64,000 bases of DNA from Dehalococcoidia bacterium (lineage in GTDB: Bacteria; Chloroflexota; Dehalococcoidia; Lucifugimonadales; UBA3495): positions 62,001 through 126,000 of the forward strand of contig JAJDTP010000001.1 of assembly GCA_022827095.1 (NCBI GenBank), in the 5' to 3' direction. This document shows positions 1 through 64,000 of this stretch, in pieces; the stretch's first letter is position 1, and each line of letters begins with the position of its first letter. The position numbers were made by a program, and so were the translations under genes. The notes beneath the pieces are model-generated. The model was not told the DNA's origin and searched no databases. It worked only from the letters and a program-made list of their open reading frames with translations.

Positions 1-915
1 ATCATTTCCCTTTACGACGACGACACCAACACGGTCTTTCTGGTCGATACCAGCAATACCATCAACCGCAGTCTGCCGATAGTCAAGCGAGCGTTGTTGG
101 ACGTGGCGCTGCCTTACGCCGATCCCGACGCTGGCCGGCCGGCAAAGAACAGTCTGGTATCCCTGGCCCTGTTCACCGATGTTCCAGATCCGTTCCCGGA
201 ACTGGAATCACTGGAGTCGCTGGAGGCCTCCACCAAATGGCTGCACACGGTGGATACTCTGACGACGGCGGACCGCCCGGCCTATATCCACGACGCGATT
301 GACGCGGCCCACAGCGCGCTTCTGGCCCACGGCGACCGGACGCGCGACAACGTGATAGTGGTGCTGACGGACGGAAGCGATGGCGGGTTCATTGTTGTTG
401 ACCCGGCCAAAGCCGAAATCTGCGGAGCGGGCATCGACAGCGCCCCCGGTGAGGTGTGCAGTCCGGTGTTCGATACGATTACGATAGACCCAACCGGGTT
501 GGTGCCTTGTCCCCCGGATATGGCGGTACGCCCCGGTGAAGTGTGCGACCCGGTGAAAGTGGCCACCGTTGGCGAGACCGTCACGGCTTACCATCCGGTT
601 AATCCCAATGAGGTGAAGCCGTGTCCCGCCAATCTGGGCGGCGCAAGCAATGCCTGCGTTGACATCATCTCCGGCTACCAGCCCTTCGACCCCGAAGCGG
701 TGCAGCCCTGCCCGGAGGGGCTGAATGAACCGGGCAAGGCGTGCGTAGATTCCAGGAGCGATCGTACCCAGGAGGAGCTGTTGGCAGTACTGGTCCACAG
801 CGACGTGCATAACCTGCGGGTACACGCCATCGGGCTGGGCAATCAAGTCGACCACGACGTTCTGAAGCTGCTGTCCGGAGCGACCGAGGGCGAATACATC
901 TACGCCGGCCAATAG
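1..915 (+). CDS. von Willebrand A domain protein, 5' end outside window
   Basis: The reading frame is open from base 1, so the start lies upstream. A vWA fold is visible: the MIDAS motif DTSNT is at codons 16-20 and the second metal loop (LTDG) is near codon 124, with a closing strand around VHAIGLG. Between the TDG loop and that strand lies an unusual insertion of roughly 120 residues rich in Cys, Pro and Gly. It repeats a pattern of PCP, then about ten residues, then a second Cys, about four times. Paired cysteines suggest a disulfide-stabilised extracytoplasmic domain, which is inference. It probably binds a protein or surface ligand through a metal ion. recF starts 44 bp downstream on the same strand. 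Confidence 0.75.
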   Translation: MISLYDDDTNTVFLVDTSNTINRSLPIVKRALLDVALPYADPDAGRPAKNSLVSLALFTDVPDPFPELESLESLEASTKWLHTVDTLTTADRPAYIHDAIDAAHSALLAHGDRTRDNVIVVLTDGSDGGFIVVDPAKAEICGAGIDSAPGEVCSPVFDTITIDPTGLVPCPPDMAVRPGEVCDPVKVATVGETVTAYHPVNPNEVKPCPANLGGASNACVDIISGYQPFDPEAVQPCPEGLNEPGKACVDSRSDRTQEELLAVLVHSDVHNLRVHAIGLGNQVDHDVLKLLSGATEGEYIYAGQ

Positions 916-959
916 AGCCGTCACACCATCGCCGGCCGCCAGCCGGCGGAGGGCGCCCA

Positions 960-2153
960 TTGGCCCGTCTATCCCGGCTCAGCCTCGTCAACTACCGCAA
1001 TTTCCGCGAGGTCGACATCGCGCCACCGGAGGGGGTGTCGGTTTTCCACGGCGGCAACGCCCAGGGGAAAACGTCCCTGCTGGAGGCGGCGTACACGCTG
1101 GCCGTGGGCCGGTCATTCCGAACGGAGCGCGAGCGGCAGGTACTCAACTTAGACGCGGCGCGGGATGGCGCGGCGGCCTATATCACAGGGATCGCTTGTG
1201 TCGATGGGCAGTCGCTCATGGTGGTGGTCGGCTACCAGCCGACGGCGCGAGAGGCCGGGGCAGACAGTGTCGGTGACACCCGCAGACCCGAACCGACGAC
1301 ATTGCCGCCGGTCACCAAGCAGATCAGGGTAAACCGCCAAGCGGCCACCGCGTCCGGCCTGGTTGGGCGGATTGCCGCGTCTCTGTTTTCCGTGGACGAT
1401 CTGGACCTGGTGCTGGGGTCGCCGTCGCACCGGCGGCGCTATCTTGACGTGCTGATCAGCCAGGCGGACCGGTCGTATCTGCAGGCGCTGCAACGGTTCC
1501 AGGCGGCCCTGCGCAACCGGAACGGGTTGTTGCGCCGGAGGAGGGACGGCCACGTCGATCCTGAAGAGATGGAATATTGGGACGAGCAACTGGTGCAGTC
1601 GGGGGCGGCGGTGACCTTCGGGCGGTCCCAGGCGCTGGCAGGGCTGTCGGATTTTGCGCGCTTGCAGCACGATGAGCTGGGCGAACCGGGACAGGAGCTT
1701 GTTCTGGAGTACGTGCCCAGCGTGCCGCCAGGCGTGGGCTTTGACGAAACCGCTGCGGCGTTTCGGCAAGAGTTGGAGCGAGGAGCGGCGCGCGAGCAGG
1801 CCACCGCGATCACGGCGGCGGGGCCGCACCGGGACAACTTTGCAACCTACCTGAACGGCATGGACGCTGCGTCCTTCGCGTCGCGGGGCGAGGCTCGAAC
1901 CATCGCGCTGGCGCTACGGCTGGCGGAGGCGGAATACCTGGCGGAAGCGCGGGGCGATGACCCCGTCATCCTGCTGGACGACGTGTTTTCGGAAATGGAC
2001 GACCGCCGGCGGGACCGGGTCTTGCAAATGGTTGCCCGGTATCGCCAGACTCTGATCACCACCACCGACGCCGGGCCGGTTCGGGCCGTATTGGGCGACA
2101 ACGCCGCCTACTTCCGCGTGGCCGACGGGATGGTGTCTAATGAAGGAAGGTAG
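960..2153 (+). CDS. recF: DNA replication and repair protein RecF
   Basis: RecF is an SMC-like ATPase that loads RecA at single-strand gaps together with RecO and RecR in the cytoplasm. The 397-residue product has the RecF N-terminus (LVNYRNFRE), a Walker A box GGNAQGKT at residues 31-38 and a late Walker B with LLDDVFSEMD, followed by a D-loop-type region. Its length is normal for the family. The only suitable start is a TTG at 960, because the upstream CAT overlaps it out of frame. It is not next to dnaN or gyrB here, unlike the usual oriC-proximal location. A dispersed repeat begins exactly at the stop codon. Confidence 0.93.
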   Translation: MARLSRLSLVNYRNFREVDIAPPEGVSVFHGGNAQGKTSLLEAAYTLAVGRSFRTERERQVLNLDAARDGAAAYITGIACVDGQSLMVVVGYQPTAREAGADSVGDTRRPEPTTLPPVTKQIRVNRQAATASGLVGRIAASLFSVDDLDLVLGSPSHRRRYLDVLISQADRSYLQALQRFQAALRNRNGLLRRRRDGHVDPEEMEYWDEQLVQSGAAVTFGRSQALAGLSDFARLQHDELGEPGQELVLEYVPSVPPGVGFDETAAAFRQELERGAAREQATAITAAGPHRDNFATYLNGMDAASFASRGEARTIALALRLAEAEYLAEARGDDPVILLDDVFSEMDDRRRDRVLQMVARYRQTLITTTDAGPVRAVLGDNAAYFRVADGMVSNEGR

Positions 2154-2251
2154 CGTTCCGTTTCAGGTGGTGTCTTTGCATGGATGGACAGGATAAACGG
2201 GATTTCGAGATGGGAGGGATGCTTGGATTCCGGCTTTCGCCGGAATGACGG
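2152..2251. repeat. Dispersed 100-bp repeat, copy 1, ending in a REP-like hairpin
   Basis: About 100 bp immediately after recF are closely matched at 39615-39714 (shared words include AGCGTTCCGTTTCAGGT, ATGGATGGACAGGAT and ATTCCGGCTTTCGCCGGAAT). The right end is a perfect hairpin at 2227-2246 with an 8-bp stem and TTTC loop, followed by GACGG. The same hairpin forms one arm of the palindromes at 10693-10788 and 50182-50260. No coding potential was seen. Confidence 0.8.
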
Positions 2252-2304
2252 TCCCAACTGGGCAAGTCCTATCCTATTTTGTAAGTGTTCAGAATCCAGG
2301 AGGT

Positions 2305-2414
2305 TGTCATTGCGAGGGGCTTGCGCCGTGGCAATCTCGACGCCGTAGCAGCAATGTCTGCCCCAACCGACTCTCCTACGCCAACGAGATTGCCGCGCTG
2401 CGCTAGCAATGACA
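2305..2414. repeat. Palindromic intergenic element (TGTCATTGCGAG family), copy 1
   Basis: An imperfect long palindrome whose arms read TGTCATTGCGAG...GGCAATCTCG and CGAGATTGCC...CAATGACA. Related elements lie at 31043-31135, 33355-33446 and 40254-40355, with a half copy at 11581-11606. A further partial right arm (GCGCTAGCAATGACA) follows at about 2423-2437. Together with the preceding repeat it fills the 334-bp gap between recF and the sirtuin gene. Confidence 0.8.
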
Positions 2415-2487
2415 AGGGTGGGGCGCTAGCAATGACACTTTCTCTGTAAGTCTGAACAGTTACCCTATTCTGACGGAATTGCGTTGT

Positions 2488-3267
2488 ATGAACACTGAAG
2501 CGATAATCGCCGCCGCTCAAATCCTGGCCGGCGCTGAGTATGCGGTCGCGCTGACCGGGGCTGGCCTGTCGGTGGAGAGCGGAATACCGTCCTTTCGCGG
2601 GCCGGACGGATTGTGGACCAAGTACGGGCAGCCCAGCAACCTGTCGTACCGGGTGTTTTCGCGGGACCCGCAGGACTGGTGGGAGAAGCGGCTGAGCGAC
2701 GAGGTGACGCCGGGAAACCCGACCTATGACCTCAAGGACGCAGTGGACAACGCCGAGCCGAACCCGGGCCACGTGGCCATCGCGGAGATGGAGTCTGCCG
2801 GCGTCATCAAGGCGGTGATCACGCAGAACGTGGACGACCTGCACGGGCGAGCGGGCAGCCGCAACCTGCTGGAGATCCACGGCAATCGCAACTACTTGCG
2901 CTGCATCGGGTGCGGATGGCGGCGACCACGAGCGGAGCGCGCCATCACCGACGTGCCTCCGCTGTGCGCAGAGTGCGGCGGGGTCATCAAGCTGGACACG
3001 GTGATGTTCGGCGAGCCCATCCCGAGGGCGGTGCTGGATTCGTGCTTTGCGGAGACGCAGCGGTGCGACGCGATGCTGCTGGTGGGAACCTCGGGGGCGG
3101 TGAATCCGGCGGCGCAACTGCCGCTGCTGGCCCGGGAGCGTGGGGCGAGGATCATCGAGGTCAATCCCGAGCCCACGCAGCTCACGGCGGCGGCTGATGT
3201 CGTTGTGACGGGTCCGGCCGGCGAAATGTTGCCGCGCATCGTCGAAGCGCTGACGCTTCCCCGGTGA
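2488..3267 (+). CDS. Sir2-family NAD-dependent protein deacylase
   Basis: A sirtuin removes acyl groups from protein lysines using NAD, yielding nicotinamide and O-acyl-ADP-ribose. Visible motifs are the NAD-binding TGAGLS (residues 23-28) followed by GIPSFRG, the TQNVDDLH motif, the catalytic His in EIHGN, and a zinc ribbon formed by CIGC and CAEC pairs. The C-terminal NAD-binding strands (GTSGAV, EVNPEPT) are also present. I chose the ATG at 2488 over the in-frame TTG at 2479. No strong Shine-Dalgarno is visible. The mscS-like gene follows after 33 bp and may be co-transcribed. Substrates cannot be inferred. Confidence 0.92.
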   Translation: MNTEAIIAAAQILAGAEYAVALTGAGLSVESGIPSFRGPDGLWTKYGQPSNLSYRVFSRDPQDWWEKRLSDEVTPGNPTYDLKDAVDNAEPNPGHVAIAEMESAGVIKAVITQNVDDLHGRAGSRNLLEIHGNRNYLRCIGCGWRRPRAERAITDVPPLCAECGGVIKLDTVMFGEPIPRAVLDSCFAETQRCDAMLLVGTSGAVNPAAQLPLLARERGARIIEVNPEPTQLTAAADVVVTGPAGEMLPRIVEALTLPR

Positions 3268-3300
3268 ATCTAATCACGGTGCGAGAAGCGTAGGCAGGTC

Positions 3301-4527
3301 ATGGTAGACATCCTGATCAACTGGTGGCTGGAGGTGGTCGCGGCGGCGGCGGCCATTGGGCTGGAGTGGCACGACCTGCTGGTGAGCCTGGGGATAGTGG
3401 CCGGGGCCGTGGTTTTCGCGGTGTTGTTCAGCCGGATACTGTTCCGGCTGATGTTGAAGGTAACCAGCGTGTTCCCGGGGGAGCTGGACGACCACCTGGT
3501 GTCCAACGCCAAGGGTCCGGTGACGACGTACATCATCCTGCTGGGGGTGTACCTGGCGATCAAGATCCCGCTGGAACTGCCACACACCATCGATACCGTC
3601 GTGGATCGGGTATTTTCCGTGGGCGCCATCGCGGTGGGCGCGTACATGATCAACGTGATGGGCACCAGCGGGCTGACGTGGCTGCAGGAATACCTGGCGA
3701 GCACGCCGGCGGCCAACACCAGCAGCTGGGCGCTGCCCCTGGCCCGACGCAGCCTGCTGCTGGTCGTCGCGGTGATGGCCATCATGGTGTCGCTGGACGT
3801 GCTGGGCATCAACATCACGCCGCTGATCGCGGGATTGGGCATCGGAGGGCTGGCCGTGGCGCTGGCGATACAGCCGACGCTGAGCAACCTGTTCGCCGGG
3901 ACCTACGTGATCACCGAGGGCGTGGTCAATCCGGGGGACTACATCGAGATGGACGGCGGGGTCAGCGGTTACGTGGTGGACGTGAACTGGCGGAGCACTC
4001 GGTTGCGCACCTGGGGCAACAACCTGGTGATAATTCCCAATTCCCGGTTCGCCGATTCGGTCATCACGAACTACAGCAAGCCGGACGAGCACGTGAACGT
4101 GTACCTGACCTGCGGGGTGGCCTACGAGAGCGACCTGGGCCGGGTGGAACAGGTCGGGCAGGAGGTGATGGAGCGGGTGCTGGCCCAGCATCCGGGAGCG
4201 GTGCTCGATTACGGCGCCTATTTCGGGTACGAGAACTTCGGCGAGAGTAACGTCGACTTCTGGCTGTTCGTGCAAGCGAAGGACCGGCTGGCCAGTTTCG
4301 AGGTACGCAGCGAGCTGATCAAGCAACTGCACGCCCGGCTGACTGAGGAAGGGATCACGATCAACTACCCGGTGCGGACGCTGCACTTCCCGGACGGTTG
4401 GAACTCGCAGGACGGGACGCCGCTGCCGCCGCCGCCCGCCACGGTGCGACGGCCGGCGATATCGCATTCCCGGACGGTGACAGCCGAAGATACGCCGGAC
4501 GGCGGTGGGGATGGGCCGGACGTTTAG
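3301..4527 (+). CDS. MscS-family mechanosensitive ion channel
   Basis: A membrane channel that opens under turgor to release solutes. The 408-residue product has an N-terminal membrane helix, at least two further helices, and then the MscS signature: a Gly/Ala-rich pore helix (GLGIGGLAVALAIQPTLSN) followed by the beta domain with GDYIEMDG, the V-D-V-N-W-R strand and IPNSRF. A C-terminal alpha/beta domain follows. The last 40 residues are Pro-rich and probably disordered. Its 3' end overlaps the convergent membrane-protein gene by 4 bp. Confidence 0.92.
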   Translation: MVDILINWWLEVVAAAAAIGLEWHDLLVSLGIVAGAVVFAVLFSRILFRLMLKVTSVFPGELDDHLVSNAKGPVTTYIILLGVYLAIKIPLELPHTIDTVVDRVFSVGAIAVGAYMINVMGTSGLTWLQEYLASTPAANTSSWALPLARRSLLLVVAVMAIMVSLDVLGINITPLIAGLGIGGLAVALAIQPTLSNLFAGTYVITEGVVNPGDYIEMDGGVSGYVVDVNWRSTRLRTWGNNLVIIPNSRFADSVITNYSKPDEHVNVYLTCGVAYESDLGRVEQVGQEVMERVLAQHPGAVLDYGAYFGYENFGESNVDFWLFVQAKDRLASFEVRSELIKQLHARLTEEGITINYPVRTLHFPDGWNSQDGTPLPPPPATVRRPAISHSRTVTAEDTPDGGGDGPDV

Positions 4528-5717
4528 GAGGATCGCCGGCTGACCCAACCAGCCAGGTATGCAGTGACCGCAGCGACCGCCACCGGCACTCCTCCAAAAA
4601 AGAGAGGCGAACTGCTGAACGGCACTTGGCCATGATAATAGTCATCGAGGAGAAGCCCTCCAGCGACGAGATAAGCACCAGCCAACGCGCCAAGCAATGA
4701 GATAAAGCCGGCAGATACAGACAGACCGGCGCCGGAGTCAAACTTGCGGGGTGCAGTAAATCCGGCAATTGCCCCACTGGCAGCAACCACCGCCAAGCCC
4801 GTAATAATCTGCCACGGGTTGGTGAATATATCTCCCCTGGTACTAAGCTCCCCGGCAATGTAGGCGCCAGCACCAATAATGGCGAAGAACCAAAGACCCC
4901 TGCGGTCGGACGTGACCGTGGCAAAAAGGAGCCCAACGGCCAACGCAATGCCGCCGACAATCAAAGTAGCGCCAGGCGTGGCAAAGTAATGTGCTGCGTA
5001 GCTAATACTCCAGCCCGTCCAATAAGGAAAAATGCCAAGACCATGCCCAATCACGGCGCATAAAACGACGCTGCCCACCAGCATAGCAGACGCACTAATG
5101 GAAGGTTGGTCAGAGTCTATGGGGTCAGTCAGCCATGTTGCTATGGCGCCCAAGATGGGCGGAACGCCTCCCAAAGTGAGCGCAAAGGGCACGACGTTCA
5201 ACTCGTCAGGGCCGCTGCAACTCGTTCCAAAAAAGCCGATACACAGGTCGTAGTTGGCCCAGAAGACTATCACCACGATGCAGGCCGAAAAGGCGATGGC
5301 AAGAGTCACTATTATTTTGGTGGCATAACCGGCTCGGGAGTCAGTCGCCGTACGGGTAATGTCATAGGCCAGCCAGCCGCCGGCGACGGTGATGACCAGC
5401 GCCACCACCAAAGGCCAGATGAACAAGAACCACGCCCCAAACCCGACGGCAAGATAAGCGGCTACACAAACCGCCGTCAGCAGATTGGCCCGGCGCAAAT
5501 TGGGCGCCAGCAGGAGGAACGCCAGGCTGATAGTGAGAGCAACGCCGCCGGCGAGCAGCACTGCCGTTATGATCGCGCCGGGGCCTTCGCTTTCGTCGGC
5601 ATAACCGGTGCAGGAACCGGACAAGGCCGCTGCGGCCAGCGCAGAGAGTATCGCCAGGGGCAGCATACGCCACCGGGACGCCGCCGCGGGCATTTCCCGT
5701 TCAGCCGGTCCGTCCAT
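4524..5717 (-). CDS. Multi-pass membrane protein of unknown function
   Basis: A 397-residue protein with about ten hydrophobic segments spread over its length. The N-terminal helix ends in LSGSCTGYA, which resembles a weak lipobox or signal peptide. I recognise no family. Small-residue-rich helices (for example GGIALAVGLLFA and LGALAGAYLVAGG) suggest a polytopic inner-membrane protein, but there is no transporter motif I can name. An alternative start is the second Met, eight codons in. It lies 10 bp beyond the end of the selenoprotein-like gene on the same strand, so the two may share a transcript. Confidence 0.7.
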   Translation of the reverse strand: MDGPAEREMPAAASRWRMLPLAILSALAAAALSGSCTGYADESEGPGAIITAVLLAGGVALTISLAFLLLAPNLRRANLLTAVCVAAYLAVGFGAWFLFIWPLVVALVITVAGGWLAYDITRTATDSRAGYATKIIVTLAIAFSACIVVIVFWANYDLCIGFFGTSCSGPDELNVVPFALTLGGVPPILGAIATWLTDPIDSDQPSISASAMLVGSVVLCAVIGHGLGIFPYWTGWSISYAAHYFATPGATLIVGGIALAVGLLFATVTSDRRGLWFFAIIGAGAYIAGELSTRGDIFTNPWQIITGLAVVAASGAIAGFTAPRKFDSGAGLSVSAGFISLLGALAGAYLVAGGLLLDDYYHGQVPFSSSPLFFGGVPVAVAAVTAYLAGWVSRRSS

Positions 5718-5727
5718 GCAATTTGCT

Positions 5728-6930
5728 TTACCGGGACAGGCCGTAGGCGGTGGCCTGGAGTTTGGCGTCGCCGGTGGCGTTGAGGCGCTGGGTGATGCTG
5801 TCGATGAGGGCGCCGACGGCGGTCTCGCCCCAGAACCAGGTGTGGATGTCGGCCTCGGTGTCGCCGGGGCGCTGGGCCATGCGGGCCTCGTAGCAGAAAG
5901 CCTTGAGGTCGTCGGCGCAGTAGCGGGCGAACTGGGGCACGGACACGTCGGCGGGGCGTTCGTCCATGTCGGCGTCGTCGCGTTCGGCGTAGGCTTCCAG
6001 GAAGCGGATGATGCCGCGGAAGCGGCGCTGGGGGATGCCGGTGACGCCCACGGCGGTGCGGCCGCGCTGTTCCTGCCAGCGCTCGTAGTAGCCGCGCAGG
6101 GCGGTGATCTCGTCGGCAGCGCCCAGGGGTTTAACCGTGTCGCCGTTGCTCGAAGCCGTCACCTCGGATGCCTGGGGGAGCCCGATGGGGCCGGCATCCT
6201 CGGGATAGTCGGCCAGGACGGGGCCGGCGTCGGCGTCGAGAGTCGCCAGGGCGGCGGCGAGGACTTGGTGCTGGAAATCGGGGTCGTCGGGCTTGCCCAT
6301 GGTGTAGCCGAAGTAGAAGGGAACCCACAGGGCACGGGGCGGACGAACGCGCTCGGCGTGTTCACGCACGAGGGCGATGGCAATGGTGGTCAGGCCGGTC
6401 TCCTCGAAGACCCGGGCAAGCACGCTCACGGCGTGGGTGCAGAGGGGTCAAGTGGGGGTCAGCAGGACGAGGTCGACGCCCTCGGCCTTGAGGCGCTGGG
6501 CGACCTCGGGTCCGGTCTGCTCGGCGACGACGGTGCAGTCGCGGAGGGCGCCCATGAAGGAGTAGTGGTTGGGGGCGACGGCGCCGATGACGCCGCGCTC
6601 GGCCAGTTCCCGCACGCGATCCATGGGGAAGGTGATGTTGATGTCGCGGTAGATGGCGGTGCGGTCGAAGCCGATGCTGAAGTGGCTCTGCACGATGTCC
6701 GCCGGGTCGGAGTCGCTGGGAATGACGCGGTAGGTGGACTCGCCGCTGGGATGGTCGCGGTTGAAGGGCTTGTCGTCGCGCAGGTGGAGGCCGGCGGTGG
6801 TGACGATGGCCATGGTGCTGTCGGCCAGGGGCTTGGACAGCGGCGCCCAGGGTGTGCCCTCGTCTTCCCGGCAGGGGAAGAACTGGAGCATCTGGCGCTG
6901 GACTTCGGACAGAACGGACAGGCGGGGCAT
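5728..6930 (-). CDS. GrdB/PrdB-type reductase selenoprotein, in-frame TGA read as selenocysteine
   Basis: Two abutting same-frame ORFs (6448-6930 and 5728-6429) are separated by one TGA at 6448-6450. Joined, they give a 400-residue protein resembling the glycine/sarcosine/betaine/D-proline reductase selenoprotein B family. The N-terminal part holds DINITFPMDR, GVIGAVAPNHYSFMG and VDLVLLTPT. The TGA follows at once, then PLCTHAVSVLARVFEETG. This places TGA at the first position of the family's UxxC redox motif, where homologues carry Sec or Cys. The next block (RPPRALWVPFYFGYTMG) continues the family pattern without a break. A small hairpin sits just past the TGA (see 6421-6435). A good Shine-Dalgarno (AGGAG) precedes the ATG. 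The alternative is a pseudogene with one nonsense mutation. The substrate is unknown. Confidence 0.8.
6421..6435 (-). promoter_or_regulatory. Candidate bacterial SECIS hairpin
   Basis: On the minus strand, 15 nt after the first base of the TGA, a perfect 5-bp stem CACGC/GCGTG encloses the loop CGTGA. A G is the second loop base. The loop begins 17 nt after the TGA, inside the 16-37 nt spacing and small-apical-loop rules described for bacterial SECIS elements. A lower pairing GACCC (starting in the TGA) with GGGTC could extend the structure. Confidence 0.55.
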
Positions 6931-6945
6931 GGGAGTCTCCTGAGG

Positions 6946-7347
6946 TTAATTGGCGGCGTCCATTTGGGGGTGTCTGCGGAAAACTGCTACGCCGTCTTCA
7001 TCATGGGCATGTTCCAAGATGGCGTTTTCGAGGCGGTTGCCCAAGTTCTGAATTGCGAGGAGCAGTTGTACGTGGTTGTCGTCGATTTTCTTTTCTAGTC
7101 GACCAACCTCATCTTCGATTTTCTTTTCCAAGCGACCAACCTCGTCGCCGATTTGCTTTTCAAGACGACCAACCTCGTCGCCGATTTGCTTTTCCAGCTT
7201 GTCGCTGGTTCTATCGAGGTCATCGCGGGTGACGAAATTACCGATCCGGACTCCTGATGTAATCAGTAAGCTGATGATTGTGACAATGCCTACTACTGAG
7301 GCGATTACAATACCGATTAGTTGCCAGAGGGTGAGTGTGATTTCCAT
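6946..7347 (-). CDS. Small membrane-anchored coiled-coil protein with 11-residue repeats
   Basis: A 133-residue protein. One transmembrane helix (residues about 8-30) is followed by a coiled coil built from LEKQIGDEVGR at residues 51-61, again at 62-72, and LEKKIEDEVGR at 73-83, with a partial fourth copy. An 11-residue (hendecad) period favours a straight two- or three-stranded coil. The start at 7347 is chosen because AGAGG lies about 9 bases upstream of the ATG; the longer ORF to 7404 lacks this. The gene ends 15 bp before the selenoprotein start on the other side. Comparable proteins lie at 33527 and 56944. Function is unknown; oligomerising membrane tether is inference. Confidence 0.72.
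   Translation of the reverse strand: MEITLTLWQLIGIVIASVVGIVTIISLLITSGVRIGNFVTRDDLDRTSDKLEKQIGDEVGRLEKQIGDEVGRLEKKIEDEVGRLEKKIDDNHVQLLLAIQNLGNRLENAILEHAHDEDGVAVFRRHPQMDAAN
7099..7197 (-). repeat. 33-bp in-gene tandem repeat, three units
   Basis: Three consecutive 33-bp units encode the hendecads of the membrane coiled-coil protein. Units share words such as CGACCAACCTC and GATTTGCTTTTC on the plus strand. Near-identity of adjacent units suggests recent expansion, and copy number may vary between strains. Confidence 0.85.
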
Positions 7348-7414
7348 TATGTTGTGCCTCTTTCGCCGAGAGATTAGGACGCTTGGGCTGGTTTTCGCCA
7401 CCACCCGGCCGAGG

Positions 7415-7792
7415 TCAATATACCATTGCCAGCAGGCAACGAACGTAATCCCTGACTCTGGCCCCGTCGTAGGCCAACTCTCGAAACTCCATGAAGTCTA
7501 ACTCTGCATTGTCCCGAAAGTTTTCGGCGTAGACGTACTTCAAGGGGATGAGATTGTCTCCGGCATCTTCGGCTAACCGTTCGATGGTACTGCGCAAGGA
7601 CAGGCGGTCGCCGCTGCAGGGCCAGCCTCGGTGCGCGGCAACCGCCATCACCGCTTGGACTGTTGCATCCCAGAGTGTGGCGGAAGCCGGCAAGTGCTTT
7701 CGTGCGGCGAACTTGCGGTCTGAGTCTGCCAACAACTCCCACGCCTTACGGGCGTGGTCCGATGCCGTGACGAGGGACGCTTCCGTAGCCAT
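7415..7792 (-). CDS. PaREP1/HEPN-like small helical protein
   Basis: A 125-residue all-helical protein. The pattern HARKAWELLADSD, then LWDATVQAVMAVAAHRGW, then an ELDFMEF helix and a C-terminal helix resembles the PaREP1 family, small helical HEPN-like proteins common in archaea and Chloroflexota. It lacks the R-x4-6-H motif of HEPN ribonucleases. I chose the ATG at 7792 because upstream in-frame sequence runs into a terminator hairpin and the alcohol dehydrogenase gene. Similar proteins lie at 37223 (broken), 52576, 52996, 54283 and 54635. The function of the family is not established. Confidence 0.65.
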   Translation of the reverse strand: MATEASLVTASDHARKAWELLADSDRKFAARKHLPASATLWDATVQAVMAVAAHRGWPCSGDRLSLRSTIERLAEDAGDNLIPLKYVYAENFRDNAELDFMEFRELAYDGARVRDYVRCLLAMVY

Positions 7793-7816
7793 GATGGGCG
7801 TATGACGGAGGAGGTT

Positions 7817-7844
7817 GCAGGGGCGAATAATCATTCGCCCCTGC
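7817..7844. terminator. Perfect 12-bp-stem hairpin after the alcohol dehydrogenase gene
   Basis: Stem GCAGGGGCGAAT / ATTCGCCCCTGC with loop AATC, ten bases past the stop of the minus-strand dehydrogenase. There is no T-run, so it may act as a processing or attenuator hairpin. The core GGGGCGAAT...ATTCGCCCC recurs at 62459 and, in variant form, at 39562. Confidence 0.6.
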
Positions 7845-7853
7845 GGAAACCCG

Positions 7854-8954
7854 TCAGTCGAACATGATGGCGCCGCGGCCGATTTCGCCGCGGTCGAGGT
7901 CGTCGTAGGCCTCGTTGATCTGGTCGAGGGTGTAGTGGCGGACGACCAGGTCGTCGAGGTTGAGCTTGCCGGACTGGTAGAGGTCGACCATGACGGGCAT
8001 GTCGGTGCGGGAGCGGGCGGAGCCGTAGTAGGAGCCGCGCAGGGTCTTCTCGTTGCGGACCAGGTCGACGGCGTTGATGCCGGCCTCCTGGCCCCAGGGG
8101 GCAATGCCGACGACGGTGACGACGCCACGCTTGGCGGCCATATCGTAGGCGGCCTTGGTGGTGTCGCCGCTGCCGAAGACCTCAAAAGTGTAGTCGGCGC
8201 CGCGTCCGCCGGTGAGGTCCTTGACCTGACGAACCGGGTCCTGGTCGGCGGCGTTGACGGTGTGGGTGGCGCCGAAGCGCATGGCGAACTCGAGCTGGGC
8301 CTCGCGGATGTCGACGGCGATGATCTGGCTCGCATTGGCCAGGGCCGCGCCCATGATGACGTTGAGGCCGACGCCGCCGCAGCCGATGACGGCGACCGTG
8401 CTGCCAGCCTTGATCTCGGCGCTGTAGAGGGCCGCGCCGACGCCGGTGGTCACGGAGCAGCCGATCATGGCGGCCTTGTCCATGGGGACGGGGCTGGACA
8501 CGGGCACGACGCCGGTTTCGGGAAGCACAGCGTACTCAGCGAAACAGGCCACCTTGCCCATGTGGTGGATGGCCTGATCGCCGGCGTGGAGTCGGGTTGT
8601 GCCGTCGAGCAGGTTGGCGCCGGTGGCCGCGTGGAGGTCGCACAGGTTGCTGTGGCCCTCGAGGCAGGAGCGGCAGCGTCCGCAGGCGGGGACGAAGGAC
8701 AGGATGACCTGGTCGCCCTCGGAGGCCAGGGTCACGCCCGGGCCGGTCTGGACTACGGTGCCGGCGCCCTCGTGTCCGAGGACGACGGGGATGGCGATGG
8801 GGGCGTCGCCGTGCATGAAGTGGCGGTCGCTGCGGCAGATGCCGGCGGAACCGACCTTCACCAGGACCTCGCCGGCCTTCGGCTCGTCAAGGTCGACCTC
8901 GCAGATGTCGAGAGGCTGACCAACTTCCCACAAAACGGCAGCTTTTACCTTCAA
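7854..8954 (-). CDS. Zinc-dependent medium-chain alcohol dehydrogenase
   Basis: An MDR-superfamily enzyme oxidising an alcohol, or reducing an aldehyde, with NAD(P). The catalytic zinc site is seen in GICRSDRHFMHGD and GHEGAG. The structural zinc loop has CGRCRSC followed by a fourth Cys in HSNLC. The Rossmann motif GCGGVGLN is present, followed by a D at the end of beta-2 (IIAVDI) that suggests NAD preference. I chose the TTG start at 8954 because an AGGAGG Shine-Dalgarno lies 8 bases upstream; the longer frame to 9014 has none. The product is 366 residues, normal for the family. A palindrome at 9011-9030 lies in its promoter region. Confidence 0.9.
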   Translation of the reverse strand: MKVKAAVLWEVGQPLDICEVDLDEPKAGEVLVKVGSAGICRSDRHFMHGDAPIAIPVVLGHEGAGTVVQTGPGVTLASEGDQVILSFVPACGRCRSCLEGHSNLCDLHAATGANLLDGTTRLHAGDQAIHHMGKVACFAEYAVLPETGVVPVSSPVPMDKAAMIGCSVTTGVGAALYSAEIKAGSTVAVIGCGGVGLNVIMGAALANASQIIAVDIREAQLEFAMRFGATHTVNAADQDPVRQVKDLTGGRGADYTFEVFGSGDTTKAAYDMAAKRGVVTVVGIAPWGQEAGINAVDLVRNEKTLRGSYYGSARSRTDMPVMVDLYQSGKLNLDDLVVRHYTLDQINEAYDDLDRGEIGRGAIMFD

Positions 8955-9010
8955 AACGGGTCCCTCCTGATGGTGACGGCGCGGATAATCGCGGTTGCGG
9001 CGCGCCGGGT

Positions 9011-9030
9011 ACAAATAGTTGGACTATTGT
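9011..9030. promoter_or_regulatory. Operator-like palindrome upstream of the alcohol dehydrogenase
   Basis: The arms ACAAATAGT and ACTATTGT flank TGG and pair apart from one bulged A. The site is 57 bp upstream of the dehydrogenase start, where a repressor site would fall. The rest of the 295-bp gap (8955-9249) is locally AT-rich near 9090-9115 but shows no clear promoter or gene. Confidence 0.35.
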
Positions 9031-9249
9031 AGATTACGGGGCGGGATACGGCTAGGGTAAGAGATGCGCGTGGCGGGGTAGTACAATTTATATGCACAAC
9101 ACAAGCACATTTGATAAAATCCGCGCCGAAGCAGCCAGTTCAGTACTAGCTGCCGCCGAGAGGACTGCGAGATGGCGACTTTGGGCTGCTGTCCACCGGC
9201 GGGTATCGCGTTGAGTAACAACGTTTACCCTAAAGGGAGGTGAACAGCA

Positions 9250-9543
9250 ATGACGATCAAACACCGAATAATCCGACTGCCGCATCTAGGCAGCGCTTTC
9301 ACAGACGGCGTGGCTCGCATCATTGATTTTGGTGGGACCTTGGATGACTACCACGTGGAGGAGTTAGTCAGGATTTATGAAGGTCTGCGTGTCCGCAGGT
9401 TGGGTGCTCCGTCGGGCCCGGAAGCGGAGGCCGAGACCGTCAGGATTGTCTGGGACGAGGTAGGTCAGTGCGTTAGGAATGCTATTGGGGTGTTCGAATC
9501 CGAAGGCAGTGATGAGCATTTGCCGGCAGAGCAAGGTCGATGA
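9250..9543 (+). CDS. Hypothetical protein preceding a DUF2335 gene
   Basis: A 97-residue soluble protein I do not recognise. A strong Shine-Dalgarno (AAGGGAGGTG) lies just upstream of the ATG. The start of the next gene overlaps its stop codon, so the two are translationally coupled. The central part (DDYHVEELVRIYEGLR) is helical and acidic. Tight coupling to a DUF2335 membrane protein suggests a joint function, but nothing indicates what. Confidence 0.65.
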   Translation: MTIKHRIIRLPHLGSAFTDGVARIIDFGGTLDDYHVEELVRIYEGLRVRRLGAPSGPEAEAETVRIVWDEVGQCVRNAIGVFESEGSDEHLPAEQGR

Positions 9544-10037
9544 GCGAGACCGATGTAAATAATGACGCCAACGAGAATCAGCCGGTCCAGCAACCGGCTG
9601 ATTCTCAAATAGGAATGACCCGCGTCGTCGTTGGCTCAGAATGGCAAGGTCCGTTGCCACCGCCGGATGCCCTCGCCCTTTATGACCAAATCGTACCGGG
9701 CGGGGCCGACCGACTACTGACCATGGCAGAGAAAGGCCACCAACACCAAATCGACCTAGAAACGGCCCAGATCGAATTGGAGAAGGCGACGCTCCAGTCG
9801 GTGAACACTACTATCAATCATGATGCTTCACGAAGCAAATGGGGGCTGGCAGCTGGGGTCATCATCGCTTTAGTGGGAATGGGTATCGGGGGTTGGCTCA
9901 CCGCAATTGGAATGGGTGGTTTCGGGCTGGTCTTCCTATTTGGGCCACTGGCGAGTTTGGTGGGAACCTTCATGTATGGCGCACTGACCCGTCGGCAAAC
10001 GTTTCGGGTGCAGGTTGACGACAACTCGGACGATTAA
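9540..10037 (+). CDS. DUF2335 membrane protein
   Basis: 165 residues. The DUF2335 pattern is clear: GPLPPPDALALYDQIVPGGADRLLTMAEK, then a helix (HQHQIDLE...) and two adjacent membrane helices in the C-terminal half (GLAAGVIIALVGMGIGGWL and GGFGLVFLFGPLASLVGTF). The acidic C-terminus is probably cytoplasmic. Family function is unknown; members are often found near mobile or defence genes. It overlaps the preceding gene by 4 bp. Confidence 0.85.
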   Translation: MSETDVNNDANENQPVQQPADSQIGMTRVVVGSEWQGPLPPPDALALYDQIVPGGADRLLTMAEKGHQHQIDLETAQIELEKATLQSVNTTINHDASRSKWGLAAGVIIALVGMGIGGWLTAIGMGGFGLVFLFGPLASLVGTFMYGALTRRQTFRVQVDDNSDD

Positions 10038-10078
10038 CCGGAGCGTGGGCCGGTCACAGTAACAGCTCGGCGCAAGTG

Positions 10079-10657
10079 ATGGCGAGTGGAGAGACACGCC
10101 GCGCGATGGAGCGGGTGGCGGTGGTGGGGACTAGCTGCTCTGGGAAGACGACGCTGGCGCGGCAGTTGGCCGGAGTGTTGGGAGCGCCACACGTTGAGTT
10201 GGATGGGATCCACTGGATGTCGGGCTGGCGGCTGCGGCCGGGGGACGAGGTCCGGCGGATGGCCGTTGAGGCGGCGGCGGCGGAACGGTGGGTGATGGAC
10301 GGCAACTACAGCGCCGTGCGGGATATTGTTTGGGGACGGGCGACCGCCGTCGTCTGGCTCAACTATCCCTTTCGGGTGGTGCTGTGGCGCGCCCTGACCC
10401 GGACCACCAGGCGGGTGGTCACCCAGGAAGAGCTGTTCTCGGGCAACCGGGAAGGGTTCAGGCAGTCATTCCTCAGCAGGGATTCGATCATCCTCTGGGC
10501 GATTACCAGCCACCGGGGGGTGCGGCGGGAGTACCGGCGGATCCTGGACGACGGGGATTATCCGCACCTGCGAGTGATCGAGCTGCGCGGTCCGGGCGAG
10601 GCGGAGGCGTTGGTTGAGTCGCTGCGCACACAATCACAGATGAGGCGATGCACGTAG
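10079..10657 (+). CDS. P-loop kinase of the FlaR / topology-modulation type
   Basis: A small adenylate-kinase-like NTPase of 192 residues. The Walker A box GTSCSGKTT lies near the N-terminus, followed by VELDGIHWMSGW, the conserved aromatic acceptor-side motif of this family. A lid segment rich in Arg (RALTRTTRRV) and RREYRRIL follow. Members are annotated as DNA topology modulation proteins, but the substrate is not firmly known and a nucleotide or small-molecule kinase is equally possible. The ATG at 10079 directly follows an in-frame GTG at 10076. It begins 41 bp after DUF2335. Confidence 0.8.
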   Translation: MASGETRRAMERVAVVGTSCSGKTTLARQLAGVLGAPHVELDGIHWMSGWRLRPGDEVRRMAVEAAAAERWVMDGNYSAVRDIVWGRATAVVWLNYPFRVVLWRALTRTTRRVVTQEELFSGNREGFRQSFLSRDSIILWAITSHRGVRREYRRILDDGDYPHLRVIELRGPGEAEALVESLRTQSQMRRCT

Positions 10658-10692
10658 CGGTCCAGATTTGATGGGACGTTCCAGTCCCGGAC

Positions 10693-10788
10693 CGTCATGC
10701 CTGCTAAAGCAGGCTCCAGAGGCCGCTGCCATAAGCAACCTTGCGGTCCGGACACGACGCTGGATTCCGGCTCAAGGCCGGAATGACG
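10693..10788. repeat. Composite palindrome made of two REP-like hairpins
   Basis: The left arm begins CGTCATGCC and contains a hairpin GCCTGC-TAAA-GCAGGC. The right arm is CTGGATTCCGGC...GCCGGAATGACG. The arms are inverted relative to each other. In the left hairpin both strands differ from the consensus in a compensatory way, so pairing is kept. This matches the element at 50182-50260. The remainder of the 305-bp gap (10658-10962) shows nothing recognisable. Confidence 0.75.
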
Positions 10789-10962
10789 ATACAGTAGTTG
10801 AAATATCCAGCAATTCTGAACAAATCCCGAAGCATGGACGGTAGTGATACGCGGTTTGCGCACTGGCGGCCGTGTGCAGGCCGCGTTTTGCCATGGATTG
10901 TTCGCCCAGGTGGTCGTTTTGCTCAGGAGCCGGCGGGCAGGGAAATCCGCATTCTCTCGCCT

Positions 10963-11280
10963 CTAATCGTTACGATAGCTCGGTTTTCCGATGCTGAAAC
11001 TATGCCGGTCTATCACCGCGGCCAGCAGGGCGATCCGTCGTTCCGCCGGTACATCCGGCAATCTGACCAGCCCAGCGTGAGGAAAATCGTGGCGGTAGAT
11101 CAATTCGCCGAAGTCGGTATCTATCGTTATCAGGATGCGCCCTTGCGATACCGCAATTTCCAGCAAAGCCCGGTCACCAGGATCGGGGCCGAGGGATTGC
11201 GATTCCAGGACGTCGTGCCCCTGTGCGCGGAGCCATTCGGCGAGACGGCGTCCGGCGCAGCGGTCCACCAGGAACCTCAT
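10963..11280 (-). CDS. DUF5615 PIN-like toxin
   Basis: A 105-residue PIN-like protein. The N-terminal Asp in FLVDRCAGRRLAEWL, the ITIDTDFGEL motif and the intervening HDVLES are typical of DUF5615 proteins, which pair with DUF433 antitoxins. The expected activity is RNA cleavage using clustered acidic residues. It starts 3 bp after the stop of the DUF433 gene, so the two form one transcript with the antitoxin first. Confidence 0.85.
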   Translation of the reverse strand: MRFLVDRCAGRRLAEWLRAQGHDVLESQSLGPDPGDRALLEIAVSQGRILITIDTDFGELIYRHDFPHAGLVRLPDVPAERRIALLAAVIDRHSFSIGKPSYRND

Positions 11281-11283
11281 GCC

Positions 11284-11535
11284 TCAACCTTCGACAACGG
11301 AAACCGCAGCGAGCGTATCTCCTGAAATTACGGCGTGGGCGTAGGCGGTGCAGGCGCGGATATCGTCCAACTCAAGGTCGGGGTAATCGTCCAAAATACC
11401 TTCGGAAGAGACACCCTGGGTGAGCAGGCTCAATATCAATTCCACTGATATCCGCATATCTCGAATAATCGGCTTTCCACCAAACACATCCGGCCTGGCG
11501 GTGATTCTCGCGAGCAATTCCTGGTTGGTTGGCAT
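11284..11535 (-). CDS. DUF433 antitoxin
   Basis: 83 residues with the DUF433 signature: ITARPDVFGGKPIIRDMRISVELIL, then a helical segment (ILDDYPDLELDDIRACTAYA). DUF433 proteins are small winged-helix-like proteins that neutralise a PIN-like partner and probably bind the operon promoter. The gene lies directly upstream of the DUF5615 toxin on the minus strand. Confidence 0.88.
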   Translation of the reverse strand: MPTNQELLARITARPDVFGGKPIIRDMRISVELILSLLTQGVSSEGILDDYPDLELDDIRACTAYAHAVISGDTLAAVSVVEG

Positions 11536-11580
11536 GATTTTCCTTCGAACCGCAATTTGGACACGGCACCGCGCTGGCGG

Positions 11581-11606
11581 GATTGCCGCGCTGCGCTCGC
11601 AATGAC
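11581..11606. repeat. Half copy of the TGTCATTGCGAG-family palindrome
   Basis: GATTGCCGCGCTGCGCTCGCAATGAC matches the right arm of the elements at 2305 and 40254. It lies in the 96-bp gap between the toxin-antitoxin pair and the acyl-CoA synthetase. Confidence 0.65.
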
Positions 11607-11631
11607 CGGGGATACGAAACAGGAGGCGAGT

Positions 11632-13323
11632 TTACGCGGTTTGGACGCCGGCCGCGGTTTGCAAGCCGAGTTCCTCGACGGACTGTTCGCGCATGAGGAA
11701 CTTCTGGACTTTGCCGGTGACGGTCATGGGGAACTCGTCGGTGAGCTTGACGTAGCGGGGGACCTTGTAGTGGGCGATCCTGCCGCGGCAGAAGTCGCGA
11801 ATTGAGTCCTCGGTGGCGTCGGCGTCGGGCTTGAGGCGGACCCAGGCCATGACCTCCTCGCCGAAGCGTTGGTCGGGGACGCCGATGACCTGCACGTCGT
11901 CGATCTGCGGGTGGGTGTAGAGGAACTCCTCGATCTCGCGGGGGTAGATGTTCTCGCCGCCACGGATGATCATGTCCTTGAGGCGACCGGTGATCTTGTA
12001 GTAGCCGTCCTCGTCCACGGTGGCGAGGTCGCCGGTGTGGAGCCAGCCGTCGGCGTCGATGGCGTCGGTGGTGGCGTCGGGCATGTTGTAGTAGCCCTGC
12101 ATCACCATGCTGCTGCGGGTCTGGAGCTCGCCCTGCTCGCCAGGGCCGACCACCAAGCCGGTGTCGGCGTCGACGAGGCGCACCTCGACGTTAGGCAGGA
12201 CCTTGCCCACGGTGGAGACGCGGCGCTCGATGCTGTCGTCGGCGAGGGTCTGGGTGATGACGGGCGAGGCCTCGGTGAGGCCGTAGGCGATGGTGATGCG
12301 ATCAGCGCCCATGCGGTCGATGACCTCCCGCATGACCTCGATGGGGCAGGGGGAGCCGGCCATGATGCCGGTGCGCAGGGAGCCGAGGTCGAACTGGGCG
12401 AAGTCGGGGTGGCTGAGCTGGGCGATGAACATGGTGGGCACGCCGTGGACGGCGGTGCAACGCTCGTCGGATATGGCCCGGAGGGTCTGGAGAGGGTCGA
12501 AGTGCTCGGCGGGGATGACCATGGCGGAACCGTGGACGACGCAATTGAGGGTGCCCATGACGCAGCCGAAGCAGTGGTAGAAGGGCACGGGGATGCAGAG
12601 GCGGTCGCGCTCGTCCATCTCCATGCAGTCGCCGACGTGGAGGGCGTTGGAGAGGATGTTGTGGTGGGTGAGGGTCGCGCCCTTGGGGTTGCCGGTGGTG
12701 CCGGAGGTGTACTGGATGTTGATGGGGTCGTCGGGGCTGCACAGGGCCTGGCGGGCGTGGAGGTCTGCGGGGCCGATGTGCTCGGATTGGTTCAGTAGGT
12801 CGTTCCAGCGCCACATGCCCTCGGGCGTTGGGGCGTCCGGTTCGTCGTGGGGCGGGATGAAGACGAGGTGGCGCAGGTACGGGAAGGTGGCGGAGTTCAG
12901 CCGGCCGGGAGTCGTTTCCAGCAACTCGGGGATGAGCTCGTTGACCATGGCCACGTAGTCGGAGGTTCGGAAGCGGCCGATGAGCACCAGGGCGGTGAGC
13001 TGGGACTGCTCGAGCAGGTAGGCCAGCTCGTGGGTGCGGTAGGCCGGGTTGACGTTGACCAGGACAGCGCCGATCTTGGCGGTGGCGAACTGAGTGAGCA
13101 CCCACTCGGTGTAGTTGGCGGCCCAGATGCCGACGTGCTGGCCTTTCTCGATGCCGATGGCCATCAAGCCGCGAGCGACGCGCTCAACCTCGGCGTGGAA
13201 CTGGCGGTAGGTGAACCGGTCGCCGGTGGCGGCATGGACCAGGGCTTCGCGGTCGGGGTAGCGGTCGGTCTGTTGGTCAAGAATGTCGCCGATGGGGAGG
13301 CGGGTATCGATGCTGGTGGCCAC
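11632..13323 (-). CDS. AMP-forming acyl-CoA synthetase
   Basis: Activates a carboxylic acid to its CoA thioester via an acyl-adenylate. The 563-residue product has the P-loop YTSGTTGNPKG, GLTEASP, the HTGDLA motif, the hinge GGENIYPREIEEFL and the catalytic C-terminal Lys in VTGKVQKF. Overall it resembles the medium/long-chain FadD-like branch (DILDQQTDRYPDREAL at the N-terminus). A GTG start at 13323 has AGGAGG upstream. It is transcribed alone. Substrate chain length cannot be read from the sequence. Confidence 0.92.
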   Translation of the reverse strand: MATSIDTRLPIGDILDQQTDRYPDREALVHAATGDRFTYRQFHAEVERVARGLMAIGIEKGQHVGIWAANYTEWVLTQFATAKIGAVLVNVNPAYRTHELAYLLEQSQLTALVLIGRFRTSDYVAMVNELIPELLETTPGRLNSATFPYLRHLVFIPPHDEPDAPTPEGMWRWNDLLNQSEHIGPADLHARQALCSPDDPINIQYTSGTTGNPKGATLTHHNILSNALHVGDCMEMDERDRLCIPVPFYHCFGCVMGTLNCVVHGSAMVIPAEHFDPLQTLRAISDERCTAVHGVPTMFIAQLSHPDFAQFDLGSLRTGIMAGSPCPIEVMREVIDRMGADRITIAYGLTEASPVITQTLADDSIERRVSTVGKVLPNVEVRLVDADTGLVVGPGEQGELQTRSSMVMQGYYNMPDATTDAIDADGWLHTGDLATVDEDGYYKITGRLKDMIIRGGENIYPREIEEFLYTHPQIDDVQVIGVPDQRFGEEVMAWVRLKPDADATEDSIRDFCRGRIAHYKVPRYVKLTDEFPMTVTGKVQKFLMREQSVEELGLQTAAGVQTA

Positions 13324-13473
13324 GGCGGCACCTCCTGGGAAGGGTTGTGGTCAGGCCAATTCCGTTCGCGAGTGATCAGCGTGAGTCCGTATGACGTCTC
13401 TATTGGGACAATTGTATCGTTTTTGCGGCTTGTGCACGCATTGGCGCTGCGGGTCAGCGCAACACATGAAAAA

Positions 13474-13499
13474 GGGCAGCACGGCGGAACGCGCTGCCC
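13474..13499 (-). terminator. Rho-independent terminator (minus strand)
   Basis: On the minus strand GGGCAGC pairs with GCTGCCC and is followed by TTTTT (13469-13473). It lies 27 bp past the stop of the small gene at 13526 and supports that gene being real. Confidence 0.75.
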
Positions 13500-13525
13500 G
13501 GTATCGCGGAGGGGTTTGCGAGGCG

Positions 13526-13696
13526 TCAGGTTTGGGTGGGCTGATTTTGGGCGGAGGGTTTGGATGCGGGCGGGAGCTTGCCGCCCGGTGGGTTGCCTGG
13601 CGGCCAGGCTTTGGGGGTCGCCACACGCGGGGCCGTGCCTTCGATCAGCCGGACGCGACGCCCACGAATTTCAGGTTGTTTATTGTCGGTTGGCAT
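13526..13696 (-). CDS. Small Pro-rich protein of unknown function
   Basis: A 56-residue protein starting MPTDNKQPEIRGRRV. The first half is basic and the second half is Pro/Lys-rich (PPGNPPGGKLPPASKP). No family is recognised. A GGAG lies upstream of the ATG, and a GTG at 13735 is a possible longer start. The classic terminator at 13474-13499 is the main support. The region 13697-13949 upstream contains short frames on both strands, none convincing. Confidence 0.5.
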   Translation of the reverse strand: MPTDNKQPEIRGRRVRLIEGTAPRVATPKAWPPGNPPGGKLPPASKPSAQNQPTQT

Positions 13697-13949
13697 GATT
13701 TTGCGCTGCTCCAGCACCGGCACCGTATCCTCCACTTACCATATCATGAGAAAATTTCGCTACTCGAGATTCGAGTGGACATCGGCCGCAAACATCCAAC
13801 TCCCCGACGAATTTCGTTTCGGCAATTTTGTCCTTTGGGACAGGCACTTTGTTCTTGATGGGTTTGATTGTCAGAATATGCCTGCTCGGTAGTCGACCTG
13901 GCGACCACTGAAGACGGTGGTGCGATCAACATCATAGAGAGGAACCGAA

Positions 13950-14270
13950 GTGATCATAAGCTGGAACGATGGAGCGATAACTTTTTCCCTGCTTCTCTTC
14001 CTCGGCGTGCCAGCGGCCATTATTGTTTGGCTAGCTTTGCGCAAGGGAACCAAGAAAGGCATTTCATGGTGGCACAGGATACAAATCGTGGTTTGGAGCA
14101 TTACGGTGCCGACTGCGACCATAGTGGCATTCTTCATGTGGGCACAGGCGTTCTTCAACGACAATATCCTGTGGTGGATTGGTTGGTTAGGGTTTCTTGT
14201 GATCCCAGTCGCTGGCGCTGCGTTTGGGATATGGATCATCACGCGGGTTGCGAGGACGAGACGCCGATAA
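13950..14270 (+). CDS. Small three-helix membrane protein
   Basis: 106 residues with three hydrophobic segments (around residues 9-28, 45-66 and 73-98) and a basic C-terminus (RVARTRRR), suggesting the C-terminus faces the cytoplasm. A GTG start follows GAGAGGAA. I recognise no family. Trp-rich positions (SWWHRIQ, LWWIGWLG) sit at predicted membrane interfaces. Confidence 0.6.
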   Translation: MIISWNDGAITFSLLLFLGVPAAIIVWLALRKGTKKGISWWHRIQIVVWSITVPTATIVAFFMWAQAFFNDNILWWIGWLGFLVIPVAGAAFGIWIITRVARTRRR

Positions 14271-14393
14271 TGGCGGAGCCGGTTCGGTGATATTCGCAAA
14301 AACACCTCTAACGGGACAATTTGCTCGGCGCGTGAGTCCGGCGCCGCCGCGGCGACGGGGCTTCAAAACAACGTCAAATCGCACCGCGGGTTT

Positions 14394-14422
14394 TTGACAG
14401 TGCGGGCTGTTGGGGGTAGCAT
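14394..14422 (+). promoter_or_regulatory. Sigma-70-type promoter for the PEPCK-like/malate synthase unit
   Basis: TTGACA at 14394-14399 and TAGCAT at 14417-14422 are separated by exactly 17 bp. It lies 175 bp upstream of the PEPCK-like start, leaving a sizeable leader. The same box pair occurs at 24193. The rest of the 327-bp gap (14271-14597) holds nothing else clear. Confidence 0.6.
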
Positions 14423-14597
14423 ATTCAGTCAGGATTTCTACTGGTAAACCGACCCCGGCGGCTCGTGATTGTGCGACTCAAACGCCCTCGCTGTGACTGA
14501 TTGCCGCCGAACGGATTGTGATTGATCTGATGCGCTGCAAGGCGGTCGGCGGACGCTACCGACACGCCCCTTTACCCCGTTCCCTGGGAGAAATACC

Positions 14598-16901
14598 TTG
14601 ACTAGCCCCACCGCGAATACCGTCGACCGGCCCAACGGCAAGTCGCCCCTGTCCGGACCCGAGATCGTTCCCGACTTTGAAGCGGCGCTGACGCGGCTAT
14701 GCGCGATTGCGCGGCGGGGCCAGCGCGTCGACAGTCCTTTGTACAACCCCTCGGAAGATTGGATTGTGGAGAGGATGCGTATCTTCCAGGACCTGCCGGA
14801 GCAGGAGCGGGTGGAACTGCTGGCCGAGGCGCAGGCTTTGGAAACCGAGGCGGCAGAGGCCAACGCGGCGGGCCGAGCGTCCAGCAAGGTTTGGCCGGAA
14901 ACGGTGTTCCGGCTGGACAATGGCGGGCTGGCGTTCTTCAGCCAGTTGGGTGTGGTGCGGCGACCTGACCTGACGCAGTACTTCGTGGAAGGGTTCACGC
15001 GAAACCGGGACGCCCTGGCGTTCTCAGAGGAGAACCAGCGACTGTTCACCGAGGTGTTCAACCGAGTTTGCGACAAGATGGAGGCCCACTTTGCCAGCGG
15101 AGAGGGCATCGTGCAGACCGACCGGCAGATATGTGATGCGCCAGGTCGGTCTTTTCATGCGCGGCAACTGCTGTTCGGGACGCGCTACATGCAAGCGCCG
15201 TACATGTGGCGTAGACTGACCTTCGAATTGCCGCAGGACCAGTGGCAGGGCTACCCCGACATCCTGGAAGTGTCGGTTCCGCACTGGATGGACGACCTGG
15301 ACCTGGATGCCGGACTGAAGTCGCGGCTGCGGGAAGCTGGTATTACCCAGTTGGTATTCAAGGCGCCGACGCGGGGTCTCTCGCTGCACTTCGGGTTCGA
15401 CTACGTAGGCGAGCACAAGATGGGCCCGTTGTCCATCGCCATGCACCAAGTGAAGCAAAAGAACGGGCTGGCGGTGCAGGCGGCGCTGAGCATGGCGCGC
15501 GTGCGCAAGCTGGACGGCGACGTGGCCAACACGGCACTGGTCACCGTGGGGCCGTCGCTGCACGGCAAGAGCACGCTGACCATCATGGTGGAACTGGCCA
15601 ACAGCGAGCTGGCCGGCGTGCTGGGCCTGGAAACCGACCCCGAGGAAGGGGTCTACCCCATGAACGACGACATCGTGCTGCTGCAACCGCTGGATGATCC
15701 CATCCCGAGCAATCGAGGCGGACGGCGGGCGATGATCTCCCACGCCATCGACGGCACGGAGAACAATTTCTACGCCGTGCCCTTCGGCCTGACGCGGGAT
15801 GACGATCCGATCACCTACGACGTGCTGCGCGGCGCGCCAGGCGTCACCTCACCGGACGAGACACTGGAAAACGTGCCGGTGCACGTGGACAGCCAGGAGC
15901 CCAACTACCTGGAGAATCCGGTGCGCAACATGCGCATGATCCTGTCGAGGAAGGGGCTGCTGCAGCGCAAGGGCGCGGCCGGCCTCATCTCCGAGATCAC
16001 CGGCGGGCGTCTGACCGACTCGGTGCACGTGCCCATGGAGAACACGGACCGGGTCTTCTGGCAGGAGGTGATGCGGCAGAACACGGTGATACCGCCCCTG
16101 CGTCGTTTGAGCCTGGAGCAGTACATCAGGGTGCTGATGTACGGCGAGGCGGTGCAGATGGGAGCGGCCATCGGCGCCATCGGGCGGCCGTACGTGGAGT
16201 ACTTCTCCGACCCGTTCATCATTGGCCTGGAGGACGAGAACGCCAACCTGCTGTACCACGTGCTACAGCAACTGGCCTGGGGCGGGATGCCGCAGGAATA
16301 CTACGCCTTCAACACCGGCGGAGTGGGAGCCGACAGCAACGAGGAAGCGTCGGGTTCGCGCTACCGCAAGATACCGCGCGAGCTGACGATGATGCTGCAG
16401 GAGGCGCTGCTGCGGAACGCGGTCAAGTTCGAGTACGACGGGATGCTGCGGTCGGAGGTGGCGGTGGCGATCCTGGACGGCGACGGCAACGAGGTGGTTG
16501 ACCTGCGCCAGGACTGGCTACCGGTCAACATCTATGGCGAAGAGGACTACGCCGGCCGAGTGGTTGAGCTGATGCGTCGACGGTACTACGGCCGGGACCA
16601 GCAGGACAAGGCGGGGATTCTCCGCTACACCAAGGTGGTGAATACCATCCTGGATATCACCGACGCTCCGGCTCCGGCCAACGAGCGGGAACTGTCGTGG
16701 CTGCTGTCGTTCTACTGGTCGCTGGACCAGGCCTACGAGACCCTGGCCGAGACGGCGGCGCACCGCTCCGAAGGAATGCGACCGGTCGCCTACCAGATCA
16801 GGGAGCTGCAGCGGAAGTGCGACGCCGGATTGGGCAACGGGTTGGCGTTGGGTGACTCGGCCCTGACGAGCCTGGCCGAGCTGGGGTTGCGGGCAGGCTA
16901 G
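14598..16901 (+). CDS. Divergent ATP-type PEP carboxykinase-like protein
   Basis: A 767-residue protein. A kinase P-loop GPSLHGKST at residues 318-326 sits where ATP-dependent PEPCK has its Walker A, and an acidic MNDD at 355-358 matches the metal-binding strand. It is about 230 residues longer than classical PckA, with extra N-terminal helices and a helical C-terminus, so identity is tentative. If active it would interconvert oxaloacetate and PEP. The TTG start at 14598 has GGGAG 7 bases upstream. Malate synthase follows on the same strand, a sensible partner because glyoxylate-shunt malate feeds oxaloacetate to PEPCK. Confidence 0.65.
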   Translation: MTSPTANTVDRPNGKSPLSGPEIVPDFEAALTRLCAIARRGQRVDSPLYNPSEDWIVERMRIFQDLPEQERVELLAEAQALETEAAEANAAGRASSKVWPETVFRLDNGGLAFFSQLGVVRRPDLTQYFVEGFTRNRDALAFSEENQRLFTEVFNRVCDKMEAHFASGEGIVQTDRQICDAPGRSFHARQLLFGTRYMQAPYMWRRLTFELPQDQWQGYPDILEVSVPHWMDDLDLDAGLKSRLREAGITQLVFKAPTRGLSLHFGFDYVGEHKMGPLSIAMHQVKQKNGLAVQAALSMARVRKLDGDVANTALVTVGPSLHGKSTLTIMVELANSELAGVLGLETDPEEGVYPMNDDIVLLQPLDDPIPSNRGGRRAMISHAIDGTENNFYAVPFGLTRDDDPITYDVLRGAPGVTSPDETLENVPVHVDSQEPNYLENPVRNMRMILSRKGLLQRKGAAGLISEITGGRLTDSVHVPMENTDRVFWQEVMRQNTVIPPLRRLSLEQYIRVLMYGEAVQMGAAIGAIGRPYVEYFSDPFIIGLEDENANLLYHVLQQLAWGGMPQEYYAFNTGGVGADSNEEASGSRYRKIPRELTMMLQEALLRNAVKFEYDGMLRSEVAVAILDGDGNEVVDLRQDWLPVNIYGEEDYAGRVVELMRRRYYGRDQQDKAGILRYTKVVNTILDITDAPAPANERELSWLLSFYWSLDQAYETLAETAAHRSEGMRPVAYQIRELQRKCDAGLGNGLALGDSALTSLAELGLRAG

Positions 16902-17022
16902 ACTGGACGCAGGGTTCAGGGGTCTGCGCGCTGACACCATGCGGGGCGATTCGGCTGCTGCGGGTCCGTTCCACTGACGCTCCTGCTGGTGAGGCGATTA
17001 GCCTCATCGACTATCAGATTTG

Positions 17023-17050
17023 TGAATGATTCACGGGGTTAATCAACCCA
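17023..17050. promoter_or_regulatory. Two short inverted repeats in the malate synthase leader
   Basis: A near-perfect palindrome around GTGAATGATTCAC and an adjacent GGGTT-AATC-AACCC lie in the 164-bp gap just before malate synthase. They could be an operator or an mRNA structure affecting initiation. No promoter boxes were clear in the gap. Confidence 0.3.
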
Positions 17051-17065
17051 TCGGGATGACCAGAT

Positions 17066-18643
17066 ATGTCAGACAACAATGTACAGATCCTTGGACCGGT
17101 GCCTGCCCAATATGGGGAGGTGCTGACGGATGACGCGCTGGAGTTCGTAGCTGAACTGCACCGTAACTTTGAGACCACGCGGCGGCGACTGATGCAGGCC
17201 CGCGTCCGCCGGCAGGCGGAGATTGACGCGGGGGCTACGCCGGATTTCCTCACGGAGACGCGGAGCGTGCGCGACGGAGACTGGCGGGTGCAGCCGGCGC
17301 CGGCGGATCTGACCAACCGGCGGGTGGAGATCACCGGGCCGTCTTCCAACCGGCGCATGGTGATCAACGCACTGAACTGCGGGGCGCAGGTCTACATGAC
17401 CGACTTTGAGGATGCGCACTCTCCCGCCTGGCTTCCCACGCTGGACGGCCAGGCCAACGTGCGCGACGCCTACCGCCGCACCATCAGCGACGAGGCAGCG
17501 GACGGACGACAGTACCGGCTCAACGAAGACCTGGCTACGCTGTGCGTGCGGCCGCGCGGGCTGCACCTGATGGAACGCCACGTGCTGGTGGACGGCGAGC
17601 CCGTCGCCGGCAGCTTCTTCGACTTCGGACTAACGGTCTTCCACAACCACGTGGCGCAGCAGAGTCATGGGACGGGTCCCTACTACTATCTGCCCAAGTT
17701 GCAGTCGCACCTGGAGGCGCGGCTCTGGAACGACGTTTTCAAATACGCCGAGGAGCGGCTGGGGATCCCTCAGGGAACCATCAGCCCCACGGTGCTGATC
17801 GAGCACATCCTGGCGGCGTTCGAGATGGAGGAGATACTGTACGAGCTGAGGGAGCGGCCGGCGGGCCTGAACCTGGGCCGCTGGGACTACATCTTCAGCG
17901 TGATCAAGGTGTTCAACAGGCGCTCGGACATGGTGTTTCCGGACCGGGCGCAGGTGACGATGGCGACGCACTTCCTGACCTCGGCGGCGCAATTGCTGGT
18001 CAACACCTGCCACCGTCGGGGGGCGCACGCGCTGGGCGGTATGTCGGCGTTCATTCCGCGTCGGGATGACGCGGCGGCCAATGAGGCAGCCTTCGCGCAG
18101 GTGCGATCAGACAAGCAGCGGGAGGCTGACCAGGGCTTCGATGGCGCCTGGATCGCTCACCCCGGGTTGGTTGAGCCGGTGCTGGACGTGTTCCAGGCGG
18201 CGTTTTCGACGGACAACCAGCTGTCGGTGATCCCCGAGGTGCGCATCGCGCCGGATGACCTGCTGGCGGTGCCGGAAGGGCAGATTACCGAAACCGGCCT
18301 GCGAAACAACGTCAGCGTGGCGCTGCAGTACATCGACGCGTGGACGCGGGGCAACGGCGCGGTTGCCATCTACGGGCTGATGGAGGATGCCGCGACCGCT
18401 GAGATCTCACGGTCGCAACTTTGGCAGTGGCTGAACCACGGTTCCGTGCTGGACGACGGCCGCCCCATCACCGCCGAGCTGTACCGTCAGGTAAGGGCGG
18501 AAGAAGCGGCCGCGCTGGTAGGGCAGCGGGGGCAGGATAACCCGGGCGCGCTGGACAAGGCGGTGGAGTTGCTGGACGAGATCGTGATGTCGGACGATTT
18601 CGTAGAGTTCCTGACGTTGCCTGGTTATCGCTACCTGGATTAA
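17066..18643 (+). CDS. aceB: Malate synthase (A type)
   Basis: Condenses glyoxylate with acetyl-CoA to malate in the cytoplasm. The 525-residue length fits the A isoform. Visible signatures are MTDFEDAHSP, RPRGLHLMERH, the LPKLQSHLEARLWN stretch, AGLNLGRWDYIFSVIK, GGMSAFIP and a C-terminal plug with WLNHGSVLDDG. Isocitrate lyase is not in the window. Its position behind the PEPCK-like gene suggests growth on acetyl-CoA-yielding substrates such as fatty acids or ethanol. Confidence 0.95.
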   Translation: MSDNNVQILGPVPAQYGEVLTDDALEFVAELHRNFETTRRRLMQARVRRQAEIDAGATPDFLTETRSVRDGDWRVQPAPADLTNRRVEITGPSSNRRMVINALNCGAQVYMTDFEDAHSPAWLPTLDGQANVRDAYRRTISDEAADGRQYRLNEDLATLCVRPRGLHLMERHVLVDGEPVAGSFFDFGLTVFHNHVAQQSHGTGPYYYLPKLQSHLEARLWNDVFKYAEERLGIPQGTISPTVLIEHILAAFEMEEILYELRERPAGLNLGRWDYIFSVIKVFNRRSDMVFPDRAQVTMATHFLTSAAQLLVNTCHRRGAHALGGMSAFIPRRDDAAANEAAFAQVRSDKQREADQGFDGAWIAHPGLVEPVLDVFQAAFSTDNQLSVIPEVRIAPDDLLAVPEGQITETGLRNNVSVALQYIDAWTRGNGAVAIYGLMEDAATAEISRSQLWQWLNHGSVLDDGRPITAELYRQVRAEEAAALVGQRGQDNPGALDKAVELLDEIVMSDDFVEFLTLPGYRYLD

Positions 18644-18658
18644 GTCGGCGATTAGAAA

Positions 18659-19351
18659 ATGGCGACTATTGCCACAATCACCCAATCCGTAGATCCCTTC
18701 GGCGCGGAGGAGTTTGAGTTGACCGGGCCGCTGTCGGTCAACATACGTCCTATTCTGGAGTCGGTGGCGGGGAAACTCACCGATGAAGAGATTGACCAGT
18801 GGTTCGTGGGATTCGCACGGGCCAATGAGGGGCGCGGATTCTACCTGGAGCTGACCGCCGAAGGAGAGTTAGTAATCAATCCCATGGTGAATTTGCACAG
18901 CGGTATCGCCGAAGCGGAAGGGATAGGAGGCTTGTACATATGGTCGCGGGAACGCGGTGGGATTACACTCAGTTCGCGCACGATTATCCGCCTGCCTGAC
19001 GGCACGCGCGCCGAGCCGGATATGTCGTGGCTGTCGCCGGAGCAGGTGACTGAACTCGGTCCAGTTTTACCGCGCACCGTTACCGTCTGCCCTGCTTTTG
19101 TAGGCGAGATAATGTCCGAAACCGACCGGATGCCGCCATTGCAGCGCAAGATGGAACGGTACATTGCCAACGGTGCGCTGCTGGGGTGGCTGATTGACCC
19201 GTATCGGCGGCGGGTGTACGTGTATCGTCCCGGCGCAGAGGTGGAGATGCTGGAGGACCCGGAGACCATCAGCGGTGATCCGGTGATGGAGGGGTTCGTA
19301 TTCGAGGTGAGGCGGCGAATCTTCGCGCTGTACGAAACGGCCGCAGAGTAG
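18659..19351 (+). CDS. Uma2-family (DUF820) restriction-endonuclease-like protein
   Basis: 230 residues. The PD-(D/E)XK-like core reads PDMSW (Asp), then FVGEIMSETDR (Glu), KMERYIANGALLGWLIDP and a strand VYVYRPG. This is the usual Uma2 order, although the canonical EV-S-S is replaced by EIMSE. Uma2 proteins are expanded in cyanobacteria and Chloroflexota, and their biological role is unresolved. The gene starts 15 bp after malate synthase. Confidence 0.85.
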   Translation: MATIATITQSVDPFGAEEFELTGPLSVNIRPILESVAGKLTDEEIDQWFVGFARANEGRGFYLELTAEGELVINPMVNLHSGIAEAEGIGGLYIWSRERGGITLSSRTIIRLPDGTRAEPDMSWLSPEQVTELGPVLPRTVTVCPAFVGEIMSETDRMPPLQRKMERYIANGALLGWLIDPYRRRVYVYRPGAEVEMLEDPETISGDPVMEGFVFEVRRRIFALYETAAE

Positions 19352-19365
19352 CGGGTCAAGCAAAG

Positions 19366-20247
19366 ATGAAGATCCACCTGGTTGACGGCACTTTCGAGCT
19401 GTTTCGGGCGCACTACTCGCCGCGGCCGGGGCGTACCACTCCGGATGGGCGGGATATCAAGGCGACGCACGGGTTGGCGCAGTCCCTGATCGCGCTGCTG
19501 GGCCAGCCGGATGTCACGCACATCGCGGTGGCGTTCGACAGCGTGATCCGGTCCTTCCGTAACGATATGTTCGACGGCTACAAGACCGGCGACGGGGTGG
19601 AGCCGGACCTGCTGGCGCAGTTCCCGCTGGCGGAGCAGATCACCGGGGCACTAGGGATAACTGTCTGGCCCATGGAAGAGTTCGAGGCCGACGACGCCAT
19701 CGCGACGGCGGCGGTGCGGTTTGCTTCGCATCCAAAGGTGGAGCAAGTGGTGATGTGCTCGCCGGACAAGGATATGTCGCAGGTGGTGTCGGGCCAGCGG
19801 GTGGTGATGCTGGACCGGCGCAAGGGTGAGGTCATCGACGAGGCTGGCGTGGTGGACAAGTTTGGAGTGCCGCCGTCCGCCATCGCCGATTATCTGGCGC
19901 TGGTGGGCGACTCCGCGGATGGGATACCGGGCATACCCCGCTGGGGGGCGCGGTCCACCGCCACAGTGCTGACCCGATACGGGCACATTGAGGATATTCC
20001 CGCCGACATGGCGGACTGGGATATCAAGGTGCGCGGGGCTGGCAACCTGATGGCGGCGCTGACCGAGCAGTGGGACGACGCCCTGCTCTACCGTGACTTG
20101 GCCACGCTCCGGCTGGACGTGCCGCTGTATGAAACCGAGCCGGAACAGGTGCGATGGACCGGGGTGTGTCGCCCCGCGCTGGACGAACTGTGCGAGGCGC
20201 TGGGCTTGGAGTCGTTGCTGGACCGGTTGCCTGATGCGCCCGAGTAG
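19366..20247 (+). CDS. 5'-3' exonuclease (PolA N-domain / flap-nuclease type)
   Basis: A stand-alone 293-residue FEN-type nuclease. Acidic metal ligands are visible in HLVDGTFELFR, VAFDS, EFEADDAIA, CSPDKDM and LVGDSADGIPGIP, followed by a helix-hairpin-helix-type DNA-binding segment (WGARSTATVLTRYG). It would remove flaps or RNA primers. There is no polymerase domain. Its stop codon directly abuts that of the convergent DUF1461 gene. Confidence 0.88.
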   Translation: MKIHLVDGTFELFRAHYSPRPGRTTPDGRDIKATHGLAQSLIALLGQPDVTHIAVAFDSVIRSFRNDMFDGYKTGDGVEPDLLAQFPLAEQITGALGITVWPMEEFEADDAIATAAVRFASHPKVEQVVMCSPDKDMSQVVSGQRVVMLDRRKGEVIDEAGVVDKFGVPPSAIADYLALVGDSADGIPGIPRWGARSTATVLTRYGHIEDIPADMADWDIKVRGAGNLMAALTEQWDDALLYRDLATLRLDVPLYETEPEQVRWTGVCRPALDELCEALGLESLLDRLPDAPE

Positions 20248-21009
20248 TCATTCTGAAATGCCAGCCGGTTGATCGGGTGGCGAACCGGGATCGCGTCGGC
20301 GATTCGCGCTCCAATTGCGGTAGCCGAGGCTGGCAACGCCGGCGGACAGAAGGAGCACTGCCCCCAGCACCGAGGTAAGGGCCACGCGCATGGTGGCGTC
20401 GAACCAGAAACCGGCGGGGAAGAGGATCAGCAGGTAATCGGTGCGTGGGTCGAGGATCCACAGGTCGTTGGCGAAGCTGAGCCGGTGGAAGAGCAGGAAG
20501 AGTTGCTCGAAGCTGGCGACTGCCGCCAGACCGACCGCGAACACCGAGGCCAGAGTCACCGCTCCGCCCCAGACCGCTATCCGGGCCGCACGAGACGGCC
20601 ACGCGGGCCGGTCCATGACGGCGAGGAGGATGAGGGTGGACAGTATCCACAGTGCCGAGCCCAGCGTGACCCAATAGGTGCCGCGCACCAGGCGCTTCAC
20701 GTCGTACATGTGGGCAATCTCGCGCCGGTTGAAGACCTCCTGCTCGATGCCGTAGATGGGCGCGCGCACGGCCAGCGGTTCGACCGAAGTGTTGAAGTAG
20801 CGGCGGAGTTCGGTGCCGATGGCTATCAGGTCGGCATCGGTGATGCCGGACCGCTGGGCGGTGTGATAACGCTGGAAGCCGTTGCGATAGAGGCCGGGAT
20901 CGTTGACAGCCCACGTCACGGAGCCGGCAACGAGGAAGAGGAGAACGGCGGGAATGGCAAAAGTCCGTGCGACGGACAGGACGATGTCGACGGGCCGGCG
21001 GCTAGGCAT
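20248..21009 (-). CDS. DUF1461 (TIGR01906-type) integral membrane protein
   Basis: 253 residues with an N-terminal membrane helix, an external region containing NREIAHMYDVKRLV (the hallmark H-M-x-D-V segment of the family), and four more helices. A second hallmark, LWILDPRTDYLLILFP, precedes the last helices, as in other TIGR01906 proteins. Function is unknown. Its start overlaps the end of the upstream Uma2 gene by 8 bp, so both are probably on one transcript. Confidence 0.85.
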   Translation of the reverse strand: MPSRRPVDIVLSVARTFAIPAVLLFLVAGSVTWAVNDPGLYRNGFQRYHTAQRSGITDADLIAIGTELRRYFNTSVEPLAVRAPIYGIEQEVFNRREIAHMYDVKRLVRGTYWVTLGSALWILSTLILLAVMDRPAWPSRAARIAVWGGAVTLASVFAVGLAAVASFEQLFLLFHRLSFANDLWILDPRTDYLLILFPAGFWFDATMRVALTSVLGAVLLLSAGVASLGYRNWSANRRRDPGSPPDQPAGISE

Positions 21010-21598
21010 CGGTGGGGCGCTGGCGATGGTGGAACACGTCGTCCAGTGGAATGGCGAGGCCAGGCAGCAGGGGCGTGGTCAGGGCGTCGGATGGGGTCAG
21101 CATGCCACGGGAAACATAGTCGCCGTCGCGGAGTTCCAGAAGCAGGGCCGTATCGTTGCGAGGGTCGAAGATCCAGTACTCGGCAACGCCGGCGTCGGCA
21201 TATATTTGACGCTTGCGAACAAGGTCGCGGTTGCGGTCGGTGGAAAGGACTTCGACCACGATGTCGGGTATCCCCTCGAGGTAGCCGCCCACGACCATAT
21301 TGGGCCGGCCGGAGAGGATAACGACCAGGTCGGGTACCAAGACATAGCGCGGCTCCCGCGAGAAGATGGTTACGGGGTCGATGTGGACTGAAGCCGGCGG
21401 CTCGGCAAAGCCATTAATGTGGTTGGCAATGAGGAGGAACAGCTGGGACATCAAAAACTGGTGAAGGATACGGGCTCTGGGCATGATGTAAAGTTCTCCG
21501 TCGTCCAGTTCCATTTTGTTCTGTTCTTCCGTATCAGGAAGGTCGAGGAACTCGGCGATGGACATGTGGGTTCCGGTGACGATGGGTTTCGTTGCCAT
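21002..21598 (-). CDS. Uma2-family restriction-endonuclease-like protein
   Basis: 198 residues with a clear Uma2 arrangement: MSIAEFLDLP, a DGELYIMP strand, LVPDLVVI (Asp), GIPDIVVEVLSTDRNRDLVRKRQIYADAGVAEYWIFDP (Glu and downstream Lys), and a C-terminal strand with LPGLAIPLDDVF. This is the most canonical Uma2 copy in the window. Confidence 0.9.
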   Translation of the reverse strand: MATKPIVTGTHMSIAEFLDLPDTEEQNKMELDDGELYIMPRARILHQFLMSQLFLLIANHINGFAEPPASVHIDPVTIFSREPRYVLVPDLVVILSGRPNMVVGGYLEGIPDIVVEVLSTDRNRDLVRKRQIYADAGVAEYWIFDPRNDTALLLELRDGDYVSRGMLTPSDALTTPLLPGLAIPLDDVFHHRQRPTDA

Positions 21599-21725
21599 GA
21601 CAAGGCTCCGGTGGCGGGCTTCCGATTAGCAGGCTGCGACCGGCTACAGATTACCCGAAGGGTGGTTGGCTTATCAAACGTGCGGCGACGCGCGGGATTG
21701 GAGGCTGGGATATACTGGCGTCATT

Positions 21726-22550
21726 ATGCAGAACGATGTTACGTCTCCGACAAATTCGCCGATACCCGAAGAGCGCATGGGGGAGTTCCAGTCCCTGGTT
21801 GACGTCGTGGCGCGGCTGCGTGGCCCGGGCGGCTGCCCCTGGGATGCCGAGCAGACCCACGAGTCGCTGAAGCGCAACCTGCTGGAGGAGTGCTACGAAA
21901 CGCTGGAGGCTATCGACGCCGGCGAGCCGCTGGATTTGGCCGAGGAACTGGGCGACATCCTGGTGCAGGTAGCATTCCACGCGGACATCGCCAGGCAGGC
22001 CGGCCAGTTCGATATCTCTGACGTACTGACCGCGATCAATCGCAAGCTGATCCGCCGGCATCCTCACGTGTTCGCCGACGGCAGTGCATCGGATGCGCGG
22101 CAGGTTGAGCGAAACTGGGAGCAGCTTAAGGCGGAGGAACGACGGCAGTCGGGCAAGCCGGAGCCGTCGGCGATGGACAGCGTGCCGGCTGCGTTGCCGG
22201 CGCTGACGGCGGCCCAGTTGATGCAGGACCGGGCGGCGCGCTTCGGGTTCGACTGGGATGAGGTCGATGGGGTTCTGGATAAGCTGGTCGAAGAGATCGC
22301 CGAGTTCCGGGCGGCTGATACGCCGGAGGAACGGATCGATGAGTTTGGCGACGTGCTGTTCGCGCTGGTGAACCTGGCGCGCTGGTCGGGCATCCATGCG
22401 GAGGACGCGCTGCGACAGGCCAACGGCAAGTTCCGGAATCGCTACCGGGTCATGGAACGCCTGGCGTCGGAACGAGAGCAGGATTTCGCCGCGCTGCCGC
22501 TGGACGACAAGGAGGCGCTGTGGCAGGAGGCCAAGGCGGGCGAGCAGTAA
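21726..22550 (+). CDS. mazG: Nucleoside triphosphate pyrophosphohydrolase MazG
   Basis: Hydrolyses (d)NTPs to NMP and PPi, removing aberrant nucleotides. Two MazG helical domains are present: GGCPWDAEQTHESLKRNLLEECYE with LAEELGDILVQVAFHA, and a C-terminal EEIAEFRAADTPEERIDEFGDVLFALVN. I used the ATG at 21726; an upstream TTG at 21666 is in frame but has no Shine-Dalgarno and its extra 20 residues do not resemble the family. The product is 274 residues, the usual length. It is convergent with sppA. Confidence 0.93.
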   Translation: MQNDVTSPTNSPIPEERMGEFQSLVDVVARLRGPGGCPWDAEQTHESLKRNLLEECYETLEAIDAGEPLDLAEELGDILVQVAFHADIARQAGQFDISDVLTAINRKLIRRHPHVFADGSASDARQVERNWEQLKAEERRQSGKPEPSAMDSVPAALPALTAAQLMQDRAARFGFDWDEVDGVLDKLVEEIAEFRAADTPEERIDEFGDVLFALVNLARWSGIHAEDALRQANGKFRNRYRVMERLASEREQDFAALPLDDKEALWQEAKAGEQ

Positions 22551-22560
22551 GTCGGCGGGT

Positions 22561-23394
22561 TCAGTCGTCTCCGGTGTCGCCCAGGGCGTGACCGAGGAAC
22601 CCGGGTTCCAGCATATAGATGCCGCCGGCAGCCAGCGAGGCCAGGCCGGACAGGGCGCGCCACTGGGCGGAGGACCCGCGGAGGGGGCTCAGCCGTTCCA
22701 TGAACGGACGCCTGGGGCGGTATCTCCGGATCCGGCGGCGGGCGCCGCTGAGCCGCATGGCCTCGGCGACGGCGTCGTCGAAGTTGCCCAGGCGGTCGAT
22801 CAGCCGCTGCTCCTGAGCCATCGGAGCGGTGTAAAGCTCGCCGGTAGCGAGTTCGGTCGCCTCTTCGGGGGTCATCCTGCGGCTGTCGGCGACGACGGAC
22901 ACGAACAGTGCATAGATCTGGGCGATCAGGCCCTCGAACTTGCCGGCTTCTTCATCGGTGGGGTGGCGCCAGAAACCGGACATGTCCTTGAGATGGCCGC
23001 CCTTGAAGATGGAGATTTCGACGCCGATCTTGCTCAGCAGTTGCTCCACGATGGGACGCATGTAGATCACGCCGATGGAGCCCACCAGGGCGGCGCGGGA
23101 AGCCATGATGGTGCCGGCTCCGCAGGCGATGTAGTATCCGCCCGACGCGCCCAGACCGCGAATGTAGGCGACAACGGGCTTGCGCTGAGCGACGCGGCGG
23201 ATGCTCTCGTAGAGCAGATCGCTGGCGGTGGCGGAGCCGCCGGGGGAGTCGATGTCCAGCACCAGCGCGCCGATCTTGCGGTTGCTGGCCACGCGCTCGA
23301 AGATGCGTGAGTAGTCGGGTTCCTTGATAGCGGCGCCGATGACGCCGTGCATCTCGACGACGGCGATGCCGGGGCGGCGTTTGAAAAGGGGCAT
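22561..23394 (-). CDS. SppA-type signal peptide peptidase (S49 family)
   Basis: A 277-residue serine protease of the short, 36K-type class. The nucleophile Ser lies in GLGASGGYYIACGA and the general-base Lys in the FKGGHLKDMSG segment. LDIDSPGGSATASDLLYE is also characteristic. It lacks a clear N-terminal membrane anchor. I chose the ATG at 23394 because AGGAAA lies 6 bases upstream; the longer frame to 23475 runs into the neighbouring HEPN gene. It lies 23 bp after that gene on the same strand. Confidence 0.88.
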   Translation of the reverse strand: MPLFKRRPGIAVVEMHGVIGAAIKEPDYSRIFERVASNRKIGALVLDIDSPGGSATASDLLYESIRRVAQRKPVVAYIRGLGASGGYYIACGAGTIMASRAALVGSIGVIYMRPIVEQLLSKIGVEISIFKGGHLKDMSGFWRHPTDEEAGKFEGLIAQIYALFVSVVADSRRMTPEEATELATGELYTAPMAQEQRLIDRLGNFDDAVAEAMRLSGARRRIRRYRPRRPFMERLSPLRGSSAQWRALSGLASLAAGGIYMLEPGFLGHALGDTGDD

Positions 23395-23417
23395 GGTGGT
23401 TTTCCTGTGTAGTTTTT

Positions 23418-24107
23418 CTATTGCCACCCGAGCTGTCGCCAAGCCCATTCTGGCGAGTAAGGAGGCTGACCCCAATCTGTATCAGAGTTGTCCAGCATCA
23501 GGTGGATGAAGTGAGGAACTAGGAAGGCCATTATAGCCGTGCCGTCTTCCACCTGATCACGATTCACCCAACTCTGCCACGTTGCGCCTCCGTGCAGTAG
23601 CTGGTTGCGTAGTACATAGAGGCGCTCGAAGAGCCTGCCTAGCACAGCGTCGGTTCGCTTGCTTGTAATATCGGCTTTTAGCCGGTTCGCGTCGTTCTCA
23701 AAGCGTGTTTGCCAGTCACGTGCGCCCATCCAAAAAGGCTTGTACACGAATTGATTATCCAACAGATCAGGGATTGACCGATTATGTTCTTTCCAAATGG
23801 CATTGAAGACGCCCCAGTTGGTGTCCAGATCCGTAACTCTGGAGAAATAATCCGCGAATTTTTCGCCTTCCCTCAAGTCATACGTTTCGGGGCTGTTGTC
23901 GGCGTAGATCGCGTTGAAAGCAATCCAGTAGAAGATGAAAGCGGCATCCGGGTCATCCCGTTCCTGCTCGGCTCGTGCCAGCCAGCTAAGGGCGCGGCGC
24001 ATCCGGAGGTTAAACGGGTTTTGCCGTTGTTCTGAATCGGGGTTGCTTTTCCACTTTGTCTCCAGTGTCGCAGCGGTCAGCCCATTGACAATTTCATCCG
24101 AGCTCAT
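23418..24107 (-). CDS. HEPN-domain protein, candidate RNase toxin/effector
   Basis: A 229-residue mostly helical protein. LSWLARAEQERDDPDAAFIFYWIAFNAIY is followed by a long helical middle and LYVLRNQLLHGG, which contains R-x4-H (R167, H172), the catalytic signature of HEPN ribonucleases. GAGGTAATC lies upstream of the ATG. It is divergent from an AAA ATPase / nuclease-like pair 147 bp away, with a strong promoter for that pair in between. HEPN RNases are effectors in many toxin-antitoxin and abortive-infection systems; its role here is inference from motif and location. Confidence 0.72.
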   Translation of the reverse strand: MSSDEIVNGLTAATLETKWKSNPDSEQRQNPFNLRMRRALSWLARAEQERDDPDAAFIFYWIAFNAIYADNSPETYDLREGEKFADYFSRVTDLDTNWGVFNAIWKEHNRSIPDLLDNQFVYKPFWMGARDWQTRFENDANRLKADITSKRTDAVLGRLFERLYVLRNQLLHGGATWQSWVNRDQVEDGTAIMAFLVPHFIHLMLDNSDTDWGQPPYSPEWAWRQLGWQ

Positions 24108-24192
24108 GCTGATTACCTCACCGGGTCAAAGGATAGCACAAAGGATTTGGGCCAACAGGGTCGACAGCGGTGACCCTGGCTTTCCCGGCGGT

Positions 24193-24222
24193 TTGACAGT
24201 CGCCGGCTGGCGGGTCTAGCAT
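24193..24222 (+). promoter_or_regulatory. Sigma-70-type promoter for the AAA/nuclease pair
   Basis: TTGACA at 24193-24198 and TAGCAT at 24217-24222, spacer 18 bp, 33 bp upstream of the AAA gene start. The boxes are identical to those at 14394-14422. Confidence 0.6.
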
Positions 24223-24254
24223 CGAAACGGCAGCCAATACAAACGGGAAGCATC

Positions 24255-25259
24255 ATGCCTGTTACCAAGATAAAACTGGAGAACTTCACCGCCTTCAAGG
24301 ATTTGGAGGTGGACTTCTCGCCTGGCATCAACGCGCTGGTCGGCGCGAACGGGACGGGGAAGACGCACCTGATGAAGGCTTGCTATGCGGCTTGCGACTA
24401 TGGCAAGGAAGACAGGTCCCTGGCCCACGAGTTGGTTGGGGTGTTCCTTCCTTCGGGTCGCGCGAGTGGACGATTGGTCCGGCAGGGATATGAGGCAGTT
24501 GGAGGATTTGTCGAAGTACACGTAGGCGTGTGGCACGTTCGTTGCTATTTAAGTGGACGTGACACCAGATACGCAACCACACCGACGGACCCGCAAAGAC
24601 CAGATACGAAAAGCGTTTACATTCCGGTGAAAGAAACGCTGGCCAATGCGCCGGGATTTCTGTCACTGTACGCGGCCCGAGAAGTTAATTTTGAGCAGGT
24701 GTATTCGGACATCCTGCTCAAGGCATATCTGCCGGCTCTACGCAAACCAGTTGATGATGATCACCGACGAATGCTGGATAGCTTGGAAAACGTCATAGGT
24801 GGCAAGGTGACGGTCAAGGGCGAGGAGTTTTTCCTGAGCAACGAGCAGGGGGACTTGGAGTTCACTTTGCTTGCCGAGGGGTGGCGCAAGCTGGGGTTAC
24901 TGTGGCTGCTGATCCGGAATGGCACATTGCAAAAGGGTTCGGCGCTGTTCTGGGATGAGCCTGAGGCCAATCTGAACCCCAAGATGTTCAAGGTCGTGAT
25001 CGAGGTGTTGCTGGAGTTGCAGCGGGGTGGGGTGCAGGTGTTCTTTGCGACGCATGACTACGTCATTCTGAAGGAGCTTGACCTGCAGATGACCGAGGAG
25101 GACAGGGTGGCGTTCCACTCGTTGTACCGGGATGAGGATGGCGAGATTGCCTGTTACACCACCGGGCATTATCTGGACATTCATCCCAATGCCATTGGCG
25201 AAGCCTTCGACGACCTTTACGATCGCCAGATCGAGCGCAGCATGAGGCGGGTCCCATGA
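24255..25259 (+). CDS. AAA/SMC-like ATPase of a candidate defence pair
   Basis: A 334-residue ABC-type ATPase resembling the AAA_15/AAA_21 (OLD/RecF-like) group. It starts ITKI-like (TKIKLENFTAFKDLEVDF). Walker A GANGTGKT lies at residues 30-37, Walker B LFWDEPEANLNP has the catalytic Asp-Glu at 234-235, and the switch His is in FFATHD (H267). There is no TOPRIM domain, so it is not a complete OLD nuclease. Its stop overlaps the start of a PD-(D/E)XK-like gene by 4 bp. Such ATPases act as sensors controlling a nuclease partner in several known defence systems. Confidence 0.8.
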   Translation: MPVTKIKLENFTAFKDLEVDFSPGINALVGANGTGKTHLMKACYAACDYGKEDRSLAHELVGVFLPSGRASGRLVRQGYEAVGGFVEVHVGVWHVRCYLSGRDTRYATTPTDPQRPDTKSVYIPVKETLANAPGFLSLYAAREVNFEQVYSDILLKAYLPALRKPVDDDHRRMLDSLENVIGGKVTVKGEEFFLSNEQGDLEFTLLAEGWRKLGLLWLLIRNGTLQKGSALFWDEPEANLNPKMFKVVIEVLLELQRGGVQVFFATHDYVILKELDLQMTEEDRVAFHSLYRDEDGEIACYTTGHYLDIHPNAIGEAFDDLYDRQIERSMRRVP

Positions 25260-25753
25260 CCGCGTTCACCGAAGACGATCTACGAGTTAGCTTCAATAAC
25301 GTGGTGCAAGCAAGAAGATTCGACGACAATGGTCACGGATTGAGCCATTGCATGAAGGCTGTGGACTTTATCATAGAGTTGCACGACCGCTATATTTTCA
25401 TTGAGTTCAAAGACCCGGAAAATCCGAACATTCCAATCGGGCATCGGGCCGCCGCCATACAAAACATCCAGAGCAGCGAATTCGATGAAGACCTGAAATA
25501 TAAATTCCGAGACACTTTTCTCTACGAGTGGGCTGCAGGCCGTGCAAACAAACCTGTTGACTACTTCGTGCTTATAGCAGTGGACGACAGGCCTTTGTTG
25601 TCCAGACGGCTTGACCTGCTCGAACGGAATCTGCCACAGAAACTGCCGGCATCGGTTCCTTGGACCCGGCCTATAGTGCAACGGTGCGGGGTCTTCAATA
25701 TCGCTGATTGGAACGCGGAGTTTCCGGATTACCCGGTGAGGCGGCTGCCGTAA
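25256..25753 (+). CDS. PD-(D/E)XK-like nuclease partner of the AAA ATPase
   Basis: A 165-residue protein translationally coupled to the ATPase. The core reads KAVDFIIELHDRYIFIEFKDP: Asp37, then Glu50-x-Lys52 on the next strand, which is the D...ExK layout of restriction-like nucleases. A later helix (IGHRAAAIQNIQSSEF) would carry accessory residues. It has no other recognised domain. The product probably cleaves nucleic acid when released or activated by the ATPase. This is motif-based inference, and I do not recognise the exact family. Confidence 0.6.
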   Translation: MTAFTEDDLRVSFNNVVQARRFDDNGHGLSHCMKAVDFIIELHDRYIFIEFKDPENPNIPIGHRAAAIQNIQSSEFDEDLKYKFRDTFLYEWAAGRANKPVDYFVLIAVDDRPLLSRRLDLLERNLPQKLPASVPWTRPIVQRCGVFNIADWNAEFPDYPVRRLP

Positions 25754-25819
25754 CTCGCATTGCCGCCGATGGCGGGGTGGGTTATTCTGGCGGCATCAAC
25801 CGAGACAAGGAGCCAAGAT

Positions 25820-26905
25820 ATGCAATTCGGGCTGTTTATGATGCCTTTGCATCCGCCGCACCGTTCCTACGCCGATTCCTACGACCGCGACCTTGATCTG
25901 CTGCAGGAGGCGGACCGGCTGGGGTTTCACGAGGCGTGGATCGGGGAGCACCTCACCGAGCGCTGGGAGAACGCGCCGTTCCCCGACCTGCTGATCGCCA
26001 AGGCGTCGGCGCTGACCGAGAACATCCGGCTGGCGACGGGTGTCACGTTGCTGCCCATCCACAATCCCATCGAGTTGGCGCACCGCATCGCCATGCTGGA
26101 CCACCTGACGCGGGGGCGGCTGTACTGGGGCATCGGGCACCGGGCGATTCCCACCGACCTGCAGTTGTTCGGCATGGACCCGAGCCAGGGCGACGACGTT
26201 CGCCGGCGGGCCGCCGAGGTGCTGGACATCGTGCTCAGCCTGTGGGCATCCGAAGGGCAGTTCTCGTATCACGGCGAGTTCTTTGACATCGAGGCACCGG
26301 AACTGGACCCGGTCCTGGAGCGCGGGCTGCACATGAAGCCGTTGCAGCAGCCTCACCCGCCCATCGGCGTGGCCGCCACGTCCATCGGGAGCAGCAGCAT
26401 CCGCGTGGCCGGGCGCGAGGGCTACATCCCCATGAGCAGCAGCAACCTGGCTCCCAAGTACCTGGCCGACCACTGGACCACGGTGGAGGACGCCGCCGCC
26501 GAGGCCGGGCGTGAGGCACACCGATCCGACTGGCGGATCGGGCGGGACGTTTTCGTGGCGGAGACCAGCGAGGAGGCGCGGGAGCGGGCCCACGCGGTAC
26601 TGGGGCGGAACTACCTGCAACACCAGTTGCCCAACCGCCTGGGGTCGGGCCTGATCCAAGCCACCAAGATTGATCCCAACATGAGCGACGACGACCTGAC
26701 CGTCGACTACATGATGGACAACATCTGGATCGTGGGCGACCCCGATGAGTGCGCCCAGCGGATCCGAGCGCTGTATGACGAGGTGGGCGGTTTCGGCCAC
26801 ATGCTGTGCATCACCCAGGACCCGGACGACCACCAGTGGGAGATGGACTGCCTGCGGCTGATCGCCGAGGAGGTGGCGCCCCGGGTCAGTGATTTGACGG
26901 GGTAG
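25820..26905 (+). CDS. Luciferase-like flavin/F420-dependent monooxygenase
   Basis: A 361-residue (beta/alpha)8 bacterial-luciferase-family protein. Typical segments are MQFGLFMMPLHPP, LGFHEAWIGEHLTERW, LATGVTLLPIHNPIELAHRIAMLDHL, the GRLYWGIGH loop and QPHPPIGVAA. AAGGAG at 25807-25812 fixes the ATG at 25820. One of four paralogues here (also 27694, 47030, 60796). Such enzymes oxidise diverse organic substrates with reduced FMN or F420; which cofactor and substrate are used cannot be read. Confidence 0.9.
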   Translation: MQFGLFMMPLHPPHRSYADSYDRDLDLLQEADRLGFHEAWIGEHLTERWENAPFPDLLIAKASALTENIRLATGVTLLPIHNPIELAHRIAMLDHLTRGRLYWGIGHRAIPTDLQLFGMDPSQGDDVRRRAAEVLDIVLSLWASEGQFSYHGEFFDIEAPELDPVLERGLHMKPLQQPHPPIGVAATSIGSSSIRVAGREGYIPMSSSNLAPKYLADHWTTVEDAAAEAGREAHRSDWRIGRDVFVAETSEEARERAHAVLGRNYLQHQLPNRLGSGLIQATKIDPNMSDDDLTVDYMMDNIWIVGDPDECAQRIRALYDEVGGFGHMLCITQDPDDHQWEMDCLRLIAEEVAPRVSDLTG

Positions 26906-26940
26906 CCGTCGTAGCAGTCGACTGCAATAGTGCAAGTTGA

Positions 26941-26966
26941 AGGGGCGGGTTTTTGGACCCGCCCCT
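26941..26966. terminator. Perfect 10-bp-stem hairpin after the monooxygenase
   Basis: Stem AGGGGCGGGT / ACCCGCCCCT with loop TTTTGG, 35 bp past the monooxygenase stop. There is no T-run. The hairpin also overlaps the terminal stop codon of the decayed minus-strand repeat at 26965. Confidence 0.6.
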
Positions 26967-27135
26967 ACGCTTCGCTGTATTCGGGCGCTTCATGTCTGAT
27001 GATGGTTACGCCCAACGATTGTGCGACGTGGCCGACGTCTTCTGGCCAGTCACCGCTGTGCGTTGCTACGAAAGCGTCTGTCCTGGCACCAGTGACTCTG
27101 GCGATGATGGCAGCGCGACGGCTGAAAAGCCGCCC
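26965..27135 (-). pseudogene. Decayed tandem copy of the 3' end of the neighbouring restriction-like gene
   Basis: Reading past the TAG that ends the 27136 gene, the same frame stays open for 56 more codons to a TAG at 26965-26967. Those codons repeat the C-terminus of that gene: AAIIARVTGARTDAFVA versus AEIIRRVTGITTHAFAVAF, and VAQSLGVTIIRHEAPEYSE versus LAQQLGVTVIQFRPREFED. It has no start signal of its own. It is best explained as a partial tandem duplication that is now decaying, or as a former longer C-terminus cut off by a stop. Confidence 0.7.
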
Positions 27136-27606
27136 CTAAAGGTCTTCAAATTCCCGAGGTCGGAATTGGATAACCGTGACACCCAATTGTTGAGCGAGTG
27201 TGTTGAGGTCTTCATGCCAATCGTGAAATGCCACGGCAAAGGCGTGAGTCGTTATGCCAGTGACTCGCCTGATGATTTCCGCTCGACCGGCAGCGTCATG
27301 CAAGGTGTTGGCTTCCAGAACCGTAGACGCTTCCACAACACCCAAGTCGCCTTCTCGATCCCCAACCCCGTCATCACGAGCAATGATGTCTGAGCGAAGT
27401 GCGCGAATGTGTTCCTCACGATCGATGATGCGGTCGCCGCGGCCGACACTCATCATGTCAACGATCATATCCTTTTCAATGACAACGGCGTAGTCGAACC
27501 AGTCGTAGAGGACACGCCAGATCTTACGCTCGCATAGCATCTGATAGTAACTGTCTTCCGCGCGCCTCAACAGGCTGCTTCCGGGTTCCGGCATTGAGGA
27601 GGTCAT
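27136..27606 (-). CDS. Degenerate restriction-endonuclease-like protein
   Basis: 156 residues. The first half is a helix-rich region (LLRRAEDSYYQMLCERKIWRVLYDWF). The second half has RSDIIARD, then LGVVEAST, then a helix AAGRAEIIRRVTG and a strand VTVIQF. This lines up with the C-terminal domains encoded at 36398 and 50970: Asp in (S/T)DI(I/M), Glu in VVE(A/V), with the usual Lys of ExK missing (here ExS). It is probably a divergent PD-(D/E)XK fold, perhaps inactive as a nuclease. The start at 27606 is one of three close choices (GTG 27615, ATG 27606, ATG 27594). Confidence 0.55.
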   Translation of the reverse strand: MTSSMPEPGSSLLRRAEDSYYQMLCERKIWRVLYDWFDYAVVIEKDMIVDMMSVGRGDRIIDREEHIRALRSDIIARDDGVGDREGDLGVVEASTVLEANTLHDAAGRAEIIRRVTGITTHAFAVAFHDWHEDLNTLAQQLGVTVIQFRPREFEDL

Positions 27607-27693
27607 CAGGAACACTTTTCCCAGAGCATTCGTCGTCGGCGCCGTGATCGGTGGTCGATCATTGACGGCTACAAATCCGACGTTGCGGGCACC

Positions 27694-28839
27694 TTACCGG
27701 AACGCCGGGAAGACGTGCTTGCCGAACATCTCGATGGATTCCATGACCTTGTCGTGGGCCACGGTCTCGGTGGCCATGAGGAACTGGAGCTGGTCGACGC
27801 CGGTGGCCTCGTGGAGCTTGGCGGCCTTGATGCAGCTATCGGGGTCGCCCGCGACGATGACGCCGCGCTCGGCCAGGGTGTCGGCGTCGAACTCCTCCCA
27901 GATCTTCTGGGCCAGGGCAGTGCCGCCGGAAAGGTCGACGGAGCCGTCGGCTTCTGCGCCCTCGGCGGGCACGTCGACGTAGCGGGAGAAGTTCTGCTGC
28001 AGGTGCTCGGGTATGCCGCCCCACTGGTCCAGCAGGCGGGAGTAGACGTCCTTCTGATCCTGGACGTAGGGACGGCCGGGCCCGAAGAAGGTCTTCAGGG
28101 AGTCGGTGCAGAGCTGTCGTGTGGCGCTGTTGTCGGGTCCGCAGAGGCCGAACACGGAACTGAGCCACTGGTTGTTGACGAACTGGCCAACGGGCGTGGC
28201 TTTCTTGATGTTCTCGCGATAAGCTGAGATGTGGGGTTCGAGAACCGACGGCGCGCTGACGCCGAGCGCCATGACGCCGATGCCCCGTTCGGCGGCCAGC
28301 TCGTAAGTGGCCGGCTGCAGGGCGGCGACCCAGATGGGCGGGTGCGGTTGCTGGTAGGGCTTGGGCAGCACCTGGCGCGGCGGGACGTTCCAGTATTTGC
28401 CCTCCCACTCGAAGTAGTCCGATTCCCAGATCTGAGGGATCATCTTCAGGGACTCCTCCCACATCTCACGGGTTTCGCGGGGGTCGATGCCCATGCCGGT
28501 CTGCTCGTAGGCGGCGCTGCGACCCGTGCCCATGTCGACGCGGCCATTGGTCAGGTGGTCGACCATTGCCACGCGCTCGGCGACACGCACGGGATGGTGG
28601 TAGGGCAGGATGACGACGCCGAAACCCAGGCGGATGCGCTTGGTCAGGCGGCTGAGGGCGCCGAAAATGACCTCGGGACAGGGCGACATACTGAAGGTGG
28701 TGAGGAAATGATGCTCAACGAACCAGACATAATCGAAGCCCATCTCGTCGGCCAGGCAGACCTGCTCGATGGTTTCCTCGATGACGGCGTGATCGTCCAG
28801 TTCGGGACGCTGCATTTCGTAGGCCAGGCCGAATTTCAT
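27694..28839 (-). CDS. Luciferase-like flavin/F420-dependent monooxygenase
   Basis: 381 residues, beginning MKFGLAYEMQRPE. Family landmarks are MGFDYVWFVEHHF, LGFGVVILPYHHPVRVAERVAMVDHL, NGRVDMGTGRS and KPYQQPHPPIWVAA. It has an insertion relative to the 25820 paralogue around the NQWLSSVFGLCGPDN region, so it belongs to a different subfamily. AGGGAG precedes the ATG. It is a single-gene unit; the upstream region faces the YceI lipoprotein gene divergently. Confidence 0.9.
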   Translation of the reverse strand: MKFGLAYEMQRPELDDHAVIEETIEQVCLADEMGFDYVWFVEHHFLTTFSMSPCPEVIFGALSRLTKRIRLGFGVVILPYHHPVRVAERVAMVDHLTNGRVDMGTGRSAAYEQTGMGIDPRETREMWEESLKMIPQIWESDYFEWEGKYWNVPPRQVLPKPYQQPHPPIWVAALQPATYELAAERGIGVMALGVSAPSVLEPHISAYRENIKKATPVGQFVNNQWLSSVFGLCGPDNSATRQLCTDSLKTFFGPGRPYVQDQKDVYSRLLDQWGGIPEHLQQNFSRYVDVPAEGAEADGSVDLSGGTALAQKIWEEFDADTLAERGVIVAGDPDSCIKAAKLHEATGVDQLQFLMATETVAHDKVMESIEMFGKHVFPAFR

Positions 28840-28955
28840 GATGGGTTGCTCCCTTGGTGACGAATGTTGGCGAGATTGTACCGCCGCCCCATGAGGGGGG
28901 CAATGTTAGAATCACTGGGAAGTCCTGCCCCCCATAACTTCAGGAGATCGTCTTG

Positions 28956-29798
28956 ATGCGCTTTTTCCCCTCTTTCGCTTCAATTCTCACGTTGGTTCTC
29001 GCGGTGGCGCTGCTAACGGTTGCGTGTGGCGGCTCGGCTCCGGAACCTCCCTCAGTCCCGGCGGCTCCTGCTGCGCCGGCCGCGCCGGCCACCTCAGCGC
29101 CGACCGAAACTCTCCCAGCGGCAGCGACGGCGGCTCCGACGGCTGCGCCCACCGAGGCCCCAGCGGCGGCGGCTACCACGGTTCCCACCGAGGCGATGCC
29201 GGCTACCGAAGCCCCGGTAGCGGCCCCGACGGAAGCGCCAGCGATGATGGACGGCGCCACCGTTTTCACACTGGGCGAGGGAACAATCGCACGCTACAAG
29301 GTGGAGGAGGTTCTGGCCAACACCGGGTTCAAGATAGCCACTGGGGAAACCCAGGACGTGGCGGGCAGCATCGCCTTTGACGCCGACGGGGGCGTGGTCG
29401 CCGACGGTAGCCGCATTGCGGTGCAGGCGGCGACATTGCGGACGGACAGCAACCGACGGGACGGCTACGTGCGCAATCGCACGCTGCTGACGGACACCTA
29501 TCCGGAGGTGGTGTTCGAGCCCACGGCAATCGACGGGCTGCCGGCGTCGCTGAGTGACGCATCGGGGCCGGTGGACTTCACCATCGCAGGCAATCTGACG
29601 GTGCGCGATCAGACCCGCGAGGTAACCTGGGACGCGACGGCCGACTTCCCCGGGGACGGCACGGCCAGCGGGATGGCCAGCGTGATGTTCACCTTCGACG
29701 ACTTCGGGATGGACAAGCCGAGGGTGGCAATCGTGGTGAGCGTGGAGGACGAGATCTTGCTGGAGTTGGACTTCGTCGGGGCGATCACGGGGCCGTAA
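28956..29798 (+). CDS. YceI-domain lipoprotein
   Basis: 280 residues. A lipoprotein signal peptide ends in the lipobox TVAC, followed by a long Ala/Pro/Thr linker (residues about 25-98) built of repeated APTEAPA-type units. The C-terminal YceI domain (residues about 100-280) contains the lipocalin-like strands TLRTDSNRRDGYVRNRTLL, YPEVVFEPT, GNLTVRDQTREVTW and FTFDDFGM. YceI proteins bind polyisoprenoids or amphiphilic molecules. The ATG at 28956 follows CAGGAG; an in-frame TTG lies 3 bp upstream. The 3' end overlaps the convergent M24 peptidase by 14 bp. Confidence 0.9.
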   Translation: MRFFPSFASILTLVLAVALLTVACGGSAPEPPSVPAAPAAPAAPATSAPTETLPAAATAAPTAAPTEAPAAAATTVPTEAMPATEAPVAAPTEAPAMMDGATVFTLGEGTIARYKVEEVLANTGFKIATGETQDVAGSIAFDADGGVVADGSRIAVQAATLRTDSNRRDGYVRNRTLLTDTYPEVVFEPTAIDGLPASLSDASGPVDFTIAGNLTVRDQTREVTWDATADFPGDGTASGMASVMFTFDDFGMDKPRVAIVVSVEDEILLELDFVGAITGP

Positions 29799-30975
29799 TC
29801 AGCACGATGTCCCGCTGCACGGGCGACGAGGCGTAGGGGCCGTCGTCGCTCATGTAGGCGTCGATCTCGGAGCGAACGCCGAACTCGGGCAGGTAGATGC
29901 CGGGCTCGATGGAGAAACCGACGCCAGGGATGATGCGGCGGGTGTCGTGGGTCTCGAAGTTGTCCAGGTTGACGCCCTCGCCGTGGACGGTGTGGTAGAT
30001 GCTGTGGCCCAGGCGGTGGGTGAAGTAGTCGCCGAAGCCGTGGTCGGCGATATAGCTGCGGGCCACGTCGTCGGCCTGCCAGCCCTGGATGGGTTCGCCC
30101 CGGGAGAAGGAGTCCTGCAGGAAGGACAGGGCGGCGTCGCGCGCGCCGAGGACGATATCAAAGATCTGCCGGTGGCGCTCTGAGGGGTTGTCGCCGACGT
30201 AAGCGGTCCAGGTGATGTCGGCGTAGACGCTGCCGGGGGTGTCCTCCCGAGCCCACAGGTCGATGAGTATCCAGTCGCCGAAGGCGATGACGCTGCTGCC
30301 CTCGGCCTCGGGTTCGTAGTGAGGGTCGGAGCAGTGGGCGTTGGCGGAGACGATGGGGCCGTCGGCAGTGACCAGGCCCTCCTCGCGGAACCGCTGGCGG
30401 ATGAACTCGGCGATCTCGAACTCGGTGGGCCCGTCGGCCAGGCGCTGGCCAATGCGTGCGAACGCTTCGTTGACGATGCGGCCCAGCTTCTCAGCCGCCC
30501 GTTTGTGCCCGGCCAACTGCTCGGGTGACCAGCGCTGGGTGGCGTACTGCATCAGGTCAGCGGAGGAGACCACGTCAGGTCCCATGCTCTGGACCAACTC
30601 GACGGTTCCGGCGTCGACGCGCGAGACGCGAGGCAGGCCGTTGCGCGGCGAATACTCCATGGCGACGCGGGAACGGCCGGCCAAGATGCTTTGCAGGGCG
30701 CTTTCCAGGGTGACCCGGCTGCTGTACACCACCTGTTCCAGGTCGGTTCCTTCCCCGGCGTACGCGAACTTGCCGGCGTCCACGTGGTGGGTGAGGAGGC
30801 GGGGAGCGCCGGTCGCGGGCACAAAAAGGAAGACGGGGCGGGTGACGTGGCCGGACGGCTGGGCAACCTGGGCCAGGACCGGGTTGCAGCCGAGGTAGTC
30901 GTAGATGAGCCAGCCGGGGATGTCCTCCGCTTGCAGGTACTCTCGGGCGTCGTCAAGCATCCTGGCGTTGGCCAT
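29785..30975 (-). CDS. M24-family metallopeptidase (Xaa-Pro aminopeptidase type)
   Basis: Removes an N-terminal residue preceding proline, using two metal ions. The pita-bread metal ligands are all visible: Asp in LIDLWAR, Asp in YADITWT, His in RLGHSIYH, Glu in FSIEPGIY and Glu in VRSEIDAY. The N-terminal creatinase-like domain covers about residues 1-150. The length of 396 residues is normal. It is cytoplasmic, having no signal peptide. An AAGGAGG-like site lies upstream of the ATG. Confidence 0.92.
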   Translation of the reverse strand: MANARMLDDAREYLQAEDIPGWLIYDYLGCNPVLAQVAQPSGHVTRPVFLFVPATGAPRLLTHHVDAGKFAYAGEGTDLEQVVYSSRVTLESALQSILAGRSRVAMEYSPRNGLPRVSRVDAGTVELVQSMGPDVVSSADLMQYATQRWSPEQLAGHKRAAEKLGRIVNEAFARIGQRLADGPTEFEIAEFIRQRFREEGLVTADGPIVSANAHCSDPHYEPEAEGSSVIAFGDWILIDLWAREDTPGSVYADITWTAYVGDNPSERHRQIFDIVLGARDAALSFLQDSFSRGEPIQGWQADDVARSYIADHGFGDYFTHRLGHSIYHTVHGEGVNLDNFETHDTRRIIPGVGFSIEPGIYLPEFGVRSEIDAYMSDDGPYASSPVQRDIVLITAP

Positions 30976-31042
30976 GGGAAGGGCCTCCTTGGGGAAAGTG
31001 CGAGGTCATCGGTGAGCTCGCACTTTACCAGTCTAGAGAAAG

Positions 31043-31135
31043 TGTCGTTGCGAGCGAAGCGTGGCAATCTCGTTTGGCTAAGGGTGTTTCATCCGGCAAC
31101 GAGATCGACACGTCGCTTCGCTCCTCGCGATGACA
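31043..31135. repeat. Palindromic intergenic element (TGTCATTGCGAG family), copy 2
   Basis: The left arm begins TGTCGTTGCGAGCGAAGCG and the right arm ends GCTTCGCTCCTCGCGATGACA. The arms are inverted copies with a variable centre. It lies between the M24 peptidase start and the end of the SDR-like gene, and is nearly identical in design to 33355-33446. Confidence 0.8.
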
Positions 31136-31166
31136 AACTACGTACCCGCTCACGCGGGTAACGGAA

Positions 31167-31985
31167 TCAGGCGTAGTTGTGGTGAATGCCGCCGTCCACG
31201 ATGATGTTGGCGCCGGTGAGGTAGGACGCCTGGGAGGAGGCGATCATGCAGACGACGGCGCCGATCTCTTGGGGCGTGCCCATGCGCTTCATTGGCGCGT
31301 CCGCGGCGAGGTTTTCGAGTTGCGGGCTGGCGCAGGCATGTTCGTGCGCATGGGCATCCGACGCTTCATGGTCATGGATGTCCGCGGGATCCTCGATTTC
31401 CTCGCAGTGGACACCGGCGTAGATCACGTTATTCACCGTGATATTGTGCGGGGCCAACTCAGAGGCGAGGCCCTTGAAATACGCGAGCACGGGGGCGAGG
31501 CTGAGTGATGAGAGCGTGTTGTGCGGGGACACTTCCATGGCGGAGAACGGGACCAGATTAATGATCCGGCCCATTCCAAACCGTTTCATGTGCGGCAGGA
31601 CCTCACGGGTGAGGTGCACGGCGGACATGAAATTTCGCGCCAGGGCCGGCTCGATCTGCTCGTCCTCGAGCTCGCTGGCCGGCAGATTGCCCTGGTCCTG
31701 TACGGTGGTGACCATGACGCCGATGTTGCCCTGGCGGTGCAGGGTCTCGCGCACCAGGCGATGAATGTCCTGCTCGCGGTCGAGGTCGGCGATGACGGCG
31801 CGGAAACGATCCTGGGGGACGTGTTTTCGGGCGATTTCCATTTCGACGTGCCGCATGCGGTAGTTGTCTGGAGCGGTCAGCGAGAGGATGGCGCCCTCTT
31901 TAGCCAATGCGGTGGCGGTAGCCGTGGCGATCGCGAGGTGCGAGTCCACCACCAGGGCAACCGTATCCTGGAGTCCGAAGTCCAT
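31167..31985 (-). CDS. Degenerate SDR-family protein with a His-rich loop
   Basis: A 272-residue protein with an overall short-chain dehydrogenase layout: N-terminal Rossmann strand, DLDREQDIHRLV, FMSAVHLTREVLPHMKR, GRIINLVPFSA, and a C-terminal TPQEIGAVVCMIASSQASYLTGANIIVDGG. The signature residues are lost. The TGxxxGxG loop reads VDSHLAIA, with none of the glycines. The YxxxK dyad is replaced by SSLSL. A loop before the C-terminal helix carries seven His (DIHDHEASDAHAHEHAC). It is probably a non-catalytic or metal-binding SDR relative. It is 35 bp downstream of the CoA transferase on the same strand. Confidence 0.75.
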   Translation of the reverse strand: MDFGLQDTVALVVDSHLAIATATATALAKEGAILSLTAPDNYRMRHVEMEIARKHVPQDRFRAVIADLDREQDIHRLVRETLHRQGNIGVMVTTVQDQGNLPASELEDEQIEPALARNFMSAVHLTREVLPHMKRFGMGRIINLVPFSAMEVSPHNTLSSLSLAPVLAYFKGLASELAPHNITVNNVIYAGVHCEEIEDPADIHDHEASDAHAHEHACASPQLENLAADAPMKRMGTPQEIGAVVCMIASSQASYLTGANIIVDGGIHHNYA

Positions 31986-32020
31986 TTGACTACCTCACTG
32001 CCCTACCAATGCGACGGGGG

Positions 32021-33217
32021 CTATATGACGCCGGAGGTCGCCATCTGGTCAATGTCAGAATCGGAATAACCCAGGTCATTGAGTATCTGGTGATTGTGCT
32101 CGCCCAGCAATGGGGGATGTTTTTCCAGTTGGCCGGGTGTATCGGAGAACTTGATGGGCAAGCCGGTCTGCTGGATGGTGCCCAGGGTTGGATGGGGCAT
32201 CTCCTGGAGCATCTCCCGGTGCAGCACCTGGGGATCGTTGAAAACGTCCTTCAGGTCGTTGATGGGGCCGGCGGGGACGCTGACGGCCTGCAGGTCGGCG
32301 ACCCAGTCGTCGGCGTCCTTGCCCCGGAAGTGTTCCACCAGAAGCGAAACCAACTCGGAGCGGTGGTTCACCCGGTCGCCGTTGGTTGCGTAATCGGGGT
32401 GGTCTTTCAGATCCGTGCGGTTGATGCCCTGGCAGAAGCGCTCCCAGAGGCGCTCGGAGCCGACCGCCACGTTGAAGAACTTGCCATCCCCGCCCTTGAA
32501 GCCCTGGTAGGGAACGAGGGTGGGATGGGCCGCGCCCAGCCGTTGGGGAGCGTCGCCAGTGGCGAAGTAGTAGCCGGCCTGGTAGGTCATCCAGGCTACC
32601 TGGGCGTCGAGCATGGAGAGGTCGATGTACTGGCCGGATCCCTTGCCGACGGGAGAGTTGCGATGGAAGAGGGCAGCCATGACGGCGAAGGCGGCCCACA
32701 TGCCGGCGCCGATATCGGTTACGGCGATGCCAACCTTCTGGGGGTCGCCGCCGAGGTCGCCGGTGATGCTCATCAGGCCGCTGACGCCCTGCATGATCTG
32801 GTCGTAGGCGGGGCGGTCACGGTAGGGGCCGCTGGCGCCGAAGCCGGAGATGGAGCAGTAGACGATGCCGGGATTGATCTTCTTCACATCCTCGTAGCCG
32901 AGGTTGAAGTTGGTCATCACGTCGGGCGTGAAGTTTTCGACGATCACGTCGGCGTCGGCAGCCAGCTTCATGAAGATCTGCTGGGCCTTCTCATCGCGCA
33001 GATTGAGGGTGAGGCTGCGCTTGTTGCGGTTGACCGACAGGAAGTAGGCGGATTCCGCGCCGATGAAAGGAGGGCCCCAGCCGCGGGTGTCGTCGCCGGC
33101 GCCGGGCCGCTCGATCTTGATGACGTCGGCGCCGTAGTCGCCGAGCATGGTGGCGCAGAATGGGCCGGCCAGGGCGCGGGTAAGGTCCAGTACCTTGATG
33201 CCTTCCAAGGGTCTCAT
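32021..33217 (-). CDS. CaiB/BaiF-family (class III) CoA transferase
   Basis: Moves CoA between carboxylic acids through an aspartyl-CoA thioester. The 398-residue protein opens with LEGIKVLDLTRALAGPFCATMLGDYGAD. The catalytic Asp is expected in QYIDLSMLDAQ. Other landmarks are VENFTPDV, ISGFGASGPYRDRPAYDQ and the C-terminal LPIKFSDTPG. It forms a probable operon with the degenerate SDR gene. The acid substrate is unknown. Confidence 0.92.
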   Translation of the reverse strand: MRPLEGIKVLDLTRALAGPFCATMLGDYGADVIKIERPGAGDDTRGWGPPFIGAESAYFLSVNRNKRSLTLNLRDEKAQQIFMKLAADADVIVENFTPDVMTNFNLGYEDVKKINPGIVYCSISGFGASGPYRDRPAYDQIMQGVSGLMSITGDLGGDPQKVGIAVTDIGAGMWAAFAVMAALFHRNSPVGKGSGQYIDLSMLDAQVAWMTYQAGYYFATGDAPQRLGAAHPTLVPYQGFKGGDGKFFNVAVGSERLWERFCQGINRTDLKDHPDYATNGDRVNHRSELVSLLVEHFRGKDADDWVADLQAVSVPAGPINDLKDVFNDPQVLHREMLQEMPHPTLGTIQQTGLPIKFSDTPGQLEKHPPLLGEHNHQILNDLGYSDSDIDQMATSGVI

Positions 33218-33354
33218 TGCAAGTCAATCCTCACAGTCGCTCCACGCGGGCAAAGATGTCCAGCGGTGCGGTTTGGCGGCATATTATAGCGCAGGTTTTC
33301 ATAAAGCAACTCAACGCGCCGTCGACGCTCACGCGTACCCAGTTTCGCTGGAAC

Positions 33355-33446
33355 TGTCATTCGAGCGAAGCACGGCAATCTCGTCAGAGCAACGGACGCC
33401 GCCGCGGGAACGAGATCGCCACGTCGCTGCGCTCCTCGCGATGACA
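33355..33446. repeat. Palindromic intergenic element (TGTCATTGCGAG family), copy 3
   Basis: The left arm begins TGTCATTCGAGCGAAGCAC and the right arm ends GCGCTCCTCGCGATGACA. It lies in the 309-bp gap between the CoA transferase start and the coiled-coil gene at 33527. The gap holds no other clear feature. Confidence 0.8.
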
Positions 33447-33526
33447 AACGGATACGCCATGAGAAAGAATTCTCGCTACCCGGCGCTATGTTCAGCCGAT
33501 ATAATCGTCACCGAGGAGAATGAATT

Positions 33527-33910
33527 ATGACCACCGAAAGCCGTCTCAGCCGCCTCGAAGGCGCCTACGAGCAGGTTAATGAGCGATTGGCTGATCACAT
33601 CGAACGCTTCGCTGACATCTCCCGAAGGCTCGACAGACTGCACGATGAGATCCAAGGCGTGCGCGAGGAGATACAAAGCTTGCGCGGGGAGGTCCAGGGG
33701 GAGATTCAAGGCGTGCGCGGGGAGATACAAAGCTTACGTGGGGAAGTCCAAGGGGAGATCCAAAGCGTGCGCGGGGAAGTGCAGGGCCTCCGTGAGGAAA
33801 TGAACGCTAATATCGCCAGCGTTCGCCGTGAAAGTCGCTGGATTGGCGGCATCATCATGGCCGGCATTGTCGTGACTGTAATCAGCATCATCATTCAACC
33901 TCTTTTGTAA
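33527..33910 (+). CDS. Small C-terminally anchored coiled-coil protein with 18-residue repeats
   Basis: 127 residues: a helical N-terminus, then residues 41-94 built from three units of EIQGVRGEIQSLRGEVQG-type sequence (7+7+4 spacing), then one C-terminal membrane helix (IIMAGIVVTVISIII). The topology is opposite to the 6946 protein, where the helix is N-terminal. GGAG lies upstream of the ATG. The function is unknown; a membrane-tethered oligomerising rod is likely. Confidence 0.65.
   Translation: MTTESRLSRLEGAYEQVNERLADHIERFADISRRLDRLHDEIQGVREEIQSLRGEVQGEIQGVRGEIQSLRGEVQGEIQSVRGEVQGLREEMNANIASVRRESRWIGGIIMAGIVVTVISIIIQPLL
33647..33808 (+). repeat. 54-bp in-gene tandem repeat, three units
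   Basis: Encodes the 18-residue coiled-coil repeats. Words such as GCGCGGGGAGATACAAAGCTT recur with slight changes in adjacent units, indicating expansion by slippage or unequal crossover. Confidence 0.8.
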
Positions 33911-33974
33911 GACACGCCGCGTGGTACTATGCAGCCATTGCGTTGATGCCACCGCACCTTTGGGAGGAGTAACC

Positions 33975-36308
33975 ATGACCACCACTCAGCAATCCGCCGC
34001 TACCAACGGCTACAGCGTAATCGGGAGCCGACCCATCCGGCACGACGGGACCGACAAGGTAACCGGCCGGGCGCAGTACGGCGCGGACCTGTCATTGCCG
34101 GGGATGCTCTACGGAAAGGTGCTGCGGAGCCCGCACGCCCACGCCCGCATCAAGGGCATCGACACCAGCAAGGCGGAAGCCATGCCCGGCGTCCATGCCG
34201 TGGTGACCTCTGCCGACCTGCCGCAGGCCGGCGGACGGGTGCTGGACCTGGGCGAGGGGGCGATGATCAACCCCAAGTTCCTGAGCAACAACTGCCTGGC
34301 GGCGGAGAAGGCCCTGTACAAGGGCCACGCCATCGCCGCGGTGGCCGCCGACAGCGCCCACGAGGCCGAGCTGGCCCTGGCACTCATCGAGGTTGATTAC
34401 GAGGTTCTGGAACCGGTTACTGACGTGCTCGAGGCGATGCGCGACGACGCGCCGCTGGTCCACGAGCGTCTGGCCAACCTGAACGACCCCAACGTGCGAC
34501 CCGGCGGACTGCTGGGCGAGGGAGACGCCGGCAAGGTGGGCAACGTGCCCAACCGGTACTTCTACGAGTTGGGTGACATCGAGGCCGGCTTCGCCGCCGC
34601 CGACCTGGTGGTGGAGCGGGAGTTCCGCACCAAGGCCGTGCACCAGGGCTACATCGAGCCCCACGCGGCCACGGCGCTGTGGAACGCCGACGACTCTCTC
34701 CACATCTGGTGCAGCAGCCAGGGGCACTTCAACGTGCGCGACCAGACGGCGACGATCATGGGGGTCCCCGTCTCGAAGGTTCTGGTGACGCAGCTGGAGA
34801 TCGGCGGCGGGTTCGGCGGCAAGACGCTGGTGTACCTGGAGCCGGTGGCGGCCGCGCTATCCCGCAAGACGGGCCGGCCGGTGAAGATACAGATGTCACG
34901 CACCGAGGTGTTCGAGGGTACGGGCCCCACGTCGGGCGGCTACATGCGCGTCAAGATGGGCGTCACCAACGACGGCAAGATCACCGCCGCAGACGTCACG
35001 CTGTTTTACGAGGCCGGCGCGTATCCCGGCTCGCCGGTGAACCCGGGCGCGCAGTGCGCATTGTCCTGCTACAACATCGCCAACGGGCGTATCGAGGCGG
35101 CTGACGTGGTGCTGAACCACCCCAAGACGGCGGCGTACCGCGCCCCCGGCTCGCCGGCGGCGGCCTTCGCCGTGGAGACGGTGGTGGACGAGATCTGCGA
35201 AAAGATCGGCATGGACAAGATGGACTTCCGCACGCTGAACGGCGCCAAGCAGGGCGACCGTCGGGTCACCGGGCCGCAGTTTGGCAGCATTGGCTGGCTG
35301 GAGACCGTTCAGGCCGGCCGGGAGCACGACCACTGGAACGCGCCCATCGACCGTGCTCCGGAAGCCGAGGGCAAGAAGGTAGGCCGCGGCGTGGCCGGCG
35401 GGTTCTGGTTCAATGGCACTGGTCCGGCCAGCGCCATCGTGAGCGTGCTGGCGGACGGCACGGTGAGCCTGGTTGAGGGCTCGCCGGACATCGGCGGCTC
35501 CCGCGCGGTGGCGGCGATGCACGTGGCCGAGGTGCTGGGTTTGGCGGCCGAGGACGTTGCCCCGGCGGTGGGCGACACCAACTCCATCGGCTGGACGTCC
35601 ATGACGGGCGGCAGCGGCGTGGCCTTCAAGACGGGCTGGGCTTCCTATGAGGCGGCCCAGGACGTGAAGCAGCAGATGATCAACCGCGCCGCGCGCATCT
35701 GGGACATTGACCCCGAGAACGTGGAATACGACAACGGCGTCATCCAGCACAAGTCGGAGCCGGAACTGCGCTTCACCTTCCGCGAACTGGCGTCGCGGCT
35801 GAACGGCACGGGCGGCCCCATCGTGGGGCGGGCCAACGTGTCGCCCACCGGCGTGGGCGGGGCCTACGCGCTGCACATCGCCGACGTGGCGGTGGACGAG
35901 GAGACCGGCAAGGTTGACATCCTGCGCTACACGGCGATCCAGGACGCGGGCACGGCCATCCACCCGTCCTACGTAGAGGGGCAGATCCAGGGCGGGGCCG
36001 TGCAGGGCATCGGCTGGGCGCTGAACGAGGAGTACTACTTCAACGACGACGCCCAGATGCAGAACTCCAGCTTCCTGGACTACCGGATGCCTACGGCGCT
36101 GGACCTGCCGATGATCGATGCCGTGGTGGTGGAGGTGCCCAACCCCGGGCATCCCTACGGCGTGCGCGGCGTGGGCGAGGTTCCCATCGTGCCGCCCATG
36201 GCGGCCATCGCCAACGCCATCCACAACGCCACGGGCGTGCGGATGGCCAACCTGCCCATGAACCCCGGCGCGGTGCTGGAAGCGCTGTGGGAGCAGAACA
36301 GCTGCTAG
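33975..36308 (+). CDS. Xanthine dehydrogenase-family molybdopterin-binding subunit
   Basis: A 777-residue large subunit of a molybdenum hydroxylase, which hydroxylates a carbon centre with water-derived oxygen. Seen are the Moco-binding GGGFGGKT, FYEAGAYPGSPVNPGA, AAYRAPGSPAAAF, QGIGWALNEEYYF and the catalytic-Glu region GVRGVGEVP near the C-terminus. The active-site loop is AYRAPG, not the AYXCSFR of form I CO dehydrogenase. GGAGGAG precedes the ATG. The FAD (CoxM) and 2Fe-2S (CoxS) subunits are not adjacent, so they must be encoded elsewhere. Substrate is unknown. Confidence 0.92.
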   Translation: MTTTQQSAATNGYSVIGSRPIRHDGTDKVTGRAQYGADLSLPGMLYGKVLRSPHAHARIKGIDTSKAEAMPGVHAVVTSADLPQAGGRVLDLGEGAMINPKFLSNNCLAAEKALYKGHAIAAVAADSAHEAELALALIEVDYEVLEPVTDVLEAMRDDAPLVHERLANLNDPNVRPGGLLGEGDAGKVGNVPNRYFYELGDIEAGFAAADLVVEREFRTKAVHQGYIEPHAATALWNADDSLHIWCSSQGHFNVRDQTATIMGVPVSKVLVTQLEIGGGFGGKTLVYLEPVAAALSRKTGRPVKIQMSRTEVFEGTGPTSGGYMRVKMGVTNDGKITAADVTLFYEAGAYPGSPVNPGAQCALSCYNIANGRIEAADVVLNHPKTAAYRAPGSPAAAFAVETVVDEICEKIGMDKMDFRTLNGAKQGDRRVTGPQFGSIGWLETVQAGREHDHWNAPIDRAPEAEGKKVGRGVAGGFWFNGTGPASAIVSVLADGTVSLVEGSPDIGGSRAVAAMHVAEVLGLAAEDVAPAVGDTNSIGWTSMTGGSGVAFKTGWASYEAAQDVKQQMINRAARIWDIDPENVEYDNGVIQHKSEPELRFTFRELASRLNGTGGPIVGRANVSPTGVGGAYALHIADVAVDEETGKVDILRYTAIQDAGTAIHPSYVEGQIQGGAVQGIGWALNEEYYFNDDAQMQNSSFLDYRMPTALDLPMIDAVVVEVPNPGHPYGVRGVGEVPIVPPMAAIANAIHNATGVRMANLPMNPGAVLEALWEQNSC

Positions 36309-36331
36309 GCGATCGACTCGACAGCCGTTGG

Positions 36332-36365
36332 AACGCCGGGGCGTATAATTGTACGCCCCGGCGTT
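36332..36365 (+). terminator. Perfect 14-bp-stem terminator hairpin after the molybdenum hydroxylase
   Basis: Stem AACGCCGGGGCGTA / TACGCCCCGGCGTT with loop TAATTG, 23 bp past the stop. The following bases CGTTTCTATT are moderately T-rich. This is one of the strongest hairpins in the window. Confidence 0.7.
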
Positions 36366-36397
36366 CGTTTCTATTGCCACCGAAAGAGTGAAACCTG

Positions 36398-37222
36398 ATG
36401 TCCACCACGCAATCGCCCCAAGACGAAATCGCCGCGATACAGGCGACGCTGGCGCGCCATGACGAAGATTTGGAGCGCATCAAGCAGCGGATGATCGAGT
36501 CCGAGGAGTCCACGCGCGCGTTCCTGGAAAACATCGTTGCCGAGTTGACTGCAACCCGCGACAACATAGTCCAGGAGTTGCGGGCCGTTAACGAGAGGCT
36601 GGATGCTCACACGGACATACTGAACAATCACACTGAAAGACTGGACGCTCGAGCTGCGGCGCAAGCCAACACCGACCGCGAAATCGCCGGCATCAACGGC
36701 GAAATCTCCACTATCAAAGAAACGCTGTCGGTACTGGTGGACCGCACTGACGCCATGTCAAGAACCATCAACGAAACCAACAGCCGGGTGGGCAACCTTG
36801 CCGGAACACGCTACGAACGCCGGGTTGCCAGGATAATCTTTCGCCGGCCCAGCCGCACTATCGGGTTGTCCCAGCCGCAGGTGTTGCATACCGATTGGGG
36901 CGAAACGGACACCGCATTCCTGGCGCTGTTGAGCGATGCTGACACTATCACCGATGATGAATACGGGGACCTGCTTGACTCTGACATCATCCTGGCCGGC
37001 CAAAACGCGGCGGGCCAAAATAGCTACGCAGTCGTGGAAGTCGGCATTACGGTGAGCAGCAATGACATTAACCGCGCCGCCCGCCGCGCCCGGACTTTGA
37101 CAACGGCAACCAGTACGCAATGCAGCGCCATCGTGGTGGGCAGCGAAATTCCGGAGGCTGAACTGGAGCGGGCGGCGCGGGCCGGCGTTGCCGTCATTAT
37201 GGTGGTCGAGTCAGAGGATTAG
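36398..37222 (+). CDS. Coiled-coil protein with C-terminal restriction-like domain
   Basis: 274 residues. Residues about 8-130 are heptad-rich coiled coil. The C-terminal 140 residues hold VGNLAGTRYERRVARIIFRRP, DSDIILAG (D194, D196), SYAVVEVGI (E214) and NDINRAARRARTL. The order strand-D, strand-E, helix matches a PD-(D/E)XK fold, but the Lys two residues after Glu is Gly. The layout resembles coiled-coil DUF3782-type proteins known from cyanobacteria. It shares its C-terminal domain with the genes at 27136 and 50970. Its stop touches the ATG of the broken gene that follows. Confidence 0.65.
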   Translation: MSTTQSPQDEIAAIQATLARHDEDLERIKQRMIESEESTRAFLENIVAELTATRDNIVQELRAVNERLDAHTDILNNHTERLDARAAAQANTDREIAGINGEISTIKETLSVLVDRTDAMSRTINETNSRVGNLAGTRYERRVARIIFRRPSRTIGLSQPQVLHTDWGETDTAFLALLSDADTITDDEYGDLLDSDIILAGQNAAGQNSYAVVEVGITVSSNDINRAARRARTLTTATSTQCSAIVVGSEIPEAELERAARAGVAVIMVVESED

Positions 37223-37669
37223 ATGACTATGACCGCCAAAAGCATCATTCCCGCAAACATCCAATCGCTGCTGGACCAAGCCGACTTGAGCCTGCTGCGG
37301 GGTAAGTAGGGCGAGGCGTCAACTTTCTTCTGGAAGGCCACGGAAGCGGCGATAAAGCAGGCGGCACTGGCGCATGGGCACAAGCTGGCGTCATCCGAGT
37401 ACGACGATGTGGAGCCGTTCATCGACAGCCTGGACCAACAGCTTGACCCCGGGGTAAGGCTGATGGGAGCCTATCTGATTACCCTCGAGTGCCAGAGGAA
37501 CGGCGACGGCGACTTGTTGGACCTGGAGGACGTGGTGTTTTACGAGCCGGTGGTGGGCTCGTTCATAGTCGACCTGCTGGCGATGGAGATTGAGCCCGGC
37601 TCGTGCGGTGCTGGAAACGCTGCGGGAGCAGAGCGCGAGTTGGGCTCCACAGTCGAACACCGTTGGTAG
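37223..37669 (+). pseudogene. Interrupted PaREP1-like gene
   Basis: From ATG 37223 the frame reads TAKSIIPANIQSLLDQADLSLLRGK, hits TAG at 37307-37309, then continues as GEASTFFWKATEAAIKQAALAHGHKL, a clear PaREP1-type helix pair, to about 37597. There a second lesion is likely. In the +1 frame ARAVLETLREQSASW continues the helix to a TAG at 37673, while the original frame gives the unlikely tail GAGNAAGAERELGS. One nonsense codon plus a probable frameshift indicate a dead gene. Amber read-through is the alternative. Confidence 0.7.
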
Positions 37670-37673
37670 AATG

Positions 37674-37704
37674 TAGAAGCGGACGGTTGTTCGCTTCTAT
37701 TTTT
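37674..37704 (+). terminator. Rho-independent terminator
   Basis: Stem TAGAAGCG / CGCTTCTA with loop GACGGTTGTT, immediately followed by TTTTT (37700-37704). It closes the unit begun at 36398 and lies 17 bp before the DUF4268 start. Confidence 0.75.
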
Positions 37705-37721
37705 CCCAAAAGGAACCTATC

Positions 37722-38741
37722 ATGACGGAAGCCGATCGTGACCAATGGAAACCTGTACCCCTGCGGAGGGTTTGGCCTAATGAGACGTGGGATTTCACGC
37801 CTTGGTTGGCGGGGAACCTGCGCCAGTTGGGCGAAGCGATTGGGATGGAACTGTCGCTGATTCAGGAGGAAGCATACGGCTGGTCCGGCTATTTGGACAT
37901 CCTGGCGGAAAGCTCGGATGAAGCCAAGGTTGCCATCGAGAACCAGTTGGAAGCTTCGGACAGCGACCATTTTGCCAGACTCATCGGGTACGCAGTCAAT
38001 CATGACGCGCGTGTGCTGGTTTGTGTTGCACCGTATTTCCACGAATACCATCAACGGATTCTGGGCGGCCTCAAAGAGGCGATGCACGGCAATAAGGAAA
38101 TCTTTGCCGTGGAAATTGACGCCGAGGGTGGCAAAGATTTCCGGCCTGCTGAAGATGGAAGGCCAGCTTCGGGTTTCCGTGCAGTGTTTCGGCCAAAAGA
38201 ATTGCACACCGACTGGCCTGAAGCGCCGAGCGCCGAAGTGGACGACGATGCTGTCAGGATGGCCTCTCCAGATAGGTTCCTGATGTATTATCGACCGCTG
38301 ATCGAGAGGTTGCTCGTTGCCGACATCAGACCGTTGCCCACCATCTACGGTGGGTTCACCGGGCGGTGGCGTTCCTTTAGCACCGGTTATGAGCCCATCG
38401 TGTACGGTCTCCGAATCGGTGCTGGCGGATCGGACGCAGAATCAGCAGTTTTCTTGGAAGTTCGAACCGAGAACCGGCAGCAGATTTTTGACGCTCTCCG
38501 GGAGCGCCAGTCCGAGATCCAAGAGGGACTGGACGGGGAGGCGTTGGGAAGCTACGAATTGACTGATAACTGCGGGTTGCTCATATCCACTGAAGCGTCG
38601 GTTGATGACCCCGATGATAAGCAGAACGAAATCAGGGAATGGATGTTTCGGAACCTGCATCGTCTGATGGCAACGGCACAACCACACTTGGACGCTGTAA
38701 TGAGAAACTTGCAATCCGACGCTACGGAGACTGCGGAATGA
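37722..38741 (+). CDS. DUF4268 restriction-endonuclease-like protein
   Basis: A 339-residue protein. The N-terminal half carries GWSGYLDILAESSDEAKVAIENQLEASDSDHFARLIGYA: Asp in LDIL, Glu in the AIENQ strand, then the typical L-x-x-Y helix. This is the layout of the nuclease-like domain found in DUF4268 proteins. The C-terminal half (DRFLMYYRPLIERL onward) is the DUF4268 region proper. It is probably a DNA-modification- or defence-linked protein, but no function is established. AAAAGGAAC precedes the ATG. It overlaps the next gene by 4 bp. Confidence 0.75.
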   Translation: MTEADRDQWKPVPLRRVWPNETWDFTPWLAGNLRQLGEAIGMELSLIQEEAYGWSGYLDILAESSDEAKVAIENQLEASDSDHFARLIGYAVNHDARVLVCVAPYFHEYHQRILGGLKEAMHGNKEIFAVEIDAEGGKDFRPAEDGRPASGFRAVFRPKELHTDWPEAPSAEVDDDAVRMASPDRFLMYYRPLIERLLVADIRPLPTIYGGFTGRWRSFSTGYEPIVYGLRIGAGGSDAESAVFLEVRTENRQQIFDALRERQSEIQEGLDGEALGSYELTDNCGLLISTEASVDDPDDKQNEIREWMFRNLHRLMATAQPHLDAVMRNLQSDATETAE

Positions 38742-39169
38742 AACTGACCGAACTCATTACCGCTGCGACTTGGCGGTGGGCGAGCACCTACGCGGAGACG
38801 TGGCCGCACGAATACGTGCTGCTGAAGAAGGACGGCGAGCGGGAGTTGATGCAAGTGGTGTGTGAGCGCATGCGCGACGGCGAGGCGTTCAACGGTTATT
38901 TCTTCAGCCGACCTACCATCTACCTGTTCATCGGCGACTACAAGTACTGGTTCATGGCGGACGGCGACACCATCAAGGGCGTGCTGGACAACGAGGATGA
39001 CGACCGGGAGGTGGTGCTGAACCGGGCGCGGCTGTATCATGACCGGCGGGATTTCTACATCCAGTATGGCGACACCGGGATGCGGGACGACTACCCCGGC
39101 CCACCCTGGTGGATGAAGCGCGACGAAGCAAGGAGCAGCAGCGATGACAACGACGGAACAGCAGACTGA
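38738..39169 (+). CDS. Hypothetical protein coupled to the DUF4268 gene
   Basis: 143 residues, unrecognised. MKLTELITAATWRWASTYAETWPHEY and a middle with FFSRPTIYLFIGDYKYWFMADG suggest a compact alpha/beta fold rich in aromatic residues. The ATG overlaps the DUF4268 stop, and its own 3' end overlaps the cupin gene by 26 bp. Coupled translation suggests it assists the DUF4268 protein. Confidence 0.65.
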   Translation: MKLTELITAATWRWASTYAETWPHEYVLLKKDGERELMQVVCERMRDGEAFNGYFFSRPTIYLFIGDYKYWFMADGDTIKGVLDNEDDDREVVLNRARLYHDRRDFYIQYGDTGMRDDYPGPPWWMKRDEARSSSDDNDGTAD

Positions 39170-39539
39170 CCTCAAGCCCTACGTGGTGCACACGGTAGGC
39201 GACGCCTCGGAGACCATCCAGACGCCGGGGATGGTGCGCCAGCCGGCCATCGTGCCGGGCAAGGGCGACACCACCAAGATCTGGATGGGCAAGGTTACCG
39301 CCGCGCCCCGCGAGAAAGGGCCGCCGCACACGCACCTGGAAGCAGAGACCGCCGCCTACGTGCTCAAGGGTCACGTGCGGGTCTATTTCGGAGAGAACTT
39401 CGAGGAGTGGATCGAGGCCGGACCTGGTGACTTCATCTTCGTGCCGGCGAACACGCCGCACATCGAGGAGAACCCATACGACGAGGAGCAGGAAGGCATC
39501 CTCTGCCGGGCGCCGGACAACCTGGTGGTGAACCTGTAG
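39144..39539 (+). CDS. Cupin-domain protein
   Basis: 131 residues with a single cupin barrel. Metal-ligand motifs read HTHLEAETAAYVLKGHVRVYFG (two His and a Glu) and, later, PGDFIFVPANTPHIEEN (His). It could be a small dioxygenase or isomerase, or a sugar/regulatory cupin. AAGGAGC precedes the ATG inside the preceding gene. Confidence 0.85.
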   Translation: MTTTEQQTDLKPYVVHTVGDASETIQTPGMVRQPAIVPGKGDTTKIWMGKVTAAPREKGPPHTHLEAETAAYVLKGHVRVYFGENFEEWIEAGPGDFIFVPANTPHIEENPYDEEQEGILCRAPDNLVVNL

Positions 39540-39561
39540 GAAGCGCGCCATTGCGACCGGA

Positions 39562-39594
39562 CGGGGGCGGATGGTTATTCGCCCCCGCGTTTTT
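39562..39594 (+). terminator. Rho-independent terminator after the cupin gene
   Basis: Stem CGGGGGCG (39562-39569) / CGCCCCCG (39580-39587), loop GATGGTTATT, followed by CGTTTTT. It lies 22 bp past the cupin stop. Confidence 0.75.
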
Positions 39595-39614
39595 GGAATG
39601 AGCGCCGCGATGGG

Positions 39615-39714
39615 AGCGTTCCGTTTCAGGTAGTTTGATGGCATGGATGGACAGGATTAACAGGATTTCTGGATGCGAGGGATTCCTGGATTCCGGCTTT
39701 CGCCGGAATGACGG
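39615..39714. repeat. Dispersed 100-bp repeat, copy 2
   Basis: Second copy of the 2152-2251 repeat in the same orientation, with its terminal hairpin at 39690-39709. With the terminator at 39562 it occupies most of the 343-bp gap before the CDGSH gene. The remaining 39715-39882 shows only a ribosome-binding site (AGGAGG). Confidence 0.8.
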
Positions 39715-39882
39715 GAAAGTTAAACCACCTGAATTGGAACGCTACCTGCCGCGAGGATGCAATTGACCGTGGTTGCGATTTGGTGAATAATCATGCCGCC
39801 GATTGTCCTTGCCGCTAACTTGGGCACACGGCGGACCGATCATCGGTCGCTAAATCGTCAGCCACCATGAGGAGGAAACACA

Positions 39883-40089
39883 ATGGCGGATGTCAAGGTA
39901 GAAATTCGGGGCAACGGCCCCCTGCGGGTCATCGGCGAGATTGAGATTGTTGACCAGAGCGGCAACAACTACACCATCCCCGAGGGGCAGTGGGTTTCCT
40001 TCTGCCGCTGCGGGCAGTCGGACAACAAGCCCTTCTGCGACGGCACGCACCGCGACTGCGGGTTCGAGGCTGCCAGCGAGGCTCGGTAG
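39883..40089 (+). CDS. CDGSH-type iron-sulfur protein
   Basis: A 68-residue protein with one CDGSH motif: C-x-C, then SDNKPFCDGTH, in which three Cys and one His bind a 2Fe-2S cluster. The N-terminal half (EIRGNGPLRVIGEIEIVDQSG) is the usual beta-strand lead-in. It would act as a small redox or cluster-transfer protein. AGGAGG precedes the ATG. It is transcribed alone. Confidence 0.92.
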   Translation: MADVKVEIRGNGPLRVIGEIEIVDQSGNNYTIPEGQWVSFCRCGQSDNKPFCDGTHRDCGFEAASEAR

Positions 40090-40200
40090 AGCTCGCACCG
40101 CTGAATTCCAGCGCACTGCGCCGCCAGCCGCCGGTTTTCAATCCGGTTGCTGGCGGCTTTTGCTAATATGGAGCAACCGGCATACGCGGGGATTGCAGGT

Positions 40201-40220
40201 TTGACAGACGGTTTTGTCAA
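40201..40220. promoter_or_regulatory. Possible operator palindrome TTGACA...TGTCAA
   Basis: TTGACA (40201-40206) and TGTCAA (40215-40220) form a 6-bp inverted repeat around an 8-bp centre. The first half also resembles a -35 box, but no -10 is visible at 16-18 bp. Confidence 0.25.
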
Positions 40221-40253
40221 GGAGCAGGTTCACCCGGATCATTTACGTAGCGA

Positions 40254-40355
40254 CGAGATTGCCACGCTTCGCTCGCAATGACACAGGTGGCGAGGATAGG
40301 GTCCTTCGTTCGCAATGACACGGGTGGCGAGGATAGAGTCCTTCGTTCGCGATGA
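40254..40355. repeat. Palindromic-family arm expanded by a 37-bp tandem repeat
   Basis: The element starts as the right arm GAGATTGCCACGCTTCGCTCGCAATGACA type, then two 37-bp units (40273-40309, 40310-40346) repeat TCGCAATGACAC-GGTGGCGAGGATAG-style sequence, ending in a third partial unit. It lies in the 319-bp gap between the CDGSH gene and the hydratase. Confidence 0.75.
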
Positions 40356-40408
40356 AACAACGGGCGACGGCGGTTGGCACACACGGACACAGCACAAGGA
40401 GGCGCACC

Positions 40409-41209
40409 ATGGTAACCACGACACCGGCCCGCGCGGCCGCCGAGTTCATTTTCGAGAGCTACCGCAAGGTGCAGCCTTTTGAGCGCCTGCCGGCCGACCT
40501 GTTCCCCAAGACGCTGGACGAAGCCTACGCCATACAGCTGGAGCTACACTGCATGCTGTCCAGCCTGTGGGGTCCGCTGTCGGGATACAAGCTGGCGTAC
40601 ACCACGCCGGTGATGCAAGAGCGGGCCGGTCTGGACCATCCGGTGCTGGGCGGCGTGTTCGAGAAGACTATCCTGCGCTCGCCGGTGGTGCTGAACTTCA
40701 CCGAGTACGTGAACCTGGGCATCGAGCTGGAGGTGGGCGTGACGCTGGGCAAGGACCTGCCGGCGTCGGGCGCGCCGTACACCCGGGACGCGGTGGAGGA
40801 TGCGGTTGCCGAGGTGGCGACGGCCTTTGAGATCGTGGACATGCGGACGCCGGCCGACCTGACCACCGAGGAGCGCACGCTGATGAGCGTGGCGGTCAAC
40901 ATCCTGAACTCCGGCGTGGTGCTGGGCGATCCGGTGACCAACTGGCGGGATCTGGACCTGGTGGGCTGCAAGGGCGTGATGAGCATCAACCATGAGCAGG
41001 TGGGCGAGGGTTACGGTCGTGACGTGATGGGTCACCCCTTCGAGCCGCTGGTCTGGCTGGCCAACGAACTGTCCAGGCGGAACCATCCGCTGAAGGCCGG
41101 CGACACGGTGATCACGGGCAGCCTGATCCCGCCGACGGCGCTGGGGTTCGCATCGGAGGGCCGCATCTCCATCGAGGGCCTGGGCGAGGCGGTGGTGGTG
41201 TGCGCCTAG
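40409..41209 (+). CDS. 2-keto-4-pentenoate hydratase-like (FAH superfamily) enzyme
   Basis: A 266-residue protein similar to MhpD/DmpE hydratases and 4-oxalocrotonate decarboxylases, which act in meta-cleavage of aromatics. Metal ligands are expected in LGIELEVGVTLGKDLP (Glu-x-Glu). AFEIVDMR, GVVLGDPV and LKAGDTVITGSLIPP also fit the family. AAGGAGG upstream fixes the ATG at 40409. Which of the two reactions it performs is not decidable. The 3' end overlaps rsmI by 4 bp. Confidence 0.88.
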   Translation: MVTTTPARAAAEFIFESYRKVQPFERLPADLFPKTLDEAYAIQLELHCMLSSLWGPLSGYKLAYTTPVMQERAGLDHPVLGGVFEKTILRSPVVLNFTEYVNLGIELEVGVTLGKDLPASGAPYTRDAVEDAVAEVATAFEIVDMRTPADLTTEERTLMSVAVNILNSGVVLGDPVTNWRDLDLVGCKGVMSINHEQVGEGYGRDVMGHPFEPLVWLANELSRRNHPLKAGDTVITGSLIPPTALGFASEGRISIEGLGEAVVVCA

Positions 41210-42069
41210 ACTTGGTCACGCTGATCTGGGGTTGAGGCTCCGGTCTCGACCCACAGGGCGTAGACGGCGCGGCGCGGGAGGCCGGTTGAGGATACGACCT
41301 CGGCCACCGCGTCGCGTCCGCGTTTTCCGGCGGCGCGGTGTTCTATCAGGGCTTGGCGGGCCGCGTCCATTCGCTCCTCCTCGCTCGACGAGTCTTGTTG
41401 GTCGCCGCGGCTGGTCGGGCCGATGACGATGGTGAACTCGCCGCGGGGCTCCGTGAAATAGGCGAGAGCGTCGGAGGCGGATCCGCGCCAGACCTCCTCG
41501 TGGAGCTTGGTGAGTTCCCGGCAGACGGCGACGGGCGGGTCGCGCAGCGCGTCGGCGATGTCGGACAGCGTTGCACGCAGTCTGTGCGGGGATTCGAACA
41601 GGACTAGGGTTTGCCCTGATCTGGCGGCGTCGGTCAGGGTCGAGGAACGTTCGGATCTACGGCGGGGCAGGAAGCCCAGGAAAACGAAACGGTCGGCGGT
41701 GAAACCGGCTACGGATAGCGCGGCGGTCACGGCTGAGACACCGGGGATGGTGACGACGCCATGGCCGGCATCAGCGATAGCCGCGACCAGGCCGGCGCCC
41801 GGGTCACTCACGGCGGGGGAGCCGGCGTCGGTGGCCAGGGCGACGTCGCCCACGGCGAGGGCTTCCAGCAGGCGGGGCAGTTGCCGTTTCCAGTTGTGCT
41901 CGTGGCAGCTGAGCAGGCGTGGGTGGGCGTCCAGGTGGGCCAGCAGGCGACGGGTGACGCGGGTGTCCTCGGCGGCGACCAAGGGGATGGAGGACAGGAT
42001 GCGGCTGGCGCGGAGGGTAAGGTCCTCCAGGTTGCCGATGGGGGTGCCGATTACGTAGAGGGTGCCCAC
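41206..42069 (-). CDS. rsmI: 16S rRNA (cytidine-1402-2'-O)-methyltransferase RsmI
   Basis: Methylates C1402 of 16S rRNA using SAM. Signature strings are GTLYVIGTPIGNLEDLTLRA, AAEDTRVTRRLL, ATDAGSPAVSDPGAGLV, IPGVSAVTAALSVAG and FESPHRL. The C-terminal 60 residues form the usual small helical domain. The GTG at 42069 starts directly at the family N-terminus; the open frame upstream to 42213 is not conserved in type. The product is 287 residues, a normal length. Confidence 0.93.
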   Translation of the reverse strand: MGTLYVIGTPIGNLEDLTLRASRILSSIPLVAAEDTRVTRRLLAHLDAHPRLLSCHEHNWKRQLPRLLEALAVGDVALATDAGSPAVSDPGAGLVAAIADAGHGVVTIPGVSAVTAALSVAGFTADRFVFLGFLPRRRSERSSTLTDAARSGQTLVLFESPHRLRATLSDIADALRDPPVAVCRELTKLHEEVWRGSASDALAYFTEPRGEFTIVIGPTSRGDQQDSSSEEERMDAARQALIEHRAAGKRGRDAVAEVVSSTGLPRRAVYALWVETGASTPDQRDQV

Positions 42070-42172
42070 GGGGAGAGTATAGCGTTCGTTGATCCAGGAC
42101 AAGGGCGTGGGTGTCTGGCGCACTTGCGGAGCGCGGACTGGAGGACGGCATGCTGGAAAACGACCGATGTGG

Positions 42173-43150
42173 TCAGGCTTTGCCGCCGTAGAGATGAGAT
42201 ACAGTAACCTCATGTTTTGCGTTGTGTGCTTCCACGAGGAAGACGATATTGGCAGCTGTCAGGTGGAGGCAATAGGCGGCGAGGTAATCAGGAACCTCAA
42301 CGGGTACACTACCTTGGCCGTGAGCCCCTCGTCCTGCTTGATTTCGCAAGGTTGGCACACCGCTTTTCATTGCAGAGAGCAGGCTGTCAAAGTGGTTCTT
42401 CATCTCCGGCGGTACGAGGGCGTTGCTAAACAACGTCTCTATCAGCGCTGATGCGGTGGTTCTGCCGAAAGTCCAACTGCGCTCTTCGCAGATGGCTTTC
42501 ATCGTGCTCTCAAAAGCACTTCCGGCATTGGCGATCGCTTCTTTGTAATTGCCCTTCCGGTAATGTTCGTGTGCCGCCATGAACTCTTGCAACGGGCCTT
42601 CGAAATTCGCTTCATGCAGTAGCGATATGGCTGGCTCCACGACTTCTGAATGGAGATACTGCGAATTGACGGCAATAATCTGCCCGCCTTGGTACTGGTA
42701 GCCGATCCCATGTTCACGGAAACGGTGATTCAGTTCAGCGATGGCATCGTCCGCCGGCTGCCATCGTGTCTGATAGCCTATCCGGCGTTGATGTTCTCTC
42801 AATATCCCTTGAACTAGCCGGAATGAAATCTCAATGAGGCTCAGCACATCATCCACGTCATCATGGTGTAGCAGAAACTGCTCGCAACACTCCCGATGAG
42901 AGCCTCCTCTTTGCCACAGCGTCAACAATCCCATCTCTGTGGCAAGGGTCTCGTGCATCTTAGCCCATGGCGCACTGAAGTCCATCAGCCCGGCAGCAAA
43001 CCAACCGTCATTGTATCCGATAGTATTCCGCCAAATATGTAGGACCTGAACCCTGAACGGCCCAGGCAGAATGTCGTCCCTGTACATTACGGGTTTTCCC
43101 GTATTTGCGACCTCCTGCTTGGGCTTTGCAAACGTCTCATAAACGGGCAT
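42173..43150 (-). CDS. STM4504/CBY_0614-family HEPN-like protein
   Basis: A 325-residue protein beginning MPVYETFAKPKQ, as in the STM4504/CBY_0614 family. The C-terminal domain (HYRKGNYKEAIANAGSAFESTMKAIC ... VPTLRNQAGRGAHG) resembles abortive-infection Abi_C/HEPN domains, with RNxxGxxxHG as the likely active-site motif. GGAGGAA precedes the ATG at 43150. It is probably a stress- or phage-responsive RNase; this is inferred from the motif. rsmI follows after 103 bp on the same strand. Confidence 0.78.
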   Translation of the reverse strand: MPVYETFAKPKQEVANTGKPVMYRDDILPGPFRVQVLHIWRNTIGYNDGWFAAGLMDFSAPWAKMHETLATEMGLLTLWQRGGSHRECCEQFLLHHDDVDDVLSLIEISFRLVQGILREHQRRIGYQTRWQPADDAIAELNHRFREHGIGYQYQGGQIIAVNSQYLHSEVVEPAISLLHEANFEGPLQEFMAAHEHYRKGNYKEAIANAGSAFESTMKAICEERSWTFGRTTASALIETLFSNALVPPEMKNHFDSLLSAMKSGVPTLRNQAGRGAHGQGSVPVEVPDYLAAYCLHLTAANIVFLVEAHNAKHEVTVSHLYGGKA

Positions 43151-43215
43151 GAGTTCCTCCGTTTCCGTTCTACTGGCCCGTGGTGATGTCCCAAACCCTG
43201 CTGTATGTTGCGAGT

Positions 43216-43250
43216 TTGACAGGCTAAAGTACAAGATATAGTATTATATC
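43216..43250. promoter_or_regulatory. Promoter-like boxes overlapping an AT-rich palindrome
   Basis: TTGACA (43216-43221), 17-bp spacer, TAGTAT (43239-43244) on the plus strand. A perfect inverted repeat GATATA-GTAT-TATATC (43235-43250) overlaps the -10 and reads TATAAT on the minus strand. It sits 66 bp above the HEPN-like gene start, so it could control that gene or the plus-strand genes at 43521. Confidence 0.4.
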
Positions 43251-43295
43251 GGCTGTCGATCAGGCAATCAGAGGCGGATGCAAGAATCGGCCGGA

Positions 43296-43466
43296 TTAAG
43301 GCACAACTTCCAACACTGCCCCGTCCTCCAGCCGGCACACGCAAAACTGACAGTCGACGGTGAACCGTCGCCGTAGATCCAGGCTCTCGGCCGCGGCCAG
43401 CGACGATGCCTCAGCCAAGTCCAGAAGCGTGCCTCCTACTGCTCCTTCGGCGCGGCAATGCGGGCG
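43296..43466 (-). pseudogene. 3' remnant of a VapC-type PIN toxin gene
   Basis: A 56-codon minus-strand frame without a start codon ends LLDLAEASSLAAAESLDLRRRF, then VDCQFCV...LEDGAVLEVVP. This matches the C-terminal third of PIN toxins (x-D-A-S helix, DxxDF loop, LEVLP tail) with the acidic residues eroded. The upstream limit is a TGA at 43467-43469. No antitoxin is left. The rest of the gap (43251-43520) shows nothing else. Confidence 0.5.
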
Positions 43467-43520
43467 TCAAGCACCCCAACGCCGCACCATGCTAGAATAG
43501 CGCACATTGAGCAGAATGGT

Positions 43521-43808
43521 ATGCGCCAGAGTGCGATAATCATGGAATTCAACGGGGACAACGCGTCGGCCATTGGCCGCGCCATTTACCGCGAAAAGAT
43601 ACACCCTACCTTGGGGCCGGAGCATAAGGGCAAGATCGTAGTCATCGACGTCAAGAGCGGAGACTACGAGATTGCCGATCGTCACATAATCGCGGCAAGG
43701 CGGCTGCGGAAGCGGCGTCCGGATGCTTTTACCTGGGAGGAATGGGTGGACGTGCCGGTTACTTACAAAATTCACCCCAGCATCGTGACCAGACCTTTAT
43801 CCTTATGA
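43521..43808 (+). CDS. Small protein paired with an aspartic protease-like gene
   Basis: 95 residues. The pattern GKIVVIDVKSGDYEIADRHIIAARRLRKRRPDAFTW recalls a short protein that in cyanobacteria and Chloroflexota precedes clan AA protease genes, the pair behaving like a toxin-antitoxin unit. The start could be ATG 43521 or ATG 43542; neither has a strong Shine-Dalgarno. It overlaps the next gene by 4 bp. Confidence 0.65.
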   Translation: MRQSAIIMEFNGDNASAIGRAIYREKIHPTLGPEHKGKIVVIDVKSGDYEIADRHIIAARRLRKRRPDAFTWEEWVDVPVTYKIHPSIVTRPLSL

Positions 43809-44185
43809 TCAGGGGTATGGTGACGCGGAACTCCGACGGTGGTTTGGAGGCGTGGGTGGCCGTGTCCGTTATAGACGCTGATGGGGCGCCACAACAGTGT
43901 GACGTTATCGTGGACACCGGATTCACCGGCTGGCTCACCCTCCCGGAAGCCGAAATCCGGCGGCTTGGATTGGTCAGAGCCGGCAGTCGGTACAGTGTCA
44001 TAGCCAGCGGCAACGAAGCAGAGTTCGACTACTATGAAACGTCGGTGCTATGGCACGGCCGCCTTCATGAGATAGAGGTTTTCCAGTCCATAGATCAGCC
44101 GCTGCTGGGTATGGAGTTACTGGAAGGCAGCCGGGTTGCCGTTGATGCCTGGGACGGCGGAGACGTGATCATCGCGGAAGCCTGA
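43805..44185 (+). CDS. Clan AA (retropepsin-like) aspartic protease
   Basis: 126 residues with the retropepsin hallmark VIVDTGFTGWLTLP (catalytic Asp in DTG) and the closing QPLLGMELLEG. The single-domain length implies a homodimer with one Asp per subunit. The ATG at 43805 overlaps the preceding stop (ATGA). Targets are unknown. Confidence 0.82.
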   Translation: MIRGMVTRNSDGGLEAWVAVSVIDADGAPQQCDVIVDTGFTGWLTLPEAEIRRLGLVRAGSRYSVIASGNEAEFDYYETSVLWHGRLHEIEVFQSIDQPLLGMELLEGSRVAVDAWDGGDVIIAEA

Positions 44186-44320
44186 CCGAGTCGCCAGCGC
44201 GTCGCCGGCTTCCGTTTGGCTGGTGGCACGTATCCGGACCGGGGCAGTTTGCGCCTCTGTGATAGCATGGGGGCGCCTCTTACCGGGGGCGACCCATATT
44301 TTGTCGAGGAGTTGCGTTTT

Positions 44321-45988
44321 ATGCCGGAGTTGAATGGTGGGCATCTGTTCATTCGCTGCCTGAAGCAGGAAGGGGTGCAGAAGGTCTTTACGATTGTCGG
44401 GGACACGATTCTGCCCCTGGTGGACGCGGCGGAGGATGAGGGCATCGAGTTCATCGACACGCGGCACGAGGGCGCGGCGATGCACATGGCCGACGGCTAC
44501 GCCCGCATCACCGGCCAGCCGGCGGTGGCCCTGTTCACCGGCGGTCCGGGCTTCGCCAACGCCATCTCCGGCCTGCCCGCCATCTACACCTCCGAGAGCC
44601 CCGTGATCTTCGTGGCCGGCTGCGCCGAGCTGCCCGAGAAGGGACAGGCGACCTTCCAGGAGATCGACCAGGTGGCCATGGCGGCTCCAGTTTCGAAGGG
44701 GTCGTGGCTGATCCACGAGAAGAACCGCATCCCCGAGTTCGTTGCGACGGCCTTCCGCACGGCGATGAGCGGCCGGCCCGGGCCGGTGCACCTGACCCTG
44801 CCTATCGATCTGCAGGAAGCGCCGATCAGCGAGGAAGACCTGCCCCCGTTCCTGCCCCAGGAGTACCGGAACATGGGCCGGTCCCAGGGCGACCCCAAGC
44901 TGATTGAACAGGCGGCGAACCTGCTGGCGAATGCCCAGCGTCCGGTGATCATCGTGGGCAATCCGGCGCGCTACTCCGTGGAGCCGGCGCAGCTGGAGGC
45001 GCTGGCGGAGGCCACGGGCGCGCCCATCTTCACCGTGGAGCAGGCGCGGGGTCTGATCGACGACCTGCATCCGCTGTGCTTCGGATACGCCGACGGCGCG
45101 CTGAACCGCACGGCCCGCAAGTTCCGCGAGGCCGACGTTGTGCTGCTGCTGGGCAAGCGTCTGGACCATCGCTATCGCTACGGCGGGGTCTTCAACGCCG
45201 ACGCCAAGCTGATCCAGGCCGATCCGTCCGAGGCCGAGATCGGCCGCAATCGTGGCGTCGCGGTGGGACTGTTGGGCGATCTGGGCGCCATCGTGGACCA
45301 GCTTGCGGCGGCGGCGAAGCACAACGGGAACCTGACCCCTTGGATCAATGAGCTGAAGCAGGAGCAGGAGGCGTGGCTGGACAGCCTGCGCAGCAACGCC
45401 GCCAATGAGGCGCCGATGCACCCGCTGGACGTGTACACGCGCATCGAGCACCTGGTGGACGAGGACACGTTCATCATCCTGGACGGCGGCGACTACGTGC
45501 AGTGGGGTCGGTGCTACCTGCCGGCGCGGTCGCCCGGTCACTTCATGCGCCTGGGGCCGCTGAGCCACCTGGGCGGGGCGATTCCCTACGCCATGGCGGC
45601 CAAGCTGGCCTACCCCGACAGCAAGGTGCTGGCGTTCATGGGCGATGGCTCCTTCGGGTTCTACTCCATGGAGTACGACACTTGCATCCGGCATAACCTG
45701 AACATCACCGGCATCATGGGCAACGACGGGAACTGGGGCATCGACCGCACCTTCCAGCTGGCCTACTTCGGGCGGGACGTGGGCACGGCGCTGCGGCCGG
45801 GCGTGCGCTACGACCAGGTAGTGGAGGGCATCGGCGGCTATGCGGAACTGGTGGAGCAGCCGGATGAGGTTGCGCCGGCGGTGGAGCGGGCCATCAACTC
45901 AGGCCGGCCGTCGTTGGTGAACATCACGGTGAAGTCGGGAGCCAGCCCGCTGGCGGACGCGATGATCGCGCGGCGTACGGGTGGGTAG
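44321..45988 (+). CDS. Thiamine diphosphate-dependent enzyme (acetolactate synthase-like)
   Basis: A 555-residue protein with three domains of the ThDP decarboxylase/carboligase family. The N-terminal PYR domain has the catalytic Glu in DTRHEGAAMHMADGYAR. The central domain starts near AQRPVIIVGNPA. The C-terminal PP domain has GDGSFGFYSMEYDT with the Asn at GNDGNWG for Mg-ThDP binding. It is near acetolactate synthase, oxalyl-CoA decarboxylase and benzoylformate decarboxylase; the reaction cannot be fixed. GAGGAG upstream supports the ATG at 44321. No small regulatory subunit is adjacent. Confidence 0.88.
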   Translation: MPELNGGHLFIRCLKQEGVQKVFTIVGDTILPLVDAAEDEGIEFIDTRHEGAAMHMADGYARITGQPAVALFTGGPGFANAISGLPAIYTSESPVIFVAGCAELPEKGQATFQEIDQVAMAAPVSKGSWLIHEKNRIPEFVATAFRTAMSGRPGPVHLTLPIDLQEAPISEEDLPPFLPQEYRNMGRSQGDPKLIEQAANLLANAQRPVIIVGNPARYSVEPAQLEALAEATGAPIFTVEQARGLIDDLHPLCFGYADGALNRTARKFREADVVLLLGKRLDHRYRYGGVFNADAKLIQADPSEAEIGRNRGVAVGLLGDLGAIVDQLAAAAKHNGNLTPWINELKQEQEAWLDSLRSNAANEAPMHPLDVYTRIEHLVDEDTFIILDGGDYVQWGRCYLPARSPGHFMRLGPLSHLGGAIPYAMAAKLAYPDSKVLAFMGDGSFGFYSMEYDTCIRHNLNITGIMGNDGNWGIDRTFQLAYFGRDVGTALRPGVRYDQVVEGIGGYAELVEQPDEVAPAVERAINSGRPSLVNITVKSGASPLADAMIARRTGG

Positions 45989-46012
45989 CGATTTCTGTAC
46001 CGCGTCAGGCCG

Positions 46013-46033
46013 TTGTGCGTTGACAACGTACAA
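46013..46033. promoter_or_regulatory. Likely HigA operator overlapping the higB start
   Basis: A 21-bp palindrome centred on A46023: CGTTG-A-CAACG flanked by TTGT and ACAA, with one mismatched pair. It ends on the first base of the higB ATG, the usual autoregulatory position for toxin-antitoxin operators. Confidence 0.55.
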
Positions 46034-46311
46034 TGATACGCAACTTCCGACACAATGGCCTGCGCCGCTTCTGGGAACGCGGGGAGCGCCGGCGCGTTCC
46101 ATCGGAATATACTGTCAAAATACAGCGTATTTTGGACAGCCTGGACGAAGCGATGGTGCCCGATGATATGAACCGTGGGGGATTTGGGTTGCACCGACTG
46201 ACCGGCGACCGCGCCGGGTATTGGGCGGTTACCGTTTCCGCTAACTGGCGCATTGTATTTCGGTTTCAAGAAGGCGACGTGTGGGACGTGGATTTGATCG
46301 ATTACCATTAG
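46033..46311 (+). CDS. HigB-type RelE-superfamily toxin
   Basis: 92 residues. MIRNFRHNGLRRFWERGERRRVP, then LHRLTGDRAGYWAVTVSANWRIVFRFQEGDVWDVDLIDYH, match the plasmid-type HigB/Killer protein fold. It is an mRNA interferase cleaving at the ribosome. Toxin-before-antitoxin order is normal for higBA. It is 11 bp upstream of the antitoxin. Confidence 0.9.
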   Translation: MIRNFRHNGLRRFWERGERRRVPSEYTVKIQRILDSLDEAMVPDDMNRGGFGLHRLTGDRAGYWAVTVSANWRIVFRFQEGDVWDVDLIDYH

Positions 46312-46322
46312 GGGATTGGGAA

Positions 46323-47000
46323 ATGTCGATGAGAAACGCCGCTCACCCGGGCAAGGGTATTTTGCACGATGACATCGAGCCTTTGGGAGTGAGCGTTGCG
46401 GAAGCCGCTCGACATATCGGTGTCAGCTGTGAGGAGTTGAACGACGTAGTGAACGGCAAGGCGCCCGTTTCGCCGGAAATGTCCATCCGGCTATACAAAG
46501 CATTTGGCGCCAGCATCTCGGTCCGGCGCCGGTTGCAGGCGTCTTATGACCTTGCACAGGTTTTCCACAGCGACCACGGCATCAAGGTCAAGCGCCTGGG
46601 GAACCCCTTGGGTGAAGTCGGCTTGCCAACGTCCAGCCCGCTGCATCCCGGCCAGGTGTTGCTCCACGAATGTTTGGAGCCGATGGGCCTTACCGTCGCC
46701 GAGGCCGCCGAGCACCTGGGCGTCAGCTATGAAGAACTGGATGACTTGGTGAACTGTCGCGCGTCCCTGACGCCGGAGATGATTATCCGCATCGACCAGG
46801 CTTTCGGCGGCCACCCGCAGAAATGGTCGGCGCTCCAGGCCAACTACGACGTCGCCAAAGTGGCCATGGAGCGCGCCCACGAAATCAAGGTGAGCCGGCT
46901 CTGGCGGCAAGACCCGGACACCTACGAGCCTATCCTGCTGGACACGTCAGGCGTGGAAGCGACAACCGCAGCGGCTGACGGCGAAAACTTCGTCAAGTAA
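46323..47000 (+). CDS. Two-domain HigA antitoxin (duplicated HTH)
   Basis: 225 residues, about twice the usual HigA length. Two HigA/XRE units are fused: HPGKGILHDDIEPLGVSVAEAA...GVSCEELNDVVNG...VSPEMSIRLYKAF, and HPGQVLLHECLEPMGLTVAEAA...GVSYEELDDLVNC...LTPEMIIRIDQAF. Each keeps the trailing helix (LQASYDLAQV, LQANYDVAKV). The ATG at 46323 follows GGGGATTGGG. A tail of about 35 residues ends the protein. It should neutralise HigB and repress the operon, possibly binding both operator halves as one chain. Confidence 0.85.
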   Translation: MSMRNAAHPGKGILHDDIEPLGVSVAEAARHIGVSCEELNDVVNGKAPVSPEMSIRLYKAFGASISVRRRLQASYDLAQVFHSDHGIKVKRLGNPLGEVGLPTSSPLHPGQVLLHECLEPMGLTVAEAAEHLGVSYEELDDLVNCRASLTPEMIIRIDQAFGGHPQKWSALQANYDVAKVAMERAHEIKVSRLWRQDPDTYEPILLDTSGVEATTAAADGENFVK

Positions 47001-47029
47001 CCGTATCACCCGAACCAAGGAGGCGAGTT

Positions 47030-48115
47030 ATGCAGTTCGGTATCTTCACCATTGTTCCGTATCACGAGGACTTCACGCCGCCGCAGGCGTTGAACGACGC
47101 CCTGGAGCAGATCCGGTTCGCCGACGAGGCGGGGTTGGATGAGGCTTGGCTGGGGGAGCACCGCTTCTCGCGTCACGGGCTGCTGTCGGGCATCTGGTCG
47201 TTCCTGGGCGCGGTGGCCGGCAGCACGAAGCAGATTCGCATCGGCACCGCGGTGATTGTGCTGCCGCTGCACAACCCGGTGCTGGTGGCCGAGGAAGTGG
47301 CGATGCTGGACGTGATCAGCGGCGGCCGCATCAACTTCGGCATCGGGGCCGGCTATCAGCAGCAGGAATTTGACGGCGTCGGTGTGGACATCGACACCAG
47401 TCGGGAACGGTTCCAGGAAGCCGTGGACGTGATGATCAAGGCGTGGACCGAGGAAACGCTGACGTTCCACGGGAAGTACACCAACGTTGACGACGTTTGG
47501 GTGCTGCCCAAGCCGGTGCAGAAGCCTTATCCGCCGCTGTTCCAGGCGGTGAGCACCAGTCCGGCCAGCATCGACTTCGCCGCCAGCCGGAACATCCAGG
47601 TCATCACCGGCGGGCCGACCGACATCCTGGGCCAGGCTCCGCAGGTGATCCAGCTGTGGCGGGAGAAGATGGACGAGTACGGCCACCCTCACGCGCACCT
47701 GGACCCGCCGATGTCCAAGTCGATCTACGTTGCGCCCACCATGGAAGAGGCTGAGCGCGACCCCATCGGGCTGGAGGATTTCTCGTCACGGGTGCTGCGG
47801 TCCATCGGCAGCAACGGCGCGCCCATCGGGATGCCCATGGACCGGAACGGCAACATCGCCAAGGGCTACGAGCACTGGGCCAACCGCCAGGCGGATCGGG
47901 ACCGCCGCGACGACGTGGGCCACGCCGGCCTGCCGCCGCTGCGGGGAACGCCGGAGGTGGTCGCGGAAAGGCTGAAGGAAGTGCAGGCGGCGGGGATCAA
48001 CCATGTCTTCGGCAACTTCGGGTTCGCCGGCCTGCCGCATTCCAAGGTGATGCGCTCCATCGAGCTGTTCGCCACGGAGGTGATGCCGCACTTCCAGGAG
48101 GCGGCGGTGGCATAG
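47030..48115 (+). CDS. Luciferase-like flavin/F420-dependent monooxygenase
   Basis: 361 residues starting MQFGIFTIVPYHEDF. Landmarks are AGLDEAWLGEHRFSRHG, IGTAVIVLPLHNPVLVAEEVAMLDVI, GRINFGIGAGYQQQEF and KPYPPLFQAVS. AAGGAGGCG precedes the ATG. It is 29 bp after higA but not obviously related in function. Confidence 0.9.
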   Translation: MQFGIFTIVPYHEDFTPPQALNDALEQIRFADEAGLDEAWLGEHRFSRHGLLSGIWSFLGAVAGSTKQIRIGTAVIVLPLHNPVLVAEEVAMLDVISGGRINFGIGAGYQQQEFDGVGVDIDTSRERFQEAVDVMIKAWTEETLTFHGKYTNVDDVWVLPKPVQKPYPPLFQAVSTSPASIDFAASRNIQVITGGPTDILGQAPQVIQLWREKMDEYGHPHAHLDPPMSKSIYVAPTMEEAERDPIGLEDFSSRVLRSIGSNGAPIGMPMDRNGNIAKGYEHWANRQADRDRRDDVGHAGLPPLRGTPEVVAERLKEVQAAGINHVFGNFGFAGLPHSKVMRSIELFATEVMPHFQEAAVA

Positions 48116-48221
48116 AAAATTCAGCCCGCGGGTCGAAATTGCTGACAGGTTTAGGATGGGGATTGGCCATGCGGATGATATGCTGGTCACTCCCCATTGT
48201 TTGCGCTATTGGTGAATAACC

Positions 48222-48998
48222 ATGACCATCAAGACGCCCTACGCGCCGTCTGACGGCGTGAAAATTCCGAACCTTGACCCATTTTTCGGGCCGGACGCGC
48301 CGCCGCTGCCGGATCCGGAACCGATGCCGGATGGTATGCAGCAGAACCCGCACATCCTGTACGTGATGCAGATCCTGGCCGATTTGCTCACCGACCGCCT
48401 GGACACCTTCGCCGACACCAACACCATCGTCTATTACGACCCCGCCGACCGCAACCGCCGGCTGCAACCGGACGTGTACGTGGCGTTCGATGTAGATGCC
48501 GATGCCATTCGGCGCCGGAACGGCTACCTGATCTGGGAGGTGGGCAAGCCGCCGGACGTCGTGCTGGAGGTGGCGTCGGAGACCACGGCGTCCAATGACG
48601 TTGGCAGGAAGCGCGACCTGTACGCACAGATGGGCGTGGCGGAGTACTGGCGGTTTGACGCCAGCGGGGGTGACATGTACGGCGCCGCGCTGGTTGGCGA
48701 GTACCTCGAAGGGGGCGAATACCGCGAGTTTACGGTGCACACCGCCGTCGATGGGGCGATTTGGGTCTACAGCCCGCTGTTGCGGCTGAACCTGCGCTGG
48801 AACGGCGGCGAGATCGAGTTGCAGGACCCCGACACCGGCGAGATCCTGCTGGACCGGCGCGGGGTGCGGCTGGCCATGGAGTCGGAGCGCCGTGCGTTAG
48901 AGAATGAGCGGCAAGCGAGACTGGCGGCGGAATGTGAGCTGGAAGAGTACCGTCAACTGGTGCGCCAACTGCGGGAGCAGCGCGGGGAGCCTCAGTAA
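48222..48998 (+). CDS. Uma2-family protein with C-terminal coiled coil
   Basis: 258 residues. The Uma2 core has LQPDVYVAF (Asp), GKPPDVVLEVASETTASNDVGRKRDLYAQMGVAEYWRFD (Glu and Lys), and a later strand LLRLNLRW. Residues about 215-258 form a charged coiled coil (RRALENERQARLAAECELEEYRQL). It is very similar in plan to the gene at 58874, including the aromatic FADTNTIVYYDP versus ICYDPGN segment. Confidence 0.88.
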   Translation: MTIKTPYAPSDGVKIPNLDPFFGPDAPPLPDPEPMPDGMQQNPHILYVMQILADLLTDRLDTFADTNTIVYYDPADRNRRLQPDVYVAFDVDADAIRRRNGYLIWEVGKPPDVVLEVASETTASNDVGRKRDLYAQMGVAEYWRFDASGGDMYGAALVGEYLEGGEYREFTVHTAVDGAIWVYSPLLRLNLRWNGGEIELQDPDTGEILLDRRGVRLAMESERRALENERQARLAAECELEEYRQLVRQLREQRGEPQ

Positions 48999-49016
48999 GC
49001 AGGCTCCCCATATCTA

Positions 49017-50162
49017 TCAGCGACCCTCGGTCAGCGCCTCGCGGAGGCGGCGGATGATGATATCGATTTCGTCTTCGGTGACGTTGAGCGGGTCGACCAT
49101 CAGCTCGTCGGGGGCGCGGAGTTGCTGGAGGTAGATGGGCGGGTCGCCCTGCTGTAGTGCGGCCGCAACCTCTGGAGCCGAGGGGCCGGACCAGTCACCG
49201 CCCAGATGGAGCACGGCATTGGGGAGTAAGTAATCGATGCCGTCGTGCTCCAGGGTGATGTTGAGGCCGGGAACCTCGATGAGGCTGTCCACCACGCGCT
49301 GGGCCATTTCCCGGTACCAGGCCATTTCGGCCTCTTCATCCTCCTCCACGAACATGGACAGCGCGGTGACCAGGCCCACGATCTCCTCCTTGGCGACCTT
49401 GGCCGAGCGGCCGATGAACTGGGCCGGGCTGGCGTTGGCCAGGGCGGCATCGATGAGATCGGCGCGGCCGCAGAGGATGCCGGTGCCCTGGGGGCCGCGG
49501 ACGCCCTTGCCGCCGCTGAAGATCACCATGTCCGCGCCGTCGCGCAGGTAGCGGTGCAGGTTAGCCCGGGGCGGCAGCATGGAGGCGGCGTCGACGATCA
49601 CCGGCACGTCGTGGGCGTGGGCGATCTCGCAGACCAGGGCCAGGGGCATCACCCGCTTGCTGGTGAAGGGCGCGCACAGGTAGGCGACGGCGGCGGTGCG
49701 CTCGTTGATGGCGCCTTCCAGTTCCCAGGGGTGGTTGAACAGGTAGTTGCCGATCTCGACAATCTTCGCGCCGACGGCCCGGTAGGCGTGGTCGTAGGGG
49801 AACCGGTGCATGGTCTGCATGATGATCTCGTTCTTCATGCCCTCGGTGTCGGGCAGCCGCAGCATCTTGTTGGGGTCGTTGCCGGCGATGCAGGCCGCCG
49901 CTTGAAGCAAGAGGCCGCCGGCCGCGCCGCTGCTGACCATGGCCGCTTCGGATCCCACCAGGCGAGCGATCTCCGCGCCGGCCTTGCGGTTGAGCTCGTC
50001 GATGTTGACCATGACCCGGGCGGTGCCGGCCATCTGCTCCAGCACCTCGGGACGTGTGCGGGAGCCTCCCAGGCGCGTAACCGAGCCGGAGGCGTTGATG
50101 ATGGGAGTTACGCCGAGGTTGCGGTAAGCCTGTTCCGCGTCGGAGATGGCCTGCTGACTCAT
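49017..50162 (-). CDS. SelA-fold PLP enzyme (D-glucosaminate-6-phosphate ammonia-lyase type)
   Basis: A 381-residue fold-type I PLP enzyme of the SelA superfamily: GVTPIINASGSVTRLGG at the N-terminus, VSSGAAGGLLLQAAACIAG, VPVIVDAAS (Asp for the PLP ring) and the PLP Lys in IFSGGKGVRGPQGTG. It lacks the N-terminal domain of true selenocysteine synthase, so it is more likely a lyase such as DgaE or a relative. It is worth noting because a probable selenoprotein is encoded in this window. The end is 18 bp from a Uma2 gene. Confidence 0.82.
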   Translation of the reverse strand: MSQQAISDAEQAYRNLGVTPIINASGSVTRLGGSRTRPEVLEQMAGTARVMVNIDELNRKAGAEIARLVGSEAAMVSSGAAGGLLLQAAACIAGNDPNKMLRLPDTEGMKNEIIMQTMHRFPYDHAYRAVGAKIVEIGNYLFNHPWELEGAINERTAAVAYLCAPFTSKRVMPLALVCEIAHAHDVPVIVDAASMLPPRANLHRYLRDGADMVIFSGGKGVRGPQGTGILCGRADLIDAALANASPAQFIGRSAKVAKEEIVGLVTALSMFVEEDEEAEMAWYREMAQRVVDSLIEVPGLNITLEHDGIDYLLPNAVLHLGGDWSGPSAPEVAAALQQGDPPIYLQQLRAPDELMVDPLNVTEDEIDIIIRRLREALTEGR

Positions 50163-50181
50163 GGAGGGCTCCTGGAACCAT

Positions 50182-50260
50182 CGTCATTCCGGCCTTGAGC
50201 CGGAATCCAGAGCGTCTTTGCCAAGCAGGATGCTGGATTCCGGCTTTCGCCGGAATGACG
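50182..50260. repeat. Composite palindrome of two REP-like hairpins
   Basis: The left arm starts CGTCATTCCGGC and ends GCCGGAATCCAG. The right arm is its inverse, from CTGGATTCCGGC to GCCGGAATGACG. Each arm is itself a hairpin with an 8-bp stem. It separates the SelA-fold gene from the divergent nitroreductase gene and matches 10693-10788. Confidence 0.8.
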
Positions 50261-50346
50261 AGATAAATGGTGATAACGCATTATAACAAGCAGCCCAAAG
50301 CCGTTGTGGTAACATCGGCCAACAGAAACATCCTGGAGGCAGCAAC

Positions 50347-50973
50347 GTGACCACCGCAGACCGACTGAACGTGATTCCCCTGGGCGAGGCGATGTTCTCC
50401 CAGCGGGCCATCCGCCGTTTCAGGCCCGATCCCATTCCCGCCGACGTGATGCAGGACATCATGCAGGCGGCGATCCGCGCGCCCAACGGCGGCAACAACC
50501 AGGGTTGGCATTTCATCGTGGTGCAGGATGAGGAGATGCGAAGCAAGCTCGGTGATCTGTACCACGAGGCCTGGTGGGCGAAGCGGGCCGACGCTGGCAT
50601 CATGGGCCCGCAGGACATCCCGCCTGGTCCGAGCTCGATGCGGTCGGCAATGCGTCTTGCCAACGAGATCGGCGACGCGCCGGTGATGGTGCTGGTGTGC
50701 GCAACCGCCCAGGGCGCGCAGGCAGCCGGCTCAGTGATACCAGCGGCGCAGAACATGCTGCTGGCGGCGCGGGCCTTCGGTATCGGCGGGACGATAGCCA
50801 CGCTGCATCCGGTGGTGGACGAACGGGTGCATGAGCTGTTCGGCATACCGGATGAGGCGCAGGTGGTTTATTGCATGCCCTTCGGATATCCCCGGGGCAA
50901 CTTCGGGCCGGTTACCCGGCGTCCGCTGAACGAGGTGTGCAGCTACGACCGATGGGGGGCGCCGCCGGATTAG
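50347..50973 (+). CDS. Nitroreductase-family FMN enzyme
   Basis: 208 residues. FMN-binding strings are SQRAIRRFRPDPIP, AAIRAPNGGNNQGWHFIVVQDEE and, near the C-terminus, FGYPRGNFGPVTRRP. It would reduce nitroaromatics, quinones or enoates with NAD(P)H. GGAGGCAGC precedes the GTG start. It is convergent with the next gene (4-bp overlap). Confidence 0.9.
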   Translation: MTTADRLNVIPLGEAMFSQRAIRRFRPDPIPADVMQDIMQAAIRAPNGGNNQGWHFIVVQDEEMRSKLGDLYHEAWWAKRADAGIMGPQDIPPGPSSMRSAMRLANEIGDAPVMVLVCATAQGAQAAGSVIPAAQNMLLAARAFGIGGTIATLHPVVDERVHELFGIPDEAQVVYCMPFGYPRGNFGPVTRRPLNEVCSYDRWGAPPD

Positions 50974-51512
50974 ATTGTCAGCCTCGACGTGGTTATCGTC
51001 GCCACGCCGAGGCTGTCGGCAAACTCCTGCTGGGCAGGCGCAATGCTGCTCCCGATCACTATGGGAATGGCTGGTGTACCCATGATGGTGGACAAGGTAT
51101 CCGCGCGTTCCCGAGCCAACGAGACATCATCGTTGGCGATGTCTCGGAACAATGAGATCGCCATGTGAACGGTCCGCTGGTCATCACGCCGGCGGGCCGA
51201 AAGCATGATGTCGGTTTGCTCCAAATGGTCGCCCTGGTCGAAGGTGATAACGCCGAGTTCTTCAGCATCGTCGATCAGGTCCTGAAATTCCGGCGATCTA
51301 GGGACCTGCAAACTCTGAAGTATGCGAAGACGGTTCAAGCGCAGCCAACGGCAAGCAGTCCCAGGAATATCGCGGTGTATGCGATATTCCAGCTGCAAGC
51401 CCGTAAGAGTCCCCAGTTTGCCATCCACGTTATCCAGCAGGAGCGCGGGGTTTGGCTTGTGGGGGGTTCGTGAAAACCGGATCGATGTTATCTCCAAAGG
51501 CAGCCATGGCAT
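50970..51512 (-). CDS. Restriction-like domain protein, short copy lacking the coiled coil
   Basis: 180 residues aligning with the C-terminal domain of the 36398 protein: LGTLTGLQLEYRIHRDIPG, QTDIMLSARR, HMAISLFRDIANDDVSLARERADTL, and a last strand GVATITTSRL. The catalytic-Glu position reads MAIS, so both Glu and Lys of the nuclease motif are absent. The N-terminal coiled coil is missing; upstream sequence runs directly into the FAH gene. It is either a short variant or a 5'-truncated, inactive copy. Start ATG 51512 is tentative. Confidence 0.5.
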   Translation of the reverse strand: MPWLPLEITSIRFSRTPHKPNPALLLDNVDGKLGTLTGLQLEYRIHRDIPGTACRWLRLNRLRILQSLQVPRSPEFQDLIDDAEELGVITFDQGDHLEQTDIMLSARRRDDQRTVHMAISLFRDIANDDVSLARERADTLSTIMGTPAIPIVIGSSIAPAQQEFADSLGVATITTSRLTI

Positions 51513-51525
51513 CCCTGTACCCGAC

Positions 51526-52542
51526 CTATCGCGTGCGCTCGTAGCTATAGTCGCTGGCCGTGCCGCGTTCGGGGGTGGCGGTGGGGCTGTTGGGGAGGTA
51601 GGGGTAGTTGGGGTCGACCCCGACTTTGGGGGCGAGGGTGTTGCGGAGGACGCCGATGTTCTCGACCTCCAGCTCCACGGTGTCGCCCGGCTCGAGCCAG
51701 CGGGAGGTCTCGTAGCCCTTGCGGATGGCCTCGCGGACGGATCCGCCGCCGACGGTGCCGCTGCCGATGACGTCGCCGGGGGCGATGCGGCTGTCCTTGG
51801 CGGCGCGCTGGATGATCTCGCCCCAGGTGTACCAGGCGTTGACGGTCTCGCCGTCGCGGAGCCAGTCGTCGCCGTTGACGCGGACATGAGCCTTGAGGTC
51901 CAGGCGGCCGTCCCTGATGTGGGGCATCATCTCGTCGGTGGTGACGATCCAGGGGCCGATGGACGACGCCGAGTCCTTGCCCTTGGCGGGGCCGAGGCCG
52001 AAGGTCATCTCGTCGAACTGCAAGTCGCGGGCGCTCCAGTCGTTGAAGATGCAGAAGCCGGCGATGTATTGCAGAGCCTCCGACGCCGCGACGTTAGTGC
52101 CTGATCGACCGACAACGCAGCCGATTTCCAGCTCGTAGTCCAGCTGCTCGGAGGCGGCGGGATAAGGCACCTCTTCGTCGGGGCCGTAGATGACCAGCGG
52201 GTTGGAGAAGTAGAACACGGGCATCCGATACCACACGGGGTCGATCTGGCGGGTGCCCTGGGAGGTGGCGTGCTCCTCGTAGACGATGTAGTCGCGCACG
52301 GTGGGGGGTTGGAGAATAGGAGCGCGGAGACGGACGTCAGCCAGGGCGACCGTAGGGGCCGCCACGTTGCCGGCCAGGGCGTCGCCAACGCGGTCGACGG
52401 CGGAATCGCCGGTGTCCAGCAGGGCGCGGACGTCGGCCAGCGGGCGGTTGGAGCCGATCAGAGCGGCTACGTCCACCACGGCATCATCCTGGAGGACGCC
52501 GCAGCGGGGGCCGTTGCCGTTGTCATAGGTAAGGAGTTTCAT
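51526..52542 (-). CDS. Fumarylacetoacetate hydrolase-family protein
   Basis: 338 residues. The FAH C-terminal domain shows LDYELEIGCVVGRSG (Glu-x-Glu metal ligands), FNDWSARDLQFDEM and GDVIGSGTVGGGS. An N-terminal region (LLTYDNGNGPRCGVL) is the small beta-domain of the family. It may hydrolyse fumarylpyruvate or similar diketo acids, or act as a hydratase. GAGGAACC lies upstream of the ATG. Confidence 0.9.
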   Translation of the reverse strand: MKLLTYDNGNGPRCGVLQDDAVVDVAALIGSNRPLADVRALLDTGDSAVDRVGDALAGNVAAPTVALADVRLRAPILQPPTVRDYIVYEEHATSQGTRQIDPVWYRMPVFYFSNPLVIYGPDEEVPYPAASEQLDYELEIGCVVGRSGTNVAASEALQYIAGFCIFNDWSARDLQFDEMTFGLGPAKGKDSASSIGPWIVTTDEMMPHIRDGRLDLKAHVRVNGDDWLRDGETVNAWYTWGEIIQRAAKDSRIAPGDVIGSGTVGGGSVREAIRKGYETSRWLEPGDTVELEVENIGVLRNTLAPKVGVDPNYPYLPNSPTATPERGTASDYSYERTR

Positions 52543-52575
52543 GGTCGTGGTTCCTCTTCTGGTGGGTGTCTTGAG

Positions 52576-52974
52576 TCAGGCGGCGTCGGAATGGCCGGCC
52601 AGCCTCATGGCGTCGGTGATGTAGTCGGCGGTTTGGCGGATGCGCCGATGAACCTCATCCACGGGTTCACAGTCGCCTAAATAAAAACAGGTTCCATGCA
52701 GATGTCCCTGACGGGAGTAATAACGGCCCACCAACGAGTTGATGGCACTGTCTGCCGCGGCCATTCTGACCAGGCCGCGCGTGGTGTCCGGGGAAAATTC
52801 AGGTTCCACACCCGTGCGCGCTGTGATCAGCGCATCAGTCGCCCGCTTGGTGGCGCACCATGCCTTTTCCGCTGCGTCGCGGATGTCGCCGGCCTCAAGC
52901 AGCCGTAGCGCGTCGGCGTGGAGGGCGCGGGCGTCGGCGAAGATGGTTGGTACGCGGTCGGTGGTGGTCGTCAT
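52576..52974 (-). CDS. PaREP1/HEPN-like protein, tandem copy B
   Basis: 132 residues, about 75 percent identical by eye to the adjacent copy at 52996. Core: ADARALHADALRLLEAGDIRDAAEKAWCATKRATDALI, GRYYSRQGHLHGTCFY and RRIRQTADYITDAMRL. The segment around QGHLHG could carry a HEPN-like His, but the Arg spacing is not canonical. It is the downstream member of a tandem duplication and is unrecognised in function. Confidence 0.7.
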   Translation of the reverse strand: MTTTTDRVPTIFADARALHADALRLLEAGDIRDAAEKAWCATKRATDALITARTGVEPEFSPDTTRGLVRMAAADSAINSLVGRYYSRQGHLHGTCFYLGDCEPVDEVHRRIRQTADYITDAMRLAGHSDAA

Positions 52975-52995
52975 AGGGTGGAGGCGCCTTCTGTT

Positions 52996-53391
52996 TCAGG
53001 TGGTGTCGGGGTAGCCGGTCAGCCGCGCGGCGTCGGTGATGTAGTCGGCGGTCTGGCGGATGCGGCGTTCTACTTCGTCGGCGGGTTCGCAGATGCCATG
53101 GTAGAAGCATTCGCCATGCAGGTGGCCCTGTCTTGAGTAGTAGCGTCCGATCAAAGGATTGACCGCGCCGTCTGCTTCGGACAGCCTGAGCAGGCCTCGA
53201 GAGGTATCCGAGGAAAACTGGGGCACTTCGCCCGTGCGCGCTATGATCAGCGCATCGGTGGCCCGCTTGGTGGCGCACCAAGCCTTCTCGGCGGCGTCGC
53301 GGATGTCGCCGGCATCCAGGAGCCGCAGGGCGTCGGCGTGGAGGGCGCGGGCGTCAGCGAAGATGGTGGGTACGCGGTCGGTGGCTACCAT
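52996..53391 (-). CDS. PaREP1/HEPN-like protein, tandem copy A
   Basis: 131 residues, the upstream member of the tandem pair. Same core (TIFADARALHADALRLLDAGDIRDAAEKAWCATK and RYYSRQGHLHGECFY). The N-terminal 40 codons are nearly identical between copies. The last codons diverge, consistent with unequal duplication of a unit about 420 bp long. Confidence 0.7.
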   Translation of the reverse strand: MVATDRVPTIFADARALHADALRLLDAGDIRDAAEKAWCATKRATDALIIARTGEVPQFSSDTSRGLLRLSEADGAVNPLIGRYYSRQGHLHGECFYHGICEPADEVERRIRQTADYITDAARLTGYPDTT

Positions 53392-53474
53392 GACGCGCGG
53401 GTACTCGCTGATCGGGTTATCCCGTGGCGGGGATCAAGTTGCCCGCAACAATGCTACAGGTGCAAAAATCCGCC

Positions 53475-53512
53475 AATGCAGGGGGGCGAAGGAGCCTCCG
53501 CCCCCCTGCATT
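53475..53512. terminator. Perfect 14-bp-stem hairpin after the NIPSNAP gene
   Basis: Stem AATGCAGGGGGGCG / CGCCCCCCTGCATT with loop AAGGAGCCTC, 8 bp beyond the NIPSNAP stop on the minus strand. There is no long T-run. Confidence 0.65.
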
Positions 53513-53519
53513 GCTTGAG

Positions 53520-54137
53520 TCAGTGCATGGGGGAGAAGCTGGCGGGGACCATGATCTTGGTTTCTTGTTTGACGCGGCCGGGGGCGCCGGAGGGCCACTG
53601 GGGGATCTTGCTGGCGGCGGCGCGGACCTCGGCGCGGTGGTTGAGGTCCTGGTAGGGCCAGACGTGCATCCACTTGTTGAGGTCGCCGAACTCGGTGAAC
53701 ATGCCGGCGGCCAGGGGAGAGAACTCCTCGCGGTAGGGCAGGGATTCCTCCCAGCGGCGCAGCAGTTCGGGCATGGAGCCGTTCTCGTAGGTGTAGACGC
53801 GCATCTCGTAGATGTTGCCCAGGGCCTGGTCGCCGCCCATGGGGCGCATGAAGGGGGCGGGGTTCCAGATCTCGGAGTTCATGTTGAGGATGTTGCCGGG
53901 GGTGATCTTGGGCGGCCAGTTGGGGTCCTGGCCGGCCTCGGCGCGGATGCGGTTGCGCTCCTCCATGTTTTCATAGCCCCAGACGTGGATGATCTGGTTC
54001 AGCGGGCCGATTTCGGTATGCCAGAAGGCGGCGATGGGGGAGTACTTCTCGCGGTGGGGCAGCGCTTCGGCGAAGGCCTCTTCGGCCTGGGGTACGGCGC
54101 CGGGTTTGAGGTCGTAGGTGCGTACTTCGTAAATCAT
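53520..54137 (-). CDS. NIPSNAP-family protein (two domains)
   Basis: 205 residues made of two ferredoxin-like NIPSNAP domains: MIYEVRTYDLKPGAVPQ...FWHTEIGPLNQIIHVWGYENMEERNRIR, and IYEMRVYTYENGSMPE...MFTEFGDLNKWMHVWPYQDLNHRAEVR. The start at 54137 matches the family N-terminus; the open frame to 54233 does not. GAGGAAACC precedes the ATG. Function in bacteria is not established, and members often sit near degradative enzymes. Confidence 0.88.
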   Translation of the reverse strand: MIYEVRTYDLKPGAVPQAEEAFAEALPHREKYSPIAAFWHTEIGPLNQIIHVWGYENMEERNRIRAEAGQDPNWPPKITPGNILNMNSEIWNPAPFMRPMGGDQALGNIYEMRVYTYENGSMPELLRRWEESLPYREEFSPLAAGMFTEFGDLNKWMHVWPYQDLNHRAEVRAAASKIPQWPSGAPGRVKQETKIMVPASFSPMH

Positions 54138-54282
54138 GGTTTCCTCCGGTAACGTCGGGTCGGATCGGTGACGATTGTGTGCGCGGCCAGTGTAGCAACG
54201 GCGCCGAACGGGGGCAACCGGAACGCGAGGCAAGGGGCATTGCTATAATGCTGGGTACGAGCCGCGCGCTGGAGCGATTGAG

Positions 54283-54645
54283 ATGACTGGGCAAGGATTT
54301 GGAAAGACAGCGTTGGAGTATCTTGACGCTTCCAAAAGAGAAAGGAGCGTGGGCAACATCCACGAAGCGGCCGCGCTGATGTGGAAGGCGACGCAGGCGA
54401 CGTTTGCCGCTCTGGCCGACGCTCGTGGCGTGAGATACAAAGGCTTGGACGACATCGACTTGTTCAGTATCGCCGTCACCCTGGAAGAGGATGGCTCGGT
54501 CCGCAAACATCATTACCGGAGTGGGATTGCGCCCGGTTCGCTCCTGAAAGACCACGCCGAAATGGACGTGCTGGAAAGCTACCAACTGGAACTGGCTTTT
54601 GAAACAGCCGAGCATTTCATCCGAGAGTGCTTCGATGGGAGATAG
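54283..54645 (+). CDS. PaREP1-like protein, first of a coupled pair
   Basis: 120 residues. YLDASKRERSVGNIHEAAALMWKATQATFAALADARG and LLKDHAEMDVLESYQLELAFETAEHFIREC follow the PaREP1 helix pattern (helix with W-K-A-T, then an acidic helix). It overlaps the next gene by 11 bp. Expression as a pair suggests a heterodimer or toxin-antitoxin-like unit; this is inference. Confidence 0.68.
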   Translation: MTGQGFGKTALEYLDASKRERSVGNIHEAAALMWKATQATFAALADARGVRYKGLDDIDLFSIAVTLEEDGSVRKHHYRSGIAPGSLLKDHAEMDVLESYQLELAFETAEHFIRECFDGR

Positions 54646-55033
54646 CCCTGCCGGCCGCTACCATCAAAGAGCCGCCCGACACGAAGCGAGAGCCCGCAAC
54701 TATCGTAGACAGGCCGAATTGTTGTTGGATAGAGACAACGATAGCGACTGCGCCGGGGCTTTGCTTTACGAAGCCGCCAAACAGTGCATCAACGCGATAG
54801 CCAACCAACTTGGCGAAAATCCCGGCACCATTGGCGGCAAGGTCAATGCCCTGCGAAGGGTCGCCACAAGGGAACTCGATGATCAAGATTTGCTGCGGAA
54901 CTGGCAAAGCGCAGACAAGCTCCACGTTCACGCCGACCGCGGCAATCTTGATGACGCCGGATTTAGCGTACACTGGGCACAAACCCAGGCATTCATCGAC
55001 TTCATGCTCTCCATCTACCACCGCGACGCCTGA
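54635..55033 (+). CDS. HEPN/PaREP1-like protein, second of a coupled pair
   Basis: 132 residues. A basic N-terminus (YHQRAARHEARARNYRRQAELLLDRD) is followed by CAGALLYEAAKQCINAIANQLGENPG and ADKLHVHADRG. The basic, helix-rich character could suit nucleic-acid binding. The ATG at 54635 lies inside the preceding gene. A VOC gene follows after 13 bp. Confidence 0.65.
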   Translation: MGDSPAGRYHQRAARHEARARNYRRQAELLLDRDNDSDCAGALLYEAAKQCINAIANQLGENPGTIGGKVNALRRVATRELDDQDLLRNWQSADKLHVHADRGNLDDAGFSVHWAQTQAFIDFMLSIYHRDA

Positions 55034-55046
55034 AGGGAGGATAATC

Positions 55047-55442
55047 ATGGAATACCGCATCAACCACGTGCACATCCGCGCCGCTGACCCCCACGCCACG
55101 GCGGCGTGGTACGAGAAGCACTTCAACGCGCGCATCGTATCGGAGCGGGAGGTGATGCCGCGTACCATAACCATCGGCATGGAGATGGGCGGGGCCTGCC
55201 GGCTCAACGTGTCGTCGAAGCCACCGGGATCGTCCGACGAGCGCGCCGTTGCCGAACTGAACCGGCTGGGGCTGGAGCACTTCGGGTTCGACGTGGAGGA
55301 CATCGAGGCAGAGATGGAACGGCTTACCGCCGCCGGCATCCGCACGGTGCTGCCCATCACCGAGACGCCCACGGGTTCGAAGCTGTCGTACATCGAGGGG
55401 CCGGACGACGTGCTGATCGAACTGGTGCAACCGGCTACGTAG
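55047..55442 (+). CDS. VOC-superfamily (glyoxalase/dioxygenase-like) protein
   Basis: 131 residues with two beta-alpha-beta-beta-beta units. Metal ligands are expected at His in INHVHIRAADP, His in LGLEHFGFDVED and Glu in DVLIELVQP. It could be a lyase, isomerase or dioxygenase. AGGGAGG precedes the ATG at 55047, ruling out the longer frame. It is 17 bp upstream of the amidase. Confidence 0.88.
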   Translation: MEYRINHVHIRAADPHATAAWYEKHFNARIVSEREVMPRTITIGMEMGGACRLNVSSKPPGSSDERAVAELNRLGLEHFGFDVEDIEAEMERLTAAGIRTVLPITETPTGSKLSYIEGPDDVLIELVQPAT

Positions 55443-55459
55443 TCTGAAGGAGCCATGCC

Positions 55460-56857
55460 ATGACGGACACGCCGTTGCACTACCAGACCATCACTGAGGT
55501 GGCGGAGCGGATCAGGTCAGGCGAGATATCGCCTGTTGAACTGACCGAAGCCCAGTTGAATCGCATCGCCGCGCTGGATGGTGAGCTGAAGAGCTACGCG
55601 ACCGTCATGGCCGAGCAAGCGATGGCGGCGGCGCGGGCAGCGGAAACTGAAATTGCTGCCGGGAGATACCGTGGCTCACTGCACGGGGTACCCATTGCGA
55701 TTAAGGACCTGTGTTTCACCACCGGCGTGGCCACCATGGGCGGCGCACAGGTGCTGCGCGACTTCGTGCCCGATTTCGATGCCACGGTCGTGCGCAAGCT
55801 CAACGATGCCGGCGCAATCATTCTGGGCAAGCTGAACCTGACCGAGGGTGCGATGGCGGGGTACAACCCGGCATTCGACATCCCCATCAACCCGTGGGGC
55901 GCGAACCGCTGGGCCGGCGCGTCATCCAGCGGGTCTGGCGTGGCCACCGCCGCCGGCCTGTGCTACGGCTCGTTGGGCAGCGACACAGGCGGCTCGATCC
56001 GGTTCCCTGCGGCCGCCTGTGGCACGGTGGGCATCAAGCCGACCTGGGGAAGGGTAAGCCGCTACGGCGTGCTGACACTGGCGGAGTCGCTGGACCATGT
56101 GGGTCCCATGACCCGCAGCGCGGCGGACGCCGGGATCATGCTGCAAGCGCTGGCCGGCCACGACCCCAACGATCCCACTTCGCTGCACGCTCGCGTTCCC
56201 GCCATGCTGTCGGGACTGGGCAAAGGTGTCGAGGGAATCCGCATCGGTGTGGATGAACGTTACATCGGCGACGACGTGGACGGCGAAGTGGCCGAGGCCA
56301 CGATGTCCGGAGCGCGGTTGCTGGAGAGCATGGGGGCGCGGCTGGTCCCGGTGGAGATGCCGAATACTCTACCGTTCTCTCGCGCCTGGGGAGTGTTGTG
56401 TTCCGCGGAGGCGGCGGCTGCCCACCGGGACACCTATCCATCGCGGGCCGACGAGTATGGCCCGTGGTTCCGTGGCTGGCTGGAGAAAGGCAGCGGGTAC
56501 AGCGGAGCCGAATTCGCCGCCGCCAACCAGGTGCGGCTGGCTTGTAACGGGATGCTGGCCGGCGTGTTTGAGGACATCGACGTGCTGGTGTGTCCGTCCA
56601 TGACCACCCCGCCGGGTCTGGTCACGCCTGAGGAACTGTACGGGCCGATGGGCGAAGACGAGTGGACGTGGGGCCGGTTCACCATCCCCTACGATTTCAA
56701 CGGAGCGCCGACGATCTCGCTGCCGGCGGGGCTGAACAGCGAGGGTCTGCCCCTGAGCATCCAGTTCGTGGGCAAGCACCTGGCCGAGCCACTGCTGGTG
56801 CAGATCGGCGACGCCTACGAACGGGCGACGCAGCACAACCTGCGGCCGCCGGTGTAG
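55460..56857 (+). CDS. Amidase signature-family protein
   Basis: A 465-residue amidase hydrolysing an amide to acid plus ammonia or amine. The Ser-cisSer-Lys triad is visible: Lys in VPIAIKDLCF, cis-Ser in RWAGASSSGSGVA and nucleophile Ser in GSDTGGSIRFPAAACG. It resembles GatA, but no gatB or gatC is near, so a catabolic amidase is more likely. It forms a probable operon with the VOC gene. Confidence 0.9.
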   Translation: MTDTPLHYQTITEVAERIRSGEISPVELTEAQLNRIAALDGELKSYATVMAEQAMAAARAAETEIAAGRYRGSLHGVPIAIKDLCFTTGVATMGGAQVLRDFVPDFDATVVRKLNDAGAIILGKLNLTEGAMAGYNPAFDIPINPWGANRWAGASSSGSGVATAAGLCYGSLGSDTGGSIRFPAAACGTVGIKPTWGRVSRYGVLTLAESLDHVGPMTRSAADAGIMLQALAGHDPNDPTSLHARVPAMLSGLGKGVEGIRIGVDERYIGDDVDGEVAEATMSGARLLESMGARLVPVEMPNTLPFSRAWGVLCSAEAAAAHRDTYPSRADEYGPWFRGWLEKGSGYSGAEFAAANQVRLACNGMLAGVFEDIDVLVCPSMTTPPGLVTPEELYGPMGEDEWTWGRFTIPYDFNGAPTISLPAGLNSEGLPLSIQFVGKHLAEPLLVQIGDAYERATQHNLRPPV

Positions 56858-56874
56858 GCTGGGACTGCATCAAT

Positions 56875-56908
56875 AACGGCCATTGGCACGAAAAAGCCAG
56901 TGGCCGTT
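56875..56908 (+). terminator. Long-stem terminator hairpin after the amidase
   Basis: A 13-bp stem, AACGGCCATTGGC paired with GCCAGTGGCCGTT (one G-T wobble), loop ACGAAAAA, 17 bp past the amidase stop, followed by TG-rich sequence. Confidence 0.65.
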
Positions 56909-56943
56909 TGAGCGTTTGCGCCAGCGGTCGGAACGCTGCCCGT

Positions 56944-57219
56944 CTAATCGCCGCCGCTGGGCACGGTGAACAAGATGTTGCCGTCAACATCGTGGCGATG
57001 GTTGGCCAGGGCAACGACGATCTCGTTGGTCCGTCGAACTTCGGCGGCCAGTTGCCGGACTTCGTCCGTTAGCGTATCTAAGCGCTGGTCCAACGTATCG
57101 ACGCGCTGGAACAGTGTATCGACGCGTTGGAACAACTTGCCGAGTCCGAAGGCCCCACCCAGCAGAAAAAGGACGGCCGTGACTGAAACGCCGATCAGCG
57201 CGTAGGTTTGCGGATCCAT
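56944..57219 (-). CDS. Small membrane-anchored coiled-coil protein
   Basis: 91 residues: an N-terminal membrane helix (LIGVSVTAVLFLLGGAFGL), then perfect heptads LFQRVDT, LFQRVDT, LDQRLDT, LTDEVRQ, and a short acidic tail. It has the same topology as the 6946 protein, but with 7-residue rather than 11-residue repeats. AGGGTATCC lies upstream of the ATG. Function unknown. Confidence 0.62.
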   Translation of the reverse strand: MDPQTYALIGVSVTAVLFLLGGAFGLGKLFQRVDTLFQRVDTLDQRLDTLTDEVRQLAAEVRRTNEIVVALANHRHDVDGNILFTVPSGGD

Positions 57220-57264
57220 AGGATACCCTTCATAGTGGTTCTGACCAATATGTTAGCACGGACG

Positions 57265-58800
57265 CTATGACCCTGCTATCCAGTCGGCGACGCGCTCGCC
57301 GATCATGATGGCGGTGGCGTTGGTGTTGGCGCGGGTGACCTGGGGCATGATCGATGAGTCGGCGACCCACAGGCCCTGGACACCGCGCACGCGGCACTGC
57401 TGGTCGGTGACGGCCATGGGGTCGTCGTCGGGGCCGATGCGGCAGGTGCCGGAGACGTGGCGGGAGGTGCCCACGGTCTGGCGAATCCAGGCGTCCAGCG
57501 CGTCGTTGTCGGACAGCACGTCATCCGCGGGGGCGGTGCGGTGGTCGATCACGTCGTGGTATGCCTCGGATTCCAGCATGTCAGCGGCCAGGCGCACGGC
57601 GTCGCGCATCCGGCGCATGTCGTTTTCGTTGTGGAAGTAGCGGTAGTTGATCTCCGGCTGCTGCGTCGGATCGGAAGACGCCAGGCGCACCCAACCGGAG
57701 CCGTCGGGCAGCTCCAGGGCGCAGGCGATGCGGGCGGTGCGGTCAGGTAGATGCTCGCCGGTCATGACGTTGAACACGCCCAGGGTGTGCAGCATCACGT
57801 CGCTGGGATACGAGGGTTCCTCTGAGGTAACGCGCAGGCCGAAGCGGAGAGCGCCGGCGTTGGCGTGGAGTTCGACGTTGTCCTTGACGCGGAAGGAGAC
57901 GTTGCCCATGGGATGGTTGAACAGGTTCTGACCCACGCCGGGAAGTTCCTGTATGATCGGTATGCCAAAGGACGTGAGCTGATCCCGTGGGCCTACGCCC
58001 GAGAGCATGAGGATGTGGGGAGATTTCAGCGCGCCGGCGCTGAGCACGACCTGGTCAGCTGCCACGGCGAAGATCTCGCCGCCGCTCTCGACCTCGACGC
58101 CGGAGACCTGGGTTCCGTCGAACAGCACGCGGCGGACGAAGACGTTGCCCTTGACGGTCAGGTTGAGACGATGGCGCACCGGGTTGAGGTGGGTGATGGC
58201 CGTGCTCATGCGGACGCCGTCCTGGTTGTTCATGGGGATGGCGCCGATCCCGGGGGAGTCGGGGCCGTTGAGATCGGGGTTGTACGTGTAGCCGCGCTCC
58301 ATGGCGGCGGCGTGGAAGGCCTTCTGCACGTCGGGCCAGGGCTGATTCTCGCGCCGGATGATGGGTATCGGGCCGTCGCTGCCGTGGAAGTCGTCCTGGA
58401 TATCCAGATCGGTTTCGGCCTTGCGGAAGAAGGGCAGGACCTTCAGATACGTCCACTCCTCGTTGCCGAAGGAAGCCCAGCGCTCGAAGTCCTCGGGCAG
58501 GCCGCGCAGGTAGACCTGGCCGTTGATGGAGCCGGAACCGCCGATGACCTTGCCCTGGGCGATGTTGATCTCGCCCTGCTGGTCGTTGATGGTGCCGCGC
58601 AGATTCCAGGACACCGGGGACCCGGGCTGTTCGCCCTCGTTGGAGTAGCCGTCGCGGACGGCATCGGGCAGATGTTCCGCGTTGGGATAGTCCTGGCCGG
58701 CCTCCAGGAGCAGGACCGAGCGGCTGGGATCCTCGGACAATCGGCTGGCGACCACAGACCCGGCGGAACCGGAGCCCACGACAATCACATCATATTTCAT
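57265..58800 (-). CDS. GMC-family FAD oxidoreductase (choline dehydrogenase-like)
   Basis: 511 residues. The FAD-binding VVGSGSAGSVVASRLSEDP with LLLEAG starts the protein. GKVIGGSGSINGQVYLRG is the GMC signature, the second signature is GALKSPHILMLSGVGP, and the active-site His/Asn pair is in SRHVSGTCRIG and RANTNATAIM. It oxidises a primary alcohol to aldehyde; the substrate is unknown. GAGGGCC lies upstream of the ATG. Confidence 0.92.
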   Translation of the reverse strand: MKYDVIVVGSGSAGSVVASRLSEDPSRSVLLLEAGQDYPNAEHLPDAVRDGYSNEGEQPGSPVSWNLRGTINDQQGEINIAQGKVIGGSGSINGQVYLRGLPEDFERWASFGNEEWTYLKVLPFFRKAETDLDIQDDFHGSDGPIPIIRRENQPWPDVQKAFHAAAMERGYTYNPDLNGPDSPGIGAIPMNNQDGVRMSTAITHLNPVRHRLNLTVKGNVFVRRVLFDGTQVSGVEVESGGEIFAVAADQVVLSAGALKSPHILMLSGVGPRDQLTSFGIPIIQELPGVGQNLFNHPMGNVSFRVKDNVELHANAGALRFGLRVTSEEPSYPSDVMLHTLGVFNVMTGEHLPDRTARIACALELPDGSGWVRLASSDPTQQPEINYRYFHNENDMRRMRDAVRLAADMLESEAYHDVIDHRTAPADDVLSDNDALDAWIRQTVGTSRHVSGTCRIGPDDDPMAVTDQQCRVRGVQGLWVADSSIMPQVTRANTNATAIMIGERVADWIAGS

Positions 58801-58873
58801 GGCTAGGCCCTCGCTTGCGGTTTGGGTTGCCCGATTTTACACTATCGGCACAATCGGCCTGGCCGGGAGTTCG

Positions 58874-59683
58874 ATGATGACGTCCCCCAAGACACCCAGC
58901 GGCGCAAATATGCTGCCCTACCGCCAGCAGGGCGAGATTGACTATGCTTGCCTGGAGTTCGCCCCTGACGTCAAGGAGATGCCGCCGGACCACATGGAAC
59001 AGAGCCGTGAGATCAGGGAGATTACCGGGTTGCTGGCCGCCCGGTTCACCGAGTTTCACACCCGGCCCGACGTGTTCCTGGACGACGGAACGTTCATCTG
59101 CTATGACCCGGGCAACCTGAACGTGCGCATCACGCCGGACGTGTACCTAGCCTTCGGCGTGGACGCGGTGGCGATTCGACCCCGCAAAATCTACCTACCT
59201 TGGGAGGTAGGCAAGCCACCGGATTTTGCCTTGGAAGTGGCTTCCGAAAGCACCGCATCTGTGGACATCAGGCGCAAACCAGACATATACGCGAGGATCG
59301 GTGTGCGGGAATTCTGGCGCTTTGACCCCACCGGCGGGCGGTATCACAGGCAGCCGATATGGGCTGGCGAGTTGGTTGACGGGGAGTATCGGGAGCTGCC
59401 GCAAACCCGCGAGCCCGACGGCATCCTGAAGGTGTACAGTCCGTTGCTGGGGATCAGCCTGTGCTGGGATGACAGCTGGCCCCGGGTGTATGACCCGTCC
59501 ACCCAAACGTACGACCGGAATTGGCGGGCGGAACAGGCGTATGCAATCGCGGTCCGGGATCAGCGGGACGCGGCGCGTGAAGAACGCGACGCCGCTCAGG
59601 CGGAAGTCGAACGGCTACAGGAACTGCTGCGCCGGAGAAACGTCGAAGAAAGCGAAACTGAAGGAGATGCCACGCCATGTTGA
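58874..59683 (+). CDS. Uma2-family protein with C-terminal coiled coil
   Basis: 269 residues. The core is RITPDVYLAFGVD (Asp), GKPPDFALEVASESTASVDIRRKPDIYARIGVREFWRFD (Glu, Lys) and LLGISLCWDDSW. A charged coiled coil (RDQRDAAREERDAAQAEVERLQELL) ends the protein, as in the 48222 paralogue. The ATG at 58874 follows GGGAG. The 3' end overlaps the DinB gene by 7 bp. Confidence 0.87.
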   Translation: MMTSPKTPSGANMLPYRQQGEIDYACLEFAPDVKEMPPDHMEQSREIREITGLLAARFTEFHTRPDVFLDDGTFICYDPGNLNVRITPDVYLAFGVDAVAIRPRKIYLPWEVGKPPDFALEVASESTASVDIRRKPDIYARIGVREFWRFDPTGGRYHRQPIWAGELVDGEYRELPQTREPDGILKVYSPLLGISLCWDDSWPRVYDPSTQTYDRNWRAEQAYAIAVRDQRDAAREERDAAQAEVERLQELLRRRNVEESETEGDATPC

Positions 59684-60213
59684 ACGACCCACAGGCGTTC
59701 CTGAGCTATTTCGAAGGCATCCACCGCCGCACGGTGCGGGACATTCACGCCCTGCCGAAGCCGGCCGAGTCGTGGGCTCCGCCGGCGGGTGAGGGTGAGA
59801 ACGCGTGGAGCATCGCGCAGATCGTGCATCACATCTGCGAGTCGCGGATGTATTTTGCCCGGGCCTACCGCAATGAGGGTTGGTTGTACGACTGGGAGGT
59901 TCCCAGCACCGCGTCGCTGGACGATTGGGTCCCGGCGTTGCAGGCGTCGCTGGAGGAGTTTCGCGGCCGCATCGATGGCACGCCGGCTGAGTGGCTGACC
60001 CGGCGCATCCAGATGATCGACACCGACGGCATGCTCAGCGGGTGGCGGGTTCTGATGATGATGGTGGAACACGAGGTGCACCACCGGTCGCAGATCGACA
60101 CCTACGCCGGGATGCAGGGCTGGGACGTGCCGCAGATCTACGGCCGGACCCGGGAGCAGATTGATGATTTGCAGGAAGGGCAGCGAGAACGGGCGGGTTC
60201 GACAGACGATTAG
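59677..60213 (+). CDS. DinB-family four-helix protein
   Basis: 178 residues. The metal-binding His triad of DinB/YfiT proteins is visible: His in SIAQIVHHICESR and two in VEHEVHHRSQIDTYAG. It may be a thiol-dependent S-transferase (mycothiol or bacillithiol), as is common in the family. AAGGAG precedes the ATG. It is translationally coupled to the Uma2 gene upstream. Confidence 0.87.
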   Translation: MLNDPQAFLSYFEGIHRRTVRDIHALPKPAESWAPPAGEGENAWSIAQIVHHICESRMYFARAYRNEGWLYDWEVPSTASLDDWVPALQASLEEFRGRIDGTPAEWLTRRIQMIDTDGMLSGWRVLMMMVEHEVHHRSQIDTYAGMQGWDVPQIYGRTREQIDDLQEGQRERAGSTDD

Positions 60214-60222
60214 CGGCTGAGA

Positions 60223-60792
60223 TCAGGGGTTGATCGCGCTGGCGCGGTTCTGCACGATGAAGGTTTCGCGGCGTTCCAGGTAGTCCGCGACGAGGTTCAC
60301 CAGGGCCTGCGGACGCTCGGCGGCGATGTCATGGCCGGCGTCGTAAACGAAAGCGACGTTGCAATTTGGGATGCGACTCCGGTAAACGCTCGGGGCTACC
60401 GGGTCGATGGTGTCGTCCGCCTGTCCGAACACCGCAAGCGTTGGGCACTGGATATCGGGGAGCCGCGACTCCAGGTCGTGGGTAGATCCTGCCGGCGCTC
60501 CAGCGGGCCGTACCGCCAGGGGCGAGATCAGAACCAGCGACGCTATGCTCTCCGGCGATTGCAGGGCATGGCGGATGGCCACGGAGGCGGCGGAGGAAAC
60601 GCCGATGAGCCCGTAATGTCCTGTGGCCAGCGGCGCGACCGCGGCGCCGACCTGGTCTTCCGCCACGGATCCGAAGTCGTCCAGGCGCGGTTCCAGCACC
60701 ACCCAACGTTGCGCCAGTCCGTCCCGGAGGGCGGAAGAACGCTCCGGTTCGTCGACGATGACTACGGTCTCGCGCAATGGGTCAGAAGCCAC
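60223..60792 (-). CDS. Small alpha/beta-hydrolase-fold protein
   Basis: 189 residues. The nucleophile elbow reads GLIGVSSAASVA (Ser, with the second Gly replaced). The acid lies in FGQADDTIDP and the His in DAGHDIAAERP. It is shorter than usual hydrolases (no full N-terminal sheet), so it may be an esterase-like or degenerate form. Its start is 3 bp from the stop of the monooxygenase gene upstream, so the two form an operon. Confidence 0.78.
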   Translation of the reverse strand: MASDPLRETVVIVDEPERSSALRDGLAQRWVVLEPRLDDFGSVAEDQVGAAVAPLATGHYGLIGVSSAASVAIRHALQSPESIASLVLISPLAVRPAGAPAGSTHDLESRLPDIQCPTLAVFGQADDTIDPVAPSVYRSRIPNCNVAFVYDAGHDIAAERPQALVNLVADYLERRETFIVQNRASAINP

Positions 60793-60795
60793 GGG

Positions 60796-61899
60796 TTACA
60801 GTTCCTTGAGGCGAGGCAGCACCTCGCGACCGAACAGGTCGATCTCGACCATCACGTCCCGATGGGTCAGGCTGGGCTGCTGAAAGAACAGGTCGATGAC
60901 GCCGGTGCCGCACCGGTCGTGGTAGTCCTTGATCTGCTCGAACACGGTGTCAGGCCCGCCGACGAAGGTGAGGCCGGGAGCGCCGCCCACGATGTCGCCG
61001 CTGGCGCTGCCGGCGAACACGTTGCGGTAGTCAACATCCTGGCCGGAGCGAGAGGCCTGGATCACCTGGGACACCGAGGAGCGCAGCGCCATGCCGGGCG
61101 CGCGGCCCTGGTCGGTTTGGGCATTGAACCAGTCCTGGGCTTCGCGGTCGGTTTCGGCCAGGTAGATGCTGCCGCGAAACACCAGCTGGTCCGGTTCCGG
61201 CTGCCAGCCGGCTTCGTCGCACCAGTGGAGGTATTTTTCGGTGATACCCGCCACCTGCTCTGAGGGCACGAAGGATACGCCGAGGCCCAACCCGTGCTCT
61301 GCGGCGTACTGCACCGCGTCGTCGCTGCGGGTGGCGACCAGGGCGGACGGGAAGGGTTGCTGCACCGGCCGGGGCCAGACTGCCACGGTGCGGTACTGGT
61401 AGTAGCGGCCCTCCCAGGAGAACGGTTCGGGTTCGGTCATGGCCTTCAGGATCAGGTCCATGCCTTCAAGCAGGCGTCCCCGACCCTCTGACGGGTGAAC
61501 GCCGTAGACCTGGTCCTCGTTGGGCGTGCCGCGCAGGAAACCCATCACGAGGCGGCCGTTGGTGATGTTGTCCAGCAGGGTGAGTTCCTCAGCGGCCCGC
61601 ACGGGGTTGTTGAGGGGCAACAGGGGGCCGAGCATGGCGATCTTCACCGACTTGCACCGCTCGGCCACGGCGGCAGCCATCACGGCGGGCGTGCCGGTGG
61701 CGATGCGGCCGGAATAGTGGTGCTCGGAGAAGCTGACCCACTCGAAGCCCATTTCCTCGGCGAACTCGCACTCCTCGATGCCGTCCTGGTAGCTCTGCAC
61801 CGAGGTTTCGGGGTCGCTGTACGACGGCGGCGTGGGCCAGGTGGGCGGGAAATCCCGCCGGTGGGCGTATCCCATGGCGCCGAGATAGGATGCTTTCAT
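60796..61899 (-). CDS. Luciferase-like flavin/F420-dependent monooxygenase
   Basis: 367 residues beginning MKASYLGAMGYAHRRDFP. Landmarks are MGFEWVSFSEHHYSGR, AMLGPLLPLNNPVRAAEELTLLDNI, GRLVMGFLRGTPNEDQ and QQPFPSALVATRS. It is upstream of, and coupled to, an alpha/beta-hydrolase, a combination that fits stepwise oxidation and hydrolysis of an ester or lactone. AGGAGCATC precedes the ATG. Confidence 0.9.
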   Translation of the reverse strand: MKASYLGAMGYAHRRDFPPTWPTPPSYSDPETSVQSYQDGIEECEFAEEMGFEWVSFSEHHYSGRIATGTPAVMAAAVAERCKSVKIAMLGPLLPLNNPVRAAEELTLLDNITNGRLVMGFLRGTPNEDQVYGVHPSEGRGRLLEGMDLILKAMTEPEPFSWEGRYYQYRTVAVWPRPVQQPFPSALVATRSDDAVQYAAEHGLGLGVSFVPSEQVAGITEKYLHWCDEAGWQPEPDQLVFRGSIYLAETDREAQDWFNAQTDQGRAPGMALRSSVSQVIQASRSGQDVDYRNVFAGSASGDIVGGAPGLTFVGGPDTVFEQIKDYHDRCGTGVIDLFFQQPSLTHRDVMVEIDLFGREVLPRLKEL

Positions 61900-61979
61900 G
61901 CTGCGATGCTCCTGCGATCCTTTCTGGCGTTGCCGCCAACGTTGCTGTCAGGGTCGTTGGTTCGGCCGTACGACCGATG

Positions 61980-62441
61980 CTAACGTTGCCCGCGCCTCTC
62001 TTCAAAGCTGGCGGTGATTGCCTGCTCGGCGCGCTTGCTGTGTTCCGCGATGAACTGCTCGAGGCGGCGGATCTCTGCGGCGCGCTCCGGCGAAAGCTCC
62101 TGGCGGCCGGCCTGCTGTTTCAGCTGGGCCAGCTCCTTGCGAGCCTTGTCGACCTGCTGGACGGATTCCAGGGCGGCGAGTTCGTCCAGCGCCGCCTTCT
62201 TGATGGTCAGCACGCGCCGGTGGTTCTCCTCGGCGTCCCGCAGGCGCTCTTCGACCTCGCCCATAGCGGACAGAGCCATTTCCAGCGGAGCGCGTCCGTA
62301 GATGGTCTGGCGGGGCAGCCGGCGCAACTGGGTACGAAACTGGGCGATACTGGCGTCCAGCTGTTCCTCCTTGTGGCGAATTTCCGCCAGGGAGAGGCGC
62401 AAGGCGGCCATGGCCTGTTGCAGTTGGGAAACGGAAGACAT
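61980..62441 (-). CDS. Coiled-coil protein of unknown function
   Basis: 153 residues, almost entirely helical and charged: SLAEIRHKEEQLDASIAQFRTQLRRLP, LRDAEENHRRVLTIKKAALDELAALE, KARKELAQLKQQAGRQEL. No membrane segment. The start at 62441 is chosen because upstream frame sequence reads through the terminator hairpin at 62459. Function unknown. Confidence 0.6.
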   Translation of the reverse strand: MSSVSQLQQAMAALRLSLAEIRHKEEQLDASIAQFRTQLRRLPRQTIYGRAPLEMALSAMGEVEERLRDAEENHRRVLTIKKAALDELAALESVQQVDKARKELAQLKQQAGRQELSPERAAEIRRLEQFIAEHSKRAEQAITASFEERRGQR

Positions 62442-62458
62442 GAGAACAGATACACGTG

Positions 62459-62482
62459 GGGGGCGAATGATTGTTCGCCCCC
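62459..62482. terminator. Hairpin after the aminotransferase gene
   Basis: Perfect 9-bp stem GGGGGCGAA / TTCGCCCCC with loop TGATTG, 20 bp past the aminotransferase stop (minus strand). Same core as the hairpin at 7817. Confidence 0.6.
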
Positions 62483-62502
62483 GACTGAATTTCGTGTGCG
62501 AA

Positions 62503-63618
62503 TTAACTCTTGAAACCGACTTTGGGGAGCACGCGCTCCAGGGCTTCAAGCACCTCGGTGATGTCGTCCCTGGTCACCCAGCCCAAATGGCCGATGCGGA
62601 AGCAGTGGCCGGTTAGCTTGCCCTGGCCGCCGGCCAGGACGACTCCCTCGTCCTCGCGCATCATGGACATGAACCGGCCGCCGTCGATGTCCTCTGGCAT
62701 CTTGATGCCGGTAACGGTGTTGGAGGCGCGGGATTCGTCGTTGGCGAGGAGTTCCAGGCCCAGGGCCTTGATGCCGGCACGGCAGTACTCGGCGACCTCG
62801 GCATGGCGCTCGTACACGTTTTCGAGGCCTTCGCCGATGATGTGGTCGAGGCCCAGACGCAGGCCGTAAAGGAGGGCGACGTTGGGCGTCCACGGGGTCT
62901 GGCCGCGGGACAGCGAGCGCTCGGCAGCCATCAGGTCGAAGTAGAAGCGGGGCATCTTGGCGTCCTGGTAGGCTTCCCAGCCCCGGGCGCTAATGCTGAT
63001 GAAGGCCAGGCCGGGCGGGATCATGAAGCCCTTCTGGGAGCCGGTGGCCACCACGTCGCAGTTCCAGCCGTCCACCGGGAGCGGGATACAGCCCAGGCTG
63101 CTCACGGCGTCCACCAGCAGGAGCTTGTCGAACTCGCCCTTGACCACGCGGGCGATGGATTCCAGGTCGTGGGTGACCCCGGTGGAGGTCTCGTTGTGGG
63201 TGACCAGGACGGCCTTGATTTCGGGGTCCTTCTGGAGTTCAGCGCGGATGGCCTCGGGATCGATGGCGTCGCCCCATTCGAAGTCCATGCGGGTCACGTC
63301 GGCGCCGTAGCCCTCGGCGATCTGCACGAAACGGTCGCCGAAGGAACCGGCGGTGGCGGCGATGACCTTGTCGCCGGGGGACAGGGTGTTGACCACGGCG
63401 GCTTCCAGGGCTCCGGTGCCGCTGGAGGTGAGGATGTACAGGTCATTGCTGGTCATGAAGACCTGCTTCAGACCGGCGGTGGTGGCCTCGATCAGCTCCT
63501 TGAACTCGGGACCCCGGTGATTGATCATGGGCAGGGACATCTCGTCCATGATGTCGTCGGGAATGGGGGTCGGTCCGGGGGTACGCAGGTTCTGGGGCTC
63601 GATCTTGGTCAGGGTCAT
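62503..63618 (-). CDS. Class V aminotransferase (serine/alanine-glyoxylate type)
   Basis: A 371-residue PLP enzyme. NLRTPGPTPIPDDI is the usual N-terminus of alanine- and serine-glyoxylate aminotransferases. ILTSSGTGALEAAVVN, HNETSTGV, LLLVDAVSSLGCIPL (Asp) and the PLP Lys in VATGSQKGFMIPPG follow. AGGAGC precedes the ATG at 63618. A glyoxylate-consuming role would fit with malate synthase in the same window, but the amino donor is not decidable. Confidence 0.9.
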   Translation of the reverse strand: MTLTKIEPQNLRTPGPTPIPDDIMDEMSLPMINHRGPEFKELIEATTAGLKQVFMTSNDLYILTSSGTGALEAAVVNTLSPGDKVIAATAGSFGDRFVQIAEGYGADVTRMDFEWGDAIDPEAIRAELQKDPEIKAVLVTHNETSTGVTHDLESIARVVKGEFDKLLLVDAVSSLGCIPLPVDGWNCDVVATGSQKGFMIPPGLAFISISARGWEAYQDAKMPRFYFDLMAAERSLSRGQTPWTPNVALLYGLRLGLDHIIGEGLENVYERHAEVAEYCRAGIKALGLELLANDESRASNTVTGIKMPEDIDGGRFMSMMREDEGVVLAGGQGKLTGHCFRIGHLGWVTRDDITEVLEALERVLPKVGFKS

Positions 63619-63755
63619 CGGGAAAGCTCCTGGTGGGCGCGCGAGGGCGCGCATTATTGGTCTGTTAGGCGACTCTGGGCGTCAGCGCTGCGCGTCATGC
63701 GACGGCGAATAACAGCGTGATTTTGTTCACACGCGACCAGTATTATAGCAAGGAT

Positions 63756-64000
63756 TTACGAATCCGTTCCGGGCGCGTCCGTTTCGTCGCCTTCGCTGTC
63801 GGGGTCACCGAGCAGGAATTCGCCCACAGTCAGGACCACGTCGGGGAAGACCCGGGGGCTGATCCGGCCGTCGGCGGGGACTATCCGACTGCTCTGGTAA
63901 ACGCCGTCGACGGGGTCATGGAAGGCTTCGACCTGGCGGGCAGCGACGTTGGCAATCCAGACTTCTGGGATGCCGGCTGCGGCGTAGAGGGGTAGTTTCA
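63756..64000 (-). CDS. Uma2-family protein, 3' part only (start outside window)
   Basis: The minus-strand frame entering from the right edge encodes the C-terminus of a Uma2 protein: LPLYAAAGIPEVWIANVAARQVEAFHDPVDGVY, then RVFPDVVLTVGEFL and an acidic tail, ending TAA at 63756-63758. The catalytic Asp/Glu part lies beyond base 64000. The plus-strand frame over the same bases is a shadow. Confidence 0.8.
   Translation of the reverse strand, partial: KLPLYAAAGIPEVWIANVAARQVEAFHDPVDGVYQSSRIVPADGRISPRVFPDVVLTVGEFLLGDPDSEGDETDAPGTDS

What the first reader, a model, noticed from the sequence alone, without database searches (positions are those of the whole stretch)
6421..6930. Probable selenoprotein: GrdB/PrdB-like gene with in-frame TGA and SECIS-like hairpin
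Seen: two same-frame halves meet at a single TGA located exactly where the family has its UxxC redox pair (LTPT-TGA-PLC). The sequence on both sides keeps family motifs. A 5-bp hairpin with a G in its loop begins 15 nt from the TGA and its loop at 17 nt, within known bacterial SECIS spacing. Other genes in the window use TGA as a stop, so the code is standard. Inference: the lineage decodes UGA as Sec for this catabolic-type reductase in a non-clostridial gene context (no grdA, prdA or thioredoxin genes adjacent).
Basis: partly seen in the sequence, partly recalled or inferred. Interest (0 to 1): 0.85.

Follow-up and report, generated by a model that had tools for sequence, protein, structure and literature searches.

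The report
Orphan PrdB-like selenoprotein, sponge-associated SAR202
A marine, often sponge-associated, uncultured bacterium reads one UGA codon as the rare amino acid selenocysteine to make a 400-residue relative of clostridial proline and glycine reductases; the selenium site is known from other proteins, but here it is joined to an undescribed helical domain and the usual partner subunit was not found in the genome.

Summary
The gene is longer than stated: window 6930..5728 (-), 400 aa, with in-frame TGA at 6450-6448 (LTPT-U-PLCTH). The genome carries tRNA-Sec, selA, selB and selD. All 39 full-length orthologues found in relatives have one TGA and no Cys form; homologues with Cys at that column (AG-C-PLC) occur only in a separate short clade. 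The hairpin is in 38/38 orthologues at identical geometry, with a GU-containing loop and compensatory stem changes, against 1 of 1745 TGAs in the window (this one). Sequence after the TGA is under purifying selection (dN/dS 0.08-0.16). The lineage is SAR202/Dehalococcoidia. The pyruvoyl partner (GrdE-type, PF09338) and GrdA were not found in this genome or 13 congeners, so it is probably not a proline/glycine reductase subunit. "PrdB" UxxC selenoproteins have been known as abundant marine proteins since 2005, so this is a new variant of a known kind. Substrate unknown; mechanism inferred.

The parts
5728..6930 (-). Whole selenoprotein gene, 400 aa with Sec at residue 161; ends at TAA
   Evidence: Read-through translation; 39 full-length orthologues with one TGA each; start MPRL conserved; stop TAA
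6448..6450 (-). In-frame TGA read as selenocysteine (U161 of UPLC)
   Evidence: Cys in the same column in distant short homologues
6421..6435 (-). SECIS-like hairpin: stem CACGC/GCGUG, loop CGUGA with GU
   Evidence: Present in 38/38 orthologues, compensatory pairs at two of five positions
6196..6861 (-). GRDB/PrdB-like redox core, residues about 24-245
   Evidence: Pfam PF07355 1.7e-11; NCBIfam TIGR04483 1.2e-46 on residues 28-231
5731..6147 (-). C-terminal all-helical domain, residues about 262-400, no Pfam or PDB match
   Evidence: AlphaFold2 mean pLDDT 92; no family or structure match
6936..6942 (-). Possible ribosome-binding site (AGGAG) upstream of the ATG
   Evidence: Read directly from the sequence; not tested
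7854..9014 (-). Upstream zinc-dependent alcohol dehydrogenase, same strand, syntenic in 17 of 38 loci
   Evidence: Pfam ADH_zinc_N and ADH_N; neighbour clustering; functional link not shown

Best explanation
The gene encodes a selenoprotein. SelB, bound to Sec-tRNA and to the hairpin just after the UGA, inserts selenocysteine at residue 161 (supported by comparative evidence, not by experiment). Sec161 and Cys164 form a UxxC redox pair in a GRDB/PrdB-like core. Inferred: the selenolate attacks a polarised substrate atom and the Se intermediate is resolved by Cys164, as proposed for proline and glycine reductase, with electrons from a cellular dithiol. Because no pyruvoyl (GrdE/PrdA-type) partner was found in the genome, the protein probably works as a stand-alone reductase, with the fused C-terminal helical domain supplying substrate binding or docking in place of the missing partner. 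The substrate is unknown and is unlikely to be D-proline or glycine. The confidence given is for the selenoprotein identity and the orphan PrdB-like core; for the stand-alone C-X reductase role with the helical domain as stand-in it is about 0.5.
For: tRNA-Sec 66.4 bits (cut-off 47) with anticodon TCA; selB, selA and selD over cut-off, selD itself with one in-frame TGA. All 39 full-length orthologues have exactly one TGA, and every match in relatives that spans the column has a TGA. Distant short homologues have Cys in this column. Hairpin in 38/38, with covariation GC/AU and CG/AU, 100% paired against 93.5% in shuffles; loops CGUGA, UGUAA, GGUCA, AGUCU, GGUCU. Codons in and next to the hairpin are frozen: synonymous difference 0.00-0.05 at codons 164, 166, 170 against a gene mean of 0.49. 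dN/dS after the TGA 0.08-0.16 in 12 pairs. PF09338 was found in 9 of 60 genomes but not in this genome or 13 congeners; GRDA likewise not found in these. Fusion domain: 139 aa, pLDDT 92, found only next to this core; the fused form is one clade, SH-aLRT 98.
Against: No expression, 75Se or mass-spectrometry data. The genome is a draft in 35 contigs, 97.65% complete, so absence of partners is not proof; but three congener assemblies of a single contig (G003, G007, G011) lack PF09338 too. The PrdA model (TIGR04480) had no positive control in that search. The role of the C-terminal domain is inference from fusion and absence of a partner only.
Confidence: 0.9

Rival explanations
1. It is a true D-proline reductase PrdB (or glycine reductase GrdB) subunit acting with a distant, unrecognised partner in Stickland-type catabolism.
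For: Core matches TIGR04483 at 1.2e-46 and has the UxxC motif. Genuine Grd clusters occur in other genera of the same family.
Against: Score 159 against cut-off 300; GrdE-type family not found in own genome or 13 congeners; GrdA not found there; no Prd genes nearby; extra C-terminal domain.
Confidence: 0.07
2. The UxxC core serves as a thiol peroxidase or disulfide oxidoreductase for redox defence, not as a C-X bond reductase (still a selenoprotein).
For: UxxC pairs are common in redox-defence selenoproteins (PMC2398784); weak sub-threshold glutaredoxin/thioredoxin-type matches around the motif. The lineages are marine, many sponge-associated.
Against: The whole core is GRDB-like, and the glutaredoxin-type matches are not significant. 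No direct test.
Confidence: 0.3
3. The TGA is a real stop: two separate polypeptides, a pseudogene or a sequencing error.
For: TGA is used as a stop by other genes here; a GTG at 6429 could start the second half.
Against: TGA conserved in 39 of 39 full-length orthologues, including single-contig assemblies; purifying selection on both sides; hairpin covariation; uninterrupted Cys homologues; Sec machinery present.
Confidence: 0.02

Closest known systems
Marine 'proline reductase PrdB' selenoprotein family (pfam07355, UxxC; PMC1088965, PMC2398784)
   Same: Same Pfam family, same UxxC Sec motif, abundant in marine metagenomes
   Different: Here a full gene is seen with a C-terminal helical fusion not listed among the fusions named in PMC2398784, assigned to SAR202, and the pyruvoyl partner family was not found in the genome
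D-proline reductase subunit PrdB (TIGR04483)
   Same: Core homology over about 200 residues, UxxC
   Different: Below the family cut-off, 400 aa against a 238-position model, PrdA not found, no prd operon
Glycine/sarcosine/betaine reductase selenoprotein B (GrdB/F/H)
   Same: Matches the C-terminal half of these models including the Sec site
   Different: Lacks their N-terminal half; GrdE-type family and GrdA not found in the genome
FarB/FarE monofluoroacetate reductase of Cloacibacillus (PMC10838667)
   Same: GrdB-type Sec protein proposed to attack a polarised C-X bond, with a variant partner lacking the pyruvoyl site
   Different: FarB keeps a FarE partner and lacks the conserved CxxC; here no partner was found and UxxC is kept

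Membership tests
Bacterial selenoprotein | In-frame TGA conserved at a redox site with Cys in homologues | tested here: met
Bacterial selenoprotein | SelA, SelB, SelD and tRNA-Sec in the genome | tested here: met
Bacterial selenoprotein | SECIS hairpin just downstream of the TGA | tested here: met
   bSECISearch itself not run
Bacterial selenoprotein | Selenium incorporated in the protein | not testable with these tools
   Needs 75Se labelling or mass spectrometry
GRDB superfamily (PF07355) | Pfam score over gathering cut-off | tested here: met
   44.4 bits against 22
D-proline reductase PrdB (TIGR04483) | Score over the equivalog cut-off | tested here: not met
   159.1 bits against 300
D-proline reductase PrdB (TIGR04483) | PrdA/GrdE-type pyruvoyl partner in the genome | tested here: not met
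   PF09338 not found in own genome and 13 congeners, found in 9 of 60 genomes; TIGR04480 gave nothing but had no positive control
D-proline reductase PrdB (TIGR04483) | UxxC motif | tested here: met
Glycine reductase protein B | GrdA partner in the genome | tested here: not met
   PF04723 not found in own genome and congeners, found in 4 of 40 genomes

The most novel reading that the evidence does not exclude
A self-contained selenoreductase class in SAR202 and other Chloroflexota in which a new helical domain replaces the pyruvoyl subunit of proline/glycine reductases, catalysing reductive C-X cleavage of an unknown marine substrate.
Probability: 0.25. Interest if true: 0.7.

Novelty: new variant of a known kind. 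Interest (0 to 1): 0.45.

Why it matters
SAR202 bacteria are widespread in the ocean and in sponges and few of their enzymes are characterised. A conserved selenoprotein with no Cys form among the orthologues sampled here suggests a reaction where Cys is not good enough. It also shows that 'PrdB' labels in marine selenoproteome surveys may mislead: at least in this genus the proline reductase partner was not found. Automatic annotation that stops at the TGA would split the gene into two fragments.

Tried and rejected
Structure searches with the whole model found only generic Rossmann-type folds for the core (best Z 7.7, not informative) and nothing convincing for the C-terminal domain (Foldseek best E 1.4; best Z 5.7), which does not prove a new fold. 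Profile searches against the PDB sequences gave nothing significant. A contrast of SelA presence between genomes with Sec and Cys forms gave no clear separation, since most Cys-bearing genomes also have selA. Neighbour analysis gave no conserved partner beyond synteny in the genus and one related group. Literature searches for SAR202 with selenocysteine found only a note that SelA/SelB are enriched in sponge symbionts. The domain hit at G482:C17 that seemed stand-alone proved to be fused to the same core.

Full report
Observation. On the minus strand the ORF starting at 6930 meets TGA at 6450-6448 and the frame stays open to TAA at 5730-5728, giving 400 residues with one TGA. Two other genes in the window end in TGA.

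Machinery. The window lies in a 3.79 Mb draft genome (35 contigs, 97.65% complete). It holds tRNA-Sec (66.4 bits, anticodon TCA), selB, selA and selD, which itself has an in-frame TGA in HCAG-U-AAKLS followed by a hairpin with a GGU-containing loop.

Relatives. In 99 genomes (own plus 98 relatives) all 39 full-length or nearly full-length orthologues (the others 52-96% identical to the window protein) have exactly one TGA, and every match spanning the column has a TGA. In 400 genomes drawn from the phylum the fused form is always Sec; Cys occurs in a separate short clade with AG-C-PLC at the same column. The phylum has further short Sec forms, including UGLC variants. Named records place the orthologues in SAR202 / Dehalococcoidia.

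Hairpin. All 38 orthologues examined have a 5-bp stem at +16-20/+26-30 with GU at loop positions 2-3; stems CACGC/GCGUG, CACAC/GUGUG and AACGC/GCGUU keep pairing through double changes. In the window only 1 of 1745 TGAs, this one, has that geometry. Codons 164, 166 and 170 show synonymous difference of 0.00-0.05 against a mean of 0.49, and the codon before the TGA is ACT in 31 of 38 although ACT is 14% of Thr codons in these genes. dN/dS after the TGA is 0.08-0.16. Together these make a stop, pseudogene or error very unlikely.

Identity. Residues 28-231 match PrdB at 1.2e-46 but at 159 bits against a cut-off of 300, and Pfam GRDB at 1.7e-11. Residues 262-400 form an all-helical domain predicted at pLDDT 92 with no significant Pfam hit in 40 members and no convincing PDB match. 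Within the sampled phylum it occurs only fused to this core, and the fused proteins are one clade.

Partners. The GrdE-type family PF09338 was found in 9 of 60 genomes but not in this genome or 13 congeners, three of whose assemblies are a single contig; GrdA was found in 4 of 40 genomes and not in these. The relatives that have both families carry real Grd clusters, separate from the gene studied here. A PrdA-specific search found nothing but had no positive control. Hence the protein is unlikely to be a proline or glycine reductase subunit.

Mechanism. Proposed for the family in the literature (PMC10298544, PMC10838667): the selenolate attacks a substrate carbon polarised by a carbonyl partner, and a thiol resolves the selenium intermediate. 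Inferred here: Sec161 and Cys164 do the same chemistry without that partner, the helical domain taking over substrate binding or docking. A redox-defence role cannot be excluded.

Known context. 'PrdB' selenoproteins with UxxC were reported as abundant in the Sargasso Sea in 2005 and in GOS samples in 2008 (PMC1088965, PMC2398784). The fusions listed in PMC2398784 do not include this one. In the papers searched I found no report of this family in SAR202. I therefore class it as a new variant of a known kind.

Noticed in passing
L024, G000:C20:25694-26614: SelD of this genome is itself a selenoprotein (HCAG-U-AAKLS) with a GGU-loop hairpin after the TGA.
   Followed up: partly
G014:C131, G017:C259, G018:C1, G052:C1:1209632-1213178: Other genera of the same family and order carry real Grd clusters (GrdE-type, GRDB and GrdA with TGA), distinct from the gene studied here.
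   Followed up: partly
G482:C27:8511-13239 (L172): Three neighbouring copies of the long Sec form, with a further divergent fused copy at C17 (L171 2481-3650).
   Followed up: partly
G258:C428:22974-24072 (L168): A copy with two extra in-frame TGAs and frame breaks; decayed or misassembled.
   Followed up: no
window 14598-16901 (+): 767-aa protein with only a weak match to ATP-type PEP carboxykinase over 200 residues.
   Followed up: no
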